Assembly: GCF_003574735.1 (NCBI RefSeq)
Contig: NZ_QORW01000004.1
Span: forward strand, 248,001 to 312,000
Reading direction: 5' to 3'
Length of the DNA stretch: 64,000 nucleotides
Source of the DNA: Dongia deserti
GTDB lineage: Bacteria > Pseudomonadota > Alphaproteobacteria > Dongiales > Dongiaceae
Position numbers and translations under genes: made by a program. This document shows, piece after piece, positions 1-64,000 of this stretch; position 1 is the stretch's first letter; each line of letters begins with the position of its first letter. Under the pieces are notes generated by a model. That model saw only the letters and a list, made by a program, of their open reading frames with translations. It was not told the origin of the DNA and did no database searches.

Positions 1-65
1 GCGAAGAAGAGGCCCTAGAACTGGCCGAACTTTTGATCCGCCTCGTCAAGGAACAGCGCGAGTAG
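1..65 (+). CDS. C-terminal end of an unknown protein (left-edge partial)
   Basis: An open frame enters from the left edge and stops at TAG 63-65. The visible tail is about 20 residues, strongly charged and helix-like (rich in Glu, Leu and Ala). Only 20 bases separate its stop from the ATG of the following ABC ATPase, so it could be the preceding gene of the same operon. The tail does not look like the end of an ABC permease. The family cannot be named from so little. Confidence 0.35.
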   Translation, partial: EEEALELAELLIRLVKEQRE

Positions 66-85
66 TTACAACGATCCCAGGCAGT

Positions 86-1849
<1,764 letters not shown>

Positions 1850-1871
1850 CGCTTGCAACAACCACTCTACA

Positions 1872-1982
1872 TGTCATCCCGGCCGAGCGCAGCGAGAGCC
1901 GGGACCCATGTGCTCCATCAGAGTGGTGGTGATGGCCCATCGGTCCCGGCTCGCGCCACTGCGCGGCTTGGCCGGGATGACA
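1872..1982. repeat. Dispersed inverted-repeat element, copy 1
   Basis: This intergenic element starts with TGTCATCCCGGCCGAGC and ends with its inverted counterpart GGCCGGGATGACA. Inner arms contain GAGCCGGGACCCATG-like sequence and its inverse. Two more copies lie at 4347-4463 and 7562-7658. It can fold as a long imperfect hairpin and here separates the convergent ABC ATPase and aminopeptidase genes. It resembles the short non-coding intergenic repeats widespread in alphaproteobacterial genomes. Confidence 0.75.
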
Positions 1983-2003
1983 GCGGGGGAGTGCGGGTGG
2001 TTG

Positions 2004-2801
2004 CTAGGCGATGAACTTCAGCGCCCGCATCACCTCGAAATAGTCGCTGGTCTCGAAGCGGATGGTACGGCCTCCGATGTGCTGGCAGCCGGGGTACCAG
2101 GATGACTTGTAGGCCTTCACCGGATTGTTGAACTCGATCTCCAGCGTGAAGCGCTCCGGCAATTTTAGCAGGCACTTCTTCAAATCGCCCCGCAGCGCCT
2201 GCTCGACGCCATCGCGGATCTGCGCGCAGGCGGTCCTGGGCGCGAGGCTGACAGTCGAAGGCCCGATGCCTTCGCTCACCGCGACGGCGGTGATGTTGGG
2301 GTTGATCTCCTTGATGTCGGTGCAGAGCTGCCAGTCGCCGGAGACGAACACCACCGGCACGCCGACAGTGGCGGCGGCATAGGCGTGCAGCAGGAATTCT
2401 GACGTCGGCACACCATTGATGCGCATGCGCATGATGTCCAGATTGAGCGTGTGCGCCAGCGGATTGGTCTCGTCCCCCGCCTTCGAGTGATAGCCGATGA
2501 ACAAGGCGGCATCGAAGTCCTTGTCCAGCCCCTGCACCATGCTCATGGGATGGCCGCTCCAGCCGCGGATCAGGCGCGCATTCACCGGCAGATCGGCCTG
2601 AAGGATGTTGCGGCCGGTCGCATGCGCATCCTTGATCAGCATTTCCTTGGCCCCGGCCGCATTCGCGCCCTCGCAAGCGGCCAGCACTTCGCGCGTCATC
2701 TGCTGGCGATGCTCGGGATAGTCAGCGTGGGTCTTGCGCGCCTCGTCCCAGTTGGTGATGCCGGCCGTCCCTTCGATGTCGGCGCTGATATAGACCTTCA
2801 T
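2004..2801 (-). CDS. dppA: M55 family D-aminopeptidase (DppA-like)
   Basis: This 265-residue protein has the family N-terminus MKVYISADIEG(T)AG, whose Asp and Glu are zinc ligands in Bacillus DppA, followed by EMLIKDAHATGRNI (conserved Asp-His) and the GYHSKAG block. M55 enzymes form decameric rings and remove N-terminal D-amino acids (D-Ala-D-Ala and related peptides), for example in recycling of wall-derived peptides. It is convergent with the peptide ABC ATPase, which matches the usual dpp/ddp context. The assignment to family is firm; the exact D-peptide preference is inferred. Confidence 0.92.
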   Translation of the reverse strand: MKVYISADIEGTAGITNWDEARKTHADYPEHRQQMTREVLAACEGANAAGAKEMLIKDAHATGRNILQADLPVNARLIRGWSGHPMSMVQGLDKDFDAALFIGYHSKAGDETNPLAHTLNLDIMRMRINGVPTSEFLLHAYAAATVGVPVVFVSGDWQLCTDIKEINPNITAVAVSEGIGPSTVSLAPRTACAQIRDGVEQALRGDLKKCLLKLPERFTLEIEFNNPVKAYKSSWYPGCQHIGGRTIRFETSDYFEVMRALKFIA

Positions 2802-2901
2802 GCTGCTCCCTCGGATTTTGCCCGGCGAAATCTACCAGCCAATTGGCTTTCGTCCAGTCCCGCGCTACGCTCTGCAGCTGGATCAGGAACAGGGACGGAT
2901 C

Positions 2902-4332
2902 ATGACCAAGACGGAACTCTGGCAGTGGGATGCGGTCGATCTGGCGAAGGCGATCCGCCTGCGCAAGATATCGAGCCGCGAGGCGACCGAATCCTGCCTG
3001 GCCCGCCTGGACGCGGTGAACCCGAAGCTCAACGCCGTGACGTTCCAGATCCGCGAGCAGGCTTTGCACGATGCCAACGCGGCCGATGCCGCAGTGAAGG
3101 CCGGCGAGGCTCTGGGCCCGCTCCACGGCGTGCCGGTCAGCACCAAGGAGAATATCGACCAGAAGGACCTGCCCACGCCAAACGGCGTGGTCGCCTACAA
3201 GGATGTGATCGCGCCGGCCGACGCACCGGTGGCCGCCAACTGGCGCAGGGCTGGTGCCGTGTTCATCGGTCGCACCAACTGTCCCGCCTACTCCCTGCGC
3301 TGGGAGACCGACAACGCGTTGCGCGGCCGCACCTATAATCCCTGGTCCAAGAGGCGCACGCCCGGCGGCTCGTCCGGCGGCGCGGGCGCGGCGGTCGCGG
3401 CCGGCATCGGCCCGATCTCGCACGGCAACGACTACGGCGGCTCGATCCGCTATCCCGCCTATTGCTGCGGCGTCGCCGGCATCCGCCCGACGATGGGCCG
3501 CGTGCCCGCTTTCAACCCCACTGCTTTGGCAGAGCGGCCGCCCACAATCGCGATGTTCGCCGTGCAAGGTCCGCTGGCGCGGCGCGTCAGAGACGTGCGC
3601 CTCGGCCTCCATGCCATGAGCGGGCGCGATCCGCGCGACCCGTGGTGGGTGCCGGCGCATCATCACGGCCGTTCGCCGCAGCGGCCGATCAAGGTCGGCC
3701 TCATCACCGGTGCGCCTGGGCTCTACACGCATGCGGCTGTCGCGGACTCGGTGCGAAAAGCAGGCGCGGCGCTGGGCAACGCGGGCTATGTGGTGGAGGA
3801 AGTGACGCCCCCCTCGATCGTGGACGCGCGCGAACTCTGGCTAGCGTTGGTGGCGGCCGACATCCGCGGAATGCTGTGGGAGACCATCGAGGCCAATGCC
3901 GACCCGCTCGCCGTGAAGGCGGTGAAGCTGTGGCGCGACGCGCTGCCGGCCATCGGCATTGGCGAATACATCAAGGGCTTTGCCCAGATCAGCAAGCACC
4001 GTCGCGAGTGGTCGCTGTTCCTCGAGCAGTATCCCGTATTGGTGGGACCAAACAGCGGCGACTTGCCCTTCGAATTCGGCTTCGATACCACGGACATGGA
4101 GCGCACGCGCCATGTGCTGGAAGCCCAAGCGCTCATGGTGGTGGTGAACCTGCTCGGCTTCCCGGCCGCCGCGGTTCCCGTCGGAACCACGCAGGTAGAG
4201 GGCGCGCCGAAGGGCCTGCCGCTCGGGGTGCAAGTGATCACCGGCCGCTACCGCGAAGACCTAGCACTGGATGCAGCCGAAGTGATCGAAGCACAGCACG
4301 GACTGGACACGCCGATCGATCCGGTGTGGTGA
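2902..4332 (+). CDS. Amidase (amidase-signature family)
   Basis: This 476-residue protein contains the full amidase-signature catalytic triad: Lys82 in STKEN, Ser157 in the GGSSGG motif, and nucleophile Ser181 in GGSIR, with the usual 24-residue spacing between the serines. The open frame extends further upstream, but ATG 2902 follows AGGGACGG and the family N-terminus begins there. Such cytosolic enzymes hydrolyse carboxamides to acid and ammonia; the substrate cannot be told. It is divergent from the M55 peptidase, so the two may share the 2802-2901 promoter region. Confidence 0.92.
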   Translation: MTKTELWQWDAVDLAKAIRLRKISSREATESCLARLDAVNPKLNAVTFQIREQALHDANAADAAVKAGEALGPLHGVPVSTKENIDQKDLPTPNGVVAYKDVIAPADAPVAANWRRAGAVFIGRTNCPAYSLRWETDNALRGRTYNPWSKRRTPGGSSGGAGAAVAAGIGPISHGNDYGGSIRYPAYCCGVAGIRPTMGRVPAFNPTALAERPPTIAMFAVQGPLARRVRDVRLGLHAMSGRDPRDPWWVPAHHHGRSPQRPIKVGLITGAPGLYTHAAVADSVRKAGAALGNAGYVVEEVTPPSIVDARELWLALVAADIRGMLWETIEANADPLAVKAVKLWRDALPAIGIGEYIKGFAQISKHRREWSLFLEQYPVLVGPNSGDLPFEFGFDTTDMERTRHVLEAQALMVVVNLLGFPAAAVPVGTTQVEGAPKGLPLGVQVITGRYREDLALDAAEVIEAQHGLDTPIDPVW

Positions 4333-4346
4333 TCGCCCAATAACCA

Positions 4347-4463
4347 CATGTCATCCCGGCCGAGCCGCGTTAGCGGCGCAGAGCCGGGACCCATGCCAAA
4401 TCTCAGCGGCACTGATGGACTGCATGGGTCCCGGCTCTCGCTATGCTCGGCCGGGATGACATG
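4347..4463. repeat. Dispersed inverted-repeat element, copy 2
   Basis: This is the clearest copy of the element: it begins CATGTCATCCCGGCC and ends in the exact inverse GGCCGGGATGACATG, with inner arms GAGCCGGGACCCATG and CATGGGTCCCGGCTC. It sits directly downstream of the amidase stop and could act as a transcript-end hairpin, although no T-tract follows. Confidence 0.8.
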
Positions 4464-4596
4464 CAGGGAGCATTGCAACGAAAGGCGATCACTCCCCTGC
4501 ATTTGAGGCGAATGCCGGGGCGTTTTTACCAGATCTCAACCTGGCTTGTGGCATCCGATGTAGACCGGCCGTTCGGCCGAATGCGGGGAACAGATC

Positions 4597-5388
4597 ATGA
4601 CGGCCATCAAGATAACCGGCGGCAATTACGATGAGATGATGCGCGTCCTGCAGATCGAGCTGCATGACGACGCCACCGACCGGCTGTCCGAGATGGGGCG
4701 CATCATGGAGCGCATGATCGCGGACGGCCCGAGCGATACCGGCCTCTCCGCCCTCAGGCGCCAGGCGCACAACATGAAGGGCATCGGCGGCAGCTTCGGC
4801 TATCCCGCGCTCTCGCAGATCGCGCACCGGATGGAGAACTACGTCGCCGATCTGACGAACTGGACCGCGGAAATGCCGGGCCAGCTGCAGAAATTCATCG
4901 ACCGCATGGCCGAGATGCTCGACCGCCCGCAGCAGCCGAGCGACGAAGAACTGGCGCAGATCGTGCGCGCGCTCCCCACCCACCTGGTGCAGAATTTCTC
5001 GGTCAAGGACATCAGCGCCCACACCGTCGAGATTCTGCTGGTGACGCCAACCCGCGCGCTTGCCAAGCTGCTGACCCAGCAGGTCATGGCGTGCGGCTTC
5101 CGCGTGAACGCGGTCAACGATCCGATGGACGGCCTCAATGCCGCCCTGCGCGCGCGACCGGATATGATCATCACCTCGCAGGTAATGCGCACGATGACCG
5201 GCCTCGACCTGGTACGCGCCGTCCGCGCCATTTCCAGCATCGAGAAGATTCCCGCCGCGATCCTGACCAGCCAGGGCAGTGACCGCGCCTTGTTCCCCGG
5301 CATCCCCGATGACGTGGCGATCCTGCGCACCGGCGACTCTTTCGCCGATGACTTCGGCAAGGTCGTGGCGCAGTTCGGGGTCGGGTAG
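4597..5388 (+). CDS. Hpt domain protein with a degenerate receiver domain
   Basis: Residues about 10-110 form a histidine phosphotransfer domain with the phospho-acceptor His58 in the AHNMKG motif. Residues about 143-260 have the layout of a CheY-like receiver, but the key positions are lost: the acidic pocket reads VTPTRA instead of VDDD-like, the phosphorylated Asp position reads IITSQVM (Ser194), and no conserved Lys follows the ILTSQG strand. The likely role is a phosphorelay intermediate whose receiver-like part is a protein-interaction or dimerisation module rather than a phosphate acceptor. No histidine kinase lies nearby. Hpt call firm; pseudo-receiver call from motif reading. Confidence 0.8.
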   Translation: MTAIKITGGNYDEMMRVLQIELHDDATDRLSEMGRIMERMIADGPSDTGLSALRRQAHNMKGIGGSFGYPALSQIAHRMENYVADLTNWTAEMPGQLQKFIDRMAEMLDRPQQPSDEELAQIVRALPTHLVQNFSVKDISAHTVEILLVTPTRALAKLLTQQVMACGFRVNAVNDPMDGLNAALRARPDMIITSQVMRTMTGLDLVRAVRAISSIEKIPAAILTSQGSDRALFPGIPDDVAILRTGDSFADDFGKVVAQFGVG

Positions 5389-5416
5389 TCGGCGTCTCTT
5401 CTCACGGTGATCTGAT

Positions 5417-5626
5417 ATGCGAAATGGTCACATCACGACCGTCCTACAGGCACTTGCGATCAGCCTCGTGCTCGCGGCGGTAATCGGCTTCGTGCTGAGC
5501 GAGTTTTCATGGCGGCTCGCAATCGTCGCTGCCATCCTGTTCGCCGTCATCTGGGTCGTGATGGTGGGACGGAGTCCGAAAGTCCAGGATCCGCAGCAAC
5601 CTGATTCAGTGCCCGACTCCAGATAA
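5417..5626 (+). CDS. Small two-helix membrane protein, unknown
   Basis: This 69-residue ORF has two hydrophobic stretches (about residues 11-27 and 33-50), then a short polar Pro/Asp/Gln-rich tail. It starts 28 bases after the Hpt gene and could be co-transcribed with it. No family is recognised. Confidence 0.5.
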   Translation: MRNGHITTVLQALAISLVLAAVIGFVLSEFSWRLAIVAAILFAVIWVVMVGRSPKVQDPQQPDSVPDSR

Positions 5627-5722
5627 AGCAGATCAGTGGGCTACACCGCGATTTGCCAATCGCGCGGCCCTATGCCACCATTGCGATCGTTCCGCGCCCA
5701 TATAATCGCGCGAGGTGATCGC

Positions 5723-5896
5723 ATGGAGTCCATCCTTGGCTATGTGCTGTTTGGCGGCCTCATCGTGCTAGGTATCTGGATGAGCATCGACGACTGGAAA
5801 GCGCAGGTTCCGGACCACAACGGCTCGCATTGCGGCGACCCTGGTGGCGCTGTTGCCGGTTGCGGGACCGGCGCGAGTGCTGGCGGCGATTGCTGA
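5723..5896 (+). CDS. Small membrane protein with Gly/Cys-rich tail, unknown
   Basis: This 57-residue ORF has one N-terminal hydrophobic segment (about residues 5-20), a short Trp/Asp-containing linker and a Gly/Ala-rich tail with four cysteines. The start ATG 5723 follows GAGGTGATCGC, which can act as a ribosome site. Glycine-rich C-termini on tiny membrane proteins are common in alphaproteobacteria. It is listed because hydrophobicity and start agree, not because a family was recognised. Confidence 0.35.
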   Translation: MESILGYVLFGGLIVLGIWMSIDDWKAQVPDHNGSHCGDPGGAVAGCGTGASAGGDC

Positions 5897-6368
5897 ACTG
5901 ATCGGAATGCTAGAGGTCCTTGCAATTTTTCGGTATCGTTGTGGGCGTGATTGTATGCACGATTCTGACGCTCGCGCGCGGGATTCTCGTCGACCAAACC
6001 CGAGCGCGTAACAAGCAGTTCATCATGGACCACTATGGCGGCTTGACCGGATGGCCGACGGAGGATGACGCGTCGAAAGCCGCCCAGCCAGATCAGCGGG
6101 GGACGTCAGATACGGTGGGAGCAAAGTCGCGGAATACATAGTCGCAGCGATCGTTGCCGCATTCGGCGTCCTGATTGTCGTTGCCTTGTTCCGGCCGCGT
6201 CGCGCCAAGCCGGGTAAGGAGGCCAGCGAGGCCGCCTCTTATCATGATCCGTTCGGTGGCGTGCAGCGCTATGCCGGTTAAGGCGATATCATCCGTTATA
6301 CTGGGAGTTCTGACCACGGTGGCGGCGGCGAGGGTGGAGATGGTGGTGGTAGCGATTAGGTCCTAAGA
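5897..6368 (+). other. Gene-poor stretch with probable remnants of a small membrane protein
   Basis: A frame opening at TTG 5920 gives one hydrophobic helix and runs to 6141. A second frame (about 6102-6281) encodes another clear hydrophobic helix followed by a basic patch but has no good start. After one stop, the same frame continues to TAG 6357-6359 as a Gly/Asp-rich tail. Joining them needs a frameshift and one stop readthrough, so a decayed gene is more likely than three functional ones. Confidence 0.25.
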
Positions 6369-7532
6369 TCACCACCCGCTATAGATCCCAAGCCCACGTT
6401 TCTTGATCTGCCCGGCGATCACCATGCGCTGGATTTCGCTGGTGCCTTCCCAGATGCGGTCGACGCGGACGTCGCGCCACAGGCGCTCGACCGGGTTCTC
6501 GCGCATGTAGCCGCGGCCGCCCAATATCTGCACCGCTTTGTCGACCACGCGGCCGGCCATCTCCGAGGCGTAGAGCTTGAGCGCGGAGGCGCGGGCGTGC
6601 TGCATCTTCTTGTCGAGGCCGGCATTCAATTCCGCGCCGACGCGATAGATCATGCTCTTGGTCGCAAAGAGGTCTACCGCCATGTCGGCCAGCATGAACT
6701 CGATGGCCTGAAAATCGCGGATCGGCTTGCCGAACTGGATGCGACCGGCGGCGTAGTCGTTGGCGATCTCGGTCGCGCGGGTGGCAGCACCCAGGCAATG
6801 AGCCGCGATCTCGATCCGCGTCTCGGTGAACCACTCCTTGGTAAGGTCGAAGCCCTGCCCCACGTCGCCCAGGCGTCGGTCGTCCTCCACGGTCACCTTG
6901 TCGAAGGTCATCTCGAAGTGCTCGTAGAGATAATTGTGGGTGAACTTGGGGATGCGGTTGACCTTCACGCCCGGCGCATCCTTGTCGACGATGAAGAGGG
7001 TCGGCTTCTTCGGATCTCCATCGACATGAGCGTGCACGAGGATGACGTGCGAGGCATCGGCCGAGGTGACGAACCACTTCTCGCCCGAGATCACCCACCT
7101 GCCTTTCTTCTTGACAGCGCTGGTCTTGACCATCGAGGGATCGGAGCCGGCCTCCGGCTCGGTGATGGCGTAACAGGCGCGGCCCTTGCCCTGGTTGATC
7201 GGGATGAGGAACTCCTGGCGCTGCTTCTCGGTGCCGTATTTCAGCGGGGTCGAGGCCTTCCAGCACACGGTCCACATGCCGTTGGTGGCGCGGCCGAGCT
7301 GCTCGGCGATGAGGACCTGCTGCAGCGGCGTGTAGCCGTGACCGCCATCCTCGATCGTGTGATTGACGCCGTTCAGCTTGTAGCGCAGCACATTCTTCTT
7401 GATCTCGGCCAGCGTCTTCTTCGAGAGCGTGCGCTCATCGCACGCGATCTCGTTAGGATGCAGCCAGGTCTCGACAAAGGCGCGGGCCCGCGCCTGCGCT
7501 TCGATGTCGGCGGTGCTGAGTGACAGGTCCAT
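6369..7532 (-). CDS. Acyl-CoA dehydrogenase family protein
   Basis: This 387-residue FAD-dependent acyl-CoA dehydrogenase catalyses alpha,beta-desaturation of an acyl-CoA. It shows the FAD/substrate motifs CYAITEPEAGSD and WVISGEKWFVT, and a C-terminal IWEGTSEIQRM block containing the usual catalytic-Glu region. The ATG at 7532 is chosen because it is preceded by GGGGGAA at the right distance; the open frame upstream of it runs into repeat copy 3. It lies next to the NDP-forming acyl-CoA synthetase in the same orientation, suggesting joint acyl activation and oxidation. The chain-length preference is unknown. Confidence 0.93.
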   Translation of the reverse strand: MDLSLSTADIEAQARARAFVETWLHPNEIACDERTLSKKTLAEIKKNVLRYKLNGVNHTIEDGGHGYTPLQQVLIAEQLGRATNGMWTVCWKASTPLKYGTEKQRQEFLIPINQGKGRACYAITEPEAGSDPSMVKTSAVKKKGRWVISGEKWFVTSADASHVILVHAHVDGDPKKPTLFIVDKDAPGVKVNRIPKFTHNYLYEHFEMTFDKVTVEDDRRLGDVGQGFDLTKEWFTETRIEIAAHCLGAATRATEIANDYAAGRIQFGKPIRDFQAIEFMLADMAVDLFATKSMIYRVGAELNAGLDKKMQHARASALKLYASEMAGRVVDKAVQILGGRGYMRENPVERLWRDVRVDRIWEGTSEIQRMVIAGQIKKRGLGIYSGW

Positions 7533-7561
7533 GCGTTCCCCCCAAGTTACGCTTCCCAGAG

Positions 7562-7658
7562 TGTCATCCCGGCCGAGCGTGAGCGAGAGCCGGGACCCAT
7601 GCGAACGTTCGGTGCGCTCGATAGGCCGCATAGGCCACGGCTCAAGGCCGGGGTGACA
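7562..7658. repeat. Dispersed inverted-repeat element, copy 3
   Basis: This copy begins TGTCATCCCGGCCGAGC and ends GGCCGGGGTGACA, with an inner GAGCCGGGACCCATG. It overlaps the 3' end of the downstream-lying acyl-CoA synthetase gene, so that the last few codons and the stop of that gene lie inside the element. The right arm is the least conserved of the three copies. Confidence 0.7.
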
Positions 7659-9780
7659 TATGAGAAGAAGGCACGATCAGCGCGTCGACGGCCATGCAGG
7701 CGCTGGGGCCGGCGATCAGCGGGTTCACGTCGACTTCCGCGCTCAAGCCGTCCAGGTCCGCGAGCATCACCGAGAAGCGCGCGATCGCCATGAGTACGCT
7801 CGGCAGATGCGCCGCAGGCCGCCCGCGCACGCCGTCGAGCAGCTTGCGCAGCTTCAGGCCGTCGAGCTTGCGCTCGGCCTCCAGCTCGTCGATCGGCGCC
7901 AGGGCGAAGGTACGGTCCTCCAGCATCTCGATGAGGGTGCCGCCGGCGCCCAGCATGAGCAGCATGCCGAACTGCGGATCATGCAGACCGCCCAGCGCCA
8001 GCTCCGTCCCCTGCTCCACCATCTGCGTGAGCAGCATGCGCGCGCCGAGGCGCGTCGCCATCTCCTCATAGGCCGCGCGCAAGTGCGCCTCGCTGCGAAT
8101 GTCGAGCTTCACGCCGCCGACATCGGACTTGTGGTGCACGGCCGGCGCTGCTGTCTTGAGCGCGACCGGATAACCGATGCGCTCCGCCCACGCGATCGCC
8201 TGCTCCACGCTGCCGACGACGTGGCGCTTCGGCACCCGCAAGCCATAATCCTCCAGCAGCGCGAGGCTAGCATCCTCGTCGAGCGGCTCCCCTTGCCTCA
8301 GGCGTGGCGCCCATTTCTCGCGCAGGCCGGGCGACGCCGGCGCAATCTCCAGACGTTGCTGCGAACCGCGATCGCGATGGCGCAGCGCCAGCTTCATGAC
8401 GCTGAGCGTGGAATCGACGCCGGACAGAACCGGGATACCGTGCTCGGTCAGACGCTGGGCGACGCCATCCGATCCGTTGCTGCCGAGATTGGTGCTGAGC
8501 AGCAGCGGCTTCTCCGTACGCGCGAAGGCAGCTTCCATCAGCGCGGCATAGCCATCGGAGAGATAGTAGCCGTCACGCGTCTCGACGCAGAAAATGCCGC
8601 ACGCCGTGGCGGGATCCTCCACCAGCGCGGTCATCATCTCGCCCATCGCCGCTTGGTAATCCTTGCCCGTGCCCCACGCATCGAGCGGATTCGTCGGTTC
8701 AAGCCCGGCATCCAGGCGCTTCGCCAGCTTGCGCTTGGTTTCGTCCGAGATCACAGCGAAAGAAACGCCATGCTTCTCGGCGCGATCAATGGTCAGCTCC
8801 AACAACCCGCCGGAATCGTGCATGGTCGCGATGTCGCCCGGCGCCAGGCGCCGCGGCCCGGAATAGAACCGCAGCGCGTTGGCGAAATCATCCAGCGTCT
8901 CGACCTCGATCACGTTGTGCCGGTCGAACAAGGCGGCATAGGCCGCGTGATTGCCGGCGATGGCGCCGGAATGGCTGACCGCCTTCGCCGCCGAGGCAGC
9001 GGTCTTCCCCACCTTCAGCGCGATCACAGGAATATCGCGCTTGCGCGCCTTCTCGAGACCGGCGACGAAGTTGGCCGGATCGCGCACCGTCTCGAGGAAC
9101 AGGCCGATGCAGCGCGTCTCCGGCATCTCCAGCGCGAAATCGAGATAGTCGGCGATCGTGGTGGTCAGCTCCTGCCCGGCCGAGACCGCGAGCGCCCAGC
9201 CCATGCGCCTGTCGTTGTGACAGATGCCCGAATAGACTGAGCCGGAGTGAGTGAGCAGCACCGCGCCGCCTTTGCGCATCCATTGCGGCGGCGGGAAGCC
9301 GCAGACGCGCAAGCCATAGCTGAGATTGTAGAACCCCATGCAGTTGCCGCCGCAGATCTGCACGCCCGCCTCGCGCGCCATCGCGGCAACGCGCTGCGTC
9401 AGCTTCGGCTCGCTGTCGTTGTCGAGATACCCGGACGCAAAAATGGTGAGTGCCTTCACGCCGGCCGCAATGGCGTCGTGCACCGCCGCTTCCAGCCGCT
9501 CGTTGGAGACGCCCAGCACCGCCATATCGACCGGCCCCGGACCCTCGCGCAGGCTCGGATAGACCGGCCGATCGCCGATCCCCCGGTAGTTCGGATTGAC
9601 CAGCGCAATCTCGGCCGGCGGCTCGCCCATGGTCGCGGCGACGATCATGCCGTTGCCGACCGTGCCCTCTTTCGGCGAAGCACCCACCAGCGCCACCCGC
9701 TTCGGCCTCAGCAGCGGCGCCAGGCGGTGCGCCCGCAGCGCCGCGGAAGACGCCGAAGGCAGCCAGACGACGTTGGTCAT
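7642..9780 (-). CDS. NDP-forming acyl-CoA synthetase (acetate-CoA ligase family)
   Basis: This 712-residue protein has the alpha-beta fused layout of ADP-forming acyl-CoA synthetases: an N-terminal CoA-binding Rossmann domain (RVALVGASP, about residues 28-36), two succinyl-CoA-synthetase-like flavodoxin domains, the SHSGAIAGN motif with the phospho-histidine position, and a C-terminal ATP-grasp domain with VALK and HKSDVGGV. It would interconvert acyl-CoA, NDP and phosphate with acid and NTP. The neighbours (acyl-CoA dehydrogenase, TetR regulator) suggest an acyl-CoA catabolic unit. Its C-terminal codons run into repeat copy 3. Confidence 0.92.
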   Translation of the reverse strand: MTNVVWLPSASSAALRAHRLAPLLRPKRVALVGASPKEGTVGNGMIVAATMGEPPAEIALVNPNYRGIGDRPVYPSLREGPGPVDMAVLGVSNERLEAAVHDAIAAGVKALTIFASGYLDNDSEPKLTQRVAAMAREAGVQICGGNCMGFYNLSYGLRVCGFPPPQWMRKGGAVLLTHSGSVYSGICHNDRRMGWALAVSAGQELTTTIADYLDFALEMPETRCIGLFLETVRDPANFVAGLEKARKRDIPVIALKVGKTAASAAKAVSHSGAIAGNHAAYAALFDRHNVIEVETLDDFANALRFYSGPRRLAPGDIATMHDSGGLLELTIDRAEKHGVSFAVISDETKRKLAKRLDAGLEPTNPLDAWGTGKDYQAAMGEMMTALVEDPATACGIFCVETRDGYYLSDGYAALMEAAFARTEKPLLLSTNLGSNGSDGVAQRLTEHGIPVLSGVDSTLSVMKLALRHRDRGSQQRLEIAPASPGLREKWAPRLRQGEPLDEDASLALLEDYGLRVPKRHVVGSVEQAIAWAERIGYPVALKTAAPAVHHKSDVGGVKLDIRSEAHLRAAYEEMATRLGARMLLTQMVEQGTELALGGLHDPQFGMLLMLGAGGTLIEMLEDRTFALAPIDELEAERKLDGLKLRKLLDGVRGRPAAHLPSVLMAIARFSVMLADLDGLSAEVDVNPLIAGPSACMAVDALIVPSSHMSPRP

Positions 9781-9788
9781 GGAGGTGG

Positions 9789-10796
9789 CTAGTCCTTCGC
9801 CTTGCCCGACAGCGCGTCAAGACTCGCCTGCTCGCGCTGGGCGAAATCGCGCTGCTGCGCCAGCTTGGCCTCGAACAGGCGCTTGGCTTCTTCATGGACG
9901 GGGCCATAGACCTCCATCCAGAGCTGCACGTCGACCGCGACGATCAGGCGGCCCATCTGCCAGGAGGTCGGCTCCGCCCGCCCCTCCAGCCAGCTTTCCA
10001 GTACCTTGACGGAAACGCCGGTCGCGGCGGCCAGTGCCTCGCGCCGCATGGGGCCGACCGGCTCCAGCCGCTTGCGCAGTGCCGCCGCCAGCCGGGCACG
10101 GTGCGCGTCGCGCCCCTGCACGTCCTGATCGATCGCCATCGCGATAGAGGGATCCACGTCACCTTTGCCGCGCCTCGTCGCGGCACCGCTGCCGAAATGC
10201 GCCGGGAAGACGGCAGAGAGATAGGCAAGACAGGTGCGTTTGGCGCCTTGACGATCGAACTTGGCGGGCGACATCAGGCAATCGAACCACAGGCCGTCGA
10301 TCATGGCATTCAGGCCGACGGCGGCCTGGTGGGCATCGACACCCTCATAAGCGCCTTCGGCCACGATGCGCGCGCAGAGCTGCTCGGTCTCCTTGAGGTA
10401 TTCCTCCTCCAGCCGCATCACGAGGTTCTGGTAGTTGGCGTTGTTCCGTGCCTCCGCCCAGAAGGCGTACCAGACCGAGACCTTCTCCGCATTACACACC
10501 GTCGCGTGGAAGTCGGCCTCAATCATTGCTTCGAGGCCGGCGGCGGGCGAAACCTTGCCCTTGGCGATCGCAGCCTGCCACAAGCCGGAATATTCCTCCG
10601 CGATGTTTTCCAAGGTCGCGATGAGGAGCTGATCCTTGGACTTGAAATAGAAATTGACGATGCCGGGCGACAGCCCCGCCTCACCCGCGACGTGGGTCAA
10701 AGTCAGGCTCGCATAGCCATAGCGCCCGATCGCCCGCATGGTCGCGTCGATCAGCTGCTTGCGCCGAATCTCTTTGGCGGCTTCTGCTTTCGCCAT
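9789..10796 (-). CDS. BetI-like TetR repressor with a C-terminal extra helix-turn-helix
   Basis: Residues 1-195 match TetR/BetI regulators: helix-turn-helix about residues 33-52 (THVAGEAGLSPGIVNFYF) and a BetI-type ligand/dimer domain. The protein does not stop there but continues to 335 residues, well beyond the roughly 195 of BetI. The extension contains a segment (about 235-285: RREALAAATGVSVKVLESWLEG) with the pattern of a Cro/XRE-like helix-turn-helix, then a charged helix. ATG 10796 begins the family N-terminus; upstream in-frame codons are judged non-coding. It ends 8 bases before the synthetase start and is divergent from the aminotransferase, so it probably controls both. Confidence 0.88.
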   Translation of the reverse strand: MAKAEAAKEIRRKQLIDATMRAIGRYGYASLTLTHVAGEAGLSPGIVNFYFKSKDQLLIATLENIAEEYSGLWQAAIAKGKVSPAAGLEAMIEADFHATVCNAEKVSVWYAFWAEARNNANYQNLVMRLEEEYLKETEQLCARIVAEGAYEGVDAHQAAVGLNAMIDGLWFDCLMSPAKFDRQGAKRTCLAYLSAVFPAHFGSGAATRRGKGDVDPSIAMAIDQDVQGRDAHRARLAAALRKRLEPVGPMRREALAAATGVSVKVLESWLEGRAEPTSWQMGRLIVAVDVQLWMEVYGPVHEEAKRLFEAKLAQQRDFAQREQASLDALSGKAKD

Positions 10797-10892
10797 TTTA
10801 ACAACCCTTACCACGCGAGCCCCCTCTCGCGTTAAAGGCGAGCACTCTACACCCAACTTGTTGAATTGCAATGGATTGCTGCACCTGCGGGA

Positions 10893-10908
10893 TTAAATGT
10901 TCATTTAA
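10893..10908. promoter_or_regulatory. Putative TetR operator, palindrome TTAAATG-TT-CATTTAA
   Basis: This 7-2-7 perfect inverted repeat lies between the divergent TetR regulator and aminotransferase genes. A second site with the same CATTTAA core lies 45 bases to the right. Position and symmetry fit an operator for a dimeric TetR protein; binding is inferred. Confidence 0.5.
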
Positions 10909-10952
10909 CATGCTGGACAGTATGCCAGAAGAGGGCTAGATTTTCTATATCG

Positions 10953-10963
10953 TCATTTAATGA
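10953..10963. promoter_or_regulatory. Second putative operator half-site, TCATTTAATGA
   Basis: This 11-base near-perfect palindrome shares CATTTAA with the site at 10893-10908 and lies about 57 bases before the aminotransferase ATG. Confidence 0.4.
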
Positions 10964-11019
10964 TCCGCCGCTGAGACGACGCTACGGAGGGCTTCAGCGG
11001 CACCAACCCGGAGCGAATC

Positions 11020-12399
11020 ATGAGCACGATCAAGACCGAGCGGCGCAACCTCACGAAGTCCAACGCGCACTACAAGGAGGCTGTGAAGCATCTGCCGCTG
11101 GGGGTTTCGTCCAACTTCCGCTTTTGGGGCGAGAAGGAGACCGTGTTCGTGAAGCGCGGCAAGGGCGCGCGCCTCTGGGACCTGGATGGCAACGAATACA
11201 TCGACTACCGGCTGGGCTATGGCCCGGCGATCCTCGGCCACTGCAACGACGAGGTCGACGCCGCTGTGCGTGAGGCGCAGTCGACGGGCACGGTCTACGC
11301 CCTCGGCACCGAGAAGGAAGTGACCATCGCCAAGCTGATCAAGGAGATGATGCCGGCCGCCGACCTTGTGCGCTTCTCCAACTCCGGCACCGAAGCGGTG
11401 ATGGCTGCCCTGCGCTTGGCGCGCGGCTATACCGGCAAGGACAATTACGTCACCTTCGAAGGCTCCTATCACGGCCTGTTCGACGCCACCATGTGGACGG
11501 CGGACCCCGAGAGCATGAAGGACCAGAGCCGGGACCCGGTATTGATCTCCTACGGTCAGGGCATTCCGAAGCTGGTGCGCCAGCTGTTCTGGCAGGTGCC
11601 GTACAACGACGCCAACCGCCTCGAGGACGTGCTGAAGCAGCACCATGATTCGATCGCGGCGGTTCTGATCGAGCCGATCCTCGGCAATTGCTGCGGCATC
11701 CCCTCGAAGCCCGAGTTCATCCGCGCGGTGCGCGAGCTCTGCACCAAGTACAACGTTCTGATGGTTGTGGACGAGGTGAAGACCGGCTTCCGTGTCGGCA
11801 AAGGCGGCGCGCAGGCGCTCTACGGCATCGAGGCGGACATCTTCACCGTCGCCAAGGCGATGGCGAACGGCTACCCGATCGCGGCGATCGGCGGCAAGGA
11901 AGAGATCATGCGCAAGTACGGTAAGGGCGTCGCTCATGGCGGCACCTACACGGCGCAGGCCATGAGCCTCGCCGCCGCCGAGAAGACGCTGACCATCCTG
12001 CGCGATACCGATGCGTTCGAGCGCATCAATGCCTATGGCAAGGCGATGCAAGAGGGCATGCACAAGGTGCTGAGCCGCCGCGGCATCCCGCACAGCTTCA
12101 CCGGCCATTACTCGATGTCCGGCCTGTTCTTCAGCGCCCAGGCGCCGACCACCTATCGCAACTGGAAGCTCAGCGACTACACCTTCTACGACACGATGGC
12201 GGGCATCCTGATCGACATGGGCGTGATGTGCGAGCCTGACAGTCGCGAGCCCTGGTTCATCTCCGCCGCACACGACGAAGCATGCCTCACGGAGACGCTG
12301 AGCAAGTTCGAGCAGGCCGTCGACCTGACGTTGGATGAGCTCTCCGACGGCGGGGATCACGAGGGCGATAACAAGCTGATGCCGGGCATCAGCGGCTAA
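11020..12399 (+). CDS. Class III PLP-dependent aminotransferase (glutamate-1-semialdehyde aminomutase-like)
   Basis: This 459-residue fold-type I enzyme shows the class III hallmarks: substrate/PLP phosphate region NSGTEAVMAALRLAR (121-135), Asp of DEVKTGFR (251-258) contacting the pyridine nitrogen, and the Schiff-base Lys279 in VAKAMANGYP. It resembles hemL in layout, but its context next to an acyl-CoA regulon and BetI-like repressor argues for an omega- or beta-amino-acid aminotransferase in catabolism rather than haem synthesis. It is transcribed away from the regulator and ends in a strong terminator. Confidence 0.92.
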   Translation: MSTIKTERRNLTKSNAHYKEAVKHLPLGVSSNFRFWGEKETVFVKRGKGARLWDLDGNEYIDYRLGYGPAILGHCNDEVDAAVREAQSTGTVYALGTEKEVTIAKLIKEMMPAADLVRFSNSGTEAVMAALRLARGYTGKDNYVTFEGSYHGLFDATMWTADPESMKDQSRDPVLISYGQGIPKLVRQLFWQVPYNDANRLEDVLKQHHDSIAAVLIEPILGNCCGIPSKPEFIRAVRELCTKYNVLMVVDEVKTGFRVGKGGAQALYGIEADIFTVAKAMANGYPIAAIGGKEEIMRKYGKGVAHGGTYTAQAMSLAAAEKTLTILRDTDAFERINAYGKAMQEGMHKVLSRRGIPHSFTGHYSMSGLFFSAQAPTTYRNWKLSDYTFYDTMAGILIDMGVMCEPDSREPWFISAAHDEACLTETLSKFEQAVDLTLDELSDGGDHEGDNKLMPGISG

Positions 12400-12422
12400 A
12401 CTATCTCTCCGCAACGCTGCAG

Positions 12423-12457
12423 CGCCCTCCCCCTAACCGGGAGGGCGTTTTGCTTTT
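12423..12457 (+). terminator. Rho-independent terminator of the aminotransferase gene
   Basis: A 9-bp perfect stem CGCCCTCCC/GGGAGGGCG with a 7-base loop is followed by TTTTGCTTTT. It lies 24 bases after the aminotransferase stop. Confidence 0.9.
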
Positions 12458-12496
12458 GAGTTCCATTCTGCTATCATTAGTTGATGTGCCGCCGAT

Positions 12497-12532
12497 GGTG
12501 CCTACTTCGGAGAAGGTGCCTACTTCGGAGAA
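12497..12532. repeat. Tandem 18-bp duplication upstream of the pYEATS-like gene
   Basis: The unit GGTGCCTACTTCGGAGAA occurs twice head to tail with no spacer, ending 12 bases before the first possible ATG of the next gene. Confidence 0.85.
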
Positions 12533-12544
12533 CCAGACGGTAGA

Positions 12545-13246
12545 ATGCTGGGATGCGCGATGTCCGATACGCCCGCGAACGATCCATCGATTGTGAATGA
12601 CATAGCCCAACTTATAACAGCCATTGGCTCGCTATTGAGTGCCGTGGCTTGGCCTGCCATCGCCGTGGGCCTCATCATCACATTGTCCTATTCGACTAGG
12701 GCACGCGGATATCTTGCCAATGCAGTCAAGTACGTTGACATGCTCATCCAGCGCGGCACCAAGTTCACGGTTGGCCCCGTTTCGATCGAGGTGCCGGCTG
12801 GCATTGCCAGCGACACTGTGAAAAGCACGACCAAGGAGGGCGTTTCGGGTGGCAAGTTGTCCGAGGTTCGACCCGAACTGATCGCTTCACTGAAGCGCGA
12901 GGACAATCCTGATCAGTCAGCGACCTATCCCTACTTGCTGCACTCTGCTGTCATGCAAGTGCCGCGGACAAGCCCCAAGAGCGGGCGCTACAGCGTTAGA
13001 GTCTGGGTTGAGTTCGATAAGAACTTCGGGTTTGGCGCGGAAAGCGTGAAGCACGTGATCTACCGTCTCGACAATTCATGGGCTGAGGAGAACCGTCTAA
13101 TCTCCACTGCGGCGGCGGAGAGCCAGTTCGAGCTTTGGATATCGGTTTATGGTGAGTTCACAATCCTCGCCGCCCTGGAAAAGACGGACGGATCTGTCGT
13201 GTGGCTGAGTCGTTATCTTGACCTACCAGGGCGCCCCCCCGACTAG
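12545..13246 (+). CDS. Membrane-anchored protein with a C-terminal pYEATS-like domain
   Basis: The 233-residue protein has one hydrophobic helix (about residues 33-51) after a short N-terminus, a linker of about 70 residues, and a C-terminal beta-rich region (about 145-228). That region has the pattern VRVWVEF, KHVIYRLD, QFELWISVYGEFTI and a terminal SRYLDLP, which matches prokaryotic YEATS (pYEATS) domains: a strand with YxL, a W-x-GEF strand, then the final Tyr-Leu-x-Leu strand. pYEATS proteins are often membrane-linked and are suspected of stress or conflict roles; function here is unproven. A later ATG (12560) is a good alternative start. Composition is poorer in GC (33/60 over 12601-12660) than the neighbours, suggesting acquisition. 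Confidence 0.65.
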   Translation: MLGCAMSDTPANDPSIVNDIAQLITAIGSLLSAVAWPAIAVGLIITLSYSTRARGYLANAVKYVDMLIQRGTKFTVGPVSIEVPAGIASDTVKSTTKEGVSGGKLSEVRPELIASLKREDNPDQSATYPYLLHSAVMQVPRTSPKSGRYSVRVWVEFDKNFGFGAESVKHVIYRLDNSWAEENRLISTAAAESQFELWISVYGEFTILAALEKTDGSVVWLSRYLDLPGRPPD

Positions 13247-13632
13247 CCTGCCCAGCGATACAGGCCGTTGACCCGAGCTCGCGGGCAGACCCGCGAGATC
13301 GGGGATCACAGCAGCGGGTTGTTCCGTGTTTGACGATGTAGGCTCCCCGGTCAAGAGCTGAGGTGAAACCGTTTGCTCGGCGGCGCTGGTTGGCGCCGTC
13401 GGGGCGACGGATATGGAAGCTGCGCAAGGCTGGGGATGGAGCGTGAGACGACGGTTGATCAGGCTCTTATCCGCGGGTTGGGTACCGCCTTGCGTGTCTA
13501 CGTCTCGGGGCTTTCCTCGTTCTAGATGACGGGCGTCGGGCTTGGCCCGGCCACATAACTAGCGCCGGGAGTTCCCCTCCGTGCTCCATCCCCAACGCTG
13601 CGCAGCAGCACATGATGAGCTCGGCGGCCAGG
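13247..13632 (-). other. Non-coding flank of the IS110-type element
   Basis: No credible gene is seen in these 386 bases. The stretch lies 3' of the IS110-family transposase remnant (minus strand). It contains short inverted repeats, for example CTCGCGGG/CCCGCGAG near 13276-13295. IS110/IS1111 elements encode their guide (bridge/seek) RNA in such a flank, so part of it may be an RNA gene; no boundary can be set by eye. Confidence 0.3.
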
Positions 13633-14746
13633 TCAGGGTACTGGAGTAACCTGGCGGCCGATCGCCCATAGGAACGCCGCCATCTCGCGTGCGATAGCAG
13701 CGATGATGACGGGCTGCCTCTTGCCGGCAGCGCTGAGCCGGCGATACCGACCGCACAGCCTGACTTGCGCCTTCCATGCGATGTCGCGGACTGCCTTGGG
13801 AATCGCTTCGAGCCGCGCCCGTTGGGTGTTGCTGACGCGAGCGGGATGACGGTAGCTCCAAGCCGCTTCCACCAGCACCCGGCGGGTGCGCCGATTGCCG
13901 GCCAGAGTGAGACCGGTGCGCCGTACCGTATCGCCGGTCGAGCGCTCAGCAGGAACCAGACCGAGGAATGACATCAGCTGTCGTGGTGTGTCGAACCGGC
14001 GCACGTCACCGATCTCGGCAGCGAAGGTCACCGCGACCAGGAATGACACGCCGCGCATTGCCTGATAGGCAGCGACCACAGGTGCCATGGACCAACTCGG
14101 CACGATGGATGCGAGCTGGTCCTCGAGCCGGCGCAGTCGTTCGATGGCATCCTCGATGGCAGCGACCCCCGTCCTGGAAGACGATCTGCTGCGCCGGATG
14201 CTCGAAGCTCTGGTCGGCCAGCCAGCGTCGATGCGCGCGAGTCCAGTGATCTCCGCCCGTGAAGATCCGGCCATGGCGCAACAGGAAGGACAGCAGTTGC
14301 TGGCGCTTGCGTCGAAGGTCGTCCGCCGCAGCCAGGCGACCACGCACCAGATCGCGCACCGCCTCGTGGACGCTGTCGGGTACCCAGACCCCCGTCAGCT
14401 CGCCGGCCCGAAACAGGCGGGCCAATGTCATCGCATCCCGTCGGTTGGTCTTCACCCGGTCGCCTGACCGACGCGGGATCAGTGACGGAGCTACCACCAG
14501 GCACTCATGCCCCAACGCTCGGATCTGACGGTAAAGGCCAAAGCCCGTCGGGCCGGCTTCAAAACATACCTGCAGGTGGCTGTAGCGACCGGCCAGCTTC
14601 CTGATCAGCCGCTGGATCGTTGCCGGCTGGTTCGCGATCTCGCCGACAAAGCGGATCTCGCCCTGGCGCCCGCCTTCCGCAATTGCCACCGAATGCTTCA
14701 GCTTCGCCGTATCAAACGCGACGTACACCTCGCTATACTTCCCCAT
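13633..14746 (-). pseudogene. IS110-family transposase, broken by a frameshift
   Basis: The N-terminal part (14746 down to about 14170) has the RuvC-like DEDD-transposase layout: FDTAKLKHSVAIAEGG, CFEAGPTGFGLYR, and KTNRRDAMTLARL. The C-terminal Transposase_20 part (about 14165 down to 13633) is read in another frame, with RGVSFLVAVTFAAEIGD, the LMSFLGLVPAERSTGD block and GNRRTRRVLVEAAW. The frames meet at a run of five Cs at 14166-14170; dropping one base restores a single protein of about 370 residues. Either the copy is dead or this is a homopolymer sequencing error. No clear terminal repeats were found, as expected for IS110. Confidence 0.85.
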
Positions 14747-14846
14747 GGTCCGTCCTCCATGCCTGAGGCTCGGCTCGGTCCGTCCGAGCAACCCTCGATT
14801 ATCTTCGACATGAAAGGGCGGACCACCGGCTTCATACCGGGGTCAT

Positions 14847-14860
14847 AACGTCTAGACGTT
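14847..14860. repeat. 14-bp perfect palindrome AACGTCTAGACGTT
   Basis: The palindrome lies between the IS110 remnant and purC, 25 bases upstream of the purC start codon. It could be an operator for purC or lie near the edge of the insertion. Confidence 0.5.
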
Positions 14861-14884
14861 CGAACATCTGTCGGAGCCTCTACC

Positions 14885-15781
14885 TTGCCCACCACTCTTC
14901 TGCAGGCCGACCTGCCCGGCCTTGATCTCATTCATCGCGGCAAGGTGCGTGATGTCTTTGCCCTACCAGGCAACCGCCTGCTGATCGTCGCCACCGACCG
15001 GCTGTCGGCGTTCGACGTCGTGCTGCCCGATCCCATCCCCGGCAAGGGCGAGATGCTGACCCAGATGTCGAACTTCTGGTTCGGCAAGACGGCGCACATC
15101 ATCCCCAATCATTTGCTTGCGACGCCAGTGCTAGACGTGCTCCCGCCGGGCGTTGATGCGGCGCTCTATGCAAAGCGCGCCATCGTAACGCGGCGCCTCA
15201 AGCCCTTGCCGGTCGAAGCCATCGCACGCGGCTATCTCATCGGCTCCGGCTGGAAGGATTACCAGTCGACCAGCACGCTCTGCGGCATCAAGCTGCCAGC
15301 CGGCCTGCGCCAGGCCGAGCAGCTGCCTGAGCCGATCTTCACGCCGTCCACCAAGGCGGCGGTGGGCGACCACGACGAGAACGTCAGCTTCGACGCGGTG
15401 GTTGCCGTGATCGGCGGCGAGCTCGCGGAGCGCGTGCGCGCGGCGACTTTAGGGATCTACAAATGGGCGGCAACCTATGCTGCCGCGCGCGGCATCATCA
15501 TCGCCGACACCAAGTTCGAGTTCGGCACCGATGCGGACGGCACGCTCTATGTGATGGACGAGATGCTAACGCCGGATTCCTCGCGCTTCTGGCCGGCGGA
15601 CGACTATCGCGCCGGCATCAGTCCGCCCAGCTATGACAAGCAGTTCGTGCGCGACTATCTGGAGACGCTGGACTGGAACAAAAAAGCACCGGGGCCGCGC
15701 CTTCCCGTTGACGTGATCGCGGGCACCGCCGAGAAATACGCCCAGGCCTTGTGGAAGCTGGCTGGGCTACGGCTCGGTTGA
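14885..15781 (+). CDS. purC: Phosphoribosylaminoimidazole-succinocarboxamide synthase
   Basis: This 298-residue SAICAR synthase joins CAIR and aspartate using ATP in purine biosynthesis. Diagnostic blocks are [56 protein letters not shown] and [12 protein letters not shown]. The length fits the longer, eukaryote-like form. The only in-frame start near the conserved N-terminus is TTG 14885, preceded by GGAG at 8 bases. Its last 15 bases overlap the convergent DUF2254 gene. Confidence 0.96.
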
Positions 15782-17179
15782 GGTCTCAACGACCTGCGGG
15801 CGAGAAACCCTACCCGTCGTTCTTGACGGTGCTGTTTGTTGCGAAGGAACCGACACGTTCTCCTGCATTCCTCTGGCAGGCTCGACGTCTCGGCCGTTCC
15901 ACACTCCCTGCTCGAACCTCATATAGCGATTGCGCACCTCAGTAAGATCCGACGGATTGCTGATCGAGCGCTCCGCATCGTGCATAACGAGCTTGGCTTG
16001 GTGTTGCAGCGTGGCAAACCGCATCGCATCCCGCTCGCAGCCGCGTACGGAGCTCAGCACTTCGAGCAGGCGCATCAGCAGATCGGCGTTCCCCGCTGAG
16101 TGCCGGCGGATAACTCCAAACATCGCGTCGACCAGCTCGTCGTATTTGATCGCTGGCACGAACAGCACAGGAACACCGTTCCGCTCATGGACTCCGGTTT
16201 TGAGATGTAGTGGTGCGATGTCACACAAAAGCGCCCCCAGCCGATCTAGCACAGTGATCGCGGTGTTTGGGTCGTTCACTCCCGGCGACAATGCGCGAAT
16301 GGCGACCTCGACCATCTGCCGCACAGCAAACTCCAAGTCGGTTGGGCTTCCTCGTTGCCGACCCAGCGCGGTAGCCTCGCGAATGGCTGTATCCGCGCCA
16401 TCGACGGCGGCAGTCAGCATGGCAATCGGAGTTCCGGGAAACACGAAATCTCCGGGTCGCACCAACATGCACACCGCGACCTTGTGCTCGGCGGCCCAAT
16501 CAGCGAGGCCCTCGGCGTCAAGCTCCTGAAGATAGCCGCGCCGCGGGTCGCGCACCGGAACCGCTTCACAAAACATGTTGCCAGATTGGACAGTCGGCTG
16601 AAGCTCATCGGTTGCGACCCGTCCGACCGTATCCCGGGCATCTTCGCTCACGAGGTCGATGACGGTATCCACATTGATCCGGCCCGCGATATGCCCAATG
16701 AAGTAAACCAGCATCGCGACACACGCGATCGCCAGAACAACGCAGAGGCTCAGCGCCAGATGTGGAACGAAGTCCTCTTGACCAGCCGTACGGATGCTTC
16801 GCAGCACCATCACCGAATAGGCGAAAGTGCCAAGATAGAGGCCCAATGTCATCTGGTTGCCCCGATCGCGCGTGAAGTTTCGCAGCAATCGTGGCCCCAT
16901 CTGTCCGACGGCCAACGAGAGCGCCGCAACGGTGATGGAGAACACCGTTCCGGTTACACCTATGGTCGACGCCGCGATCGTTCCAAGCAGCGTCCTGGCT
17001 CCTTCCGCCCCACCCCCATAGAGCCAGCGGCTCTCGATCAGCCACTGCGGGACAATGTTGTCGCGATCGACCCGAAGGGCGGAGACTGCCAAGATCACGC
17101 CGCCGGCCACGAGCAGTGCGGGCAATACCCAAAATGCCTCCCCGAGATCACTGAGCAACTTGCGGATGCGCGCTGTCAT
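15767..17179 (-). CDS. DUF2254 family membrane protein
   Basis: This 470-residue protein has four predicted membrane helices in its N-terminal 180 residues (about 16-34, 62-85, 107-125 and 140-165) followed by a large soluble C-terminal domain with [11 protein letters not shown], the most conserved DUF2254 motif. The family is widespread in proteobacteria and of unknown function. The 5' region faces the divergent secreted nuclease; the 3' end overlaps purC by 15 bases. Confidence 0.88.
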
Positions 17180-17385
17180 TCGTGACGTAGTTCTCGACGC
17201 TATGCGACCCTAATCCGAGCGGACGCGGCGCGGGGGCGCGGATGGTGTTCTAAACCGTCGCGGTGTGGAAGGGTTCCAGGGCCGGTGTGCCCTCTCGTGG
17301 CGGGATCGCCCGGTGGCAGTCAGACAGATGGTTTGACGCCACCGGATTCGTTTGGCTACCAAGCTGCGTCACGCGTGAGGCGACC

Positions 17386-18414
17386 ATGAACGGACCCTCG
17401 ATTTGCGCCATTGCCATCGTCGTGCTCTGCACATCCAGTGCCGGTGTCGTCGCTCAGAGCAATGTTGCCCCAGCACCGCCCGCGGTGCCGGTAGGGGACG
17501 TCGCTACCGCCCCAATGACACGCGTTGCTGGCCAAACGATCCATGGCATGGCGACGGTGATCGACGGCGACGAGCTCCGGGTCGGTGACAGCCTCATCCG
17601 CCTGTTCGGCATCGCCGCGCCGGACATCAGTTCCAATCTCGGGCCCGATGCACGGCTCTATCTGGACGCGCTCGCCGGAGGCCAGCGCGTGACGTGCACG
17701 GAAGTGGATCGCAACGCGCACGGCCAAATGGTCGCGATCTGCGCGATCGACGGCACTGATGTCGCATCCGAGCTGCTGGCGCAGGGCCTCGCCTCGGTCT
17801 ATCGCGTCGGCGCGGCGCCGACCGCGGCGGAACGGGAACTGGCCGCGCGCTACGACACCGAGGAGGCCGACGCCCGCGCGCGCAAGCTCGGTGTCTGGGC
17901 GCCGCGCGACGCTACAGCGCCTACCCCGCCGCAGCCCACGCCATTGCAAAGCGCCGTTCCGAAGTGGATCGAGCAGGCGCCGCTGCTCGGCCTTATTGCG
18001 GTGCTGGGCCTGATCGCGCTGGTGCTGCTTGCGCGAAGGCGCGATGTCACACCGGACGTAGAGGGTGCGGCCGACGGCCACGTACTCGCGGCCACGCTCC
18101 TGGCCGAGGTCGCCGCGATCCGCGATTCAGCACAGGAGCAGTACGACGGGACAAGGAGTCTGGTCCAGGACCTGCCGATCCCGGGCTCGCACCTGGGCCT
18201 GCTCGGTTTGCCGCGCGCGACGGTCTATGGCGCCAATGCCGATCGGCTGGACCTCTTGCCTGGCGAGATTGCGACCCGCCTGGTGCGGTTCTACGCGATG
18301 CACGATGGCGTCGCGCAATTGCTGCAGCACCCGGAGACGGTGCGGTGCGAGCTCTTGCGCTCCTCCCTCCACGGCCTGACCCGCAGTGCGGATGAGGTGC
18401 TGCAGGTCAGCTAA
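17386..18414 (+). CDS. Exported thermonuclease-like (SNase) protein with membrane anchor
   Basis: From ATG 17386 (preceded by GTGAGGCG) the product is 342 residues. It begins with a Sec signal peptide (residues 1-23, ending VVAQS), followed by an SNase OB-fold domain (about 50-165) with the typical VIDGDELRV, IRLFGIAAPD and YDTEEADARARKLGVW patterns. A single hydrophobic helix follows (about 190-212) and then a roughly 130-residue C-terminal cytoplasmic or periplasmic part with no recognised family. The layout suggests a membrane-tethered nuclease-like domain. Whether all catalytic residues are present was not verified. Confidence 0.82.
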   Translation: MNGPSICAIAIVVLCTSSAGVVAQSNVAPAPPAVPVGDVATAPMTRVAGQTIHGMATVIDGDELRVGDSLIRLFGIAAPDISSNLGPDARLYLDALAGGQRVTCTEVDRNAHGQMVAICAIDGTDVASELLAQGLASVYRVGAAPTAAERELAARYDTEEADARARKLGVWAPRDATAPTPPQPTPLQSAVPKWIEQAPLLGLIAVLGLIALVLLARRRDVTPDVEGAADGHVLAATLLAEVAAIRDSAQEQYDGTRSLVQDLPIPGSHLGLLGLPRATVYGANADRLDLLPGEIATRLVRFYAMHDGVAQLLQHPETVRCELLRSSLHGLTRSADEVLQVS

Positions 18415-18437
18415 GCGCATTCTCTGGATGCGCTTAG
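18411..18437. terminator. Hairpin between convergent genes
   Basis: A perfect 10-bp stem CTAAGCGCAT/ATGCGCTTAG with a 7-base loop overlaps the nuclease stop codon and precedes the end of the convergent permease gene. There is no long T-run on either side, so termination is probable rather than certain. Confidence 0.55.
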
Positions 18438-18473
18438 ATAGACTTCCCACCGGACGGGTTGACCTCTCGCACG

Positions 18474-19175
18474 TCAACTATATTGCGGAAACCTCCGCTC
18501 CAGACAGCGCGACAGCCAGGTCAGCAGCGTCAGGATGACGAAGTACTGCAGGCCGAGGAACGTATAGATCTCCATTGCGTGCAGGATCTGCGTCTGCAGC
18601 AGCGTCGCTTGCCGCGTGATCTCCAGCACGCCGATCGCGCCGGCAAGCGATGAATCCTTCACGACGGAAATGTACTGATTGACGGTCGGCGGCAGCATGC
18701 GGCGCAGCGCCTGCGGCAGCACGACGCGGCGCATGGCGAGCGCCCGTGACATCCCGAAGCTGTAGGCCGCGTCGATCTGGCCCTTCGACACGCTTTCGAT
18801 ACCCGCGCGGAACACTTCAATCAGGAAGGCGCCGGCATTGAGCGAGAGGCCAACGGTCGCCGCCGTGACCGCCGTCATGCTGGCAAAGAGCGAGATCACC
18901 GGCATGGTCTTGATCTCGTCCGGCAGGTCGCGCAGCGCGGTCGGAAAGCCGAAATAGATCCACAGCAGCACCACATAGAGCGGAATCTTGCGGAACAGAT
19001 CGACATAGCCCGCCGCGAACCAGCGCAGTGCCTTGCGCCGGCTGCGCAGCATCAAGGCACCGCCGAGGCCGATGATCGATCCGAAGATGATCGAATAGAA
19101 CGAGATCAGCAGGGTCAGCGGGATGCCGGACAGCAGGAAGAGAAGGTACTTCTGCCCATTGGGATTGGTCGGCAT
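18474..19175 (-). CDS. Polar amino-acid ABC transporter permease (HisM/GlnP type)
   Basis: The product (233 residues from ATG 19175) has five hydrophobic segments and the EAA-type loop QIDAAYSFGMSRALAMRRVVLPQALRRMLPP that docks on the ATPase. It follows the periplasmic binding protein in the same direction; no ATPase gene is adjacent. The frame stays open upstream of 19175 through IALVLTGCGNW, a lipobox-like N-terminus seen in some permeases of this family, but that part lacks ATG, GTG or TTG except GTG 19181. The inverted repeat at 19251-19357 abuts it and may have displaced the original start. Confidence 0.88.
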   Translation of the reverse strand: MPTNPNGQKYLLFLLSGIPLTLLISFYSIIFGSIIGLGGALMLRSRRKALRWFAAGYVDLFRKIPLYVVLLWIYFGFPTALRDLPDEIKTMPVISLFASMTAVTAATVGLSLNAGAFLIEVFRAGIESVSKGQIDAAYSFGMSRALAMRRVVLPQALRRMLPPTVNQYISVVKDSSLAGAIGVLEITRQATLLQTQILHAMEIYTFLGLQYFVILTLLTWLSRCLERRFPQYS

Positions 19176-19250
19176 GAGCACCGTCCAATTCCCGCAGCCG
19201 GTTAGGACGAGAGCGATACAGGCAAGGAGCGCTATTGATGGATTATGATC

Positions 19251-19357
19251 CCCTCCCCCGAAACGGGGGAGGGTTAGGGAGGGGGAAGCCGGCGCACGAT
19301 GGGAAAGAGCCTTCGCTCGCTTCCCCCTCCCCAGCCCTCCCCCATATTGGGGGAGGG
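19251..19357. repeat. Large inverted repeat (39-nt arms) between binding protein and permease
   Basis: Left arm 19251-19289 and right arm 19319-19357 are near-perfect inverted copies, each itself containing CCTCCCCC/GGGGGAGG inverted repeats. The element belongs to the mobile REP-like class by appearance. In the mRNA it would fold into a stable double hairpin just after the binding-protein stop, which could protect that cistron and limit permease expression. Confidence 0.85.
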
Positions 19358-19363
19358 TGTTTG

Positions 19364-20164
19364 TTAGCCCGCGATCCACTTCTGGAACAGGCTGTCGAAG
19401 AAGCCGGATTGCTGCCGGAGCTTGATCCAGGTGTTGACCCAATTGAGCCAGACCTGGTCGCCCTGCCGCGTCATCATGCTGATAGGCTGGCCTTCGATTG
19501 GATGGCTGGGATCGACGACGGCGAATTCCCTCTCGTACTGTGCCAACGCCTTCTTGATGAAAACCGTATCGGTGATCGCCGCCGTGACGCGGCCTGCGAG
19601 CAGCTCCTGGTAGTCGAGCGCGGGTGCAGTAATGGGCACGACCTCCGCCTTGGTGAAGTTCTTCTTGGCGGATTCCTCTGCCGAAGTGCCCGCCATCACC
19701 GCCAGCTTCACTCCCTCCTGATCCATCGCGCGCCAGCTCGCGAACTTGCCGTCGTCCTTCTTGAGGATAAGCGGCACCAGCGGCGAATCGAGATAGGGAT
19801 CCGAGAAGGCGACGCTCTTCAGCCGCTCGAGAGTCATGGTGACACCGGAGGCGACCACATCATATTTGTCCGCCGCGATGCCGGCGCCGAGCGTATCCCA
19901 GTTCGTCGGCACGAACTCGAGTTTCACGCCGAGATCGGCGGCGAGCGCGGTCACCACGTCGATCTCATAACCCTTGTAGGTCTTGGTGGCCTGATCGAGC
20001 TCGGAGAACGGCGGATAATCGCCGGTTGTGCCCACGCGCAGCGTGCCGCGGTTCAGGATCTGGTGCAGCAACGAATTCTCCGCCGCACTCGCGGCCTGCT
20101 GGCCCATTGCCAGGGTCACGGCAAGGCCAAGGGCGACCAAGGCGCCTTTCAACATCGCTTTCAT
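19364..20164 (-). CDS. Amino-acid ABC transporter periplasmic binding protein (family 3)
   Basis: This 266-residue protein has a Sec signal peptide (about residues 1-28, cleavage near ASAAE) and the solute-binding family 3 pattern GTLRVGTTGDYPPFS, YKGYEIDVVTALAADLGVKLEFV and AGTSAEE. It resembles PheC-like and polar amino-acid binding proteins. ATG 20164 is chosen over an upstream in-frame codon because of the AGAGGGA ribosome site. It is the first gene of a two-gene unit with the permease; the transported solute is not readable. Confidence 0.9.
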   Translation of the reverse strand: MKAMLKGALVALGLAVTLAMGQQAASAAENSLLHQILNRGTLRVGTTGDYPPFSELDQATKTYKGYEIDVVTALAADLGVKLEFVPTNWDTLGAGIAADKYDVVASGVTMTLERLKSVAFSDPYLDSPLVPLILKKDDGKFASWRAMDQEGVKLAVMAGTSAEESAKKNFTKAEVVPITAPALDYQELLAGRVTAAITDTVFIKKALAQYEREFAVVDPSHPIEGQPISMMTRQGDQVWLNWVNTWIKLRQQSGFFDSLFQKWIAG

Positions 20165-20381
20165 GACAATCCCTCTTTGGTTGGACTCCGGGTGCAAGGC
20201 CCAGGTCGATGCGGCGCGCCTCCCAATGACGACCGCTCAATTCAATCAATAGCCGAGCGCGGTCCAAGCTGCAAAGGGGACCGCATCGCCCAGGTGGCCA
20301 GCACCACCGGTGCTGCGCCAGGTCGGACGCGCCGCGGGCTTGACGATACGCTCGAAGTTGTGCATAACCTGGTCGTTATAG

Positions 20382-20393
20382 AACCATATGGTT
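20382..20393. promoter_or_regulatory. Putative ArsR operator, palindrome AACCATATGGTT
   Basis: A 12-bp perfect palindrome, flanked by CATAACC to the left and GGTTATG to the right, ends 5 bases before the ATG of the ArsR gene. The position fits autorepression. Confidence 0.55.
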
Positions 20394-20398
20394 ATGGA

Positions 20399-20764
20399 AT
20401 GACCTCATCCGAACGCCTCAATGCCACCTTCATCGCCCTCGCTGATCCCACCCGGCGGGCGATCCTGGCCCGGCTCGCCACGGGCGAAGCTTCGGTGCTG
20501 GAACTGGCCAAGCCCTTCGCCATGAGTCAGCCGGCAATTTCCAAGCATCTCAAGGTCTTGGAACGCGCCGGCCTGATCTCCCGCGGGCGCGACGCCCAGC
20601 GTCGCCCCTGCCGCATCGAAGGCAAGCCCCTCGCCGATATCAGCGAATGGCTCGAGAACTATCGCCGGATCTGGGAGGAGAACTTCCAACGTCTCGATGC
20701 CCTGCTCGAGGAGCTGCAAGCGCCCGAGAAAAAGACCGCCCCCCGCAAAGGAAAACGCCTATGA
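20399..20764 (+). CDS. ArsR family transcriptional repressor
   Basis: This 121-residue winged-helix protein has the typical block ALADPTRRAILARLATGEASV and recognition helix MSQPAISKHLKVLERAGLI. There is no CxC metal motif, so it belongs to the non-metal ArsR group that pairs with AHSA1/SRPBCC proteins. Its stop overlaps the start of the SRPBCC gene (ATGA), indicating translational coupling. Confidence 0.93.
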   Translation: MTSSERLNATFIALADPTRRAILARLATGEASVLELAKPFAMSQPAISKHLKVLERAGLISRGRDAQRRPCRIEGKPLADISEWLENYRRIWEENFQRLDALLEELQAPEKKTAPRKGKRL

Positions 20765-21243
20765 CCAAGACATTGACCGTGACCACGCCCTCCGACCGCG
20801 AGATCGTGCTCTCGCGCACCTTCAACGCGCCGCGCAACCTGGTGTTCGACGCCCTGACCAAGCCGGAGTTGGTGAAGCGCTGGATGCTGGGCAACGTGGG
20901 CGCCTCGATGCCAGTGTGCGAGATCGACCTGAAGGTCGGCGGCGCCTATCGCTTCGTGTGGCGTAGCCCGGACGGCTCTGAATTTGCCATGAACGGGTTG
21001 TATCGCGAGATCGTGCGGCCGGAGAGGATCGTCAACACCCAGCGCATGGAAGCGGCGTGGCTTCCTGGCGAGTTAGTGCTGACCACCACGCTCGCCGAGA
21101 GCGGCGGCATCACCACCTTCACCTCCACCACGCTTTGTGATTCACGGGAGACGCGCGACAAGCTCCTGAAAGGTGGCATGGAGAGCGGCGCGAGCGCGAG
21201 CTACGACCGTCTGGCGGATGTACTGGTGGAGCTTCTGCGATGA
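20761..21243 (+). CDS. SRPBCC (AHSA1-like) domain protein
   Basis: This 160-residue single-domain protein has the START/Bet-v1-like fold pattern: RTFNAPRNLVFDALTKPELVKRWM at the N-terminus, GGAYRFVWRSPDG in the middle, and the C-terminal long helix ending ADVLVELL. Such proteins bind hydrophobic ligands in a deep pocket; the ligand is unknown. It is coupled to the ArsR gene by a 4-base overlap. Confidence 0.92.
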   Translation: MTKTLTVTTPSDREIVLSRTFNAPRNLVFDALTKPELVKRWMLGNVGASMPVCEIDLKVGGAYRFVWRSPDGSEFAMNGLYREIVRPERIVNTQRMEAAWLPGELVLTTTLAESGGITTFTSTTLCDSRETRDKLLKGGMESGASASYDRLADVLVELLR

Positions 21244-21265
21244 CTGGGCATCTTGCGCCGTTCCT

Positions 21266-21679
21266 TCAGTAGGAAGATTCCGCCCTGCGCTGCCGCCGTG
21301 TCATGTATTTGGCATTGGTAAGACGCAAGCGGTTGGCGGTCGCTTTCAGCAGGTGATCGCGCAGCCGTACTTGCGTTGGGCCGTCGCTTGGCAAGGTGCG
21401 TGCGCGGATGGCGTCCGCGAGGGCGCGTCGGGCGGCAATGGCATCACCATCGAACGTGCGGCCGAGCAAACCTTCGATTTCCGCCAACTCGCGGCCCATG
21501 ATGGCCGGGTCGCTCGAGAGCTCCGCCTGCGCGATGGCGAGCGCATGAACGGCCGCAAGCATCGCCTCATGCTCCGGCGTTTCCTTCAGCTCAGGCAGCG
21601 CACGTGCGCGCAGCGTCTCGATTGCGCGCTCGAGCAGCTCGGCCGGGCCATATGGCAGGAGTGGGCTATTCGCCATCAC
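21266..21679 (-). CDS. DUF6285-like protein
   Basis: This 137-residue, helix-rich protein has the pattern of DUF6285: AELLERAIETLRARALPEL at the start, an AAVHALAIAQAEL helix and a C-terminal LRDHLLKATANRLRLTNAKY. Members usually follow an aminoglycoside-phosphotransferase-like gene, as here, where the two overlap by 4 bases (21676-21679). Function unknown; the pairing suggests a partner of the kinase-like protein. Confidence 0.75.
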   Translation of the reverse strand: MMANSPLLPYGPAELLERAIETLRARALPELKETPEHEAMLAAVHALAIAQAELSSDPAIMGRELAEIEGLLGRTFDGDAIAARRALADAIRARTLPSDGPTQVRLRDHLLKATANRLRLTNAKYMTRRQRRAESSY

Positions 21680-22707
21680 GCGGCCTCCGCTGCATAGTGC
21701 TCGATCTCGAGCAGCAGATCATATTCGGCCTCGAGCGATCGCAGGCCCGTCAGCATGGCCGCAAGCCCCTGCTCCGCATCGCCGGCGGGCCGTGCGGCGC
21801 GCTGCAGCGCCGCGATGCCCTGGCGGATCGCGGCTGCAATCTCCCAGAAGCGCACGCGGCGATCATCGACCTCGTGTCCGGCAACATCCTTGTAGCCGTC
21901 ATAGAGCGCTTCGCGACTGCCGATGCCGCCGGCTTCGCGGTCCGGCAGGCCGTGGCGCGCGCCGCGTGCGCACAGCCAGCCCAGATCCTCCATCGGATCG
22001 CTCCAGCGCACCTGCTCCAGATCGAGAATGCCGACCAGCTGCTCGCCGTCGGCGACAAAATTGCCAAGGCGCAGGTCGCGATGACACAGCGCAAAACCCT
22101 CGATACCGGGCGCATGGTCGAGGAACCAGTTGATCGCCCATTCGAAGCAAGGCTGTGGCGTTCCAATATCGTCCAATGCCGCGTGCCATTCTGCGGCGCG
22201 CCGTCGCGCCCAGTCCGCGTCGGGATGCGGCAGGAAGGCGATCTCCGCCGGCGCCTTTTCAAGCGTAATCCGATGCAGCCGCGCCAATTCCTGGCCCAGA
22301 CGATAAGCGAGGCGGTCGCCCTCTTCCATCGACAGCTCGCTTTGCAGCGCAGCCGCGTCTACCGTGCCCGCCGCGTGGCGCAACACCATGAACGGCCAGC
22401 CCAGCGCGTCACCGTTCGCTTCGAGCCAGAGCGGTTCGGGAGTCGTCAGGCCCGCGCCGAACGCGACGCGACGAATGGCGAATTCTTCGGCGCCGGTGAG
22501 CATGGAGCCGCGATCATCGCTCTGCCCCCGCACGACCAGCGCGTGCCGCCCGGTCAAAGGACCGCCGAGAAATTCCACCGAGATCAGATAGTGCGCACGT
22601 CCCGCATCGCCGGGAAGCGCACGCTCGAGGCCGACATCCGCACGCTCCGCCTGCGCCGCCTTGCGGAGAAAATCCGAGAGCGCCTTGACCGACCCGCGCG
22701 GCAGCAA
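21676..22707 (-). CDS. Phosphotransferase family protein (APH/ACAD10-like kinase)
   Basis: This 343-residue kinase-fold protein has the APH catalytic loop LCHRDLRLGNFV and the metal-binding ILDLEQVRWSDPMEDLGWL segment. Relatives linked to acyl-CoA dehydrogenases are thought to phosphorylate hydroxyacyl-CoA or similar substrates. It is transcribed with the DUF6285 gene and begins 3 bases after the stop of ppa, so all three may form an operon. Confidence 0.88.
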   Translation of the reverse strand: MLPRGSVKALSDFLRKAAQAERADVGLERALPGDAGRAHYLISVEFLGGPLTGRHALVVRGQSDDRGSMLTGAEEFAIRRVAFGAGLTTPEPLWLEANGDALGWPFMVLRHAAGTVDAAALQSELSMEEGDRLAYRLGQELARLHRITLEKAPAEIAFLPHPDADWARRRAAEWHAALDDIGTPQPCFEWAINWFLDHAPGIEGFALCHRDLRLGNFVADGEQLVGILDLEQVRWSDPMEDLGWLCARGARHGLPDREAGGIGSREALYDGYKDVAGHEVDDRRVRFWEIAAAIRQGIAALQRAARPAGDAEQGLAAMLTGLRSLEAEYDLLLEIEHYAAEAA

Positions 22708-22710
22708 GGA

Positions 22711-23241
22711 TCACTCCTTGCCGTAATTGGCGATCGATTGCCGGATCAGCTCGCAGGCTTCCTCCGGCTCGGCCCAGCGCGTCACCTTCACCCACTTGCC
22801 TTTTTCAAGATCCTTGTAGTGCGCGAAGAAGTGCGCCACCTGTTCCCGCAGTACGTCCGGCAGATCGCGGTACGATCCGACATTGGCATAATAGGGATGC
22901 AGCTTGTCCACCGGCACGGCGATGATCTTCTCGTCGCCGCCGGCTTCATCCTCCATGAGCAGCGCTCCGACGGGGCGTGAACGGACGACGGCACCCGGCA
23001 CCACCGCGGTCGGGCCGAGCACGATGACATCCATAGGGTCGCCGTCCGCGGCCAGCGTGTGCGGGATGAAGCCGTAATTGCCGGGATAGAACATGGCCGT
23101 GTAGAGGAACCGGTCCACATACATGGCGCCGGACACCTTATCGAGCTCGTACTTGACCGGATTTCCACCAAGCGGAATCTCGATCACCACGTTAACGTCG
23201 TAAGGCGGATTCTCGCCCGTCTTGATCTTGGAAAGGTCCAT
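22711..23241 (-). CDS. ppa: Inorganic pyrophosphatase (family I)
   Basis: This 176-residue enzyme hydrolyses pyrophosphate to phosphate in the cytosol. It has the family I signature DGDPMDV (Asp66, Asp68, Asp71 as metal ligands), the N-terminal IEIPLGGNPVKYELDK block, and the FYPGNYGFIP motif. The length is standard for bacterial hexameric enzymes. Confidence 0.97.
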   Translation of the reverse strand: MDLSKIKTGENPPYDVNVVIEIPLGGNPVKYELDKVSGAMYVDRFLYTAMFYPGNYGFIPHTLAADGDPMDVIVLGPTAVVPGAVVRSRPVGALLMEDEAGGDEKIIAVPVDKLHPYYANVGSYRDLPDVLREQVAHFFAHYKDLEKGKWVKVTRWAEPEEACELIRQSIANYGKE

Positions 23242-23331
23242 CTGGCAAATGCTCCGGCTCAGTTGGGCCGGAACATACAGAAACGCAGAACCGCCGCAAC
23301 TGCGATCAACAGAGGCCCAGTTTGGTCACAG

Positions 23332-23361
23332 AAAAACCCCGGCCGCTGCCTGCGACCGGGG
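23332..23361 (-). terminator. Rho-independent terminator (minus strand)
   Basis: On the minus strand a CCCCGG/CCGGGG stem is followed by TTTTTC. It lies 24 bases after the stop of the glycine-zipper lipoprotein gene and upstream of ppa. Confidence 0.85.
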
Positions 23362-23385
23362 CTGTGCACTTAAACGAGCTGCCGT

Positions 23386-23766
23386 CTAGTTGAGGACGTT
23401 GTAGCCGCGGCCGCGCATGCAGTTGTCGATGATGCGCTGCTGCTCGTTGACGCCGCTATAGGCGCCGGCACCGACGCCGACCGCGCCACCGGTGGCCGCA
23501 CCGACGGCCGCGGCCTCACCAGCGCCGACGCCGCCGACCAGCGCGCCCGTAATGGCGCCCAAGGCCGCACCAGCCGCTGCGCCGCCGAGACCACCGACCG
23601 CGGCATCACCGGCCGGGCTCACCTGCTCCGCATACTGGCGGCACTCGAACAGATCCTGCTGATAGCGGGCCGAATCGTGGCCCTTGGTATCGACCACCGG
23701 CTGGTAGGTCTGCGCACAACCCGCCAGGGTCGCCATCGCCACCGCCAAGGTCAAAAGCCTCTTCAT
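23386..23766 (-). CDS. Glycine-zipper lipoprotein
   Basis: From ATG 23766 the product is 126 residues. The N-terminus is a lipoprotein signal with lipobox LAGC (Cys16). A Gly/Ala-rich glycine-zipper region follows (about 55-105), the type that packs against membranes, then a C-terminal NCMRGRGY motif. Similar small envelope lipoproteins are common in alphaproteobacteria, function unclear. It is terminated by the hairpin at 23332-23361. Confidence 0.85.
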   Translation of the reverse strand: MKRLLTLAVAMATLAGCAQTYQPVVDTKGHDSARYQQDLFECRQYAEQVSPAGDAAVGGLGGAAAGAALGAITGALVGGVGAGEAAAVGAATGGAVGVGAGAYSGVNEQQRIIDNCMRGRGYNVLN

Positions 23767-23972
23767 TTGTAACCTCTCTCCTTGTGGCGGGACGCATCCC
23801 AACGGGGCGCCCCGATTCCCGCGAGCACTATCGGCGGACCGGCCAAGCTCCGATAGACACAAATCAGTGATTGGGCCCGCTCGTAAACCAAAAGTCACAC
23901 TCCAATATGCCCTCACCTGGGCGTTCCCGAAAGTGACATTCCGCACAGGTCAAACTGTAGCCTACCGAAACT

Positions 23973-24488
23973 CTATAACGATTGATCTGGAACAATTCCT
24001 GTCATCAATCGATCGACCCGTTCGCCATCATTGGAGAACGGTAGGATCACCACCTCCCAATCAATCAACCGCTCATGGAAGACGATTTGTCGCCGATGGT
24101 AGCGCGGCTCGCCGTGCTGGACGACGTCGGTATAGGAGATGCTGGCCATTGCCGCATGCTCCGACGGCATCGCTTCATCCAGGTAGCGGCGCGTACAATC
24201 GATGCCGAACAGCTCTACCTGGTTGGTGCCGTCGAGGCGGAAATAGAACCGCATAGGATCGCGATGAACTTCGATCAGGCTGATATAGCCAAGGGCGAAT
24301 CGCGCATCCAACGGATCGAAATCGCGACGCGTCGGCATCCGGCGGACGCCGCGAATCTCCCTCCAATATGCGACAAACCGGCGCAACACATCGCTCCGGA
24401 TCGACGATAGGTCGGCGATGGGCTGTGCCGAGCGTTCGTTCCCGCTCCGCCGCAGATCGGTGGACATGGGCCCATTGTCCCAGTCCAT
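23973..24488 (-). CDS. PAS_5 domain protein
   Basis: This protein of up to 171 residues has the alphaproteobacterial PAS_5 layout: a conserved RMPTRRDFDPLDARF entry, LIEVHRDPMRFYFRLDGT core strand and a C-terminal ILPFSNDG strand. It is a stand-alone ligand- or protein-binding PAS domain without output domain. A later ATG (24467) is an equally good start. It is divergent from the GntR gene. Confidence 0.8.
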   Translation of the reverse strand: MDWDNGPMSTDLRRSGNERSAQPIADLSSIRSDVLRRFVAYWREIRGVRRMPTRRDFDPLDARFALGYISLIEVHRDPMRFYFRLDGTNQVELFGIDCTRRYLDEAMPSEHAAMASISYTDVVQHGEPRYHRRQIVFHERLIDWEVVILPFSNDGERVDRLMTGIVPDQSL

Positions 24489-24575
24489 CGGTTAATTTCT
24501 GGCTTCTGCCGCCAAGCCCTGGTATGAGCGGCCCTGAACAGCCGATGAGGCGGGACCTAGCCCCGCCGGGATATC

Positions 24576-25325
24576 ATGAGCTCTAAGCGCCGAACCAGAC
24601 TTGCCGGGCCGGAAGCCGCCAGCGAGATCAGCCGGGCGGTGACGCCGCAGCGCCATGCACCCGCGCGGCATGGCGACAATTCCATGCGCGTCTATGACGT
24701 TCTGCGTCAGCGCATCGCAACCCGCCAATATGCTCCTGGTATTCGCCTGACCGAGGCCGAGATCGCAGAGGAGTTCGAGGTCTCGCGCACGCCAGTGCGT
24801 CAGGCGCTGCACCGGCTGGCGGTCGAGGGGCTGGTGGAGGTGAAGAACGGCGTCGGCATCCAGGTGACCGAGGTCGACGATGCGGAGCTGCAGGACATCT
24901 ACGAATTGCGCATGTCCCTCGCGACGTTGATCGGGCGACTGTCGCCGCGGTCGCTCTCCAAAGACGACATGGCGGAGCTTCACGCGGTGAGGCAGCGGCT
25001 GGCCGAGATCCTCGCCGGGGATCAGGAGCCGGAGATCGGCGAGTATGCCGATCTGTGCGATCGTTTCTTCACGCGGCTCAACAACGTCATCGGCAACACC
25101 TTCCTGCGTCAGTTCCAGGATCAGCTCTACACCCAGACCGACCGCTACTGGTACGGCTGGCTGGCGAAGGCAGACGTGCGGCAGGAAGTGCAATACTTCT
25201 ATTATGAGGTCGAGGAGTCGCTACGCGCGCTCGCGGTCAATGATTTCGACGCCCTTGGCATGATCCGGCGAAACCACATCTCCATGATGCTCACGCGGGC
25301 CGAGGGCTATCGCAGGCCGCGCTGA
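24576..25325 (+). CDS. GntR/FadR family transcriptional regulator (FCD domain)
   Basis: This 249-residue regulator has the GntR winged helix (about residues 38-100; EIAEEFEVSRTPVRQALHRLAVEGLV) and a helical FCD effector domain with metal/acid-binding positions (YELRMSLA, NNVIGN, RRNHISMM). The first ~30 residues are basic and disordered. It is convergent with the hydroxyacid dehydrogenase gene, 7 bases away; the regulated genes are unknown. Confidence 0.9.
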   Translation: MSSKRRTRLAGPEAASEISRAVTPQRHAPARHGDNSMRVYDVLRQRIATRQYAPGIRLTEAEIAEEFEVSRTPVRQALHRLAVEGLVEVKNGVGIQVTEVDDAELQDIYELRMSLATLIGRLSPRSLSKDDMAELHAVRQRLAEILAGDQEPEIGEYADLCDRFFTRLNNVIGNTFLRQFQDQLYTQTDRYWYGWLAKADVRQEVQYFYYEVEESLRALAVNDFDALGMIRRNHISMMLTRAEGYRRPR

Positions 25326-25332
25326 GCGCGCT

Positions 25333-26262
25333 CTAATAGCCCTTCGTGCGATCCACCTGGTTGATGAGCGCCTCGCCGGCCAACGCACGGCGATAGTTCT
25401 CGATGATGTCGGCGGCACCGGTGCCCGGGCGCGTGATTGCCGCGACGTGCGGCGTGACCGTCACCTGCGGATGTTTCCAGAACGGATGATCGCCGGGCAA
25501 CGGTTCGGCCGCGAAGACATCCAGGATCGCGCGCGACAGTCCGCCGGAGTCGAGTGCCGCCAACAAATCTGCTTCGACCAGATGTGCGCCGCGCGCGGCG
25601 TGCACGAGCACGGCACCGCGTGCCAGCGGCGCAAAGGTCGCCCCGTTGAGGATGCCGCGCGTACCCTCGGTCAGCGGCAGCAGGCAGACCAGGATGTGCG
25701 CACCAGCCAGGCAGTCCCGCAATCCATCGCTGCCGGCGAAACTCTGGATGCCGGCAATCTCTTTGCGGCTGCGGCTCCAGCCGCGCACGTTGAACCCGAG
25801 CCCGGCGAGGCGCGTGCCGGCATCCGCGCCCAGGGTACCGAGGCCGAGGATCGCAACGGTGATGGTGCGGGGCGATACCGGATTCAACTCCAGCCACTGC
25901 CGCGCGCGCTGGGCGGCGCGCAATCGGGGCCCTTCCCGCGCGCTGTCCAGCACATGGAGCACAACGAATTCCGTCATGCTGACAGTGAGGCCTTGATCGA
26001 CCATGCGCGCCAGCGGCCGGTCCGATGGTAGATTGGCGTCCATCAGCAGATGATTGACTCCCGCCCAGGTCGACTGGATCGCCTTCAGATTGGGGAAAGC
26101 GCGCAGATCGCCCGGCGCCCGTCCGCCGACAATGGCGAAATCGATCTCCGCCGCGGCGCCCGAATCCGGCCAGAAGCGCAGCTCAAGCTGAGGCTCGAGC
26201 GCGTGGATCGCCGCCGCCCAAGCGGCCGCATCGGCCGGGTCATCCGCATAGAGGATTGCCAT
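25333..26262 (-). CDS. D-2-hydroxyacid dehydrogenase (GhrA-type glyoxylate/hydroxypyruvate reductase)
   Basis: This 309-residue NAD(P)H-dependent reductase has the Rossmann motif VAILGLGTLGADAG and the catalytic Arg (HAARGAHLVE), Glu (FAAEPLP) and His (VTPHVAA). The N-terminal half matches GhrA rather than GhrB or SerA. It would reduce glyoxylate or hydroxypyruvate; the hydroxypyruvate isomerase at 60.7-61.5 kb handles a related metabolite but is far away. Confidence 0.88.
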   Translation of the reverse strand: MAILYADDPADAAAWAAAIHALEPQLELRFWPDSGAAAEIDFAIVGGRAPGDLRAFPNLKAIQSTWAGVNHLLMDANLPSDRPLARMVDQGLTVSMTEFVVLHVLDSAREGPRLRAAQRARQWLELNPVSPRTITVAILGLGTLGADAGTRLAGLGFNVRGWSRSRKEIAGIQSFAGSDGLRDCLAGAHILVCLLPLTEGTRGILNGATFAPLARGAVLVHAARGAHLVEADLLAALDSGGLSRAILDVFAAEPLPGDHPFWKHPQVTVTPHVAAITRPGTGAADIIENYRRALAGEALINQVDRTKGY

Positions 26263-26399
26263 TCCTGTCTTTCCTTTTTGCTGTCGTCCGTGCCCGACTG
26301 CGTTTCCTCCGCACTCATCACCATCGCCTCCGCCGCGTCAAGCTGCAGGAGACAGCACGGGCGGGACAGCCGTAGAGGAGTGGGAATGCGCGCTCAGCA

Positions 26400-26833
26400 C
26401 CATGTTGCCTGGATCCTCCGGACAGCTATGCGCCGCTCATGGCGTACCTGCGCGATACCGTGCAGGCGACGCTGGTACTGGGCGTCGGCTCTCCGCCGAA
26501 ATTGGTCGCTGTGTCCAGGACCTGTTGTACCAGCAGAGCGACACCGGGCTTGGGCTCGGAATATCCGCTGCACCGAGCATGCATGTCGCCTCCACTTGGC
26601 TGATCGCGCGCATGCTGCAGACCTATTATGGACGCTGGCCGCCATCGCCGGTTGCAGCTTTCCTTGGCGTCATCCTGATCGGGTCGGTGCATCTCGGATG
26701 GCATTACGCGCTCGATGGCTACGTTTCCATCGCCGCCGCCTGGGCTCCCTGGCGATTCACTGGTCGGCTTGTGGGTCGGCCCGCGACACGAGCTGTGCTT
26801 TGGCCGAAAACACTCCCACCAATGCCCGCCTAG
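26400..26833 (+). pseudogene. Decayed PAP2-type phosphatase gene
   Basis: The 3' part (about 26490-26833) encodes the PAP2 motifs: GISAAPSMHVAS and SVHLGWHYALDGY, with catalytic His positions and flanking hydrophobic helices. The region just upstream encodes DPPDSYAPLMAYLRD in a different frame, also PAP2-like, so at least one frameshift separates the pieces. The N-terminal membrane part is missing. A remnant is more likely than a functional short gene. Confidence 0.6.
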
Positions 26834-27321
26834 CGCGCTGCGAGCACTTTATCCGACGACTGGCAGCCATCCGCATGCTTTCGTTCGAATATTTGCGCTA
26901 TTTAAATATTAGCCACTATTTACTTAAAACTTTAGGTCATCGGCTGGGAACTGGCGCCGGGGACTATGCACATATAGCTGTGTCGGAGCGCACCGATTGA
27001 CCGCCCGCCTTTCACCGTTCGTTAATTTCTCGGTCCTATAACAGCCATGTTCCCGGCGCCTCGGGCGTGGACTCATCGCAGCCTTGAGCCGATGGAACAG
27101 CCCAAGCGAATACTGTTCTTGTCGAATTATTATAGTAAAAGTATATTTTTGATTGAGTTATCTAAAATAAATCTTCGGGCAAATTCGGATTTTTACTTGT
27201 GTTAACGTGCTGGTTGATTTATTAGCTCATGTGACATTCGGCGGCAAACAATCCGATGCCGCATGGGTGGAGTGGGAAGTGGTCGCCGTCGGGGCGCCAC
27301 GTCGATTAGGAGGAACTAACG
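26834..27321 (+). promoter_or_regulatory. AT-rich region upstream of the flp/tad locus
   Basis: No gene is seen. The stretch from about 26880 to 27240 is markedly AT-rich compared with everything around it, with runs such as TTATTATAGTAAAAGTATATTTTT. It ends in the strong ribosome site AGGAGGA of flp. It probably holds the promoter and regulator sites of the pilus locus; no precise box is claimed. Confidence 0.45.
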
Positions 27322-27504
27322 ATGCTTCGCTTCTTTCGCAAGTTGCGTAAGGACGAGAACGGCGCCACGGCCATCGAGTACGGTCTGATCGCCGGTCTGA
27401 TTTCTGTCGTGATCATCGGTGCCGTTACCCTCGTTGGCAACTCGCTGAACTTGGTGTTCATGAAGATCGAGGGCGCGCTGGAAAACGTTGTGTCCAGCAA
27501 CTAA
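27322..27504 (+). CDS. flp: Flp-type pilin 1
   Basis: This 60-residue prepilin carries the Flp signature ENGATAIEYGLIAGLISVV: cleavage by CpaA after the Gly, then Glu and Tyr at positions +4/+5 of the mature subunit, then the hydrophobic assembly helix. It has a near-perfect AGGAGGA ribosome site, fitting high expression as the major pilin of the tight-adherence pilus. Confidence 0.96.
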   Translation: MLRFFRKLRKDENGATAIEYGLIAGLISVVIIGAVTLVGNSLNLVFMKIEGALENVVSSN

Positions 27505-27624
27505 CACGCGGGAACGTACTTGACGAACGGCGGGCTGAGGGTTCGCTCTGCCCGCCGTTTGGCTTCTTCGGGGGGTTCACCGATGGTGGACCAATTCGAT
27601 ACGGCAGTCACAGGAGACCTGACG

Positions 27625-27801
27625 ATGCTCCGATTCTATCGAAGGCTTCGTGAGGACGAATTGGGCGCTACGGCTGTTGAATACGGTCTGATCGCTGGTC
27701 TGATTTCCGTCGTCATCATCACATCTCTCGTGGCCGTTGAAAACGCGATGACGGGCGCCTTCAACTACATCAGTTCTAACATCGATAGTGCACTGAACTA
27801 G
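27625..27801 (+). CDS. Flp-type pilin 2
   Basis: This 58-residue paralogue of flp has the processing motif LGATAVEYGLIAGLISVV but a different C-terminal half (MTGAFNYISSNIDSALN). ATG 27625 follows AGGAGA; an upstream in-frame ATG lacks family similarity. It may be a minor pilin or an alternative major pilin. Confidence 0.94.
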   Translation: MLRFYRRLREDELGATAVEYGLIAGLISVVIITSLVAVENAMTGAFNYISSNIDSALN

Positions 27802-28038
27802 TGCGCGTTCGGCGGTGGGTCCGAAGTCTCTCGCCCGCCGCCCATTTTCTACATGCTCCCCGTGGATGACCAGGACGACGCTTTCCGCCGCGCGGGTGCA
27901 TTTCTCTCCCATTGCGTCTCTGAGCTCGATCGACGAGCTCGTGCACGCTGCCTTCGAATCGGGTGCTTGCGTCGGTCTGCTCGCACTGCGATGCTGACCA
28001 CGGAAGACACCTTGTCTCTGATTTGACCGAAGGGCCCG

Positions 28039-28608
28039 ATGACCTACGCCGACTGGATCCACGTTCTCGCCGCCTCCGCGACAGCCATTCTGCTGATTGC
28101 CGCCGGTGTCAGCGACGTTCGGCGCTATCGCATTCCGAACACCTTCGTCTATGCGATCGTGATCGCCTTCGCGATCGGCGCGATCTTCAACATGACATGG
28201 AGTGCCATGGGATGGTCTGTGCTGGCCGGACTGGGCATGTTCCTGTTGGGTGCGGGCCTGTTCGCGCTCGGATTGTTCGGTGGCGGCGATGTCAAATTAA
28301 TCGCGGCCATGGCGCTGTGGACCGGCCTCCCTGCTCTGCCGCGCTTTCTGTTTGTCATGACCGCGGCGGGCGGATTGCTGGGCGTTGTGTGGATGCTCAA
28401 GCGGCGACGCCAGCGTCCCGTGTTGGCAAGCGACCCGGCTTCGCCGTCCGATGCGCCTCATGCCGCCGCATTGTCGTCCGACAATGTGTCAGGACAAAAA
28501 GTTCCAAACCGCATTCCCTACGGGGTCGCGATCGCAATTGCCGGCTTGGACTTCTTCGTCACGAGCATGCGCTCTCCCTTCACGCCGTTCTGGTCCTGGC
28601 TGCAGTAG
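28039..28608 (+). CDS. cpaA: Prepilin peptidase CpaA (A24 family)
   Basis: This 189-residue polytopic membrane aspartyl protease processes the Flp pilins. The two catalytic aspartates are Asp26 (GVSDVRRYRIPN) and Asp84 (FGGGDVKL). The 40-residue C-terminal tail is unusually polar for the family and is followed by one more hydrophobic segment. Confidence 0.93.
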   Translation: MTYADWIHVLAASATAILLIAAGVSDVRRYRIPNTFVYAIVIAFAIGAIFNMTWSAMGWSVLAGLGMFLLGAGLFALGLFGGGDVKLIAAMALWTGLPALPRFLFVMTAAGGLLGVVWMLKRRRQRPVLASDPASPSDAPHAAALSSDNVSGQKVPNRIPYGVAIAIAGLDFFVTSMRSPFTPFWSWLQ

Positions 28609-28866
28609 CGCCGCCAACCTAGGAACGAATTCTGCGATTCAATTAGAGCGGGTTTTTATCGGGTTCGAGTGGCCATGCTCGAGCAACTGCACGGCGCGAC
28701 TCTCCAGCAGTGCATTTTCCGCAAGTTCTTGCCCTGCTCAGTAAAACGCAAATAGCGCCTTCAGAATTTACCAATCCTTCACCATGGGTGCCTAGCATCG
28801 GGACGATTGCGGATACTCGCACACGTCCGCGTTGCATAATTTCGTGGGAAGAGGAGCCGGTTTTCC

Positions 28867-29919
28867 ATGAGGCCATCCGTCATCATGCTCGCCGTTGTCG
28901 CGCTGGTTCTCGCGGGCGCGGCGGCGTTTCTGGTCAAAGTGTTCCTCGAACGCCAGGCGCAGCCTGTCATCGTTCAAGAGGAAAAGCCGAAGGGTGGTGC
29001 GAAGGTCCTGGTTGCGAGCCGCACCATCAATCCCGGCGAAATTCTGTCGACGAAGGATGTCACCTGGGCCGAATGGCCGAAGGCGCTCATCACTGAGCGG
29101 ATGATCGACGAAAGCGAGTTCGTCGTGCCGTCGGCCACTGTGCCGCCGACGCAAGTCGGCATGATCGTGCGCACGGGCGAAGGTGATGCGTCGACCAAGA
29201 AGTCGGCGAGTGGCGCAGTGGAAAACGGCGCGCAATCGTCGAGCCCCGCCGACGCGGCGATTGTCGGTGCGGTAGCCCGCCGCCGCATCCTTGCCAACGA
29301 GCCGATCAGCCCGGATCAGCTGATCCAGCGCGGTGACCGCAGCATCGGTTCTGCCGTCGTCTCGCCCGGCATGCGTGCCGTCTCGATCCCGATCAATGCC
29401 ACGAGCGCGTCCGGCGGCTTCATTGCGCCGGGCGACTACGTGGACGTGATCCTGTCGATCGAGCACAAACTCACGATCGTTGATGGCAGCGGCAAGGAAC
29501 TGCCGCAAGGCACGCCGGCGACACTGCCGGACGGCGATGAATTACTCAAGGTTACGAGCGAAACCGTCCTGCGCAACGTGAAGGTCCTGGCAATCGATCA
29601 GAAGCTGGGCCGCAGAGCCGAGGAAGGCCCGGCCGACGTGGGCAAGACCGCAACGCTAGAGGTCTCGCTGTCCGATACCGAGAAGCTGCTCACAGCATCG
29701 AAGCTCGGCAGCCTGACGCTGGTCCTGCGGAGCATGATCGTCGAAGACACGCCGCAAGACGAAATCGACGCGTTCGAAGATCCTTTCAATTTCACGACCG
29801 ACGTGGCGACCAGTCGCGCAGTCTCGGCCATTCACACGACGTCGTCGTTGTATGGCCATAGGGAGAGCGGCGGCGTGCGCGTCAATAGGGGCGGTGCAAT
29901 TTCACAGGAAGGAAAATAG
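28867..29919 (+). CDS. cpaB: Flp pilus assembly protein CpaB (RcpC)
   Basis: The 350-residue protein has one N-terminal membrane anchor (about residues 5-25) and a periplasmic SAF-like beta-clip domain (VLVASRTINPGEILSTKDVTW), then the RcpC/CpaB domain with MRAVSIPINATSASGGFIAPGDYVDVIL. It supports the secretin channel. An Ala/Ser/Lys-rich insertion near residues 98-122 is less conserved. It ends 2 bases before cpaC. Confidence 0.93.
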   Translation: MRPSVIMLAVVALVLAGAAAFLVKVFLERQAQPVIVQEEKPKGGAKVLVASRTINPGEILSTKDVTWAEWPKALITERMIDESEFVVPSATVPPTQVGMIVRTGEGDASTKKSASGAVENGAQSSSPADAAIVGAVARRRILANEPISPDQLIQRGDRSIGSAVVSPGMRAVSIPINATSASGGFIAPGDYVDVILSIEHKLTIVDGSGKELPQGTPATLPDGDELLKVTSETVLRNVKVLAIDQKLGRRAEEGPADVGKTATLEVSLSDTEKLLTASKLGSLTLVLRSMIVEDTPQDEIDAFEDPFNFTTDVATSRAVSAIHTTSSLYGHRESGGVRVNRGGAISQEGK

Positions 29920-29921
29920 CC

Positions 29922-31805
29922 GTGTCGAAACTTCACGGAATCGCAGCCATCCTGGTCGTCGGGGCACTGTGGGGGGCCTCCACGACTTTTGCGGAGACCC
30001 CGCCGGCCGCGACTTCGCCTGAAGTTCCGGCGCCCATCGTGGACAAACTGCCGCTGGCAGGCTCGCCGGGTGTGCCTGGCCCGAACGCGATCATGCTGAC
30101 GCCGGTCGACACGAACGGCAATCCCGTCGCATCAGGCGAAAATCGGCTGGTGCCCGCGCCCAAGGCGGCCCAGAAGCCGGCGACATCGTCACCAGTACCG
30201 GCGAACACCAAGGTCGATAGCGCGACAGCCGCCGCAAGCGCCGCGGCCAGCGCCCTGGCAACCCAGACCAACAGGCAGCTCAAGCCGATCAAGAAGGTGA
30301 TCGGCATCGTCAACAATCCGGGCGCCGAGGATGCGACATTGGACGCCGAGGCGGAGCTTCTGGCCGACATGCCCGAGTTCCGTTCGCCGCTGACCAGCTT
30401 GCCCGCCAACCAGGTGGCTGCCAACGTGCCGCTCGACGCCTACGAGTTCGACCCTACCAAGGGTGCGAGCGCTCCGGTCAAACGCGTGCAGATCCCAGTT
30501 GAGCCACTGCCGGCGACTCCTGCGGTCGGCGCGGATCATTTCGAGCTGCCGCTCAACAAGACGCGTCCGATCGAGCTCGACCGCGCGGTGCGCGACGTGA
30601 TCATCGGCAACCCCGAAGTCGCTGACGTTGTGGTGCGTGCGCCCGGCCAGATCTATTTGATTGGCCGCTCGGTCGGCGAGACCAACGTGTTCCTGGTAGA
30701 TGCCAGGGGCAACCTGGTGCGTAAGCTCGAGGTGGTGGTCAATCCCGACGGATCGGCAGTCGAGGCCGCGATTCGCCAGTTGCTCCCCAAGGAGCGCATC
30801 AACGTGAGGGGCGTTGGCGATTCCGTTGTGCTCTCCGGCGTCGCCAGCTCGGATGGTGCCGCCGCACAGGCCCAGCAGATTGCACGCCGGTTCGTGCCGA
30901 ACGACGACAACATCATCAACATGATCACAGTCGGCTCCGAGCAGCAGGTGCTAATCAGGGTCAAGGTCGCCGAGGTGCAGAAGACGGCCCTGAAGCAACT
31001 CGGCTCCCTTTTTGACCTGGCTGCGCAGGACCTTGGCCCATTTGCGCTCGACTTCCTGAGCACGGCGGGCCTTACCAGCGCGATCGGAACTCTTGCTTTC
31101 AACGGCGACAACGTCGATGCGACGTTCGAAGCGCTTGAGTCGCAAGGCATGCTGCGGACATTGGCCCAGCCCAACCTGCTCGCAATCTCCGGCGAGCCCG
31201 CCAGCATGCTGGCTGGCGGCGAATATCCTGTCGTTGCGGTGTCGGATGACGGAGACTCGGCCACTGTCTCGGTCGAGTACAAGCCGTTCGGCGTCAGCCT
31301 CGCATTCCTTCCGGTGGTAATCGCGCCTGGCCGCATCTGGCTCAAGGTCTCCACCGAGGTCAGCGCCTTGTCGACCGCGAACTCTGTCACCTTGCCGTTC
31401 GGCGATGACGACTTCACCATCCTTGGTCTGCAGACCCGCCGCGCCAACAGCACCATCGAGCTGCCAAGCGGTGGCGGCATCATGATTGCCGGCCTGCTGC
31501 AGGACGACATTCAGAGCACGATCACTGGTGTTCCTGGGCTGATGGATATTCCCATTCTCGGTGCGCTGTTCCGGTCGACCGACTTCCAGCGCAACGAAAC
31601 CGAATTGGTAATCCTCGTGAACGTCATGCTCGCCAAGCCAGTCGACCCGGATCTGCTGGCTGCGCCGACGGACGGCCTGTCGCCCTCGCATGACCTAGAT
31701 CGCTACTTCCTCGGCAACCTCCAGAGCCTCTACGTCAAGCGGCCACCCGAGGGCAGCCAGCCGAGCGAGGGTCCGAAAGGCCCCATCGGCTACATCATCA
31801 ATTGA
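29922..31805 (+). CDS. cpaC: Type II/tad secretin CpaC (RcpA)
   Basis: This 627-residue protein starts at GTG 29922 (after AGGAAGGAAA). It has a signal peptide (about 1-24), an Ala/Pro-rich, low-complexity region (about 25-150), a pilus-N domain (about 205-275; DRAVRDVIIGNPEVADVVVR), a BON-type segment and the C-terminal secretin domain with GEPASMLAGGEYP and the VPGLMDIPILGALFRS block. It forms the outer-membrane pore for the Flp pilus. The N-terminal low-complexity extension makes it longer than the Caulobacter protein. Confidence 0.94.
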   Translation: MSKLHGIAAILVVGALWGASTTFAETPPAATSPEVPAPIVDKLPLAGSPGVPGPNAIMLTPVDTNGNPVASGENRLVPAPKAAQKPATSSPVPANTKVDSATAAASAAASALATQTNRQLKPIKKVIGIVNNPGAEDATLDAEAELLADMPEFRSPLTSLPANQVAANVPLDAYEFDPTKGASAPVKRVQIPVEPLPATPAVGADHFELPLNKTRPIELDRAVRDVIIGNPEVADVVVRAPGQIYLIGRSVGETNVFLVDARGNLVRKLEVVVNPDGSAVEAAIRQLLPKERINVRGVGDSVVLSGVASSDGAAAQAQQIARRFVPNDDNIINMITVGSEQQVLIRVKVAEVQKTALKQLGSLFDLAAQDLGPFALDFLSTAGLTSAIGTLAFNGDNVDATFEALESQGMLRTLAQPNLLAISGEPASMLAGGEYPVVAVSDDGDSATVSVEYKPFGVSLAFLPVVIAPGRIWLKVSTEVSALSTANSVTLPFGDDDFTILGLQTRRANSTIELPSGGGIMIAGLLQDDIQSTITGVPGLMDIPILGALFRSTDFQRNETELVILVNVMLAKPVDPDLLAAPTDGLSPSHDLDRYFLGNLQSLYVKRPPEGSQPSEGPKGPIGYIIN

Positions 31806-31816
31806 GGAGACCAGCC

Positions 31817-32482
31817 GTGACTCATTCTCTGCTGCGTTGCGCCTGCGCCAGCCTCATCGCTGTCTTCATCGGCGCGTGCGAGACCGACATCACCAAGCAT
31901 GACCCGACCTACGCCCACCCCACCACCGTCCAACGCAAGACAGCGCGGATCGACGTGGGACCATTCTATGCCGGCAAACCCAACCCCTCCGATTCAGAGC
32001 GGATCGACGAGTTCCTGGCGGCCTATCAAACCCAGGGCGAGCGGCCGCTGGAGGTGACAGTGCCCGGCAAGTCGACCGATGACCCGGCCGCGCGAGAGCA
32101 TGCTCTGCAGCTTGCCAACGCGCTGATGCACCGCGGCGTCCCTGCGGAGGACATCAACCTCTATGTCGCCGAGACCCAGACCAAGGGAACGGCGAGCGTC
32201 ACCTTCCCGATCTACGTGACGTCTCCGGAGCGGTGCGGCTATACGCCCGGCTTCTGGGATAAGGGGCACGAAAACGCGATCCATCCGAACTACGGCTGCG
32301 CGATCCAGCACAACATCGACGCGATGGCCGCCAATCCGCGTGATCTCGTTCATCCACGCGAGATGACGCCCGGCCGATCCGGCGCGCGCGCCTACTACGT
32401 GATCGACAACTATCAGAGAGGCAAGGCGCTTCCGAGCGCGAACGACCTCTTGCAAGACTACAACTTCAAGATCTCCAGTTAG
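31817..32482 (+). CDS. cpaD: Pilus lipoprotein CpaD
   Basis: The product is 221 residues from GTG 31817, which follows GAGGAG. It has a lipoprotein signal with lipobox IGAC and the CpaD pattern of periplasmic residues, including CGYTPGFWDKG and NYGCAIQHNIDAMAANPRDL. It probably pilots or stabilises the secretin. It lies between cpaC and cpaE as in Caulobacter-type loci. Confidence 0.9.
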   Translation: MTHSLLRCACASLIAVFIGACETDITKHDPTYAHPTTVQRKTARIDVGPFYAGKPNPSDSERIDEFLAAYQTQGERPLEVTVPGKSTDDPAAREHALQLANALMHRGVPAEDINLYVAETQTKGTASVTFPIYVTSPERCGYTPGFWDKGHENAIHPNYGCAIQHNIDAMAANPRDLVHPREMTPGRSGARAYYVIDNYQRGKALPSANDLLQDYNFKISS

Positions 32483-32495
32483 TGAGAGACCAGCC

Positions 32496-33710
32496 ATGCA
32501 GCATCGTTTGACGATTGACGTCTTCTGCCACGCCGAGCAGACCTCGGCATCAGCAAAGGCATTGGCCGAGCAGCGCGCATTTGCCCGATGCAAGATCGCG
32601 GTGCGCGATGGCGGATTGGCACGTGCCGTGACTCACTATGCCGATCATCCCTCGCCCCACCTGATCATCGTGGAGGACGACGGGGACACCGCTACGCTGC
32701 AATCGCGGCTGGACGCGCTGGCGCAGGTGGTCGAGCCCGGTCGCAAGCTGATCGTGGTCGGCGCCGTCAATGACATCTCGGTTTACCGCCGGATCGTATC
32801 GCTCGGCGTCACCGACTACCTGGTTTCGCCTCTCAGCCTGGAAGGCATGATGGACGCGATCGAGCGCGCGGCGCACGACCCGAAGGGTCCGGAACGCTGC
32901 AGGCTCGTCGCCGTGACCGGTGCTCGCGGCGGGGTTGGCGCCTCCACCATCGCCCACAATATGGCCTGGGCGTCTGCCAGGCGGCTTAATCTCAAGACGA
33001 TCCTGGCCGACATGGACCTGACTTTCGGGACTGCCGGCCTCGCCTTCAACCAGGATCCGCGGACGGCATTCGGCGAAGCATTCAACGACCCCGAGCGCAT
33101 CGACATCACGCTCCTCGAGCGCTACATGACGGGCGAGGATGACAACCTGCAGATTCTGAGCACGCCAGGCATTCTCCGCCACTACGAAGGCATCGATGAG
33201 GAGGCTGTCGAGAAGACGATTGATCTCTGCCGGCAGATGGCGAAGCTGGTGATCGTCGACGTGCCGCATGTTTGGACCGATTGGTCGGAGGCGCTTCTGA
33301 TGAGCGCCGACGAAACTGTCCTGGTGCTTGCGCCCGATATCGCGAATATCCGCGATTCGCGCAATCTGCTCGACTTCCTGAACGGCAAGCGCGGCGACAG
33401 CAAGCAGGTCAAGGTGGTGATCAACAAGTCGGACGTGGCCAAGCGCACGCGCTTGCTGCCGAAGGACATATCGAACACGCTCGGCATCCAGCCGGTGGCG
33501 GCGATTCCGTTCGATCCGACGACCTTCATTGAGGCAGCCAACGACGGCAAGATGATCGGCGACCGGTTCAAGTCCCACAAACTGATCGGAGTCTTCACCG
33601 ATCTGGTAATGCGGACCGGCGTCCGTGGCAGCGTGAAGGGCGCCGCGAAGCCGGCCAAGAAACTCGCCTTCCCGAGCCTGTTCCGGAAGCCGCAGCCCAA
33701 GGTCGCCTAA
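32496..33710 (+). CDS. cpaE: Pilus localisation ATPase CpaE (TadZ)
   Basis: This 404-residue protein has an N-terminal receiver-like domain (about 1-130; the acidic pocket is partly kept, LIIVEDDGD) and a ParA/MinD-type ATPase domain with the deviant Walker A GARGGVGAST (142-151) and DMDLTFGTAG. It places the pilus machine at a cell pole in known systems. Start follows AGAGACCAGCC after the cpaD stop. Confidence 0.92.
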   Translation: MQHRLTIDVFCHAEQTSASAKALAEQRAFARCKIAVRDGGLARAVTHYADHPSPHLIIVEDDGDTATLQSRLDALAQVVEPGRKLIVVGAVNDISVYRRIVSLGVTDYLVSPLSLEGMMDAIERAAHDPKGPERCRLVAVTGARGGVGASTIAHNMAWASARRLNLKTILADMDLTFGTAGLAFNQDPRTAFGEAFNDPERIDITLLERYMTGEDDNLQILSTPGILRHYEGIDEEAVEKTIDLCRQMAKLVIVDVPHVWTDWSEALLMSADETVLVLAPDIANIRDSRNLLDFLNGKRGDSKQVKVVINKSDVAKRTRLLPKDISNTLGIQPVAAIPFDPTTFIEAANDGKMIGDRFKSHKLIGVFTDLVMRTGVRGSVKGAAKPAKKLAFPSLFRKPQPKVA

Positions 33711-33727
33711 GGGGGTACTGAGGTCTC

Positions 33728-35137
33728 ATGTTCGGCCGTCGTTCCTCTCCGCCGACACAGCCGGCGCCCAGCCAGAATGTCCCGGTCGCGACCGCCGCAA
33801 CCGAGATAGCACCGGCTGCGCCTGTTGCGCCGAAGAAGACCGGCCCGGGCCGCCCGGGAGAACTTGACAGCCGCTTGCAGGAGATCAAGCAGAACGTCTT
33901 CAACGACCTGATTTCCACGGTCGACCTCGCCGAGCTGGCGAAGCTCGACCACAAATCGGTCCGCGAGGCGATCGGGGAAGTGGTGGCGGAGATCATCAAC
34001 CTCCGCAACCTGACGATCAGCGCCGGCGAACAACAGCTGCTCGTCACGGATATCTGCAACGACGTCCTCGGCCTCGGTCCGCTCGAGCCGCTGATCGCCC
34101 GTGATGATATCGCCGACATCATGGTAAACGGGCCTGACAAGGTCTACATCGAAGCCAACGGCAAGATCGAGCTGACGGACATCAAATTCCGCGACCAGCA
34201 GCAGCTGATGAACATCTGTCAGCGCATCGTCTCGGCCGTCGGCCGGCGCGTCGACGAAGCCAGCCCGATCTGCGACGCGCGCTTGATGGATGGCTCGCGC
34301 GTGAACGTCATCGCTCCACCCTTGGCTCTCGATGGCTGCGCGCTCACCATTCGTAAGTTCAAGCGTGATCGCCTGACGCTCGATAAGCTGGTGAACTATG
34401 GGTCCGTGTCGCCGGCCGGCGCCAAGCTGTTGCAGATCATCGGCCATTGCCGGCTCAACACGATCGTCTCGGGCGGCACCGGCTCCGGTAAAACCACGCT
34501 GCTGAACTGCTTGACGCAGTTCATTGACAAGGGCGAACGCGTCATCACCTGCGAAGATGCGGCGGAACTTCAGCTCCAGCAGCCGCACGTCGTGCGCCTG
34601 GAAACCCGTCCGCCGAACCTCGAAGGCGTCGGCCAGGTGACAATGCGCGACCTGGTGCGCAACTGTCTGCGTATGCGCCCTGAACGCATCATCGTCGGCG
34701 AGGTCCGCGGAACCGAAGCGTTCGATCTGCTACAAGCCATGAACACCGGCCACGACGGGTCGATGGGCACCATCCACGCCAACAACCCGCGCGAATGCAT
34801 CTCGCGTCTCGAGAACATGATCGCGATGGGCGGCTACAATCTACCTGCCAAGACCGTCCGCGAGCAGATTGCCGGCTCGATCAACGTGATCATACAGGCA
34901 GCGCGTCTGCGCGACGGCTCGCGCAAGATCACCCATGTGACCGAGATCGTCGGCATGGAAGGCGAGGTCGTCACGCTTCAAGACCTTTTCATCTACGAGA
35001 TCCAGGGCGAGGACGCATCCGGCCGCATCGTGGGCCGCCACAAATTTACAGGTCTGCGCCCGGCCTTCTGGGATCAGGCAAAGTATTTCGGCCGCGAGCG
35101 CGAACTGGCAGAAATCATGGGAGACGACTTTGATTAA
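33728..35137 (+). CDS. cpaF: Pilus secretion ATPase CpaF (TadA)
   Basis: This 469-residue type II/IV secretion ATPase drives pilin polymerisation. It has Walker A GGTGSGKT (249-256), the Asp box CEDAAELQL, Walker B-like RIIVGEVRG and the His box GSMGTIHAN. The first 40 residues are Ala/Pro-rich and disordered. The stop overlaps the tadB start by 8 bases. Confidence 0.96.
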
Positions 35138-36137
35138 GAACCTGGCCAATCTGGACCCCATGATCATGGGCGCCGTCGGTGTCCTCTTATTGGCCCTCAT
35201 CATCGTCTCGTTCGCACTGCTGAACAGCCTCTATGGGCCGCGCGCGCGGCTGGAGCGGCGGCTGAACTCGGTCGCGGGCAGCGCGGGCGGCAGCCGGGAT
35301 AAGGCCGGCGCGGGCAAGACGCAAACCGGAATGCGGCGCAAAGATATCGAGGCCAAGCTGAAGGCGGCCGAGCAGCTGAAGAAGCAGCAGCGCGGCTATC
35401 AGCTGCAAGAGAAACTCATCCAGGCCGGCTTGAAGACGACTCCCAAGCAATTCTGGATCTACAGCATCATCTGCGGCGCTGTCTTCACGCTGATCATCTT
35501 CTTCTCTACCGGAATCATCTACACCATTCCGGCCGGCATTCTGGTCGGTATGTTCGGCATTCCACGGTTTGTCCTGCGCTACCTGGTGAACAAGCGCTTC
35601 AAGGCGTTCACGGCTCAGTTCGCCAACGCGATCGACCTCATCGTGCGCGGCGTCAAGACCGGCATGACGGTCGCCGAATGTCTCTCCATCGTCGGGAAGG
35701 AGATGCCGGACCCGGTCGGCATGGAGTTCCGCGCCATCACCGAGAACATTCAGATGGGCATGACCTTGGAAGAGTGCCTCAATCGGCTGGTCATGCGGGT
35801 GCCCACCACAGAGGTGCGGTTCTTCACAATCGTGCTGGTCACGCAGCAGGTTACCGGCGGCAACTTGGCCGAAACCTTGGCGAAACTGTCGGGCATCCTG
35901 CGCGACCGCAAGAAGATGCGCGACAAGATCAAGGCGCTGTCGAGCGAAGCGAAGGCCTCCGCCAGCATCATCGGATCCTTGCCCTTTGCGGTCGCCGGAA
36001 TCCTCAGCTTCATCGCTCCCGACTACGTAAGCCTTCTGGTGACGACCAATGCCGGCAACTGGTGCGTCTTCATCGGCTTCATGTCATTTGCGATCGGCAT
36101 CGCCGTGATGCGTAAGATGATCAATTTCGAGATCTGA
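35130..36137 (+). CDS. tadB: Inner-membrane pilus platform protein TadB
   Basis: This 335-residue GspF-like platform protein has membrane helices near the N-terminus, in the middle and at the C-terminus, and the T2SSF signature FANAIDLIVRGVKTGMTVAE. The start used is TTG 35130, overlapping cpaF; ATG 35160 is an alternative that would shorten the N-terminus by 10 residues. Confidence 0.93.
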   Translation: MIKNLANLDPMIMGAVGVLLLALIIVSFALLNSLYGPRARLERRLNSVAGSAGGSRDKAGAGKTQTGMRRKDIEAKLKAAEQLKKQQRGYQLQEKLIQAGLKTTPKQFWIYSIICGAVFTLIIFFSTGIIYTIPAGILVGMFGIPRFVLRYLVNKRFKAFTAQFANAIDLIVRGVKTGMTVAECLSIVGKEMPDPVGMEFRAITENIQMGMTLEECLNRLVMRVPTTEVRFFTIVLVTQQVTGGNLAETLAKLSGILRDRKKMRDKIKALSSEAKASASIIGSLPFAVAGILSFIAPDYVSLLVTTNAGNWCVFIGFMSFAIGIAVMRKMINFEI

Positions 36138-36148
36138 GGTCTGCTGCA

Positions 36149-37132
36149 ATGGGCCAATTAGGAATCGACTTTTCCGGTGGTTTCAATATCACGAGCATAA
36201 TCGTGCTGATCGTGTTCGCGGCCACCGTCTTGACGATCTTTGCACTGGCCCTGCCCTTCATGCGAGGCGAACGCTTCGAGGCTCGCCTGCGTGCCGTGCG
36301 CGATCGGCGGCGCGCCTTGTCGCAGGCCCAGACCCAGTCCTTCCAGGCGCGCAACCGACTGCAGGCCGTGCCGAACACGGGCATCAAGGGCCTTGCTTTG
36401 CGCGGCGTCAGCATGTCCGACCTGCTGGACGCCAAGGAGTTGCGCATGAAGCTGGCGCGCGCCGGTAAGCGCAGCCCGAGCGCGGTGGCCAACTACTTGT
36501 TCAAGCGCATCGCGCTGCCGATCAGCTTTGTGATCGTGGCCCTGCTCTATGCGTGGCTCCTGTTCCCGGACAAGCCGATCGCCGTTCGCATGGCGGGCGT
36601 GCTCGCCGCTGGCGGTCTCGGCTATTTCCTGCCGCAGATCATGCTCAACAATGCGATCCAGAAGCGGCAAAAGCTGCTGCAGCGGGCCTTCCCCGACGCG
36701 CTCGACCTGATCGTGATCTGCGTTGAATCCGGCATGTCGATCGAAGCGGCGTTCAACAAGGTGACGGAGCAGATGGCCGAGAGCTCGCCCGAGATGTCGG
36801 AAGAGATGGGCCTGACTGCGGCCGAGCTGGCTTTCCTGAGCGACCGGCGGCAAGCGTTCGAGAACCTGAGCGAACGCACCGGTATGCCGTCGTTCAAGGC
36901 GCTCGCCACCACGCTGCTGCAGTCCGAGCGCTACGGCACGCCGATCGCCAACGGCCTGCGCGTGCTGGCGCAAGAGAACCGCGACACGCGCATGTCGATG
37001 GCCGAGAAGAAGGCCGCGGCCTTGCCTGCCCAGCTCACGGTGCCGATGATCGTCTTCTTCCTGCCGGTGCTGTTCATCATCATCGCCGCTCCAGCCGGAA
37101 TCCAGATCGCGCAGATGATGTCCGAGCGATAA
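36149..37132 (+). CDS. tadC: Inner-membrane pilus platform protein TadC
   Basis: This 327-residue GspF-like paralogue of TadB has the signature FPDALDLIVICVESGMSIEAAFN and C-terminal membrane helices (PAQLTVPMIVFFLPVLFIII). It forms the platform with TadB. It is the last gene of the plus-strand run 27.3-37.1 kb; no TadE/TadF pseudopilin gene follows. Confidence 0.94.
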   Translation: MGQLGIDFSGGFNITSIIVLIVFAATVLTIFALALPFMRGERFEARLRAVRDRRRALSQAQTQSFQARNRLQAVPNTGIKGLALRGVSMSDLLDAKELRMKLARAGKRSPSAVANYLFKRIALPISFVIVALLYAWLLFPDKPIAVRMAGVLAAGGLGYFLPQIMLNNAIQKRQKLLQRAFPDALDLIVICVESGMSIEAAFNKVTEQMAESSPEMSEEMGLTAAELAFLSDRRQAFENLSERTGMPSFKALATTLLQSERYGTPIANGLRVLAQENRDTRMSMAEKKAAALPAQLTVPMIVFFLPVLFIIIAAPAGIQIAQMMSER

Positions 37133-37340
37133 ACACTGGACAAATTCCTGCGCCACACCGCTTCACGCCGTGTCCATCACGGCCATGAGCTTTCTTGCGG
37201 ACCGGTGAAGTCACCTATCCTGGCCGCTCATCGCGAACTCGAAGCGACCCTGCACAACGCCGGGCTCTAGGCGACCCTCATCAATGAGTCCGCGGAACGC
37301 GCCGCCTGACATTTCCGGCATTTGACTCGAATGAAGGAAG

Positions 37341-37376
37341 AACGGCGGCCGTTCCTTTCGGACGGCCGCCGTTTCG
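37341..37376. terminator. Bidirectional terminator between tadC and tadD
   Basis: A perfect 12-bp stem AACGGCGGCCGT/ACGGCCGCCGTT with a 9-base loop lies between the convergent tadC and tadD genes, followed by a short T-run on the plus strand and AA-rich sequence on the other. Confidence 0.85.
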
Positions 37377-37395
37377 GTAGGAAAGGCGTCGGGGA

Positions 37396-38259
37396 CTAGT
37401 AGTCGAGCGGCGGCGGTGGAGGCGGCGGGAGGTCGTCGTCCTCGGCCGGCGGCTGCGGCTTCACGCGCGCCTTCTGCGTCGGCTTCGCCGGCTGCTCCGG
37501 CTTCGCCAGGGAGCGGTAGTATTCGATGTTCGCCTCGGCGACGGCCGGCGGCAGGTCCTTGCGCGCCAGGCGCTCGGCCGTTTCCGCGTCCCCTTTGAGG
37601 GCCATCAGCAAGGCCAGATTCTGGCGCGCCTGGGCGCTGGCCGACGGCTGGTCGGTGGCGAGCTTCATGGTCGCGACGGCCTCGTCCAGCCGCCCCTGCT
37701 GCGCCAGGGAAAGCGCCTTGTTGTTGAGGACGGTTGGGTTCTCCGGGTCCAGGAACAGGGCGGCATCATACTGCTGCTGCGCCTGGGCATATTCGCCGTC
37801 GTAATCGTAGACAACGCCGAGGGACGAGAGGATTTCCCAGTTGAGGGGAGCGGCCGCCTTGGCGCGCTCCAAAGTCGGCTTGGCCAGATTCAACTGGTCT
37901 GCGGCCAGATAGTCCTTGCCTAGCTCCAGCAGCGTCAGGGCATCGGGCGCCTGCCCGCTCGCGGAGCTGTTGATCACCGCGATGGCCTTCTGGGGATTGC
38001 CGGAGAAGCGCAGGTTGCGGGCCACGGCCAAGGTGATCGCCTTATCCTGCGGATACCGTGCATGAAGCGCCGCGTAATGCTGCGCCGCTTCGCCATAGCT
38101 GGCGTTGCGCTCGGCCATCATTGCCGCCCGGCGCAGAGTCGGCTCCACATCGGCTGTCTTCTCAGCCGGCTTGGCGGCCTTATCGGCCACCGTCGCGCAC
38201 CCGGACATGGCAAGCGCAAGCGCCACACTGCCCAGCAATCGCGTCGTGCGTTTTACCAT
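37396..38259 (-). CDS. tadD: TPR lipoprotein TadD
   Basis: This 287-residue protein has a lipobox MSGC (Cys21) and about five tetratricopeptide repeats (residues 45-225), e.g. NWEILSSLGVVYDYDGEYAQAQ. It ends with a Lys/Pro-rich tail and seven consecutive prolines. TadD lipoproteins assist Flp pilus assembly. Here the gene is convergent with tadC rather than inside the operon, and divergent from the pilus-N-domain gene. Confidence 0.88.
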   Translation of the reverse strand: MVKRTTRLLGSVALALAMSGCATVADKAAKPAEKTADVEPTLRRAAMMAERNASYGEAAQHYAALHARYPQDKAITLAVARNLRFSGNPQKAIAVINSSASGQAPDALTLLELGKDYLAADQLNLAKPTLERAKAAAPLNWEILSSLGVVYDYDGEYAQAQQQYDAALFLDPENPTVLNNKALSLAQQGRLDEAVATMKLATDQPSASAQARQNLALLMALKGDAETAERLARKDLPPAVAEANIEYYRSLAKPEQPAKPTQKARVKPQPPAEDDDLPPPPPPPLDY

Positions 38260-38382
38260 TTCCCCTTACCTCTGCAGTTCTTAGCCCGCGTTAACTGATC
38301 GTTGAGGATGTTCTGATGGAGTATCACCCATCGAAGAGCATGGCCGAACATGATGAACAAATCGTTTAAGAAGAGGGGATTG

Positions 38383-38901
38383 ATGAGCATGTTCCGATCG
38401 ACTTGGCCGTTTCTGGTCGCAGCCGGAATTGCTGTGGCCGCGGCAAGCAGCGTCCACGCTGCTGATGCCCTGACCGTCGAGTTGGACGGCGCCCGAATTC
38501 TGAAGCTGGATAACCCAGCGAGCGACATCGTCGTCGGCAACCCGAACGTCGCCGACGTCACGGTGCAAACACCGAACCGACTGGTCATCATCGGCAGAGC
38601 GCCGGGCATCACGCGTCTGATCATCATGAACGATGGCACCATCACGATGGACACGCAGGTTGTCGTGACGGCCAAGAATGCGAGCGCGCAGGTCTCCGTG
38701 CTGGCGCCAGACGGCGGGAACGTCACTGAAACGATCTTCGCCTGTGGCGATCGCTGCACCGTTGTGCCCGGAACCAAGCGCACGAGCGCGGGCGGCGGTG
38801 GCGGCGGCGGCGGCAGCAATGGCGGCGGCGGCCCGATCCCGACCGAGCCGACTGTGGATCAGCTTCCCCCGCCCTCACCGGGTGGCGGCCCGTCGTACTG
38901 A
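38383..38901 (+). CDS. Exported pilus-N-domain protein with Gly/Pro-rich tail
   Basis: From ATG 38383 (after AAGAGGGG; an upstream ATG at 38350 is possible) the product is 172 residues. It has a signal peptide (about 1-26), then the same pilus assembly N-terminal domain as CpaC (LDNPASDIVVGNPNVADVTV, about 40-115), and a tail with eight consecutive glycines and Pro-rich sequence. It looks like a detached secretin N-domain and may act with CpaC at the outer membrane; this is inferred from domain and location. Confidence 0.82.
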   Translation: MSMFRSTWPFLVAAGIAVAAASSVHAADALTVELDGARILKLDNPASDIVVGNPNVADVTVQTPNRLVIIGRAPGITRLIIMNDGTITMDTQVVVTAKNASAQVSVLAPDGGNVTETIFACGDRCTVVPGTKRTSAGGGGGGGGSNGGGGPIPTEPTVDQLPPPSPGGGPSY

Positions 38902-39013
38902 TCGCGCCGGTATCTGAACCAGACATGAACAAGTCGGTCACGCGTTCTTGCGTTTGACAGCGGCGGTGGAGCGCTATCTTTTCAATCCTCGAGCAACCAC
39001 TGGGGATCTGCTG

Positions 39014-39532
39014 ATGCTGCGTATCATCCACATCCGTTCCATTCTGCGAGCCACGGCTATGGCTCTTCCGCTGGCGTTGTTGTCGCATGCAGCCATGGCC
39101 GACCAACCAAGCCAGCATGGCGCGACGGGCACGCAAGTCGCGGAATCGCCGGATGCCGCCGATATCTTCATCGGCGAGCTCGAGAAGCGGATCATAGCCA
39201 GCTACTACCAGCGCCACCTGGTCGCGTACCAGCAGAGCCCGGACTATTATGAGTACAAGAAGGGCAAGAAGAACAAGCACAAGGGCCTGCCGCCCGGTAT
39301 CGCCAAGAAGGGCTCGTTGCCGCCGGGCATCGCCAAGCAGCTGGCGCGCAACAACCAGTTGCCGCCCGGCTTGGAGTACCATCCGCTGCCGCACGATCTG
39401 ATCGTGCAGCTGCCGCCACTGCAGCCGGGATACCATTATAGGATTGTCGATAACCGGGTTCTGCTGATCAAGGCGGCCAGCAACTTTATCCTGGACGTGC
39501 TGACAGTCGCGGCGCTCGAGGCATTGGACTAA
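39014..39532 (+). CDS. CigR-like exported protein
   Basis: The 172-residue product from ATG 39014 has a signal peptide (about 1-27, ending AMA) and a lysine-rich segment followed by repeated LPPGIAK/LPPGL motifs, then PPLQPGYHYRIVDNRVLLI, the RcnB/CigR family layout. CigR in Salmonella is described as an anti-virulence regulator, but family members are diverse. It follows the pilus-N protein and ends just before a pseudogene region. Confidence 0.78.
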   Translation: MLRIIHIRSILRATAMALPLALLSHAAMADQPSQHGATGTQVAESPDAADIFIGELEKRIIASYYQRHLVAYQQSPDYYEYKKGKKNKHKGLPPGIAKKGSLPPGIAKQLARNNQLPPGLEYHPLPHDLIVQLPPLQPGYHYRIVDNRVLLIKAASNFILDVLTVAALEALD

Positions 39533-39535
39533 ACC

Positions 39536-39940
39536 AGGACCATAAGATCAGGACTGGGGTGGGACCGCGGCAGGAATCGGGCGGCCGCAACAATGCCGTC
39601 TTGTTGGCCTCCTGGCGCGCCGTCGCATAATCCTCCGCCGCGATGTGCGCCACCGCGATCGCGTAGTGCCGCCAGAAGTTCGACGGATCGCGCGGATTGA
39701 GCTTGAGGGCCAAGCGCGATGCTTCGAGCGTGGGCTGCGACCGGACGGACGCAGCCAGGCACGCGCAGGGTTTCCCAGGATCAGCGAGCTGTTCGGGTTG
39801 ATCTCCAGGCCGCGTTCGCATTCCGCGATCGCCTCTTCAAGCCGCCCCGTCGCTTGCCCGCCGGTTGTCGGCGGTGGTTCGGCGTGTTGCACGGACGCTC
39901 TATTCGCCGGTTCAGGCAGCGCCTATGGTGCAGCGCGCAT
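39536..39940 (-). pseudogene. TPR protein remnant (3' end of a cyclase-type or similar gene)
   Basis: Two overlapping minus-strand frames both carry tetratricopeptide sequence: GRLEEAIAECERGLEINPNSS in one and LEASRLALKLNPRDPSNFW plus AIAVAHIAAEDYATARQEA in the other. The second matches the end of adenylate/guanylate-cyclase-type TPR proteins. A frameshift near 39770 splits them and no N-terminal part is present. It is a decayed fragment. Confidence 0.65.
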
Positions 39941-39975
39941 CCGAACGCGCATCCGAATGAGGGGGGATGGTTGCC

Positions 39976-40887
39976 ATGGCTCAGCGCCTTATGGTTCGAC
40001 AGCTGTGGGGTTGGACCATCTTGCTGACAATGGGTCTCAGCTGGGGCCTATCGTTCTCGCTCGCCAGGATCGCCGCGGTGGGCGGCATCCACCCGCTCAG
40101 CCTTACCTTCTGGGAGGCCGCCATCGCGGGCGCGATTCTGTTGACGCTCAGCGGCGTCCGCCGTCGCAGGATTCCCGTCACCCGCGCGTCGATGCTGCTC
40201 TACTTGGTTTCGGGCCTGCTGGGAATGGTCCTACCCGGTGCGATCTTCTTCTATGCCGCCGCGCACGTGCCGGCCGGAATCCTTGCGATCTCCCTGGCGA
40301 TCATTCCCATTGTCACCTTCGTCGCATCGGCGCTGCTCAGGCTGGAGATGTTTGCGCTCGGTCGTGTCACCGGCGTTGTGCTCGGGGCGCTGGCGATCAT
40401 GCTGCTGGTCGGGCCGCAACAGAGCCTGCCCGACCCGGCACAACTTCCGTGGGTTCTGCTCGCGCTCCTCGCGGCTGCCTGCTACGCCGCCTTCAACGTC
40501 ATGCTGGCGCTGTGGAAGCCTGGCGGAATGACGCCCGGCGCGGTGACCGCCGGCATGTTCGTCGCCGCCGCCCTGATGATGAGCCCGATTCTCTATGCGA
40601 CCGGCACGTTCGTGTCCTTCGGCTGGCCATGGACGAAGGTGGAATGGGCCATGCTGGGCCTCGGCGTCATCAACGCCGTCTCCTATTCGCTGTTCATCCG
40701 CCTGATCGAGAGCGCGGGCCCCGTCTTCACCAGCCAGACCGCAAACCTCGTCACCCTGTTCGGCGTGGTCTGGGGCATGATCATTTTCGGCGAGCAGCAC
40801 TCGGTGTGGGTATGGCTGTCGCTGGTGACGATGATGTTGGCTCTGTCGCTGGTGGCACCGCGGCAACAGGCGCCTGTTGCCGCGTGA
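39976..40887 (+). CDS. EamA/DMT family transporter
   Basis: This protein of about 303 residues has ten hydrophobic segments in two EamA halves, with the second-half entry PWVLLALLAAACYAAFNVMLA. DMT exporters carry amino acids, metabolites or drugs; the substrate is unknown. ATG 39976 is preferred over 39967 because the GAGGGGG ribosome site is too close to the latter. Confidence 0.88.
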   Translation: MAQRLMVRQLWGWTILLTMGLSWGLSFSLARIAAVGGIHPLSLTFWEAAIAGAILLTLSGVRRRRIPVTRASMLLYLVSGLLGMVLPGAIFFYAAAHVPAGILAISLAIIPIVTFVASALLRLEMFALGRVTGVVLGALAIMLLVGPQQSLPDPAQLPWVLLALLAAACYAAFNVMLALWKPGGMTPGAVTAGMFVAAALMMSPILYATGTFVSFGWPWTKVEWAMLGLGVINAVSYSLFIRLIESAGPVFTSQTANLVTLFGVVWGMIIFGEQHSVWVWLSLVTMMLALSLVAPRQQAPVAA

Positions 40888-40996
40888 GACGCCGCCCATT
40901 GTACCCGGAGAGGCGCCGGCATTGCGCTGGCAATCGCTGGCGTCGTGCTGCCGCAATCCATGATGTGCGCGAGATACCGCCCGCGCTCATGCAGAA

Positions 40997-41737
40997 TCAG
41001 CGCCGGGTGATCTTTGCCCACTTCCAGTGGAACAGCACATTGCCGTCCGCCTGCACGCCCGTGCCAACGATGCGGGTGCCATAGTTCCCTTTGAGCTTCT
41101 TGTATTCATCCTGAAGCACGGTGGGGTCGAACTCGTCATCGATATACTCGATGTCGCACCCGAGCCCGCGGACATAGTCGGCAAAGAACTCGACGTCGTA
41201 GGTGTTCTGGTACGCCCATTCGAGCGGGTTGCCGTCATCGTCGAACAGGTTGTCCCTACACCGCTTCGAGATGGTGGTCGGGTGCTCGCTCAGCAGCGTG
41301 CGGATGAAGCAGACCTTCCCGGTGCTGTCGAGCAGGTTCTTCACCGGCTTCTTGAAGAAAGGCAAATGAAGGATAACGTTGCAGCAATAGACGATGTCGT
41401 ACCGATCGCTCGGATAAAGCGGCTGGTGGATATCCTTGACCTCGAAGCTGGCATGCGGATCGTCCTTGAAGATCTGCCGCGCCTTGTTGATCACATGCTC
41501 ATAGGCATCGACACCGCGATACGTGACGTCAGCGCCGATGCGGCGGATGCCACGCAGGTAGTGTCCGACGTTGCATCCCACATCAAGAACGCGCATGCCG
41601 GGCTTGTAGACGTCGCCGATGAGCTTCACGAGCTGCTTGGTTGACTCCATCTCGCCCAGCTCACCAGTCGCCCTTCGCGGCAGGGTCACTTCTACATCGG
41701 GCTCCCGGCCCCAGACCTGCCACGGCTCAAAAGACAT
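40997..41737 (-). CDS. Class I SAM-dependent methyltransferase
   Basis: The product is 246 residues from ATG 41737, which follows GGGAGC. SAM-binding motif I is VLDVGCNVGHYLRGI and a further block is DIVYCCNVILHLPFF. No close specific family is recognised; the LHLPFFKKPVKNLL region resembles CmoB/UbiG-like enzymes. It sits with a surface-carbohydrate gene (next), so a sugar or lipid substrate is possible. Confidence 0.82.
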   Translation of the reverse strand: MSFEPWQVWGREPDVEVTLPRRATGELGEMESTKQLVKLIGDVYKPGMRVLDVGCNVGHYLRGIRRIGADVTYRGVDAYEHVINKARQIFKDDPHASFEVKDIHQPLYPSDRYDIVYCCNVILHLPFFKKPVKNLLDSTGKVCFIRTLLSEHPTTISKRCRDNLFDDDGNPLEWAYQNTYDVEFFADYVRGLGCDIEYIDDEFDPTVLQDEYKKLKGNYGTRIVGTGVQADGNVLFHWKWAKITRR

Positions 41738-41913
41738 GCGATGCTCCCTTGGTTCGGTTCGTGAGGGCCTCTCATAAACGGAGGGACGGCGCGTTACAAG
41801 CGCCCGGCGGCACCAAAGTCCATCGGCTGCAGCCACTGGCGGCATACTTCCGGGCCGGATGGCAATTCCAACAATTCCAATAGCTTGCCAGATCTTCCGA
41901 GATTGTAGGCCCG

Positions 41914-43305
41914 CTACCACCGTCCGACCGCGCGGCGGATGCGGGTAGTCAGCGGCAGGCCGCGCGGCGAGATCAGGGCCACCTTCGTGCCGCAGCCTTC
42001 GATGTTGAGCTGCGTATCGAGGCCCAATATTTCGCTGAACTGCTTCAGGCGCCGTTCGACAGCCACGAGGTCGAGCTCGGGGAACAGGGTGCCGCGGACA
42101 TTCTTGTCTGCCTGATGCCAACGGTAGCCGAGGGATGGATGCCATGCGCTCATCCCTTCACCGCTCGCGCTCCACCCGCCGCGCGCGGCCGCGAGCTCCT
42201 CCATGCCGGATATGATCTGCTCCGCACCCGTCCATTTGTCGTCGTAGGACAAGGTGTCCCGGTATCGATCGATCATCTCGCGTGTATAGCAGCGCGCCGG
42301 CTCCGACAGGAACGAGGCGACCGCCTCCAGGGCTTCGCGCGCCGTCTTAGCAACCGGGTTCACGAGGTTGGCCAGGTAGCGGCGATTGGCGGGGCTGTCC
42401 GTCGGCACGAGGCACACCGCCGGACGATCGAGTGCGACGGCTTCGGTGCCCGTCGAGCAGTTAGTGTGGACGAGGACCTGCGAGGCCATGATCCATGCGG
42501 TTGCCGAGCCCTCGCGAATGACAGACAGGTTCGGGATTCCGCGCGTCCATTCCTGCCACGCCTCCACATTCTCGCTCGGATGCGGGCGAACGACGATCTT
42601 GTAGTGCGGAAAGGCCTGGGCCAGAGCCGGCAGCAGCTCGAGCAGCGCCGCGCGATTGCCGCTCTCCATCCGCCCGAACTCCCTGAGCTCTGCCATGAAC
42701 GCGTGGTTGTTCGGATCGACCTTGCCCTGGTCGACCAGCGACTGGATGATCTCGTCGATGTTGCCTTTGTGGGAATTCGTGAAGCCGAGATTCGAGTTCA
42801 GCAGGATGAACTCGCCGTGCCGTCGCCGCAGTGCGTCAGCTTCTTCGGCGAAGATCGTGCGCAGCTCGCGCCGCAGAAGGTCCCAGCGAGGGTTCGCAGC
42901 CTTTTTGACCCGGCCGGCTTCGAGTCCGAACGCCTCCAGGAACGCCCGCGAGTTGAAGGTCCCGGGCAGGAAGATGACGTCGGTTGCATCGACCGCATCG
43001 CGCGAGACCCACCAGAAGTTCTTGTCGTGCACGACGAGGCCGGGGATCTCCTCATCGACTGCCGCCGTGATGTAGCCCGCCGCCCGCGCCCGCTTCAGCA
43101 TCTTGGCATCGCGCACGGTCAGCGTCTTGGAGAGGTAGATGCCCGGCGTCATGCGCTCTATGTTGCGCTCGATCAGCCACTTCTGGCCCAGCACCACCTC
43201 GAAGCCGCGCGCGGCCGCAATCGCAGTCAGCAGGAGGCGCGAATCCAGCTCCCGCGAGGCGATCTCCATCGGGCAATAGACTATCTTGGCCGGCTTCGGC
43301 GCCAT
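41914..43305 (-). CDS. Surface-carbohydrate biosynthesis protein (GT-B-like)
   Basis: This 463-residue protein begins with KIVYCPMEIASRELDSRLLLTAIAAARG, typical of the surface carbohydrate biosynthesis family, and contains KIVVRPHPSEN and VHTNCSTGTEAVALDRPAVCL, motifs of capsule/CMP-Kdo-like GT-B transferases (HP and TGTE nucleotide-sugar contacts). It probably acts on a surface glycan; donor and acceptor are unknown. Confidence 0.8.
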   Translation of the reverse strand: MAPKPAKIVYCPMEIASRELDSRLLLTAIAAARGFEVVLGQKWLIERNIERMTPGIYLSKTLTVRDAKMLKRARAAGYITAAVDEEIPGLVVHDKNFWWVSRDAVDATDVIFLPGTFNSRAFLEAFGLEAGRVKKAANPRWDLLRRELRTIFAEEADALRRRHGEFILLNSNLGFTNSHKGNIDEIIQSLVDQGKVDPNNHAFMAELREFGRMESGNRAALLELLPALAQAFPHYKIVVRPHPSENVEAWQEWTRGIPNLSVIREGSATAWIMASQVLVHTNCSTGTEAVALDRPAVCLVPTDSPANRRYLANLVNPVAKTAREALEAVASFLSEPARCYTREMIDRYRDTLSYDDKWTGAEQIISGMEELAAARGGWSASGEGMSAWHPSLGYRWHQADKNVRGTLFPELDLVAVERRLKQFSEILGLDTQLNIEGCGTKVALISPRGLPLTTRIRRAVGRW

Positions 43306-43496
43306 CCCCCGCTCGCAATCCAGTGAAGGGTCACGCTATTTAGCGGACCGTGTCCAACTGCGCAACGGCGGCCGGTGCGGCTCGTGCCGGCTTGGCCTTT
43401 GAAATGCCACGATAATTCGTCGCATCGGAAAGCTTGCAGCGGGCCTGCCCGGGGCCTTATGTCTTTGCCCGCAATCACCTTCGGAACACGAGTCGG

Positions 43497-45485
43497 ATGA
43501 ACGATCTTTTCAGCGGCGGCAAGCGGGGCGCGGACTACAGCGCCAAAGATATCGAGGTCCTGGAGGGGCTGGAGCCGGTACGGCGGCGCCCTGGCATGTA
43601 TATCGGCGGCACGGACGAGCATGCGCTTCATCACCTAGTCGCTGAGATCCTGGACAATTCCATGGACGAGGCCGTGGCCGGCCACGCCAGCCGCATCGAG
43701 GTCGAGCTAGGCGCCGACGGCTATATCATCGTGCGCGACAATGGCCGCGGCATTCCCATCGATCCCATGCCGAAATACGGCAACAAGCCCGCGGTCGAAG
43801 TCCTGCTCACCACGCTCCATTCCGGCGGCAAGTTCGGCGGCAAGGTCTACGAGACCTCCGGCGGCCTGCACGGCGTCGGCATGTCGGTGGTCAACGCGCT
43901 CAGCGACGATTTCACCGTCGAGATTGCGCGCGGCAAAGAGCTTTATGTTCAGGCCTATAGCAAGGGAAAGCCGAAGGGAAAGTTGAAGAATGCCGGCGGC
44001 GTCAACCGGCGCGGCACCAGCGTGCGCTTCCATCCCGATCCCGAGATCTTCGGCAAGCAGGCGCACTTCAGGCCGAACCGGCTCTATCGCATGTGCCGGT
44101 CCAAGGCCTACCTCTATCGCGGTGTCGAGATCCGCTGGTCGTGCGATCCTTCGCTAATCAGCGACAAGGATTCGACACCAGCCGAGGAGACCCTGCATTT
44201 TCCGGGCGGCCTGGGGGACTACCTGGCGTCCCGCCTCAATGGCAAGCAGACCGTCACCTCCACGCCGTTCGTCGGGCAGGCGGAATTTCCCGACAAGCAA
44301 GGCCGGGTCGAATGGGCGATTGCCTGGCCGGTCGCATCCGACGAAGAGGAGGGGCTGCGCAGCTTCTACTGCAACACGGTCCCTACCCCCGAAGGCGGCA
44401 CCCATGAGACGGGCCTTCGTGCAGGCCTCAGCCGGTCGCTGCGCGCCTATGGCGAGCTCATCGGCAACCGCAAGACGGGCCAGATCATCGCCGAAGATGT
44501 GATTGGCGGGGCAGTCGTGATCCTGTCGCTCTTCATCCGCGATCCGCAGTTCCAGGGCCAGACCAAGGAAAAGCTGGCGACGGCCGAAGCGGCGCGCCTG
44601 GTCGAAACCTCGATCAAGGACCATTTCGATCACTGGCTCTCCGCCGATCCCGCCCGCGGCAAGGACCTCCTGGAGTGGGTGATCGAGCGCGCGGAGGAGC
44701 GCCTGCGCAAGCGCCAGGACAAGGAGATCCTGCGCAAGACCGCCACCCGCAAGCTGCGCCTGCCGGGCAAGCTGATCGACTGCACCAAGACCGGGCCGGG
44801 CACTGAGATCTTCCTGGTCGAAGGCGATTCCGCCGGCGGCTCGGCCAAGACGGCGCGCAATCGCGAGACCCAGGCCGTGATGCCGCTGCGCGGAAAGATC
44901 CTCAACGTCGCCAGTGCATCCGCCGACAAGCTCTCCGGGAACCAGGAATTGATCGACCTCATTCAGGCGCTTGGCTGCAGCACGCGCGACAAGTATGACG
45001 AGGAGCGCCTGCGCTACGACAAGGTTATCATCATGACCGACGCCGATGTCGACGGCGCGCACATCGCCTCGCTCCTGATGACGTTCTTCTTCCGGGAGAT
45101 GCCGGACCTCATCCAGAACGGCCATCTATTCCTGGCGCAGCCGCCGCTCTATGCCCTCACCCAGGGTGCGAAGAAAGTCTATGCGCGCGATGATGCGCAC
45201 AAGGAGGAGCTGCTGAAGACCGAGTTCTCCGGACGCGGCAAGGTGGAGATCAGCCGCTTCAAGGGCCTCGGAGAAATGCCCGCCGCCGACCTCAAGAGCA
45301 CCACCATGGACCCCAAGCACCGCGTGCTGCTGCGCGTGCGCATGCCCCATCGTTACGTCGAAGAGGAACGGCAGGAGGCGCGCGAAACCTCCGACCTGGT
45401 CGAACGCCTGATGGGCCGCAAACCCGAGCTGCGTTTCCAATACATACAGGAGAACGCCCAGTTCGCCCGGGACCTGGACGTGTGA
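43497..45485 (+). CDS. parE: DNA topoisomerase IV subunit B
   Basis: This 662-residue GHKL ATPase subunit decatenates daughter chromosomes with ParC. It has EILDNSMDEA (N-box), DNGRGIPID, SGGLHGVGMSVVNALS, the TOPRIM motifs EGDSAGGSAK and MTDADVDGAHIA, and the C-terminal RFKGLGEMPA. The length and the RRRPGMYIGGTDE start favour parE over gyrB. ATG 43497 was chosen by family N-terminus. It overlaps the next gene by 4 bases. Confidence 0.95.
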   Translation: MNDLFSGGKRGADYSAKDIEVLEGLEPVRRRPGMYIGGTDEHALHHLVAEILDNSMDEAVAGHASRIEVELGADGYIIVRDNGRGIPIDPMPKYGNKPAVEVLLTTLHSGGKFGGKVYETSGGLHGVGMSVVNALSDDFTVEIARGKELYVQAYSKGKPKGKLKNAGGVNRRGTSVRFHPDPEIFGKQAHFRPNRLYRMCRSKAYLYRGVEIRWSCDPSLISDKDSTPAEETLHFPGGLGDYLASRLNGKQTVTSTPFVGQAEFPDKQGRVEWAIAWPVASDEEEGLRSFYCNTVPTPEGGTHETGLRAGLSRSLRAYGELIGNRKTGQIIAEDVIGGAVVILSLFIRDPQFQGQTKEKLATAEAARLVETSIKDHFDHWLSADPARGKDLLEWVIERAEERLRKRQDKEILRKTATRKLRLPGKLIDCTKTGPGTEIFLVEGDSAGGSAKTARNRETQAVMPLRGKILNVASASADKLSGNQELIDLIQALGCSTRDKYDEERLRYDKVIIMTDADVDGAHIASLLMTFFFREMPDLIQNGHLFLAQPPLYALTQGAKKVYARDDAHKEELLKTEFSGRGKVEISRFKGLGEMPAADLKSTTMDPKHRVLLRVRMPHRYVEEERQEARETSDLVERLMGRKPELRFQYIQENAQFARDLDV

Positions 45486-45868
45486 CCGAGAAAGAGTTCA
45501 ACGCCTTCTGTAAGTCGCTGCCTGCCACGACCTACGTGATGCAGTGGGGCGACCATCATGTGTGGAAGGTCGGCGGCAAGGTGTTCGCGATCGGCGGCTG
45601 GGATGCCAATGGCGGCCGCGTCACCTTCAAAGTCTCGCCGATCGCCTATGAGATGCTGAAGGACAAGCGCGGCTTGAGGCCGGCGCCGTATCTCGCCTCA
45701 CGCGGGATGAAATGGATCCAGCACTACGCGAAGCCGGGCCTGTCGGATAAGGACCTGAAAGGCTATCTGAAGGAGTCCCACCGTATCGTCGCGCTCGGCC
45801 TCTCCAGGAAGCGGCGCCAGGAACTGGGATTGGATGACAGCGAAGCTGTCTCTAGGCGAAGAGAATGA
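45482..45868 (+). CDS. MmcQ/YjbR family protein
   Basis: This 128-residue protein starts at GTG 45482, inside the parE stop (GTGA). It has the CyaY-like-fold YjbR pattern: TYVMQWGDHHVWKVGGKVFAIGG and KWIQHY. YjbR proteins are single-domain, often called DNA-binding, with no proven function. Coupling to parE is clear. Confidence 0.88.
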   Translation: MTEKEFNAFCKSLPATTYVMQWGDHHVWKVGGKVFAIGGWDANGGRVTFKVSPIAYEMLKDKRGLRPAPYLASRGMKWIQHYAKPGLSDKDLKGYLKESHRIVALGLSRKRRQELGLDDSEAVSRRRE

Positions 45869-45971
45869 GCGCGACGGTCACGGCGACAACGACGATCCAG
45901 GCGCTGCTGGCCGCATGGTCACGATAGCCGTTTTCGCTCAAGACGTCCTGGTAGGTTTCGGTCGTAAACAT
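45852..45971 (-). CDS. 39-residue single-helix membrane protein, unknown
   Basis: The ORF starts at ATG 45971 behind a strong GGAGGGG ribosome site and ends at TAG 45852. The product has a polar N-terminus with Tyr, Asp and His residues and one hydrophobic helix (about residues 24-39). It overlaps the end of the convergent YjbR gene by 17 bases. Confidence 0.55.
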   Translation of the reverse strand: MFTTETYQDVLSENGYRDHAASSAWIVVVAVTVALILFA

Positions 45972-46142
45972 TGTCCCCTCCAAACTCGTGGATCAGCACG
46001 TAGGGTATGCCTGCGTCCGCTTCAATAACTGCATGCGGACGTTAACGCCGCAAAATGGCGGATTCTGTGAATGCCGTCACACAGCGCAGCAGCACTGTGA
46101 TGGCCGTCACGCGTTCATAAGCGTTACGTTCCGGATGGAGGC

Positions 46143-46925
46143 TCAGATGCTCGGAAGAAAGGGCGTGATCTCGAGACTGCCGCGCTTTTCGATCACGAGC
46201 ATGTGACCGGCCGGCACTTCGCGCCAGGCTTGGCAATCCTCTTCCTCGTCCAGCGGCTCCGACACGACCATGAAATGATCGCTGCGCTGCCGGTGGAACA
46301 ACGTCGGCGGCACCTCGTCGCTGGAATGCCGCACCGCATAGACGAATTCGCCGTCGCTCAACACCGAGGTGAACTTGAACGGCTCGTTCACCGCCGCGTC
46401 GCGTGCCAGCCGTTCGATGCTGCCGATGGTGCGCGTCAGCGCGCCGATTGGATCCTCCTGCAACCCGTCGCTCAGCAGCAGGTAGAAGATGAGCTCGCTG
46501 TCCGTCGTACCAACGCGATGGCAATAGAAGCGGTCATCGATCATCGCTTCCAGCCGGCGGCGCACGCGTTCATAGCCGCCGATCTGGCCGTTATGCATGA
46601 ACAGCCATTTGCCGTGAGCGAACGGGTGGCAGTTGGCGCGCGAGGTCGCCGTCCCGGTCGAGGCGCGCACATGCGCCAGGAACAGACTGGAGCGGATCTG
46701 GTGCGCCAGGCTCTTGAGGTTCTGGTCGTTCCAGGCCGGCAGGATATCGCGATAGACACCCGGGGTCGGGCGTTCGCCGTACCAGCCGATCCCGAAGCCG
46801 TCGCCGTTGGTGGTGACGTGGCTGTGCCGGGCGCGGAGGCTCTGGCTGATCAGGGAATTGCGCGGCTCGAACAGGACCTTGTCGAGGTAGATCGGGTCGC
46901 CGCAATAGGTCAGCCACCGGCACAT
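46143..46925 (-). CDS. Class II glutamine amidotransferase
   Basis: This 260-residue Ntn-type amidotransferase has the catalytic Cys2 (MCRWLTYCGDP), GDGFGIGWY, and the glutamine-binding FLAHVRASTG and HNGQIGG motifs. It resembles YafJ/EgtC. Without an egtBD neighbourhood the role cannot be fixed to ergothioneine; it may act on gamma-glutamyl compounds. Confidence 0.92.
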   Translation of the reverse strand: MCRWLTYCGDPIYLDKVLFEPRNSLISQSLRARHSHVTTNGDGFGIGWYGERPTPGVYRDILPAWNDQNLKSLAHQIRSSLFLAHVRASTGTATSRANCHPFAHGKWLFMHNGQIGGYERVRRRLEAMIDDRFYCHRVGTTDSELIFYLLLSDGLQEDPIGALTRTIGSIERLARDAAVNEPFKFTSVLSDGEFVYAVRHSSDEVPPTLFHRQRSDHFMVVSEPLDEEEDCQAWREVPAGHMLVIEKRGSLEITPFLPSI

Positions 46926-47052
46926 GTGATCGTTCCTTCAGGCGCCGCCCCAAAAAAGGGTGGCGTAGGCAGTGCCATTTGACCCTACAAGCATTAACGA
47001 AGGGGAAAAGTGATTTGGGCCACAAGATGCCCTGGCACATGGCTTGCGTTGC

Positions 47053-47604
47053 ATGATGGTTATGAGCAAACGCCCTGCATTTCTTGCCGCCCCTCTGTTC
47101 GCCGCCCTGGCGGCGCTGGGCGCTGGCGCCTGCACCCCTACGGTCAAGGTGGCTGAGCCGGACATCGTGATGAAATCGCCGGTAGCCCCGCGGGCATTGA
47201 CCTCCTGCCTTGCGGTCAAGCTGGGGGAGAATTTCCGCGACCGGAGGCCGACGGTCGACATCTACCGCGGCGTTCACGAGATCACCATCGACTCGCCCCG
47301 CGGGGAAAAGCTTGCGTTTGTGACGGTCGAGCCGGACTTCGCCGGCGGCTCTGTAACGCGGTTCTGGAACGGCGATCTCTACTGGCCGGACCACACAGTC
47401 AGTGGCGTGTGGCCGGATGTGATGCGGGACAATTGGCACCGGTTCGAGGCGGCGCAGAATGCCTGCCAGCCTGCGCCGGTCGCGGCCAAGCCAGTTGCCA
47501 AGGCCCCGCCCGCGGCACCTTCGAAAGCCGCGCCGGTTAATTCCACGATCAAGGCCCGGCCCCTGAAGCCCCTCACCGGCGCCCCGCGCAAGCTCACCCC
47601 CTAA
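47053..47604 (+). CDS. Putative lipoprotein, unknown
   Basis: The ~183-residue product has a hydrophobic N-terminus ending in a lipobox-like GAGAC, a conserved-looking middle region (FRDRRPTVDIYRGVHEI), two Trp-rich strands, and an Ala/Pro/Lys-rich tail. Start codons at 47053, 47056 and 47062 are all possible. No family recognised. Confidence 0.6.
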   Translation: MMVMSKRPAFLAAPLFAALAALGAGACTPTVKVAEPDIVMKSPVAPRALTSCLAVKLGENFRDRRPTVDIYRGVHEITIDSPRGEKLAFVTVEPDFAGGSVTRFWNGDLYWPDHTVSGVWPDVMRDNWHRFEAAQNACQPAPVAAKPVAKAPPAAPSKAAPVNSTIKARPLKPLTGAPRKLTP

Positions 47605-47740
47605 GACAGCGGAATTTCTGGCTTTTCCTGCCCGCCGGTGCGTTCTGAAGGGCGCCATTGCGGGTTTTGCGCTTGCATTTTGGGCGGGATTTTGGGAAGC
47701 CCTTGCCGGCCCCGGCGGACATGCCTCCGGCGGCCAGAGT

Positions 47741-47816
47741 GGGCCCGTAGCTCAGTCGGTAGAGCAAGCGACTTTTAATCGAGAGGTCGCGGGTTCGAGT
47801 CCCGCCGGGCCCACCA
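47741..47816 (+). tRNA. tRNA-Lys (anticodon UUU)
   Basis: The 76-base gene folds as a cloverleaf: acceptor GGGCCCG/CGGGCCC, D-arm GCTC/GAGC, anticodon loop CTTTTAA (anticodon TTT), T-arm GCGGG/CCCGC with TTCGAGT loop, and encoded CCA. The anticodon stem AGCGA/TCGAG has only three Watson-Crick pairs; the outer two positions are A-G and G-A mismatches. Confidence 0.93.
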
Positions 47817-48084
47817 AACACCGCCGATTACGGCGCAAATTGATAGTCCATCTCTTTTGATTATCAATAAAGGTAGGCGCCTGGAGTGCTATTGTGCTGC
47901 GAGACGTAGTTCTCACGCGCTCAACCGGGCAGATAGTCCGTCCGCTACAACCGCCGATCACACGTTGAGGACCGCTCCCCTCACCGAGGAACAAGCAGGG
48001 TGTGACTGGCCTAGGCCGAAACTGGACTGCTCGGTTTCAGGCGAAATCCAAGGATAAGTTGGCCTCGGCTCGGCGACCTTTGCG

Positions 48085-48555
48085 TCATTTCAAGCGCTCA
48101 GCAAAGGCTGCGAGTTGGTCAATCGTCGTGCCCCATCCCTCGTGGAATCCCAGCTCCTCATGCTTGCGGCTATCGGCGGGGCTTTTGTGCAGCACCCGGG
48201 CCGAATACCGCGTGCCCTTTCCCTCCTGCTCAAATGTGATGATCGCGGTCAGCGCCAACCAGGGCTCGATCGGTTGCCAGCCCTCAGCCAGGGTCGTGGT
48301 CCAGACCATCCGCCGCGCAGGCGTGATGTCGAGGAAGCAGGCTTTGATATGCGGCTTGAATTCGCCGCCGCCTTCACTCATCAACGTCTCGAAGCCGCCG
48401 CCCGGCCGCAGGTCCAGCTTGACGACCTTGCATTCGATGGGAGCGGGTATCCACCATTTCGCAAGATGCTCCGGCTCGCTCCACGCTTTCCAGACCGTGA
48501 CGGGCGAAGCGTTGATGATCCGCGAGATATTCAACTCGGTATTTTCAGTCCTCAT
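48085..48555 (-). CDS. SRPBCC (AHSA1-like) domain protein
   Basis: The 156-residue product from ATG 48555 has the AHSA1 pattern (ISRIINASPVTVWKAWSEPEHLAKWWI; HEELGFHEGWGTTIDQL). The start lies inside the 3' end of the upstream ArsR gene (11-base overlap), so the two are translationally coupled. The ligand is unknown. Confidence 0.9.
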   Translation of the reverse strand: MRTENTELNISRIINASPVTVWKAWSEPEHLAKWWIPAPIECKVVKLDLRPGGGFETLMSEGGGEFKPHIKACFLDITPARRMVWTTTLAEGWQPIEPWLALTAIITFEQEGKGTRYSARVLHKSPADSRKHEELGFHEGWGTTIDQLAAFAERLK

Positions 48556-48892
48556 CTTCGTTCCCTGACATTTGGGTTTCGACATAATTGGCCAGGCGGT
48601 CGGTTCTGGCCTGCCAAAGCGCGCGCTGCTCGGAAAGCCAGGTCTCGGCCTCCGCCAAGCGCTCGATCCTCACCCGGCAGGTGCGGACACGGCCGGCCTT
48701 CTCGGTAGCGATCAATCCGCTGTCCTCAAGCACCCGAAGATGTTTCAGGAAGCCAGGCAGCCCCATGCTGAAAGGCTCGGCCAGTTCCTTGACCGGCGCG
48801 GGGCTTGTCATCAGACGGTTGATGATCGCTCTCCGGGTCGGGTCGGAAAGCGCGTGGAAAGCGGCATCAAGTGGTGTTCGATAGGTTTCCAT
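48545..48892 (-). CDS. ArsR family repressor
   Basis: The 115-residue winged-helix protein from ATG 48892 has FHALSDPTRRAIINRLMTSPAPVKELAEPF and FLKHLRVLEDSGLI. It lacks cysteine metal sites. It is the first gene of an ArsR-SRPBCC pair, divergent from a second ArsR gene at 49061. Confidence 0.92.
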   Translation of the reverse strand: METYRTPLDAAFHALSDPTRRAIINRLMTSPAPVKELAEPFSMGLPGFLKHLRVLEDSGLIATEKAGRVRTCRVRIERLAEAETWLSEQRALWQARTDRLANYVETQMSGNEDED

Positions 48893-48894
48893 AT

Positions 48895-48919
48895 GGTGAA
48901 CTATATACAATTGTTCACC
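48895..48919. promoter_or_regulatory. Putative operator: inverted repeat GGTGAAC-N11-GTTCACC
   Basis: This inverted repeat begins 2 bases upstream of the ArsR start at 48892, in the divergent promoter region. It is AT-rich between the arms (contains TATATACAATT) and is the natural candidate for autorepression. Confidence 0.6.
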
Positions 48920-49060
48920 GTATGGCAAACTAATGTCTGTGCTTGCACCCGATCTTCCGGCCCGTCCCCTGCAAAGAAGCCGACTGCTTCGTGGCCCCGA
49001 TGCCAATGTGGGAACACTTAGCAAATTGACGAAGTTTCTCTTGCGCGGCAGACGCCTCGG

Positions 49061-49417
49061 ATGATAGTTAGCTTTATGACTAAGCATCATCCGGAACTTT
49101 CGCTGCTCTTCCATGCCCTGGCCGATCCGACCCGTCGATCGATCCTGACCCGACTCGCTGAAACGCCCGCGCGGGTCTCGGATCTGTCGGCACCCACGGG
49201 GCTGCGCCTGCCCACGGTGATGCGGCACCTTTCAGTGCTTGAGGAGGCAGGGCTGATCGCCACGTCCAAGGATGGGCGGGTGCGCACCTGCGTCATCGTG
49301 CCGGAGGCATTGGAACCGGTCCGGACATGGCTCGATGAGCAGCGGGCAATATGGGAAGGCCGGCTCAGCCGGTTGGACGCATTTGCGATGAAAACTATGA
49401 AGGAACGCGCCGAATGA
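49061..49417 (+). CDS. ArsR family repressor
   Basis: This 118-residue winged-helix protein (ATG 49076 is an alternative start) has FHALADPTRRSILTRLAETPARVSDL and LPTVMRHLSVLEEAGLI. It is coupled to the tandem-SRPBCC gene through an ATGA overlap and divergent from the ArsR at 48545-48892. Confidence 0.92.
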   Translation: MIVSFMTKHHPELSLLFHALADPTRRSILTRLAETPARVSDLSAPTGLRLPTVMRHLSVLEEAGLIATSKDGRVRTCVIVPEALEPVRTWLDEQRAIWEGRLSRLDAFAMKTMKERAE

Positions 49418-50337
49418 TATCGAAACTGAACCCCGAGCGCATGCCTGCGGCGCCCGATCATGCGGAAGGCCGCTTTGCGACGCTGACCTTCGAGCGGGAC
49501 GTGGCCGCGCCATTGTCGGTGCTGTGGCAGACCTGGACGGCGCCAGCCGCGCGAGCGGTCTGGGCCGCGCCCACGCCCTCTGTCACCGTGGAGTTTTTGG
49601 AAGCCGACATCAGGGTGGGTGGACGCGAGGTCTCGCTCTGCAAGATTGAGGGCCAGCCGGATACCCGCTGTGAATGTGGCTGGCTTGAGTTGCAGCCGGC
49701 AGAGCGCAGCGTGAACTACGAGGTGGTCTCCTCCGGTGGTGTGACGCAATCGGCGGCGCTGGTGACGGCTGATTTCTCAGGCACAGACGAGCGCAGCCGA
49801 TTGGTCGTAACGGTGCAGCTTTCCTCGCTGGCCGAGGATATGGAGGCTAGCTACCGGCAGGGCTTCGATGCGGGACTGCGCAATCTCGCAGGAGCGGCCG
49901 AGCGAACCATGGTGCTGCAGCGAATGATACAGGCACCACGAACCATCGTCTGGAACACGTGGATGAACCCCGAGACGCTGCCACAATGGTGGGGGCCGGA
50001 TGGGTTTTCCTGCCGGACGAAGAGGATCGACCTGCGAACGGGCGGCGAATGGGTGTTCGACATGATCGCGCCCGATGGCGCGGTCTTCCCGAACCATCAC
50101 CTCTATACCGAGGTCCGACCCGAGGAGAGGATCAGCTATACGCTGCTATGGGGCGAGAACGGACCAAAACATGCCGACGCCTGGGCGTCGTTCGAGGATC
50201 AGGACGGGGCGACGAAGGTGACGCTGGGCATGGTGCTCAGTACAGAGGCCGCGTTTCAGGAGGCGAAAGGATTTGGCGCAGTCGAACTGGGCTTGCAAAC
50301 GCTGGGCAAACTGGAACGCTTCGTCAAATCCCGATAG
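49414..50337 (+). CDS. Tandem SRPBCC (two AHSA1-like domains in one protein)
   Basis: This 307-residue protein has two AHSA1 domains: domain 1 about 20-150 (RDVAAPLSVLWQTWTAPAA...) and domain 2 about 165-305 (RMIQAPRTIVWNTWMNPETLPQWWG...; TGGEWVFDMIAPDG). Domain 1 has lost several of the usual aromatic residues (WTAPAARAVWAAP in place of P-E-L-x-x-W-W). A fusion by gene duplication is likely. It overlaps the ArsR stop by 4 bases. Confidence 0.88.
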   Translation: MISKLNPERMPAAPDHAEGRFATLTFERDVAAPLSVLWQTWTAPAARAVWAAPTPSVTVEFLEADIRVGGREVSLCKIEGQPDTRCECGWLELQPAERSVNYEVVSSGGVTQSAALVTADFSGTDERSRLVVTVQLSSLAEDMEASYRQGFDAGLRNLAGAAERTMVLQRMIQAPRTIVWNTWMNPETLPQWWGPDGFSCRTKRIDLRTGGEWVFDMIAPDGAVFPNHHLYTEVRPEERISYTLLWGENGPKHADAWASFEDQDGATKVTLGMVLSTEAAFQEAKGFGAVELGLQTLGKLERFVKSR

Positions 50338-50376
50338 GATGCTGCGGCTTAGCAACCGACGCATTTTTTTGCGTTT

Positions 50377-50859
50377 TCAGAGCGTCCGGGCAAGCGCTTC
50401 GAGTTTGCCGGCCGTCTGTCCCCAGCCTTCATGGAAGCCCATCTCCTCATGCTGTTTCCGCGCCTCCTCGGTCCAGTGCAGGGCGCGCACGACATAGCGA
50501 GTCTTGCTGTCTTTGTCGGACATCTCAATGATCGTGGTCATGAAGGGGACGACCGTGGGTTTGCTGGATGGGATCCACCCCGAGGTAAAGGCGTTGGTGA
50601 ACACCAACCGCTGCTCCGGAACCGCCTCCAAGAACACGCCGTCGCCATCGGATTCCTCGCCGTCCGGGCCGCGCATGACGATGTGAGACGCGCCGCCGGT
50701 GCGCGGTTCCAGAGTCTTCACCTCGGTTCTCCAGGACTGGGGCGCGAACCATTGCTCCAGCAGGTTGGGCTCCGTCCAGCACCGCCAAACACTCGCGCGC
50801 GGCGCGTCCAGCAGACGCTCCAGCCGCAGCTCGTATCTTGCAGTCCTTTCGTTGGCCAT
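50377..50859 (-). CDS. SRPBCC (AHSA1-like) domain protein
   Basis: The 160-residue product has ERLLDAPRASVWRCWTEPNLLEQWF and HEEMGFHEGWGQTAGKLEAL, close in pattern to the 48085 protein. There is no ArsR gene directly coupled to it. It is convergent with the tandem-SRPBCC gene. Confidence 0.9.
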   Translation of the reverse strand: MANERTARYELRLERLLDAPRASVWRCWTEPNLLEQWFAPQSWRTEVKTLEPRTGGASHIVMRGPDGEESDGDGVFLEAVPEQRLVFTNAFTSGWIPSSKPTVVPFMTTIIEMSDKDSKTRYVVRALHWTEEARKQHEEMGFHEGWGQTAGKLEALARTL

Positions 50860-51261
50860 CAGTTTTCCTCTTCTCTTCCTCCAGCTAGGTTACTGCTGTT
50901 GCGGCGTCATCCCACTTGCGCTTCGAGCCATGGGCGTCGCGGGGCAAGGTTCCAGCACCGACAACCGTGCTACGCGTCAAAGAATTCCCTCTCCGCACTC
51001 TCTGCAGGAAGGGATTTTTCATTTTCAGGGGTCAGGGCGTGTTCGTTGCCGTCGCTTCCGCCACGGCCCGTGCGCGCAGCGCGCGGCGGATGATCCTGCC
51101 CGTCGTCGTCATCGGCAACTCGCTCACGAATTCGATCTCGCGCGGACACTTGTGCACAACGAGACACCTTCTCGCGTGAATATCGATCGTTTCTTGTTTT
51201 TCGAGCGCCCTTCCCTCATCATCGCTCCTCCGAATGCAATGCCTGATTTCCGGGTCACGTG
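50860..51261. other. Gene-free stretch with a decayed AMP-ligase 3' end
   Basis: No intact gene. From about 51030 to 51200 the minus strand encodes a fragment homologous to the C-terminus of the AMP-dependent ligase at 53991-55610 (PREIEFVSELPMTTTG followed by RIIRRALRAR). Here it continues with a further short tail to a stop at 51032, whereas the intact gene stops right after RALRAR. The rest of the stretch has no visible features. Confidence 0.65.
51075..51146 (-). repeat. Direct repeat A: duplicated 3' end of the AMP-ligase gene
   Basis: These 72 bases equal 54001-54072 except for one base, and both lie in the same orientation, 2,926 bases apart. The single mismatch changes the catalytic-Lys codon of the ligase C-domain (TGK) to Arg in this copy. 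Weaker similarity continues for another ~50 bases. Confidence 0.85.
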
Positions 51262-52344
51262 ATGGATGGTGCACCTCCAAAAATCTCTGTCGTGATGACG
51301 GTCTTCAACGACTTGCGCTTTTTGGACGACGCGATCGAAAGCATAATCAGCCAAGACTTTCCCGATTTCGAGCTGATCGTGGTCGATGACGGAACCGGAC
51401 AGCAAGCATTGTTCGACGCTATCGCTCGACGTGATCCACGCATCAGCGTTCTGGCGAACCCAATCAACATTGGCACGGCCGCCGCCGCGAATCGAGGGAT
51501 CGAGTCCGCTCGTTCTGACATCATCGTCCGGCTTGATGCCGATGACCTTGCAGAGCCCAATCGAATTTCGCGCCTGTTCTCCATGCTATCGGACGATCCC
51601 GAGCTTGGCCTTCTCGGCAGTTGGTGCACGCTTATCGATGAGACAGACTCCGTAATAGGAGTTCAGCCGATGCCGGAGAGTGATCTTGAGATCCGATGGA
51701 CCATTCTCTTCCATAATCCATTTTACCACTCGACCGTAGCTTTCCGCCGCCACTGTTTCGAGTCTGCCGGACACTATCGGCCCGGAGAGCTTGTTTCCCA
51801 AGATCACTATTTGTGGTTCGACATGCTTCCACATTGCCGCGCGCGGAACGTCCCCGAGCCGCTCGTGCGTTACCGGGTCAACAGCCGCGGGCTCACTACG
51901 ACTGATTCGAGGCGCGGGAGGTCGCGCACCCATCGCATCCGCGAAGTGCTCTGGTCTCGAATAGGCCTCGTATATGACCTGTACGACGACAAACTTGCGG
52001 CAAGTATCAGCGAGTTCCTTCGTGGTCGCACCATTCCCGCTCCGCGCCGAACAGCCGCTTACCACAAGCTGCTGCTCGTACTTCGTGCATTCCTTGCCTC
52101 GGTCGCGCCTACTGCGAGAGCGGACGACCGCTTCGCTGCCGCTAGGTTGAAGCGCAATCTGATTCGCCGCATCCTGAGTGAACCACCTCCATTGTCCTAT
52201 CGCGCTCTATCGATTTGCCTGCTGTGCTGCGCCCTGGGCCCATATGCTGCTTGCAGAGCTGCAGTCGAGCGCATGAAGCTTGCGGCAGTGCCCCTGGTCC
52301 TGGGAATACGCAAGCGCACGCAGGGTGGTGCTGGACGTGGATGA
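51262..52344 (+). CDS. Glycosyltransferase family 2
   Basis: The 360-residue product from ATG 51262 is an inverting GT-A glycosyltransferase: ISVVMTVFNDLRFLDDAIES, LIVVDDGTG, and the DxD-type RLDADDLAEP motif for nucleotide-sugar and metal binding; SQDHYLWFDML supplies the catalytic-Asp region. The C-terminal 100 residues contain a hydrophobic segment. Base composition is lower in GC than neighbours (28/60 in 51301-51360). It is the first of three genes in a bracketed cassette. Confidence 0.88.
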   Translation: MDGAPPKISVVMTVFNDLRFLDDAIESIISQDFPDFELIVVDDGTGQQALFDAIARRDPRISVLANPINIGTAAAANRGIESARSDIIVRLDADDLAEPNRISRLFSMLSDDPELGLLGSWCTLIDETDSVIGVQPMPESDLEIRWTILFHNPFYHSTVAFRRHCFESAGHYRPGELVSQDHYLWFDMLPHCRARNVPEPLVRYRVNSRGLTTTDSRRGRSRTHRIREVLWSRIGLVYDLYDDKLAASISEFLRGRTIPAPRRTAAYHKLLLVLRAFLASVAPTARADDRFAAARLKRNLIRRILSEPPPLSYRALSICLLCCALGPYAACRAAVERMKLAAVPLVLGIRKRTQGGAGRG

Positions 52345-52351
52345 GGTGAAT

Positions 52352-52981
52352 ATGGATCGAGCTAAGGAGAATATGACGAGCGAGGACTACTCGGCCTGGT
52401 TTCGCGGCAAGGATCTGACGACGGACTGGACATCGCGTTATTATCCCATCTGGGCTTCGCTCCTTGGGTCGCGCCGCAACGAGCCGCTGACGGTCCTCGA
52501 AATCGGCTCGTGGGAAGGCCGTTCAGCGATCTTCTTTCTTCGGTATCTGCCGAACTGCCGGCTTACGTGTATCGATACTTTTGCCGGAAGTGCCGAGCAT
52601 CTCACGGTCGAGAAGTGGCGTGTTGCCGTTCCACACATCGAAGCGCGTTTCGATGCGAACGTGGCGGAGTTCGGCGACCGCGTGGTCAAGCTGAAGTCGA
52701 GATCCATGCAAGCCTTGGCCCGCTTGCTCTTGCAAGGAGCCCAGTTCGACCTTGTCTATATCGACGGCAGTCACCGGAGCGCCGATGTACAGTCCGACGC
52801 GACGTTGTCGTGGCCGATGGTCAAAAATCATGGAATTGTTGTCTTCGACGACTACGATTGGTCCCTGATGGGGACGGAAATGGATCGCCCCAAGCTAGGC
52901 GTCGATACGTTCCTTCGGGTCCGCGCCGGGGAGTATCGGGAGCTGCATCGCGGCTACCAGCTCATCGTCGAGAAGATCTGA
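52352..52981 (+). CDS. Class I SAM methyltransferase (Methyltransf_24-type)
   Basis: The 209-residue product from ATG 52352 (after GAGGTG) has SAM motif I VLEIGSWEGRSAIFFL, an acidic ICIDTF-like motif II (CIDTFAGS) and FDLVYIDGSHRSADVQSD, followed by GIVVFDDYDW. This is the pattern of CmcI/Methyltransf_24 enzymes that O-methylate sugars or related small molecules. It lies 7 bases after the glycosyltransferase stop. Confidence 0.85.
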   Translation: MDRAKENMTSEDYSAWFRGKDLTTDWTSRYYPIWASLLGSRRNEPLTVLEIGSWEGRSAIFFLRYLPNCRLTCIDTFAGSAEHLTVEKWRVAVPHIEARFDANVAEFGDRVVKLKSRSMQALARLLLQGAQFDLVYIDGSHRSADVQSDATLSWPMVKNHGIVVFDDYDWSLMGTEMDRPKLGVDTFLRVRAGEYRELHRGYQLIVEKI

Positions 52982-52991
52982 GGCGTCGCAT

Positions 52992-53975
52992 ATGACCGAG
53001 AAGCTCGCCGACCGAGAGCCACCGAATGACGTCGAGTTCGTGGCGATCGCCGAGACAGGAATCCTCGAAGCGCAGGCGCTCCTGTTGTGCGAAAGCATAC
53101 GTCGCTTCGCCGGCGGCTATGCGCGCCCTCGCATAACGGTGGTATCGCCCAGGCCAAGCCGCCGCCCGTTGGCCGCGACCATCTGCGCTTTGGAGCGGCT
53201 GAATGTCGATTACCACGAAATCGAGGTCGATAGCTGCTGTCCGCTGTACGGCACGAGCTATCGCGTCCACTCTGCCGCGTGGATTGAGCGCAGGTCCGGG
53301 CCAGATGTAATTGCGCAACTCGACAGCGACACGCTCTTTTTTGAGCAGCCGGACTTCTCACTCGGCGATTGGGAGGCTGCAGCCAGACCGGTTGATGTGA
53401 AAGGCATGTGCACCACCGGGCCGAGCGACCCGTTCGATCGCTATTGGCAGGAGATTTGCCGCATCGCAGAGGTCGACTACTCGGATCTTCCCTTCGTGGT
53501 GACGAGCATCGATGGATGCCGAGTCCGGGCAAGCTATAATGGCGGCCTCCTGGTGGCGCGCCGCTCTCACGGCCTCTTCACACGCACGGAGGAGATCCTC
53601 GGGAGGATGGTCGCTGCGGGCCTGCGGCCATGGGGAAGCGAGGGGCCCAAAGTTGCCGCCGGAACCGGTGTCTTGAGCGGCTCAGCCACATCGTATTGGG
53701 GCACCAGCCAAGCAGCATTCTCATTGGCTTGCGTGGCCAGCCGAATACCTGTCCGACTGCTGCCGGACGGCTACAACTTTCCCCTCCATCTTGCCGATCG
53801 AACCGCTTTGCCGCGCCCCCTTGTCCATGTCCACTACCACGGGCTGTTCGAAGGTCAAGACGCCCGGAGCAATCGGTTGTTCGATGGCTCCGCAGCCATT
53901 CCACCAGATGCCGCAGCGTGGCTCGAGGCGCGCCTGCCCCTGGCAGCCACCCAGAAGACGCAGCAGTCCGGTTGA
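52992..53975 (+). CDS. Putative GT-A glycosyltransferase, family not recognised
   Basis: This 327-residue protein has a Rossmann-like N-terminus (VEFVAIAETGILEAQALLLCESIRRF) and a DxD-like AQLDSDTLFF motif, then YNGGLLVARR, resembling nucleotide-diphospho-sugar transferases of the GT8/GT77-like type. It is 10 bases after the methyltransferase gene, completing a three-gene operon that probably decorates a glycan. Confidence 0.68.
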   Translation: MTEKLADREPPNDVEFVAIAETGILEAQALLLCESIRRFAGGYARPRITVVSPRPSRRPLAATICALERLNVDYHEIEVDSCCPLYGTSYRVHSAAWIERRSGPDVIAQLDSDTLFFEQPDFSLGDWEAAARPVDVKGMCTTGPSDPFDRYWQEICRIAEVDYSDLPFVVTSIDGCRVRASYNGGLLVARRSHGLFTRTEEILGRMVAAGLRPWGSEGPKVAAGTGVLSGSATSYWGTSQAAFSLACVASRIPVRLLPDGYNFPLHLADRTALPRPLVHVHYHGLFEGQDARSNRLFDGSAAIPPDAAAWLEARLPLAATQKTQQSG

Positions 53976-53990
53976 TGATCCGCAGCCCGT

Positions 53991-55610
53991 TCAGCGCGCA
54001 CGCAGCGCGCGGCGGATGATCTTGCCCGTCGTCGTCATCGGCAACTCGCTCACGAATTCGATCTCGCGCGGATATTCGTGCGCGGCGAGGCGCTTCTTCA
54101 CATAGGCCTGGATGTCGCGCGCCAATTCGTCGCTCGGCGTGTGCCCCTCCTGCAGGACGACGTAAGCCTTGATGATTTCCGTGCGTTCCTCGTCTGGCTT
54201 CCCGACCACGCCGGCAAGGCGCACCGCCGGATGTCCCAGCAGACAGTCCTCGATCTCACCCGGCCCGATCCGATAGCCAGCCGACGTGATGACATCGTCG
54301 TCGCGGCCGACGAACTTGATCCACCCCTCTCCATCCATTGTGCCGGTGTCGCCGGTCAGCAGCCATTCGCCGGCGAACTTGGCCGCCGTCGCCTCGGGGT
54401 TGCGCCAGTATTCCAGGAACATCACCGGATCGGGCTGTCGAACCGCGATGTTGCCGAGCGTTCCTTCCGACACGACAGCACCGGCTGCATCCACGATCCC
54501 GAGGTGATGTCCTGGCACGGCGCGTCCCATGATGCCCGGCCGCGCCGGCATCAGCCGCGCGCAGGAGGAGACGATCATGTTGCATTCGGTCTGGCCGTAG
54601 AACTCGTTGATGGTGAGGCCGAAGACGCGCCTGCCCCACTCAATCAACTCGGCACCGAGAGTCTCGCCGCCGCTGGCGATCGAGCGCATGGCGAGGCGCC
54701 AGCGCTCCTCCGGCTCCGGGACGCCGCGCATGATCTTGAGCGCGGTCGGCGGCAGAAAGGCATTCCGGATACCGAAATCCTGGATGAGCTGAAACGCCGC
54801 CTCGCCGGTGAACTTCTCGAACCGTCGCGCCACGACGGGAACGCCGTGATGGAGCGCCGGCATCAAAACGTCGAGCAGGCCGCCGATCCAGGCCCAATCA
54901 GCCGGCGTCCAGATCTTGTCACCCGGCTGCGGCAGCAGGTCGTGACTCATCTCGACTCCTGGCAGATGGCCCAAGAGCACGCGATGGGCGTGCAGCGTGC
55001 CCTTCGGTTGGCCGGTCGTTCCCGAGGTGTAGATGATGAGGGCCGGGTCGTTCGCTGCCGTATCGACCGGCGTGAAATCCGCCACCTGAGTCTCCAGCGC
55101 TGCCGAGAGTTCCCAGCAACCCGGCGCAGCGCCATCAACGCAGAGCACGTGCTCCAAATGGGGCAAGCTGGCTCGGATCTCGGCCAGCTTCGCCGCGCCG
55201 CCGCGGTTCGTGATGACGGCCTTGGCGCCGGAATTGGCAAGCCGGTATTGCAGCGCCTCCGGCCCGAACAAGGCGAACAAGGGGACGGCGATCGCGCCAA
55301 GCTTGTAGATTGCGATGTGACCGACCGCCGTCTCAGGCGCTTGCGGCAGCAGGACGGCAACGCGGTCACCGCGGCCGACCCCTAGCTTCCGAAGCAGGTT
55401 GGCAAGCCGGTTCGACCAGGTGCGCAGCTCGCCATATGAATAGTCACGCGTCGCATCGTCCGGTCCGACAAAGGTCAGGGCGATCCGCTCCGGCTCCCGG
55501 ACGGCCCAGCGATCGCAGACATCAACGCCGATGTTATAGCGGGCGGGCACCTGCCAGCGGAAATCGCGGACAAGCGCGGAATAGCTGTCGGCTTCGGGCA
55601 ACATGGGCAA
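53991..55610 (-). CDS. AMP-dependent acyl-CoA synthetase/ligase
   Basis: This 539-residue ANL-superfamily enzyme activates a carboxylic acid as acyl-AMP then acyl-CoA. It has the P-loop-like YTSGTTGQPKG (194-204), NEFYGQTECN, LTGDTGTMD and the C-terminal TGKIIRR with the catalytic Lys. It stops directly after RALRAR, earlier than the related fragment at 51.0 kb, at the point where the glycosyl/methyl-transfer cassette begins. A few C-terminal residues may therefore have been lost. Confidence 0.92.
   Translation of the reverse strand: MPMLPEADSYSALVRDFRWQVPARYNIGVDVCDRWAVREPERIALTFVGPDDATRDYSYGELRTWSNRLANLLRKLGVGRGDRVAVLLPQAPETAVGHIAIYKLGAIAVPLFALFGPEALQYRLANSGAKAVITNRGGAAKLAEIRASLPHLEHVLCVDGAAPGCWELSAALETQVADFTPVDTAANDPALIIYTSGTTGQPKGTLHAHRVLLGHLPGVEMSHDLLPQPGDKIWTPADWAWIGGLLDVLMPALHHGVPVVARRFEKFTGEAAFQLIQDFGIRNAFLPPTALKIMRGVPEPEERWRLAMRSIASGGETLGAELIEWGRRVFGLTINEFYGQTECNMIVSSCARLMPARPGIMGRAVPGHHLGIVDAAGAVVSEGTLGNIAVRQPDPVMFLEYWRNPEATAAKFAGEWLLTGDTGTMDGEGWIKFVGRDDDVITSAGYRIGPGEIEDCLLGHPAVRLAGVVGKPDEERTEIIKAYVVLQEGHTPSDELARDIQAYVKKRLAAHEYPREIEFVSELPMTTTGKIIRRALRAR
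54001..54072 (-). repeat. Direct repeat B: 3' end of the intact AMP-ligase gene
   Basis: This is the partner of 51075-51146, one mismatch in 72 bases. It is the last part of the intact ligase coding sequence. The two repeats enclose the three-gene glycosyl/methyl-transfer cassette. Confidence 0.85.
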
Positions 55611-55663
55611 AGTCTGGCCCGCCGGCGCTTCGCACGCAACATTGGAAACCGCCCTTAGCGATT

Positions 55664-55687
55664 CACTTTGCAGCTTTTTGCAAAGTG
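55664..55687. promoter_or_regulatory. Inverted repeat CACTTTGC-N8-GCAAAGTG in a divergent promoter
   Basis: A perfect 8-bp inverted repeat lies between the ligase (minus) and acetyltransferase (plus) starts. It could be an operator or a hairpin in either leader. Confidence 0.45.
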
Positions 55688-55745
55688 ATGGCGAGCGCCA
55701 CTAAAGGCTTTATGATGGTGCTCCGAATCGTCGCGCGGGGCTTGC

Positions 55746-56474
55746 ATGAAGAACCGGTTGAACTCGCTGGGACAGCCGATCGGGTATCAAGTGCCGCACT
55801 GGAAGCCGGTCAACTCGCCGCCGCGCACGCCCGTTGTCGGCCGCTACTGCCGGGTCGAGCCGATCGACATCGATCGGCACGCCGCCGATCTGTTTGAAGC
55901 GATCTCAGAGGATGCCGATGGCCGAAGCTGGACCTACATGGCGTACGGGCCGTTCGGTACGCTGCCGGAGTATCGCGCCTGGATGAAGGCAACCTGTCTG
56001 GCCGATGATCCCCTGTTCCACGCGATCATCGACATCAGCACCAACAAGGCGGTCGGCGTCGCCTCCTACCTGCGGATCGACCCCAAGTTCGGCGTGATCG
56101 AGACCGGGCATATCCACTATTCCCCGCGGCTACAGCGCACGCGCGCCGCGACCGAGGCGATGTATCTGATGATGTGCCGGGTGTTCGAGGAGCTCGGCTA
56201 TCGCCGGTATGAATGGAAATGTGACGCGTTGAACGAGCCATCACGCCGCGGCGCGCAGCGCCTCGGCTTCACCTTCGAGGGCGTTTTCCGCCAGGCCACC
56301 GTCTACAAGGGCCGCAACCGCGACACCGCCTGGTTTGCGATGATCGATCACGAGTGGCTGGCCTTGAAGGCCGCGTACGAAACCTGGCTCGATCCCAGCA
56401 ATTTCGACGCCCATGGCAAGCAGCAGCAGAGGCTGGGCGACCTGACCGCCGCGGCGCTCAAGAGTTCGGCCTGA
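55746..56474 (+). CDS. GNAT family N-acetyltransferase (RimJ/RimL-like)
   Basis: This 242-residue acetyltransferase has the GNAT acetyl-CoA region GVASYLRIDPKFGVIETGHIHYSP and the RimL-type C-terminal NEPSRRGAQRLGFTFEGVFRQ. Substrate unknown. The final 40 residues form an extra helix. Confidence 0.88.
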   Translation: MKNRLNSLGQPIGYQVPHWKPVNSPPRTPVVGRYCRVEPIDIDRHAADLFEAISEDADGRSWTYMAYGPFGTLPEYRAWMKATCLADDPLFHAIIDISTNKAVGVASYLRIDPKFGVIETGHIHYSPRLQRTRAATEAMYLMMCRVFEELGYRRYEWKCDALNEPSRRGAQRLGFTFEGVFRQATVYKGRNRDTAWFAMIDHEWLALKAAYETWLDPSNFDAHGKQQQRLGDLTAAALKSSA

Positions 56475-56696
56475 CTCGCGTTTGCAACCTGGCCGACTCT
56501 CCTCGGCATCCATCTCCTGCTCAGGGCCGATCTACAAAAGGTCTTCCGCAATGTCGTCGACCTGTTCGAGCGTGCGGTATTGGCCCCGGCCGAGCTGATC
56601 TGCCGCGCGATCTAGAGCGCGGCGCCGCGGGCTGCTTGCCACCCGCACGACCTTCTTCCTATGATCCCTCAGTCGTAAAACTGTAGGGAGATCGTC

Positions 56697-57545
56697 ATGC
56701 TGGGAGTCAGTCTTCGTCCGCTCGCCGCGCTGGCGCTCTGCGCTGCGTTATCCCCCGCCGCTTGGGCGCAGGACGTGCCCGCCAACGACAATCTGAACGC
56801 AGTCCTTTGGATGCAACGCTCGGTCGAATACCAGGCCACGACCTTGGCACTTTTCGAACTCGCCAAGATTCGCCTCGACCAGGCGCTAAAGGATAAGAGC
56901 TGGACCGCAGCGCCCGCCGAGCAGACCGGCGACTTCAAGGATCTGACCCCCGCCATCGTCATCGACGCCGATGAAACCGTGCTCGACAATTCGGGCTATC
57001 AGGCCTGGATGGTGATGAACAACCTGACCTTCAGTCCCAAGACGTGGACCCAGTTCGTCAACTCGCAGACATCACTGGCCACCCCCGGCGCGGTCGAGTT
57101 CGCCAAATACGCGGAGGCCAAGGGTGTCCGGGTGTTCTACGTCACGAACCGTACCAAGGTGGAAGAAGGGCCCACGCGTGAGAACATGAGAAAACTCGGT
57201 TTTCCCATGAGCGCCAATGTCGACACGATCCTGAGCGCGAAGGAACAACCAGACTGGAGTTCCGCCAAAGGCACGCGGCGCGCGGCCATCGCCAGGCACT
57301 ATCGTATCCTGCTCTGCATCGGCGATAATTTCGGCGACTTCACCGACGCCTACAAGGGCAGCGTCGAGGAACGGCAGACGGTATTCGAAGAGAACCACGC
57401 GCGGTGGGGGCGCGAATGGATCATGCTCCCCAACCCCAGCTACGGCTCATTCGAATCCGCGCCGTTTGGCGGCAATTTCAAGCTGCCGGTCGAGGAGCAA
57501 CGCGCCGCCAAGCGCGCCGTTCTGGCGCCGTGGAACGGACAATAG
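56697..57545 (+). CDS. Exported HAD-family acid phosphatase (lipoprotein e(P4)-like)
   Basis: The 282-residue product has a signal peptide (about 1-24, AAWAQ) and the class B/C HAD phosphatase motif VIDADETVLDN (catalytic Asp90 and Asp92), YVTNRT motif and CIGDNFGDF. It is predicted periplasmic and releases phosphate from nucleotides or other monoesters. There is no lipobox cysteine, so it is probably soluble. Confidence 0.92.
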   Translation: MLGVSLRPLAALALCAALSPAAWAQDVPANDNLNAVLWMQRSVEYQATTLALFELAKIRLDQALKDKSWTAAPAEQTGDFKDLTPAIVIDADETVLDNSGYQAWMVMNNLTFSPKTWTQFVNSQTSLATPGAVEFAKYAEAKGVRVFYVTNRTKVEEGPTRENMRKLGFPMSANVDTILSAKEQPDWSSAKGTRRAAIARHYRILLCIGDNFGDFTDAYKGSVEERQTVFEENHARWGREWIMLPNPSYGSFESAPFGGNFKLPVEEQRAAKRAVLAPWNGQ

Positions 57546-57600
57546 GGCGATCCCCCTCGATTCGAAGCGGTAGCCGCATCGCCGCCCGGCTGCCGAATCG

Positions 57601-57855
57601 TCACTGGTTCGGCAGCTTGGCGATCATTTCCTCGGCTTTTTCCTGGCGCATGCAGACGACCTTCACCCGGTCGGTCTTGGTGAGCGCCCGCCCGACCGCA
57701 GTTTCTGCCAAGTAGGCTTGGCCATGCATGGCGCAGCTCACCGGGCTCGCGTAAGCCTGAGGAACGCGCATCACGACCCGTGCATTGTCGGTATCGCAGT
57801 CTCTCAAATCCGGCGTTGTCGCAATCGAACAGATCAGGACGAGGGCAGTCAGCAT
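57601..57855 (-). CDS. Small exported protein, unknown
   Basis: The 84-residue product starts with a short hydrophobic segment that may be a signal peptide (LTALVLICSIATT) and contains four cysteines (including CDTDNARV and VSCAMHG). No known family. The 57546-57600 spacing suggests convergence with the phosphatase. Confidence 0.6.
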   Translation of the reverse strand: MLTALVLICSIATTPDLRDCDTDNARVVMRVPQAYASPVSCAMHGQAYLAETAVGRALTKTDRVKVVCMRQEKAEEMIAKLPNQ

Positions 57856-58180
57856 GACTTCCTCACAGCGACAACCGTCGTCAACGTTGGCATGTGGCCC
57901 TCCACAATCTTATGGCGCGCACAGATAGCCACATGCGCCGTGAATTGAACGTGAAAAGCGAGTCTGTTTTATTTTCACATCCCGTGTGAAGAGAGCAATC
58001 TGTTGACGTAACGGGATAATCGCGCGGATAGGCCGGTCCTGATTGAGGCCGCTTTGCGGCCCTAGGCGCACTGCTTCATGCCTTGAACAGCGTCCAATCG
58101 AGGCCGCGCGATTCGCACTTTCGTGCGTCCCTCAAGCCGCGCCGTCATCGATCGAGCATTGCGGAACTGTTTCGCGGCGG
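57856..58180. other. 325-base stretch without a gene
   Basis: No credible coding frame is seen. It holds a GGCCGC-TTT-GCGGCC hairpin near 58047-58061 without a T-run and a short AT-rich patch near 57967. The function, if any, is not readable. Confidence 0.4.
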
Positions 58181-58687
58181 CTAGCCCAACCGCGCCTTCA
58201 GCCTGGCGAGCCATTCCTCGACTCGGGCCCGATTCACGCCGAAGTCGCCCTTGCCGTAGAGCGAGCGGCTGTAAATGGCGAGCGTCGAGTGCGTGTCGTC
58301 GACCGGCAGGAACCGCACCGTGATCAGGTCCGGGAACCGCAGGAACCGCGAGCGCTGCACGTAGTCGATCTGCATGTTGGTGAGGTCGCGGCGGAGCACC
58401 TGGACCCGCGGCTGCTCCGCGATCATGGCATCCCACTCAGCCTGCAGCTTCGGGACCGTGACGTTGAAGACGGGTGCTGCGCCGTCTGTTCGCGTGGAAC
58501 ACAGGGACGTGGGGCACAGCAGAAACTGATTGGGCGCGGCCCTGCGCTCCAGCGTCGCGAAATCTATGACCGGCACGTCCTTGATCCCGAAGATAATGGT
58601 CTCCAGCGTTTCGCCTTCCAGGATCAGTGCGATGGCGGCGAGGGCGATACCGATGATCGCGGCCACAGAATACCGAAGAAAGCGCAT
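58181..58687 (-). CDS. DUF1499 family protein
   Basis: The product is about 168 residues (ATG 58687) with an N-terminal membrane helix (about 5-25). The pattern NQFLLCPTSLCSTRTDGAAPVFNV, and the RFLRFPDLITVRFLPVDDTHSTLAIYSRSLYGKGDFGVNRARVEEWL block, match DUF1499 proteins, which are envelope-associated and uncharacterised. Confidence 0.86.
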   Translation of the reverse strand: MRFLRYSVAAIIGIALAAIALILEGETLETIIFGIKDVPVIDFATLERRAAPNQFLLCPTSLCSTRTDGAAPVFNVTVPKLQAEWDAMIAEQPRVQVLRRDLTNMQIDYVQRSRFLRFPDLITVRFLPVDDTHSTLAIYSRSLYGKGDFGVNRARVEEWLARLKARLG

Positions 58688-58742
58688 CATCGTGGCGATC
58701 CACCAGACCGCTCGAGTTCGCAGGCGTTGCGGGCCATGCTTT

Positions 58743-59723
58743 TCATCCTCTTGCTTTCTTGTTCCTCCTGGCGCCGACGGATCGTTCCCCGCTGACCGTT
58801 CCGCCTGCTCCAGTGGTCAACTTGCCTTCGTTCGCCTGTCTCGCTTCCTCGACCAGCCATTCCGCAACCTTGCGCGCCGCCGTGCTCCGACTCGCGCGCG
58901 GCTGCGCCAGGTAATAAGCCGTTTTGCCGATTGCCCGGTCCCGGAACAATGGCACCAACCTTCCGTCGTTCAACAATGGATCGATGATCGGCCGCCGCCC
59001 CATCCCGATCCCTACCCCATCGAGCACAGCTGGCACGACCAGCTCCGCCGAGGTCAGCGTGATCATGTTGGATGTTCGTGGTGGCTGCAAGCCGTGCGCG
59101 CTGCACCACTCACTCCACTCATCAGGATGTAGCGCATTGGTAATTATGCGACTGCTCTTCAGCAGCTCTGCCGGGTCGCACGCGCCGTGCTTGCGCACAA
59201 ACGCGGCGCTTGCGACGGGGAAATACAGCTCGGGCATCAATGGTCGTACTTCGAGCTCGCGCCACTGACCCGCACCATAGCGAATCGCGAGGTCGATGTG
59301 CTCGCGTGCCAGATCGCACAGGCGATTCGTTGCCACCAGTTGCAGATCGACCGACGGGTGGCGCTGCTGCAGCTTCGCCATGCGCGGGATCAACCAGAAG
59401 GCTGCGATCGAGGTTGGCACGGTGATCGTGACTCGCTGCCGCTGCGGTCCGGTCATCATGTCGGCGGTCGCCGTCTCGATCGTCGCCAAGGCGGGTTGGA
59501 TCGCACGATGGAAGCGCGCGCCCGCCGCAGTCAGCCGCAGCTCGCGCCCATGACGCTCGAACAGCGCAATGCCGAAGAACTCTTCCAGCCGCTTGATCTG
59601 GTGCGATACCGCGGATTCGGTGAGCCCCAGCTGTTTCGCGGCGGCCCGCAGCCGCCCGGACTCCGAGGCTTCAGCAGCGGCAAAGAACGACTTCAAAGGC
59701 GCGAAGGGAGGGTAATTCACCAT
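58743..59723 (-). CDS. LysR family transcriptional regulator (GcvA-like)
   Basis: This 326-residue regulator has an N-terminal winged helix (LRAAAKQLGLTESAVSHQIKRLEEFFGI) and a periplasmic-binding-like co-inducer domain (about 90-290). It is divergent from the alpha/beta hydrolase and likely controls it. Confidence 0.92.
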   Translation of the reverse strand: MVNYPPFAPLKSFFAAAEASESGRLRAAAKQLGLTESAVSHQIKRLEEFFGIALFERHGRELRLTAAGARFHRAIQPALATIETATADMMTGPQRQRVTITVPTSIAAFWLIPRMAKLQQRHPSVDLQLVATNRLCDLAREHIDLAIRYGAGQWRELEVRPLMPELYFPVASAAFVRKHGACDPAELLKSSRIITNALHPDEWSEWCSAHGLQPPRTSNMITLTSAELVVPAVLDGVGIGMGRRPIIDPLLNDGRLVPLFRDRAIGKTAYYLAQPRASRSTAARKVAEWLVEEARQANEGKLTTGAGGTVSGERSVGARRNKKARG

Positions 59724-59734
59724 GCCGGCGGCAT

Positions 59735-59749
59735 TTGAACTTTCTTCAA
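59735..59749. promoter_or_regulatory. Putative LysR box TTGAA-N5-TTCAA
   Basis: The inverted repeat lies 12 bases upstream of the LysR start, in the space shared with the alpha/beta hydrolase. It has the LysR T-N-A symmetry. Confidence 0.45.
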
Positions 59750-59824
59750 GTATTGCCGCAAGAGAATTCGCTTATCATGGCCGCGTTCTGCGCTCATCCT
59801 TGCGGCATCACTCAAATTGAATTC

Positions 59825-60655
59825 ATGGTGATGCGAATGGCCAAAGCGAGCCGGTTCTTCCCGTCCAGCCAGGGGCGCATCCGTTACGACATCCATGGCG
59901 AAGGTGCGCCAGTCGTCCTGGTGCATGGGACACCGAGTTCCTCCTTTGTGTGGGAGAAGGTCTGGCCGCGCCTCGCATCCCGCTTGCAGGTCATCACATA
60001 CGACCTCGCCGGCTACGGCGCATCGGACAAGTATGAGGACCAGGATGTGCGATTGCGCGCGCAAGCGCATGTGCTGGCCGAGTTCGTCGCACATCTCGGC
60101 CTCGCGCGCCCGCACCTGGTCGGCCACGACTTCGGCGCCGCCACCGTGCTGGGCGCGCATCTTGTCGAGCGGGTGGGGGCGAGAAGCTTGACCGTCATAG
60201 ACGGGGTGACACTCAATCCTTGGGGCACGCCCTATTCATTGCTGGTACGCGCCAATGTCGCCGTGTTCCGGGCCTTACCCGCTTATGTGCACGAGGCGAT
60301 GCTGGCCGCGCACCTTCGTTCCGCAGTCAGCCGCGTGCTCGATGAGGCAGCATTGCTGGCGCTGCTCGGGCCTTGGACCGGCGAAGCAGGCCAAGCCGCG
60401 TACTACCGTCAGGTCGCGCAGTACGATCATGACTTCACCGGCCTACTCGAAACGCTCTATCCGAGCATCACGGTCCCGACCCAGATCCTTTGGGGTGCCG
60501 AGGATCGCTGGCTTGCACCCGAGACCGCAAAGCGCCTGCAGTCTCTCATCCCGGATGCGCGGCTCTCGTACCTGCCCGACGCCGGCCACTTCGCCATGCT
60601 GGACACGCCCAACCTAGTAGCGGAAAAGATAGAGGCGTTCTTGGAGACGATATGA
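59825..60655 (+). CDS. Alpha/beta hydrolase
   Basis: The 276-residue product from ATG 59825 has oxyanion HGTPSSS, the nucleophile elbow GHDFGAA with Asp102 as nucleophile, acid WGAEDRWL and His in DAGHFAML. An aspartate nucleophile points to haloalkane dehalogenase/epoxide-hydrolase-type chemistry rather than an esterase. Divergent LysR gene. Confidence 0.9.
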   Translation: MVMRMAKASRFFPSSQGRIRYDIHGEGAPVVLVHGTPSSSFVWEKVWPRLASRLQVITYDLAGYGASDKYEDQDVRLRAQAHVLAEFVAHLGLARPHLVGHDFGAATVLGAHLVERVGARSLTVIDGVTLNPWGTPYSLLVRANVAVFRALPAYVHEAMLAAHLRSAVSRVLDEAALLALLGPWTGEAGQAAYYRQVAQYDHDFTGLLETLYPSITVPTQILWGAEDRWLAPETAKRLQSLIPDARLSYLPDAGHFAMLDTPNLVAEKIEAFLETI

Positions 60656-60671
60656 CACTCCAAAGCGGAGC

Positions 60672-61451
60672 CTAGCTCGGCGTGACGCCCAACGTCTTCA
60701 TCCACACCAGGCCCTCCTTCGTGCCCGCGCGCGGCAGGTATTCGCAGCCAACGACGCCGTCATAGCCGATGCGCTCCAGCGCATCGAATATGGCGCGGTA
60801 GTTGATCTCGCCTTCGTCCGGCTCGGCGCGCGAGGGGACGGCGGCGATCTGCACATGGCCGATCAGCGGCTTCAATTTTTCCAGCCGCGTGATGAGGTCG
60901 CCTTCCATGATCTGCAGATGGAACACGTCGAACAGCAGTTTCACGTTCGGCCGACCGACCTCGCCGATGATGTCGACCGCCTGCTGCGAGTTGGTGAGGA
61001 AGTAGCCCGGGGCGGAGCGCGCGTTGATCGGCTCGATCACCAGGGTCACATCTTTCTCGCGCGCCTTGTCGGCGCCACGGCGCAGGTTGTCGACGAAGGT
61101 GCCATGGGTGGTCGACGTCACCGGTACCTTGCCCGCCATGCAGTGGATCCGCGTCGCGCCGAGCGCTGAGACATAGAGCAGCGCCTGATCTAGCGCCGCC
61201 TGGAAATCCGCTTCCCGTCCCGGCACGGCACCCAGCCCGAAATCGCCGGCGTCGAGGTTCCCGGGCGCCGTGTTCACCATCACCAGCTTGAGCCCGTTGC
61301 GCTCCAGGCGATCGCGCAGCGCCTCGACCGCATTGTCGTACGGCCAATGGCACTCGACCAGCTTGAACCCTGACTCGGCCGCCGCGACAAAGCGGTCGAG
61401 GAATGGCAGTTCCTTGAACAGGAAGGAGATGTTTGCGGCAAAGCGGAGCAT
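60672..61451 (-). CDS. hyi: Hydroxypyruvate isomerase
   Basis: The 259-residue TIM-barrel product from ATG 61451 matches Hyi: FAANISFLFKELPFLDRF at the start, IEPINARSAPGYFL with the conserved Glu, and LLFDVFHLQIMEGD and GEINYRAIFDAL. It interconverts hydroxypyruvate and tartronate semialdehyde in glyoxylate/allantoin pathways. The length (about 258) is standard. Confidence 0.92.
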   Translation of the reverse strand: MLRFAANISFLFKELPFLDRFVAAAESGFKLVECHWPYDNAVEALRDRLERNGLKLVMVNTAPGNLDAGDFGLGAVPGREADFQAALDQALLYVSALGATRIHCMAGKVPVTSTTHGTFVDNLRRGADKAREKDVTLVIEPINARSAPGYFLTNSQQAVDIIGEVGRPNVKLLFDVFHLQIMEGDLITRLEKLKPLIGHVQIAAVPSRAEPDEGEINYRAIFDALERIGYDGVVGCEYLPRAGTKEGLVWMKTLGVTPS

Positions 61452-61483
61452 GCTCCCTGCATACAAGCAGCGCCGCCGCTTGG

Positions 61484-61969
61484 CTAGGCAGCTTCGCCTT
61501 CGACCGCAATCAACAACTTGCGCAGGATGGCGGACAGGGTCTCGCGCTCGTCTATGGTGAGGACGGCATTCAGGGCGCGATGCCGCGCCATTCGCTGGTC
61601 GAGCGCCCGGTCGATGATGGTGCGGCCTTTCTCGGTGATGGTGACGCGCCGCGCCCGCCTGTCTTCGCTGTCGATCTCGCGGCGGACCAGCCCCTCTTCT
61701 TCCAACCGGTCGAGGACCGCGGTCATGGCGCCCGTGGTCAGGATCGCCGCCCGCGCCAATTCGGTCGCGCGCATCGGGAGGGGATCGCGTCGGCGCAAGG
61801 CGGCCAGCACCTGAAACTCGCCCGGCTTCACCGCGCAATTCGCGGCGAAGTCCCGCTCCAGATGAGCCGCCAGCCGCATGACCCGCAGGAGACCGGCCGT
61901 GTCCCCCAGATGGATGCCCGGCCTGGTCCTTGGAGCTTCGATCTCGAACCGGTCGATGAAATCCTGCAT
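61484..61969 (-). CDS. MarR family transcriptional regulator
   Basis: This 161-residue winged-helix protein has ATELARAAILTTGAMTAVLDRLEEEGLVRREIDSEDRRARRVTITEKG, the complete MarR wing. A perfect 14-bp palindrome lies just upstream of the start. Ligand unknown. Confidence 0.92.
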   Translation of the reverse strand: MQDFIDRFEIEAPRTRPGIHLGDTAGLLRVMRLAAHLERDFAANCAVKPGEFQVLAALRRRDPLPMRATELARAAILTTGAMTAVLDRLEEEGLVRREIDSEDRRARRVTITEKGRTIIDRALDQRMARHRALNAVLTIDERETLSAILRKLLIAVEGEAA

Positions 61970-61979
61970 CAGATCAGTC

Positions 61980-61993
61980 TCTTAATATTAAGA
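61980..61993. promoter_or_regulatory. Putative MarR operator, palindrome TCTTAATATTAAGA
   Basis: A 14-bp perfect palindrome 11 bases upstream of the MarR start codon, in the divergent region before the coiled-coil protein gene. The position suggests autorepression. Confidence 0.55.
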
Positions 61994-62115
61994 TATCATA
62001 CATCAAAGTATTCTGCTCGACAACCTTTGGCAATTTCCCCTGTCGCGACCTGCCTCCAGGAGTAGTATTGGCGCCGCCATCTGCAAGCGATGCGCGTTGG
62101 GGAAGGAGGGGCACC

Positions 62116-62484
62116 ATGTCGACCGCCGTACTTGGACCGGCCTTTCGGGCGATCCAGCAGGCGTTGAAGACTGCCGCGGACGCCGTCCGACGGGAAGTCG
62201 ACAAGCTGATCCGCAAAATCAGCAAGAGGCTCAGGGGCAATAGGAAGACCCAATTCGACAACGATACTTCGAAAGACCGCAAGACGCGCGGACGGTTGCG
62301 CGGCGCGACCAGGACGCTGGGCAAGATCGTCGGCGACATCGAGGATGCGGGCGAGATGGTGAGCAAGGAGCTGACCGACCTCGAAGCTCTGCTCTGGGCC
62401 CTCATCGACATGCTGCGTGCGCTGGAATCGCTCGAGGACGCGGAGAAGCACTTCGACGAGATGGCGAAGGCCTACGGCGGCTAG
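62116..62484 (+). CDS. Small helical (coiled-coil-like) protein, unknown
   Basis: The 122-residue product from ATG 62116 (after a strong GGAAGGAGGGG site) is almost wholly charged and helical, with Lys/Arg-rich and Glu/Asp-rich heptad-like stretches (LIRKISKRLRGNRK; LEALLWALIDMLRALESLEDAEKHFDE). No family recognised. Confidence 0.6.
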   Translation: MSTAVLGPAFRAIQQALKTAADAVRREVDKLIRKISKRLRGNRKTQFDNDTSKDRKTRGRLRGATRTLGKIVGDIEDAGEMVSKELTDLEALLWALIDMLRALESLEDAEKHFDEMAKAYGG

Positions 62485-62533
62485 GCGAGCCCCTCGCCTC
62501 CGCCGCGCTACGGTGAGACACACCGGCGCTGAT

Positions 62534-63481
62534 TCAGCCGCGGCGTCGGCGCTTGGCCGGATCGCGCTCGCCTTTGCCCACCCTTTTTCGGATGCGCTGC
62601 GGGGCCGGAGTAGGACGGTCGACAATGCCGCCTGCCCGCTCCCGCATCCGCTTAACCAGAAAATTCTCGAGCGCCTGCACCATCTCTGTCCGATTGCGGG
62701 GACTCGTTATCAGGCAGATTCGCAGAACCGGGAGATCAGGGAATCCATCGGCGCGAGTCAGGGCGCGCATGGCGGTGGTCATGCTGCTCCGTGCCATCAC
62801 GCTGACGGCGAGGCCGGAGGCAACCGCACCCCGAATGGCTGCCATGCTGGTCGAGGTGTAGGCGATGCGAAACGAGCGCCCATGCTCCACCAGCCGGTCA
62901 ATCGCCCACCGCCGATACGTGTCGTCCTCCGGGCGGAAGGCCACCGGCAATGGATCAACACCGTGAACATCGCCGTTGGCGCTGCTAACCCAGTGGCAAG
63001 GTTCCTGATGCACGACCGGCCCCGTCACTGGGCCTTGTCCCTCCGTGACGAGGGCCAGATCATAAGCGCCCTCCGCCATGTTCCGGATGATCTCGCGCGA
63101 GGGCTCGCAGGTTATGTTGACTGACGCGTTCGGATGGACGGTGGCGATGTCTCGCAGCACGGGCGGCAGTAGCCCCAGCGCGTAATCGTCCGGGATAGCG
63201 AGCGAGATCTCGTACGGCACATCAGGCCGATCGAGGGCTGCGAGGGCGGCCTGCTGAGCATTGAGGATGAGCCGGGCGTGGCGGCGCAGTACCTCGCCCT
63301 GCGGGGTCAGCGCCACCTCATGCGCGGAACGGTGGAACAGGCTGCACCCGAGCTGCTCCTCCAGGCGCCGCATTTGCATGCTCACCGCCGATTGGGTGCG
63401 CCCGACCACGGCACCAGCGGCGGTGAAGCCGCCTGCGTCGCAGATCGCCAGGAAAGTGCGGAGAAGGTCTGGCTCCAGCAT
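62534..63481 (-). CDS. LysR family transcriptional regulator
   Basis: The product is 315 residues (ATG 63481) with an HTH (FTAAGAVVGRTQSAVSMQMRRLEEQLGCSLF) and the LysR substrate domain. It ends in a highly basic tail (Arg/Lys-rich, after residue 285) longer than usual, which might contact DNA or be disordered. It is divergent from the terminal acetyltransferase. Confidence 0.9.
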   Translation of the reverse strand: MLEPDLLRTFLAICDAGGFTAAGAVVGRTQSAVSMQMRRLEEQLGCSLFHRSAHEVALTPQGEVLRRHARLILNAQQAALAALDRPDVPYEISLAIPDDYALGLLPPVLRDIATVHPNASVNITCEPSREIIRNMAEGAYDLALVTEGQGPVTGPVVHQEPCHWVSSANGDVHGVDPLPVAFRPEDDTYRRWAIDRLVEHGRSFRIAYTSTSMAAIRGAVASGLAVSVMARSSMTTAMRALTRADGFPDLPVLRICLITSPRNRTEMVQALENFLVKRMRERAGGIVDRPTPAPQRIRKRVGKGERDPAKRRRRG

Positions 63482-63482
63482 G

Positions 63483-63497
63483 ATCAATATTATTGAT
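63483..63497. promoter_or_regulatory. Palindrome ATCAATATTATTGAT at the LysR start
   Basis: A perfect 7-1-7 inverted repeat begins 2 bases upstream of the LysR ATG in the divergent intergenic region; the sequence around it is AT-rich. Confidence 0.5.
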
Positions 63498-63582
63498 TCA
63501 ATGGATCATATAAATTCGTTTCAGTGATGTAAAGCGGCTGCGTATATCCGCTGCCCCAGAGCCCAAACGACGTGAGACGCAC

Positions 63583-64000
63583 ATGAACCAGATCGAGATT
63601 CGCCTGGCGGAAAGCGCCGATATCCCTGCCCTGCGCGAGCTCCAGGAACGATCCATGCGCATGCTGGGCCGCCTCCGGTATTCTGCAACCCAAATCGAGG
63701 CCTACATCGCGCGCATCGGCACGATGGATGACTATCTGGTCCACGATCGCACTTATCTGCTGGCCGAAGCGGATGGCGAGATCGTCGGCTGCGGCGGATG
63801 GACCACGCGTCTGCCGGGCTATGCGCGCCACACTAAGGATAACGTGCACTCGCCGGATCCGAGCCGCGCGACGGTTCGCAGCGTGTTCGTGGAGCCGCTC
63901 GCCGCGCGCCAGGGCATCGGTCGCGGGATCATGAGCGCGGTCGAGAACGCCCTGCGCGCCGCAGGCTTGCGCACTGCCGAACTAGGCGCCACAGAGAACA
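63583..64000 (+). CDS. GNAT family acetyltransferase (right-edge partial)
   Basis: The frame from ATG 63583 runs off the right edge after about 139 residues. It has the GNAT acetyl-CoA motif VRSVFVEPLAARQGIGRGIM followed by AVENALRAAGLRTAELGAT. The C-terminus is missing. Confidence 0.88.
   Translation, partial: MNQIEIRLAESADIPALRELQERSMRMLGRLRYSATQIEAYIARIGTMDDYLVHDRTYLLAEADGEIVGCGGWTTRLPGYARHTKDNVHSPDPSRATVRSVFVEPLAARQGIGRGIMSAVENALRAAGLRTAELGATEN

Follow-up and report, generated by a model that had tools for sequence, protein, structure and literature searches.

How could three putative surface-glycan genes enter the end of a metabolic gene and leave that gene unbroken? The question is raised by a 64,000-nucleotide stretch of the Dongia deserti genome (contig NZ_QORW01000004.1, positions 248,001 to 312,000), here called the window. 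A family 2 glycosyltransferase gene (51262-52344, start at 51259 or 51262; Pfam Glycos_transf_2, E 5e-25), a methyltransferase gene (52352-52981; Pfam Methyltransf_24) and a gene for a probable glycosyltransferase with a DSD motif (52992-53975) follow one another on its plus strand (51262-53975), separated by gaps of 7 and 10 bases. They lie between two copies of a ligase 3' end, at 51075-51146 and 54001-54072, which have the same orientation, agree in 71 of 72 bases and are spaced by 2926 bases. This arrangement had been described by a sequence-only reading of the same DNA, and we confirm both its coordinates and the near identity of the repeats. The three-gene cassette between duplicated ligase ends is real.

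Copy 1 of the core repeat (54001-54072, minus strand) lies within the 3' end of an intact gene for an AMP-binding acyl-CoA ligase (53991-55610, minus strand), recognized by the Pfam domains AMP-binding and AMP-binding_C and by its orthologues. The frame encodes 539 amino acids and closes with an in-frame stop after a short tail (RRALRAR), such that the gene owes its complete 3' end to one of the repeats; 15 bases separate this stop codon from the last stop codon of the cassette. Copy 2 (51075-51146, minus strand), assigned by its match to copy 1, is a fragment of the ligase 3' end. In the ligase frame it reads PREIEFVSELPMTTTGRIIRRALRARAVAEATATNTP before its stop and has a tail longer than that of the intact ligase; past RRALRAR the frame continues AVAEATATNTP, with the stop at 51032-51034. 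Both statements made before, that the intact ligase stops at the cassette edge and that the far fragment is the longer-tailed one, are thus borne out. This putatively displaced tail occupies 51032-51074 on the minus strand, and its start resembles the ligase tails of two relatives discussed below (G002 and G086). The ungapped match between the two ligase ends stretches to 95 bp at 91% identity and, with transition-only differences, covers 51069-51181. Homology of the fragment past about 51182 was rejected, as 78, 44 and 131 of 500 shuffles scored as high in three tests. A query of 261 bp spanning the fragment found two places only in the window's own genome (G000) at E <= 0.001, with 40 of 93 candidates scored. 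A second full ligase in G000 was rejected on the strength of a single match at E <= 1e-150, and the earlier proposal that two ligase paralogues recombined is not supported as far as two full paralogues go. Whether the same repeat brackets further cassettes had been put forward as a check; in the genus genomes searched, no other element carrying the core repeat was found.

The composition of the cassette sets it apart in part. The GC content is 28/60 at 51301-51360, and third-position GC amounts to 0.62, 0.72 and 0.72 in the three genes as compared with 0.74-0.87 in 18 other measured genes of the window, one of which (40997-41800) was entered with a guessed start. Lower GC, as claimed before, therefore holds for that sample and for third positions, but not for the total GC of the third gene (0.630), which equals the window mean (0.631). 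Pfam places both glycosyltransferase and methyltransferase domains in the cassette. The third protein has zero Pfam or NCBIfam matches at E <= 0.001 and no significant relative among PDB sequences (best E 0.09), and its predicted structure is of low confidence (pLDDT 46). At E <= 1e-30 its gene occurs in one of 385 genomes, a sample of the class and not the whole of it, and that one is the window's own; at E <= 1e-5, one of 72,556 plasmid records has it. The plasmid, from Rhodobacter, carries the relative (38.5% identity) in a polysaccharide cluster, beside a glycosyltransferase. Other relatives occur in Mesorhizobium (about 60%) and in a Burkholderiales genome (about 40%), where the protein is joined to a region that we read by eye as family 2-like glycosyltransferase. 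The DSD and SYNGGL motifs are invariant across three aligned proteins, namely the third protein and its relatives in loci L011 and L012, and suggest a nucleotide-sugar transferase. The product of 52992-53975 belongs to a small protein family with these motifs, found in glycan contexts. Hence the third gene is a probable glycosyltransferase, and, judging from protein families, the cassette probably adds sugars to a surface glycan and methylates them.

What did the site look like before the cassette? G002, of the same genus, has at locus L014 a single uninterrupted ligase and no cassette; its long tail RARAAAEAAQRGG resembles the fragment tail RARAVAEATATNTP, and 3 bases lie between the stop codons of the ligase and of the adjoining gene, which is CigR-like, its match to CigR lying below the cut-off. 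An empty site of this kind, with one uninterrupted long-tailed ligase, had been named as a check in the sequence-only reading, and on gene order and tail G002 is that site, with the caution that its genome is 68% complete and not that of a sister strain and that its ligase is 78% identical to the window's (86% for G001, 69% for G086); the empty-site junction lies inside a contig. In G003 the ligase found no match at E <= 1e-150, and that genome is hence silent on this point. The ligase of G086 ends in RERARAEASAEREGHRRS, whereas the short ends are RAR in the intact gene of the window and RARQP in G001. For the comparison of tails, 19 of 29 ligase loci fitted the C-terminal motif used and 10 were dropped; because tails differ widely among the 19, the argument is confined to G002 and G086. 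Given that these two have long tails and the window and G001 short ones, the older tail is most likely the one preserved in the fragment, that of the intact gene being a replacement. A long-tailed ligase without a cassette in G002 likewise suggests that the cassette lies within the ligase end, where it provides another stop and has shifted the old tail away.

It comes close to an even chance that the cassette entered by one reciprocal, Campbell-type exchange between the chromosome and a circle bearing a matching 72-bp ligase end. A surface-glycan cassette of about 2.85 kb would thereby have been inserted among the final coding bases of the ligase gene; the host ligase would have adopted the incoming end, with its new stop after RALRAR, and the original long-tailed end would have come to lie beyond the cassette, along with the diverged upstream flank of the circle. 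We infer both the circular intermediate and the agent of exchange. The agent may have been a site-specific recombinase that has since been lost or that acts in trans, in which case the cassette would be a CIME-like remnant, or else RecA, working on the ligase end common to both molecules, from which the same product would be expected. The parts in hand are the direct repeat, the in-frame completion of the ligase, the long tail found in the fragment only, the empty site in G002 and the lower third-position GC. The order that such an exchange predicts is the order seen: intact ligase with foreign tail, cargo, circle flank, core and host tail. In accordance, the fragment is a hybrid, with a host-like core, an older-looking tail and a diverged flank on the other side. 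The exchange is also favoured by a shared core younger than the split of G000 and G001, by the rarity of the third gene in the genomes and plasmid records searched, and by the precedent in PMC5704250 for direct repeats and for gene 3' ends as sites. Several findings count against this exchange. The three cassette proteins contain no recombinase domain in Pfam, as had been noted before, and none of the seven matches to tyrosine integrase (PF00589) in the genome lies on the 371-kb contig C33. Repeats of tyrosine recombinases are generally 8-60 bp long according to the part of PMC5704250 available to us, and the 72-bp repeat exceeds this. Nor does the exchange predict a transition-only flank. Against it stand also the methyltransferase that G001 has beside a single ligase end and the lack of a second element with this repeat in the genus genomes searched, and the completeness and distance of G002 weigh on the empty site itself.

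The flank deserves attention of its own. Over 51069-51181 (113 bp, ungapped) the fragment and the intact copy disagree at 20 positions, in each case by a transition (intact to fragment on the plus strand, G>A 7, T>C 5, C>T 4, A>G 4). Seventeen of the 20 crowd into the 35 bp beside the core (51147-51181, minus strand), a degenerate ligase flank in which 18 bases are identical and no transversion occurs. Because only 18 of the 35 bases are identical, the case for a homologous flank depends on a purine/pyrimidine match of 35/35, in an ungapped register that was picked by eye and whose gapped alternatives start near 51165. As a control, the window was compared with homologous stretches (13 loci given, the fragment's own row left out), and the 8364 mismatches comprise 41.5% transitions and 58% transversions, with a longest transition-only run of 12; the all-transition pattern had been spotted before this comparison. 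For the ligase gene alone, transitions make up 34-45% of the differences from four orthologues. The motif LAAHEYPR is kept at the flank position in all 19 motif-matched ligase loci, the window's included, of 29 examined; as it is conserved in ligases, the fragment is the copy that changed. The transition-only half-site is a concrete oddity open to testing.

How old is the insertion? The methyltransferase of G001 shares 66% protein identity with the window's and is convergent with the ligase that it adjoins. The gap in G001 runs from the ligase through this gene and a second methyltransferase (Methyltransf_11) to the CigR-like gene; the second methyltransferase lies at 11521-12201 of locus L013. 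There is no second ligase end in G001, where the ligase-end part of the query matches only the ligase itself. Among 17 genomes of the family, only G000 and G001 have the cassette-type methyltransferase at E <= 1e-30, so that either the site was occupied before they split or related cassettes entered twice. With the methyltransferase in place in G001 and the ligase end single there, the ligase-end duplication may be younger than part of the cassette. The claim that the cassette entered at the ligase 3' end and left a duplication is accordingly strengthened by the empty site of G002 and weakened by G001; a relative with the same gene order and no second ligase end, named beforehand as a contrary outcome, is seen in G001 for the methyltransferase only. 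The window's two core copies differ at 1 of 72 bases as compared with 6 of 72 between the ligases of G000 and G001, and therefore the identity that the core now shows dates from after the split. By these counts, it is the result of recent exchange or of recent gene conversion. The second of these underlies a reading that we regard as unlikely, though deserving of serious weight, in which the site was founded before the split, G001 lost the displaced ligase end, and G000 kept it, its 72-bp core being copied repeatedly or recently from the intact gene as the flank decayed. The convergent methyltransferase homologues in just these two genomes, the short ligase tail of both and a core that is homogenized next to a flank that is not all agree with such a history. 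However, ordinary decay would add transversions, as the controls show, and homologous post-stop junctions in G000 and G001 were rejected, with 129 of 500 shuffles scoring as well.

A small chance goes to homology-facilitated illegitimate recombination, in which a linear donor carrying the cassette and a short-tailed ligase would pair by homology at the ligase and join illegitimately on its other side, so that the recipient's ligase end stays behind. The process is documented in the portion of PMC3240628 at hand, would produce the same order and makes a recombinase unnecessary; yet an abrupt junction would be expected, and the 35-bp flank is instead purine/pyrimidine-identical. Slim is the chance that the ligase 3' end serves as an exchange site for recombinase-free glycan cassettes, its far half-site remodelled by transitions only and its core spared, and that this remodelling (17 transitions in 35 bp) reflects local hypermutation coupled to recombination. 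The literature matches listed on clustered mutagenesis, as far as their texts were available, deal mainly with deaminases or other DNA damage, and none of the matches listed describes recombination-coupled transition-only hypermutation in those texts. Very slim is the chance of a transposon or a local rearrangement in which the ligase end has no special role: the gap from the CigR-like gene to the ligase is indeed variable, being empty in G002, filled by a pair of methyltransferase genes in G001 and as long as 14 kb in the window, but the new stop sits at the ligase end, and a DDE transposon was rejected, with no transposase domain in the three cassette proteins and no inverted repeat pair of at least 18 bases with arms at both cassette ends.

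The same gap appears to have received other DNA. A block at 41910-47831 comprises a surface polysaccharide gene, parE, YjbR, GATase, a lipoprotein gene and tRNA-Lys; the labels tRNA-Lys, YjbR, GATase and TIGR04396 come from searches, and parE, NeuB, the lipoprotein and pilus genes are what we take them to be by eye from their translations. In G001 and G003 the block lies elsewhere, flanked on one side by a NeuB-like gene from a sugar-biosynthesis cluster and on the other by a conserved block. In G000 that conserved block and a NeuB-like gene, there in opposite orientation, are about 0.3 kb apart, and the pair lies about 225 kb from the block. Thus, the block most likely moved within G000 into the ligase gap, with its direction with respect to the conserved block unchanged. 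Because it lies outside both ligase ends, its move would be an event separate from the cassette. Tandem duplication and loss as the origin of the moved block was rejected by reasoning, as the fragment would then be expected at the opposite side of the block. Between tRNA-Lys and the ligase fragment, 48085-50859 holds three AHSA1-domain genes and two ArsR-like regulators recognized by eye, and the matches of relatives to these genes sit elsewhere. Further away, two overlapping minus-strand frames (13633-14791) look to us by eye like a frameshifted IS110-type transposase.

As this locus shows, a bacterium can accommodate extra surface-glycan genes where a conserved gene ends, leaving that gene unbroken, at a site that also takes other cargo. 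If it is true that small recombinase-free cassettes reuse gene ends, variation in glycans could be passed on with no need of classical mobile elements. Is the principle new, as the sequence-only reading had thought possible? In the part of PMC5704250 available to us, integration that keeps the gene intact is already described at the 3' ends of guaA, yicC, trmE and others, where one repeat carries the gene end, and a CIME is an element that retains attL and attR and has lost its integration and transfer genes. Like the CIMEs and IMEs at gene 3' ends of that account, our cassette has direct repeats resembling attL and attR, an element-supplied end that keeps the target gene intact, a displaced original end and an empty site in a relative, G002. 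Unlike them, it consists of three cargo genes with no integrase or mobility gene among them, its core measures 72 bp, and no further copy of the repeat was found. A ligase end as an integration target appeared in no paper found in our literature search. When a circle bearing a gene end integrates by homology (Campbell integration), a tandem partial duplication and an intact hybrid gene result. The locus has both; it departs from this scheme in the flank beside the core, which has diverged, and therefore close homology is limited to about 72 bp. Clusters of surface-glycan genes carry family 2 glycosyltransferase and methyltransferase genes, and the cassette is like them in gene content, with a relative of its third gene in the polysaccharide cluster of the Rhodobacter plasmid; unlike them, it is an isolated three-gene unit placed at a metabolic gene.
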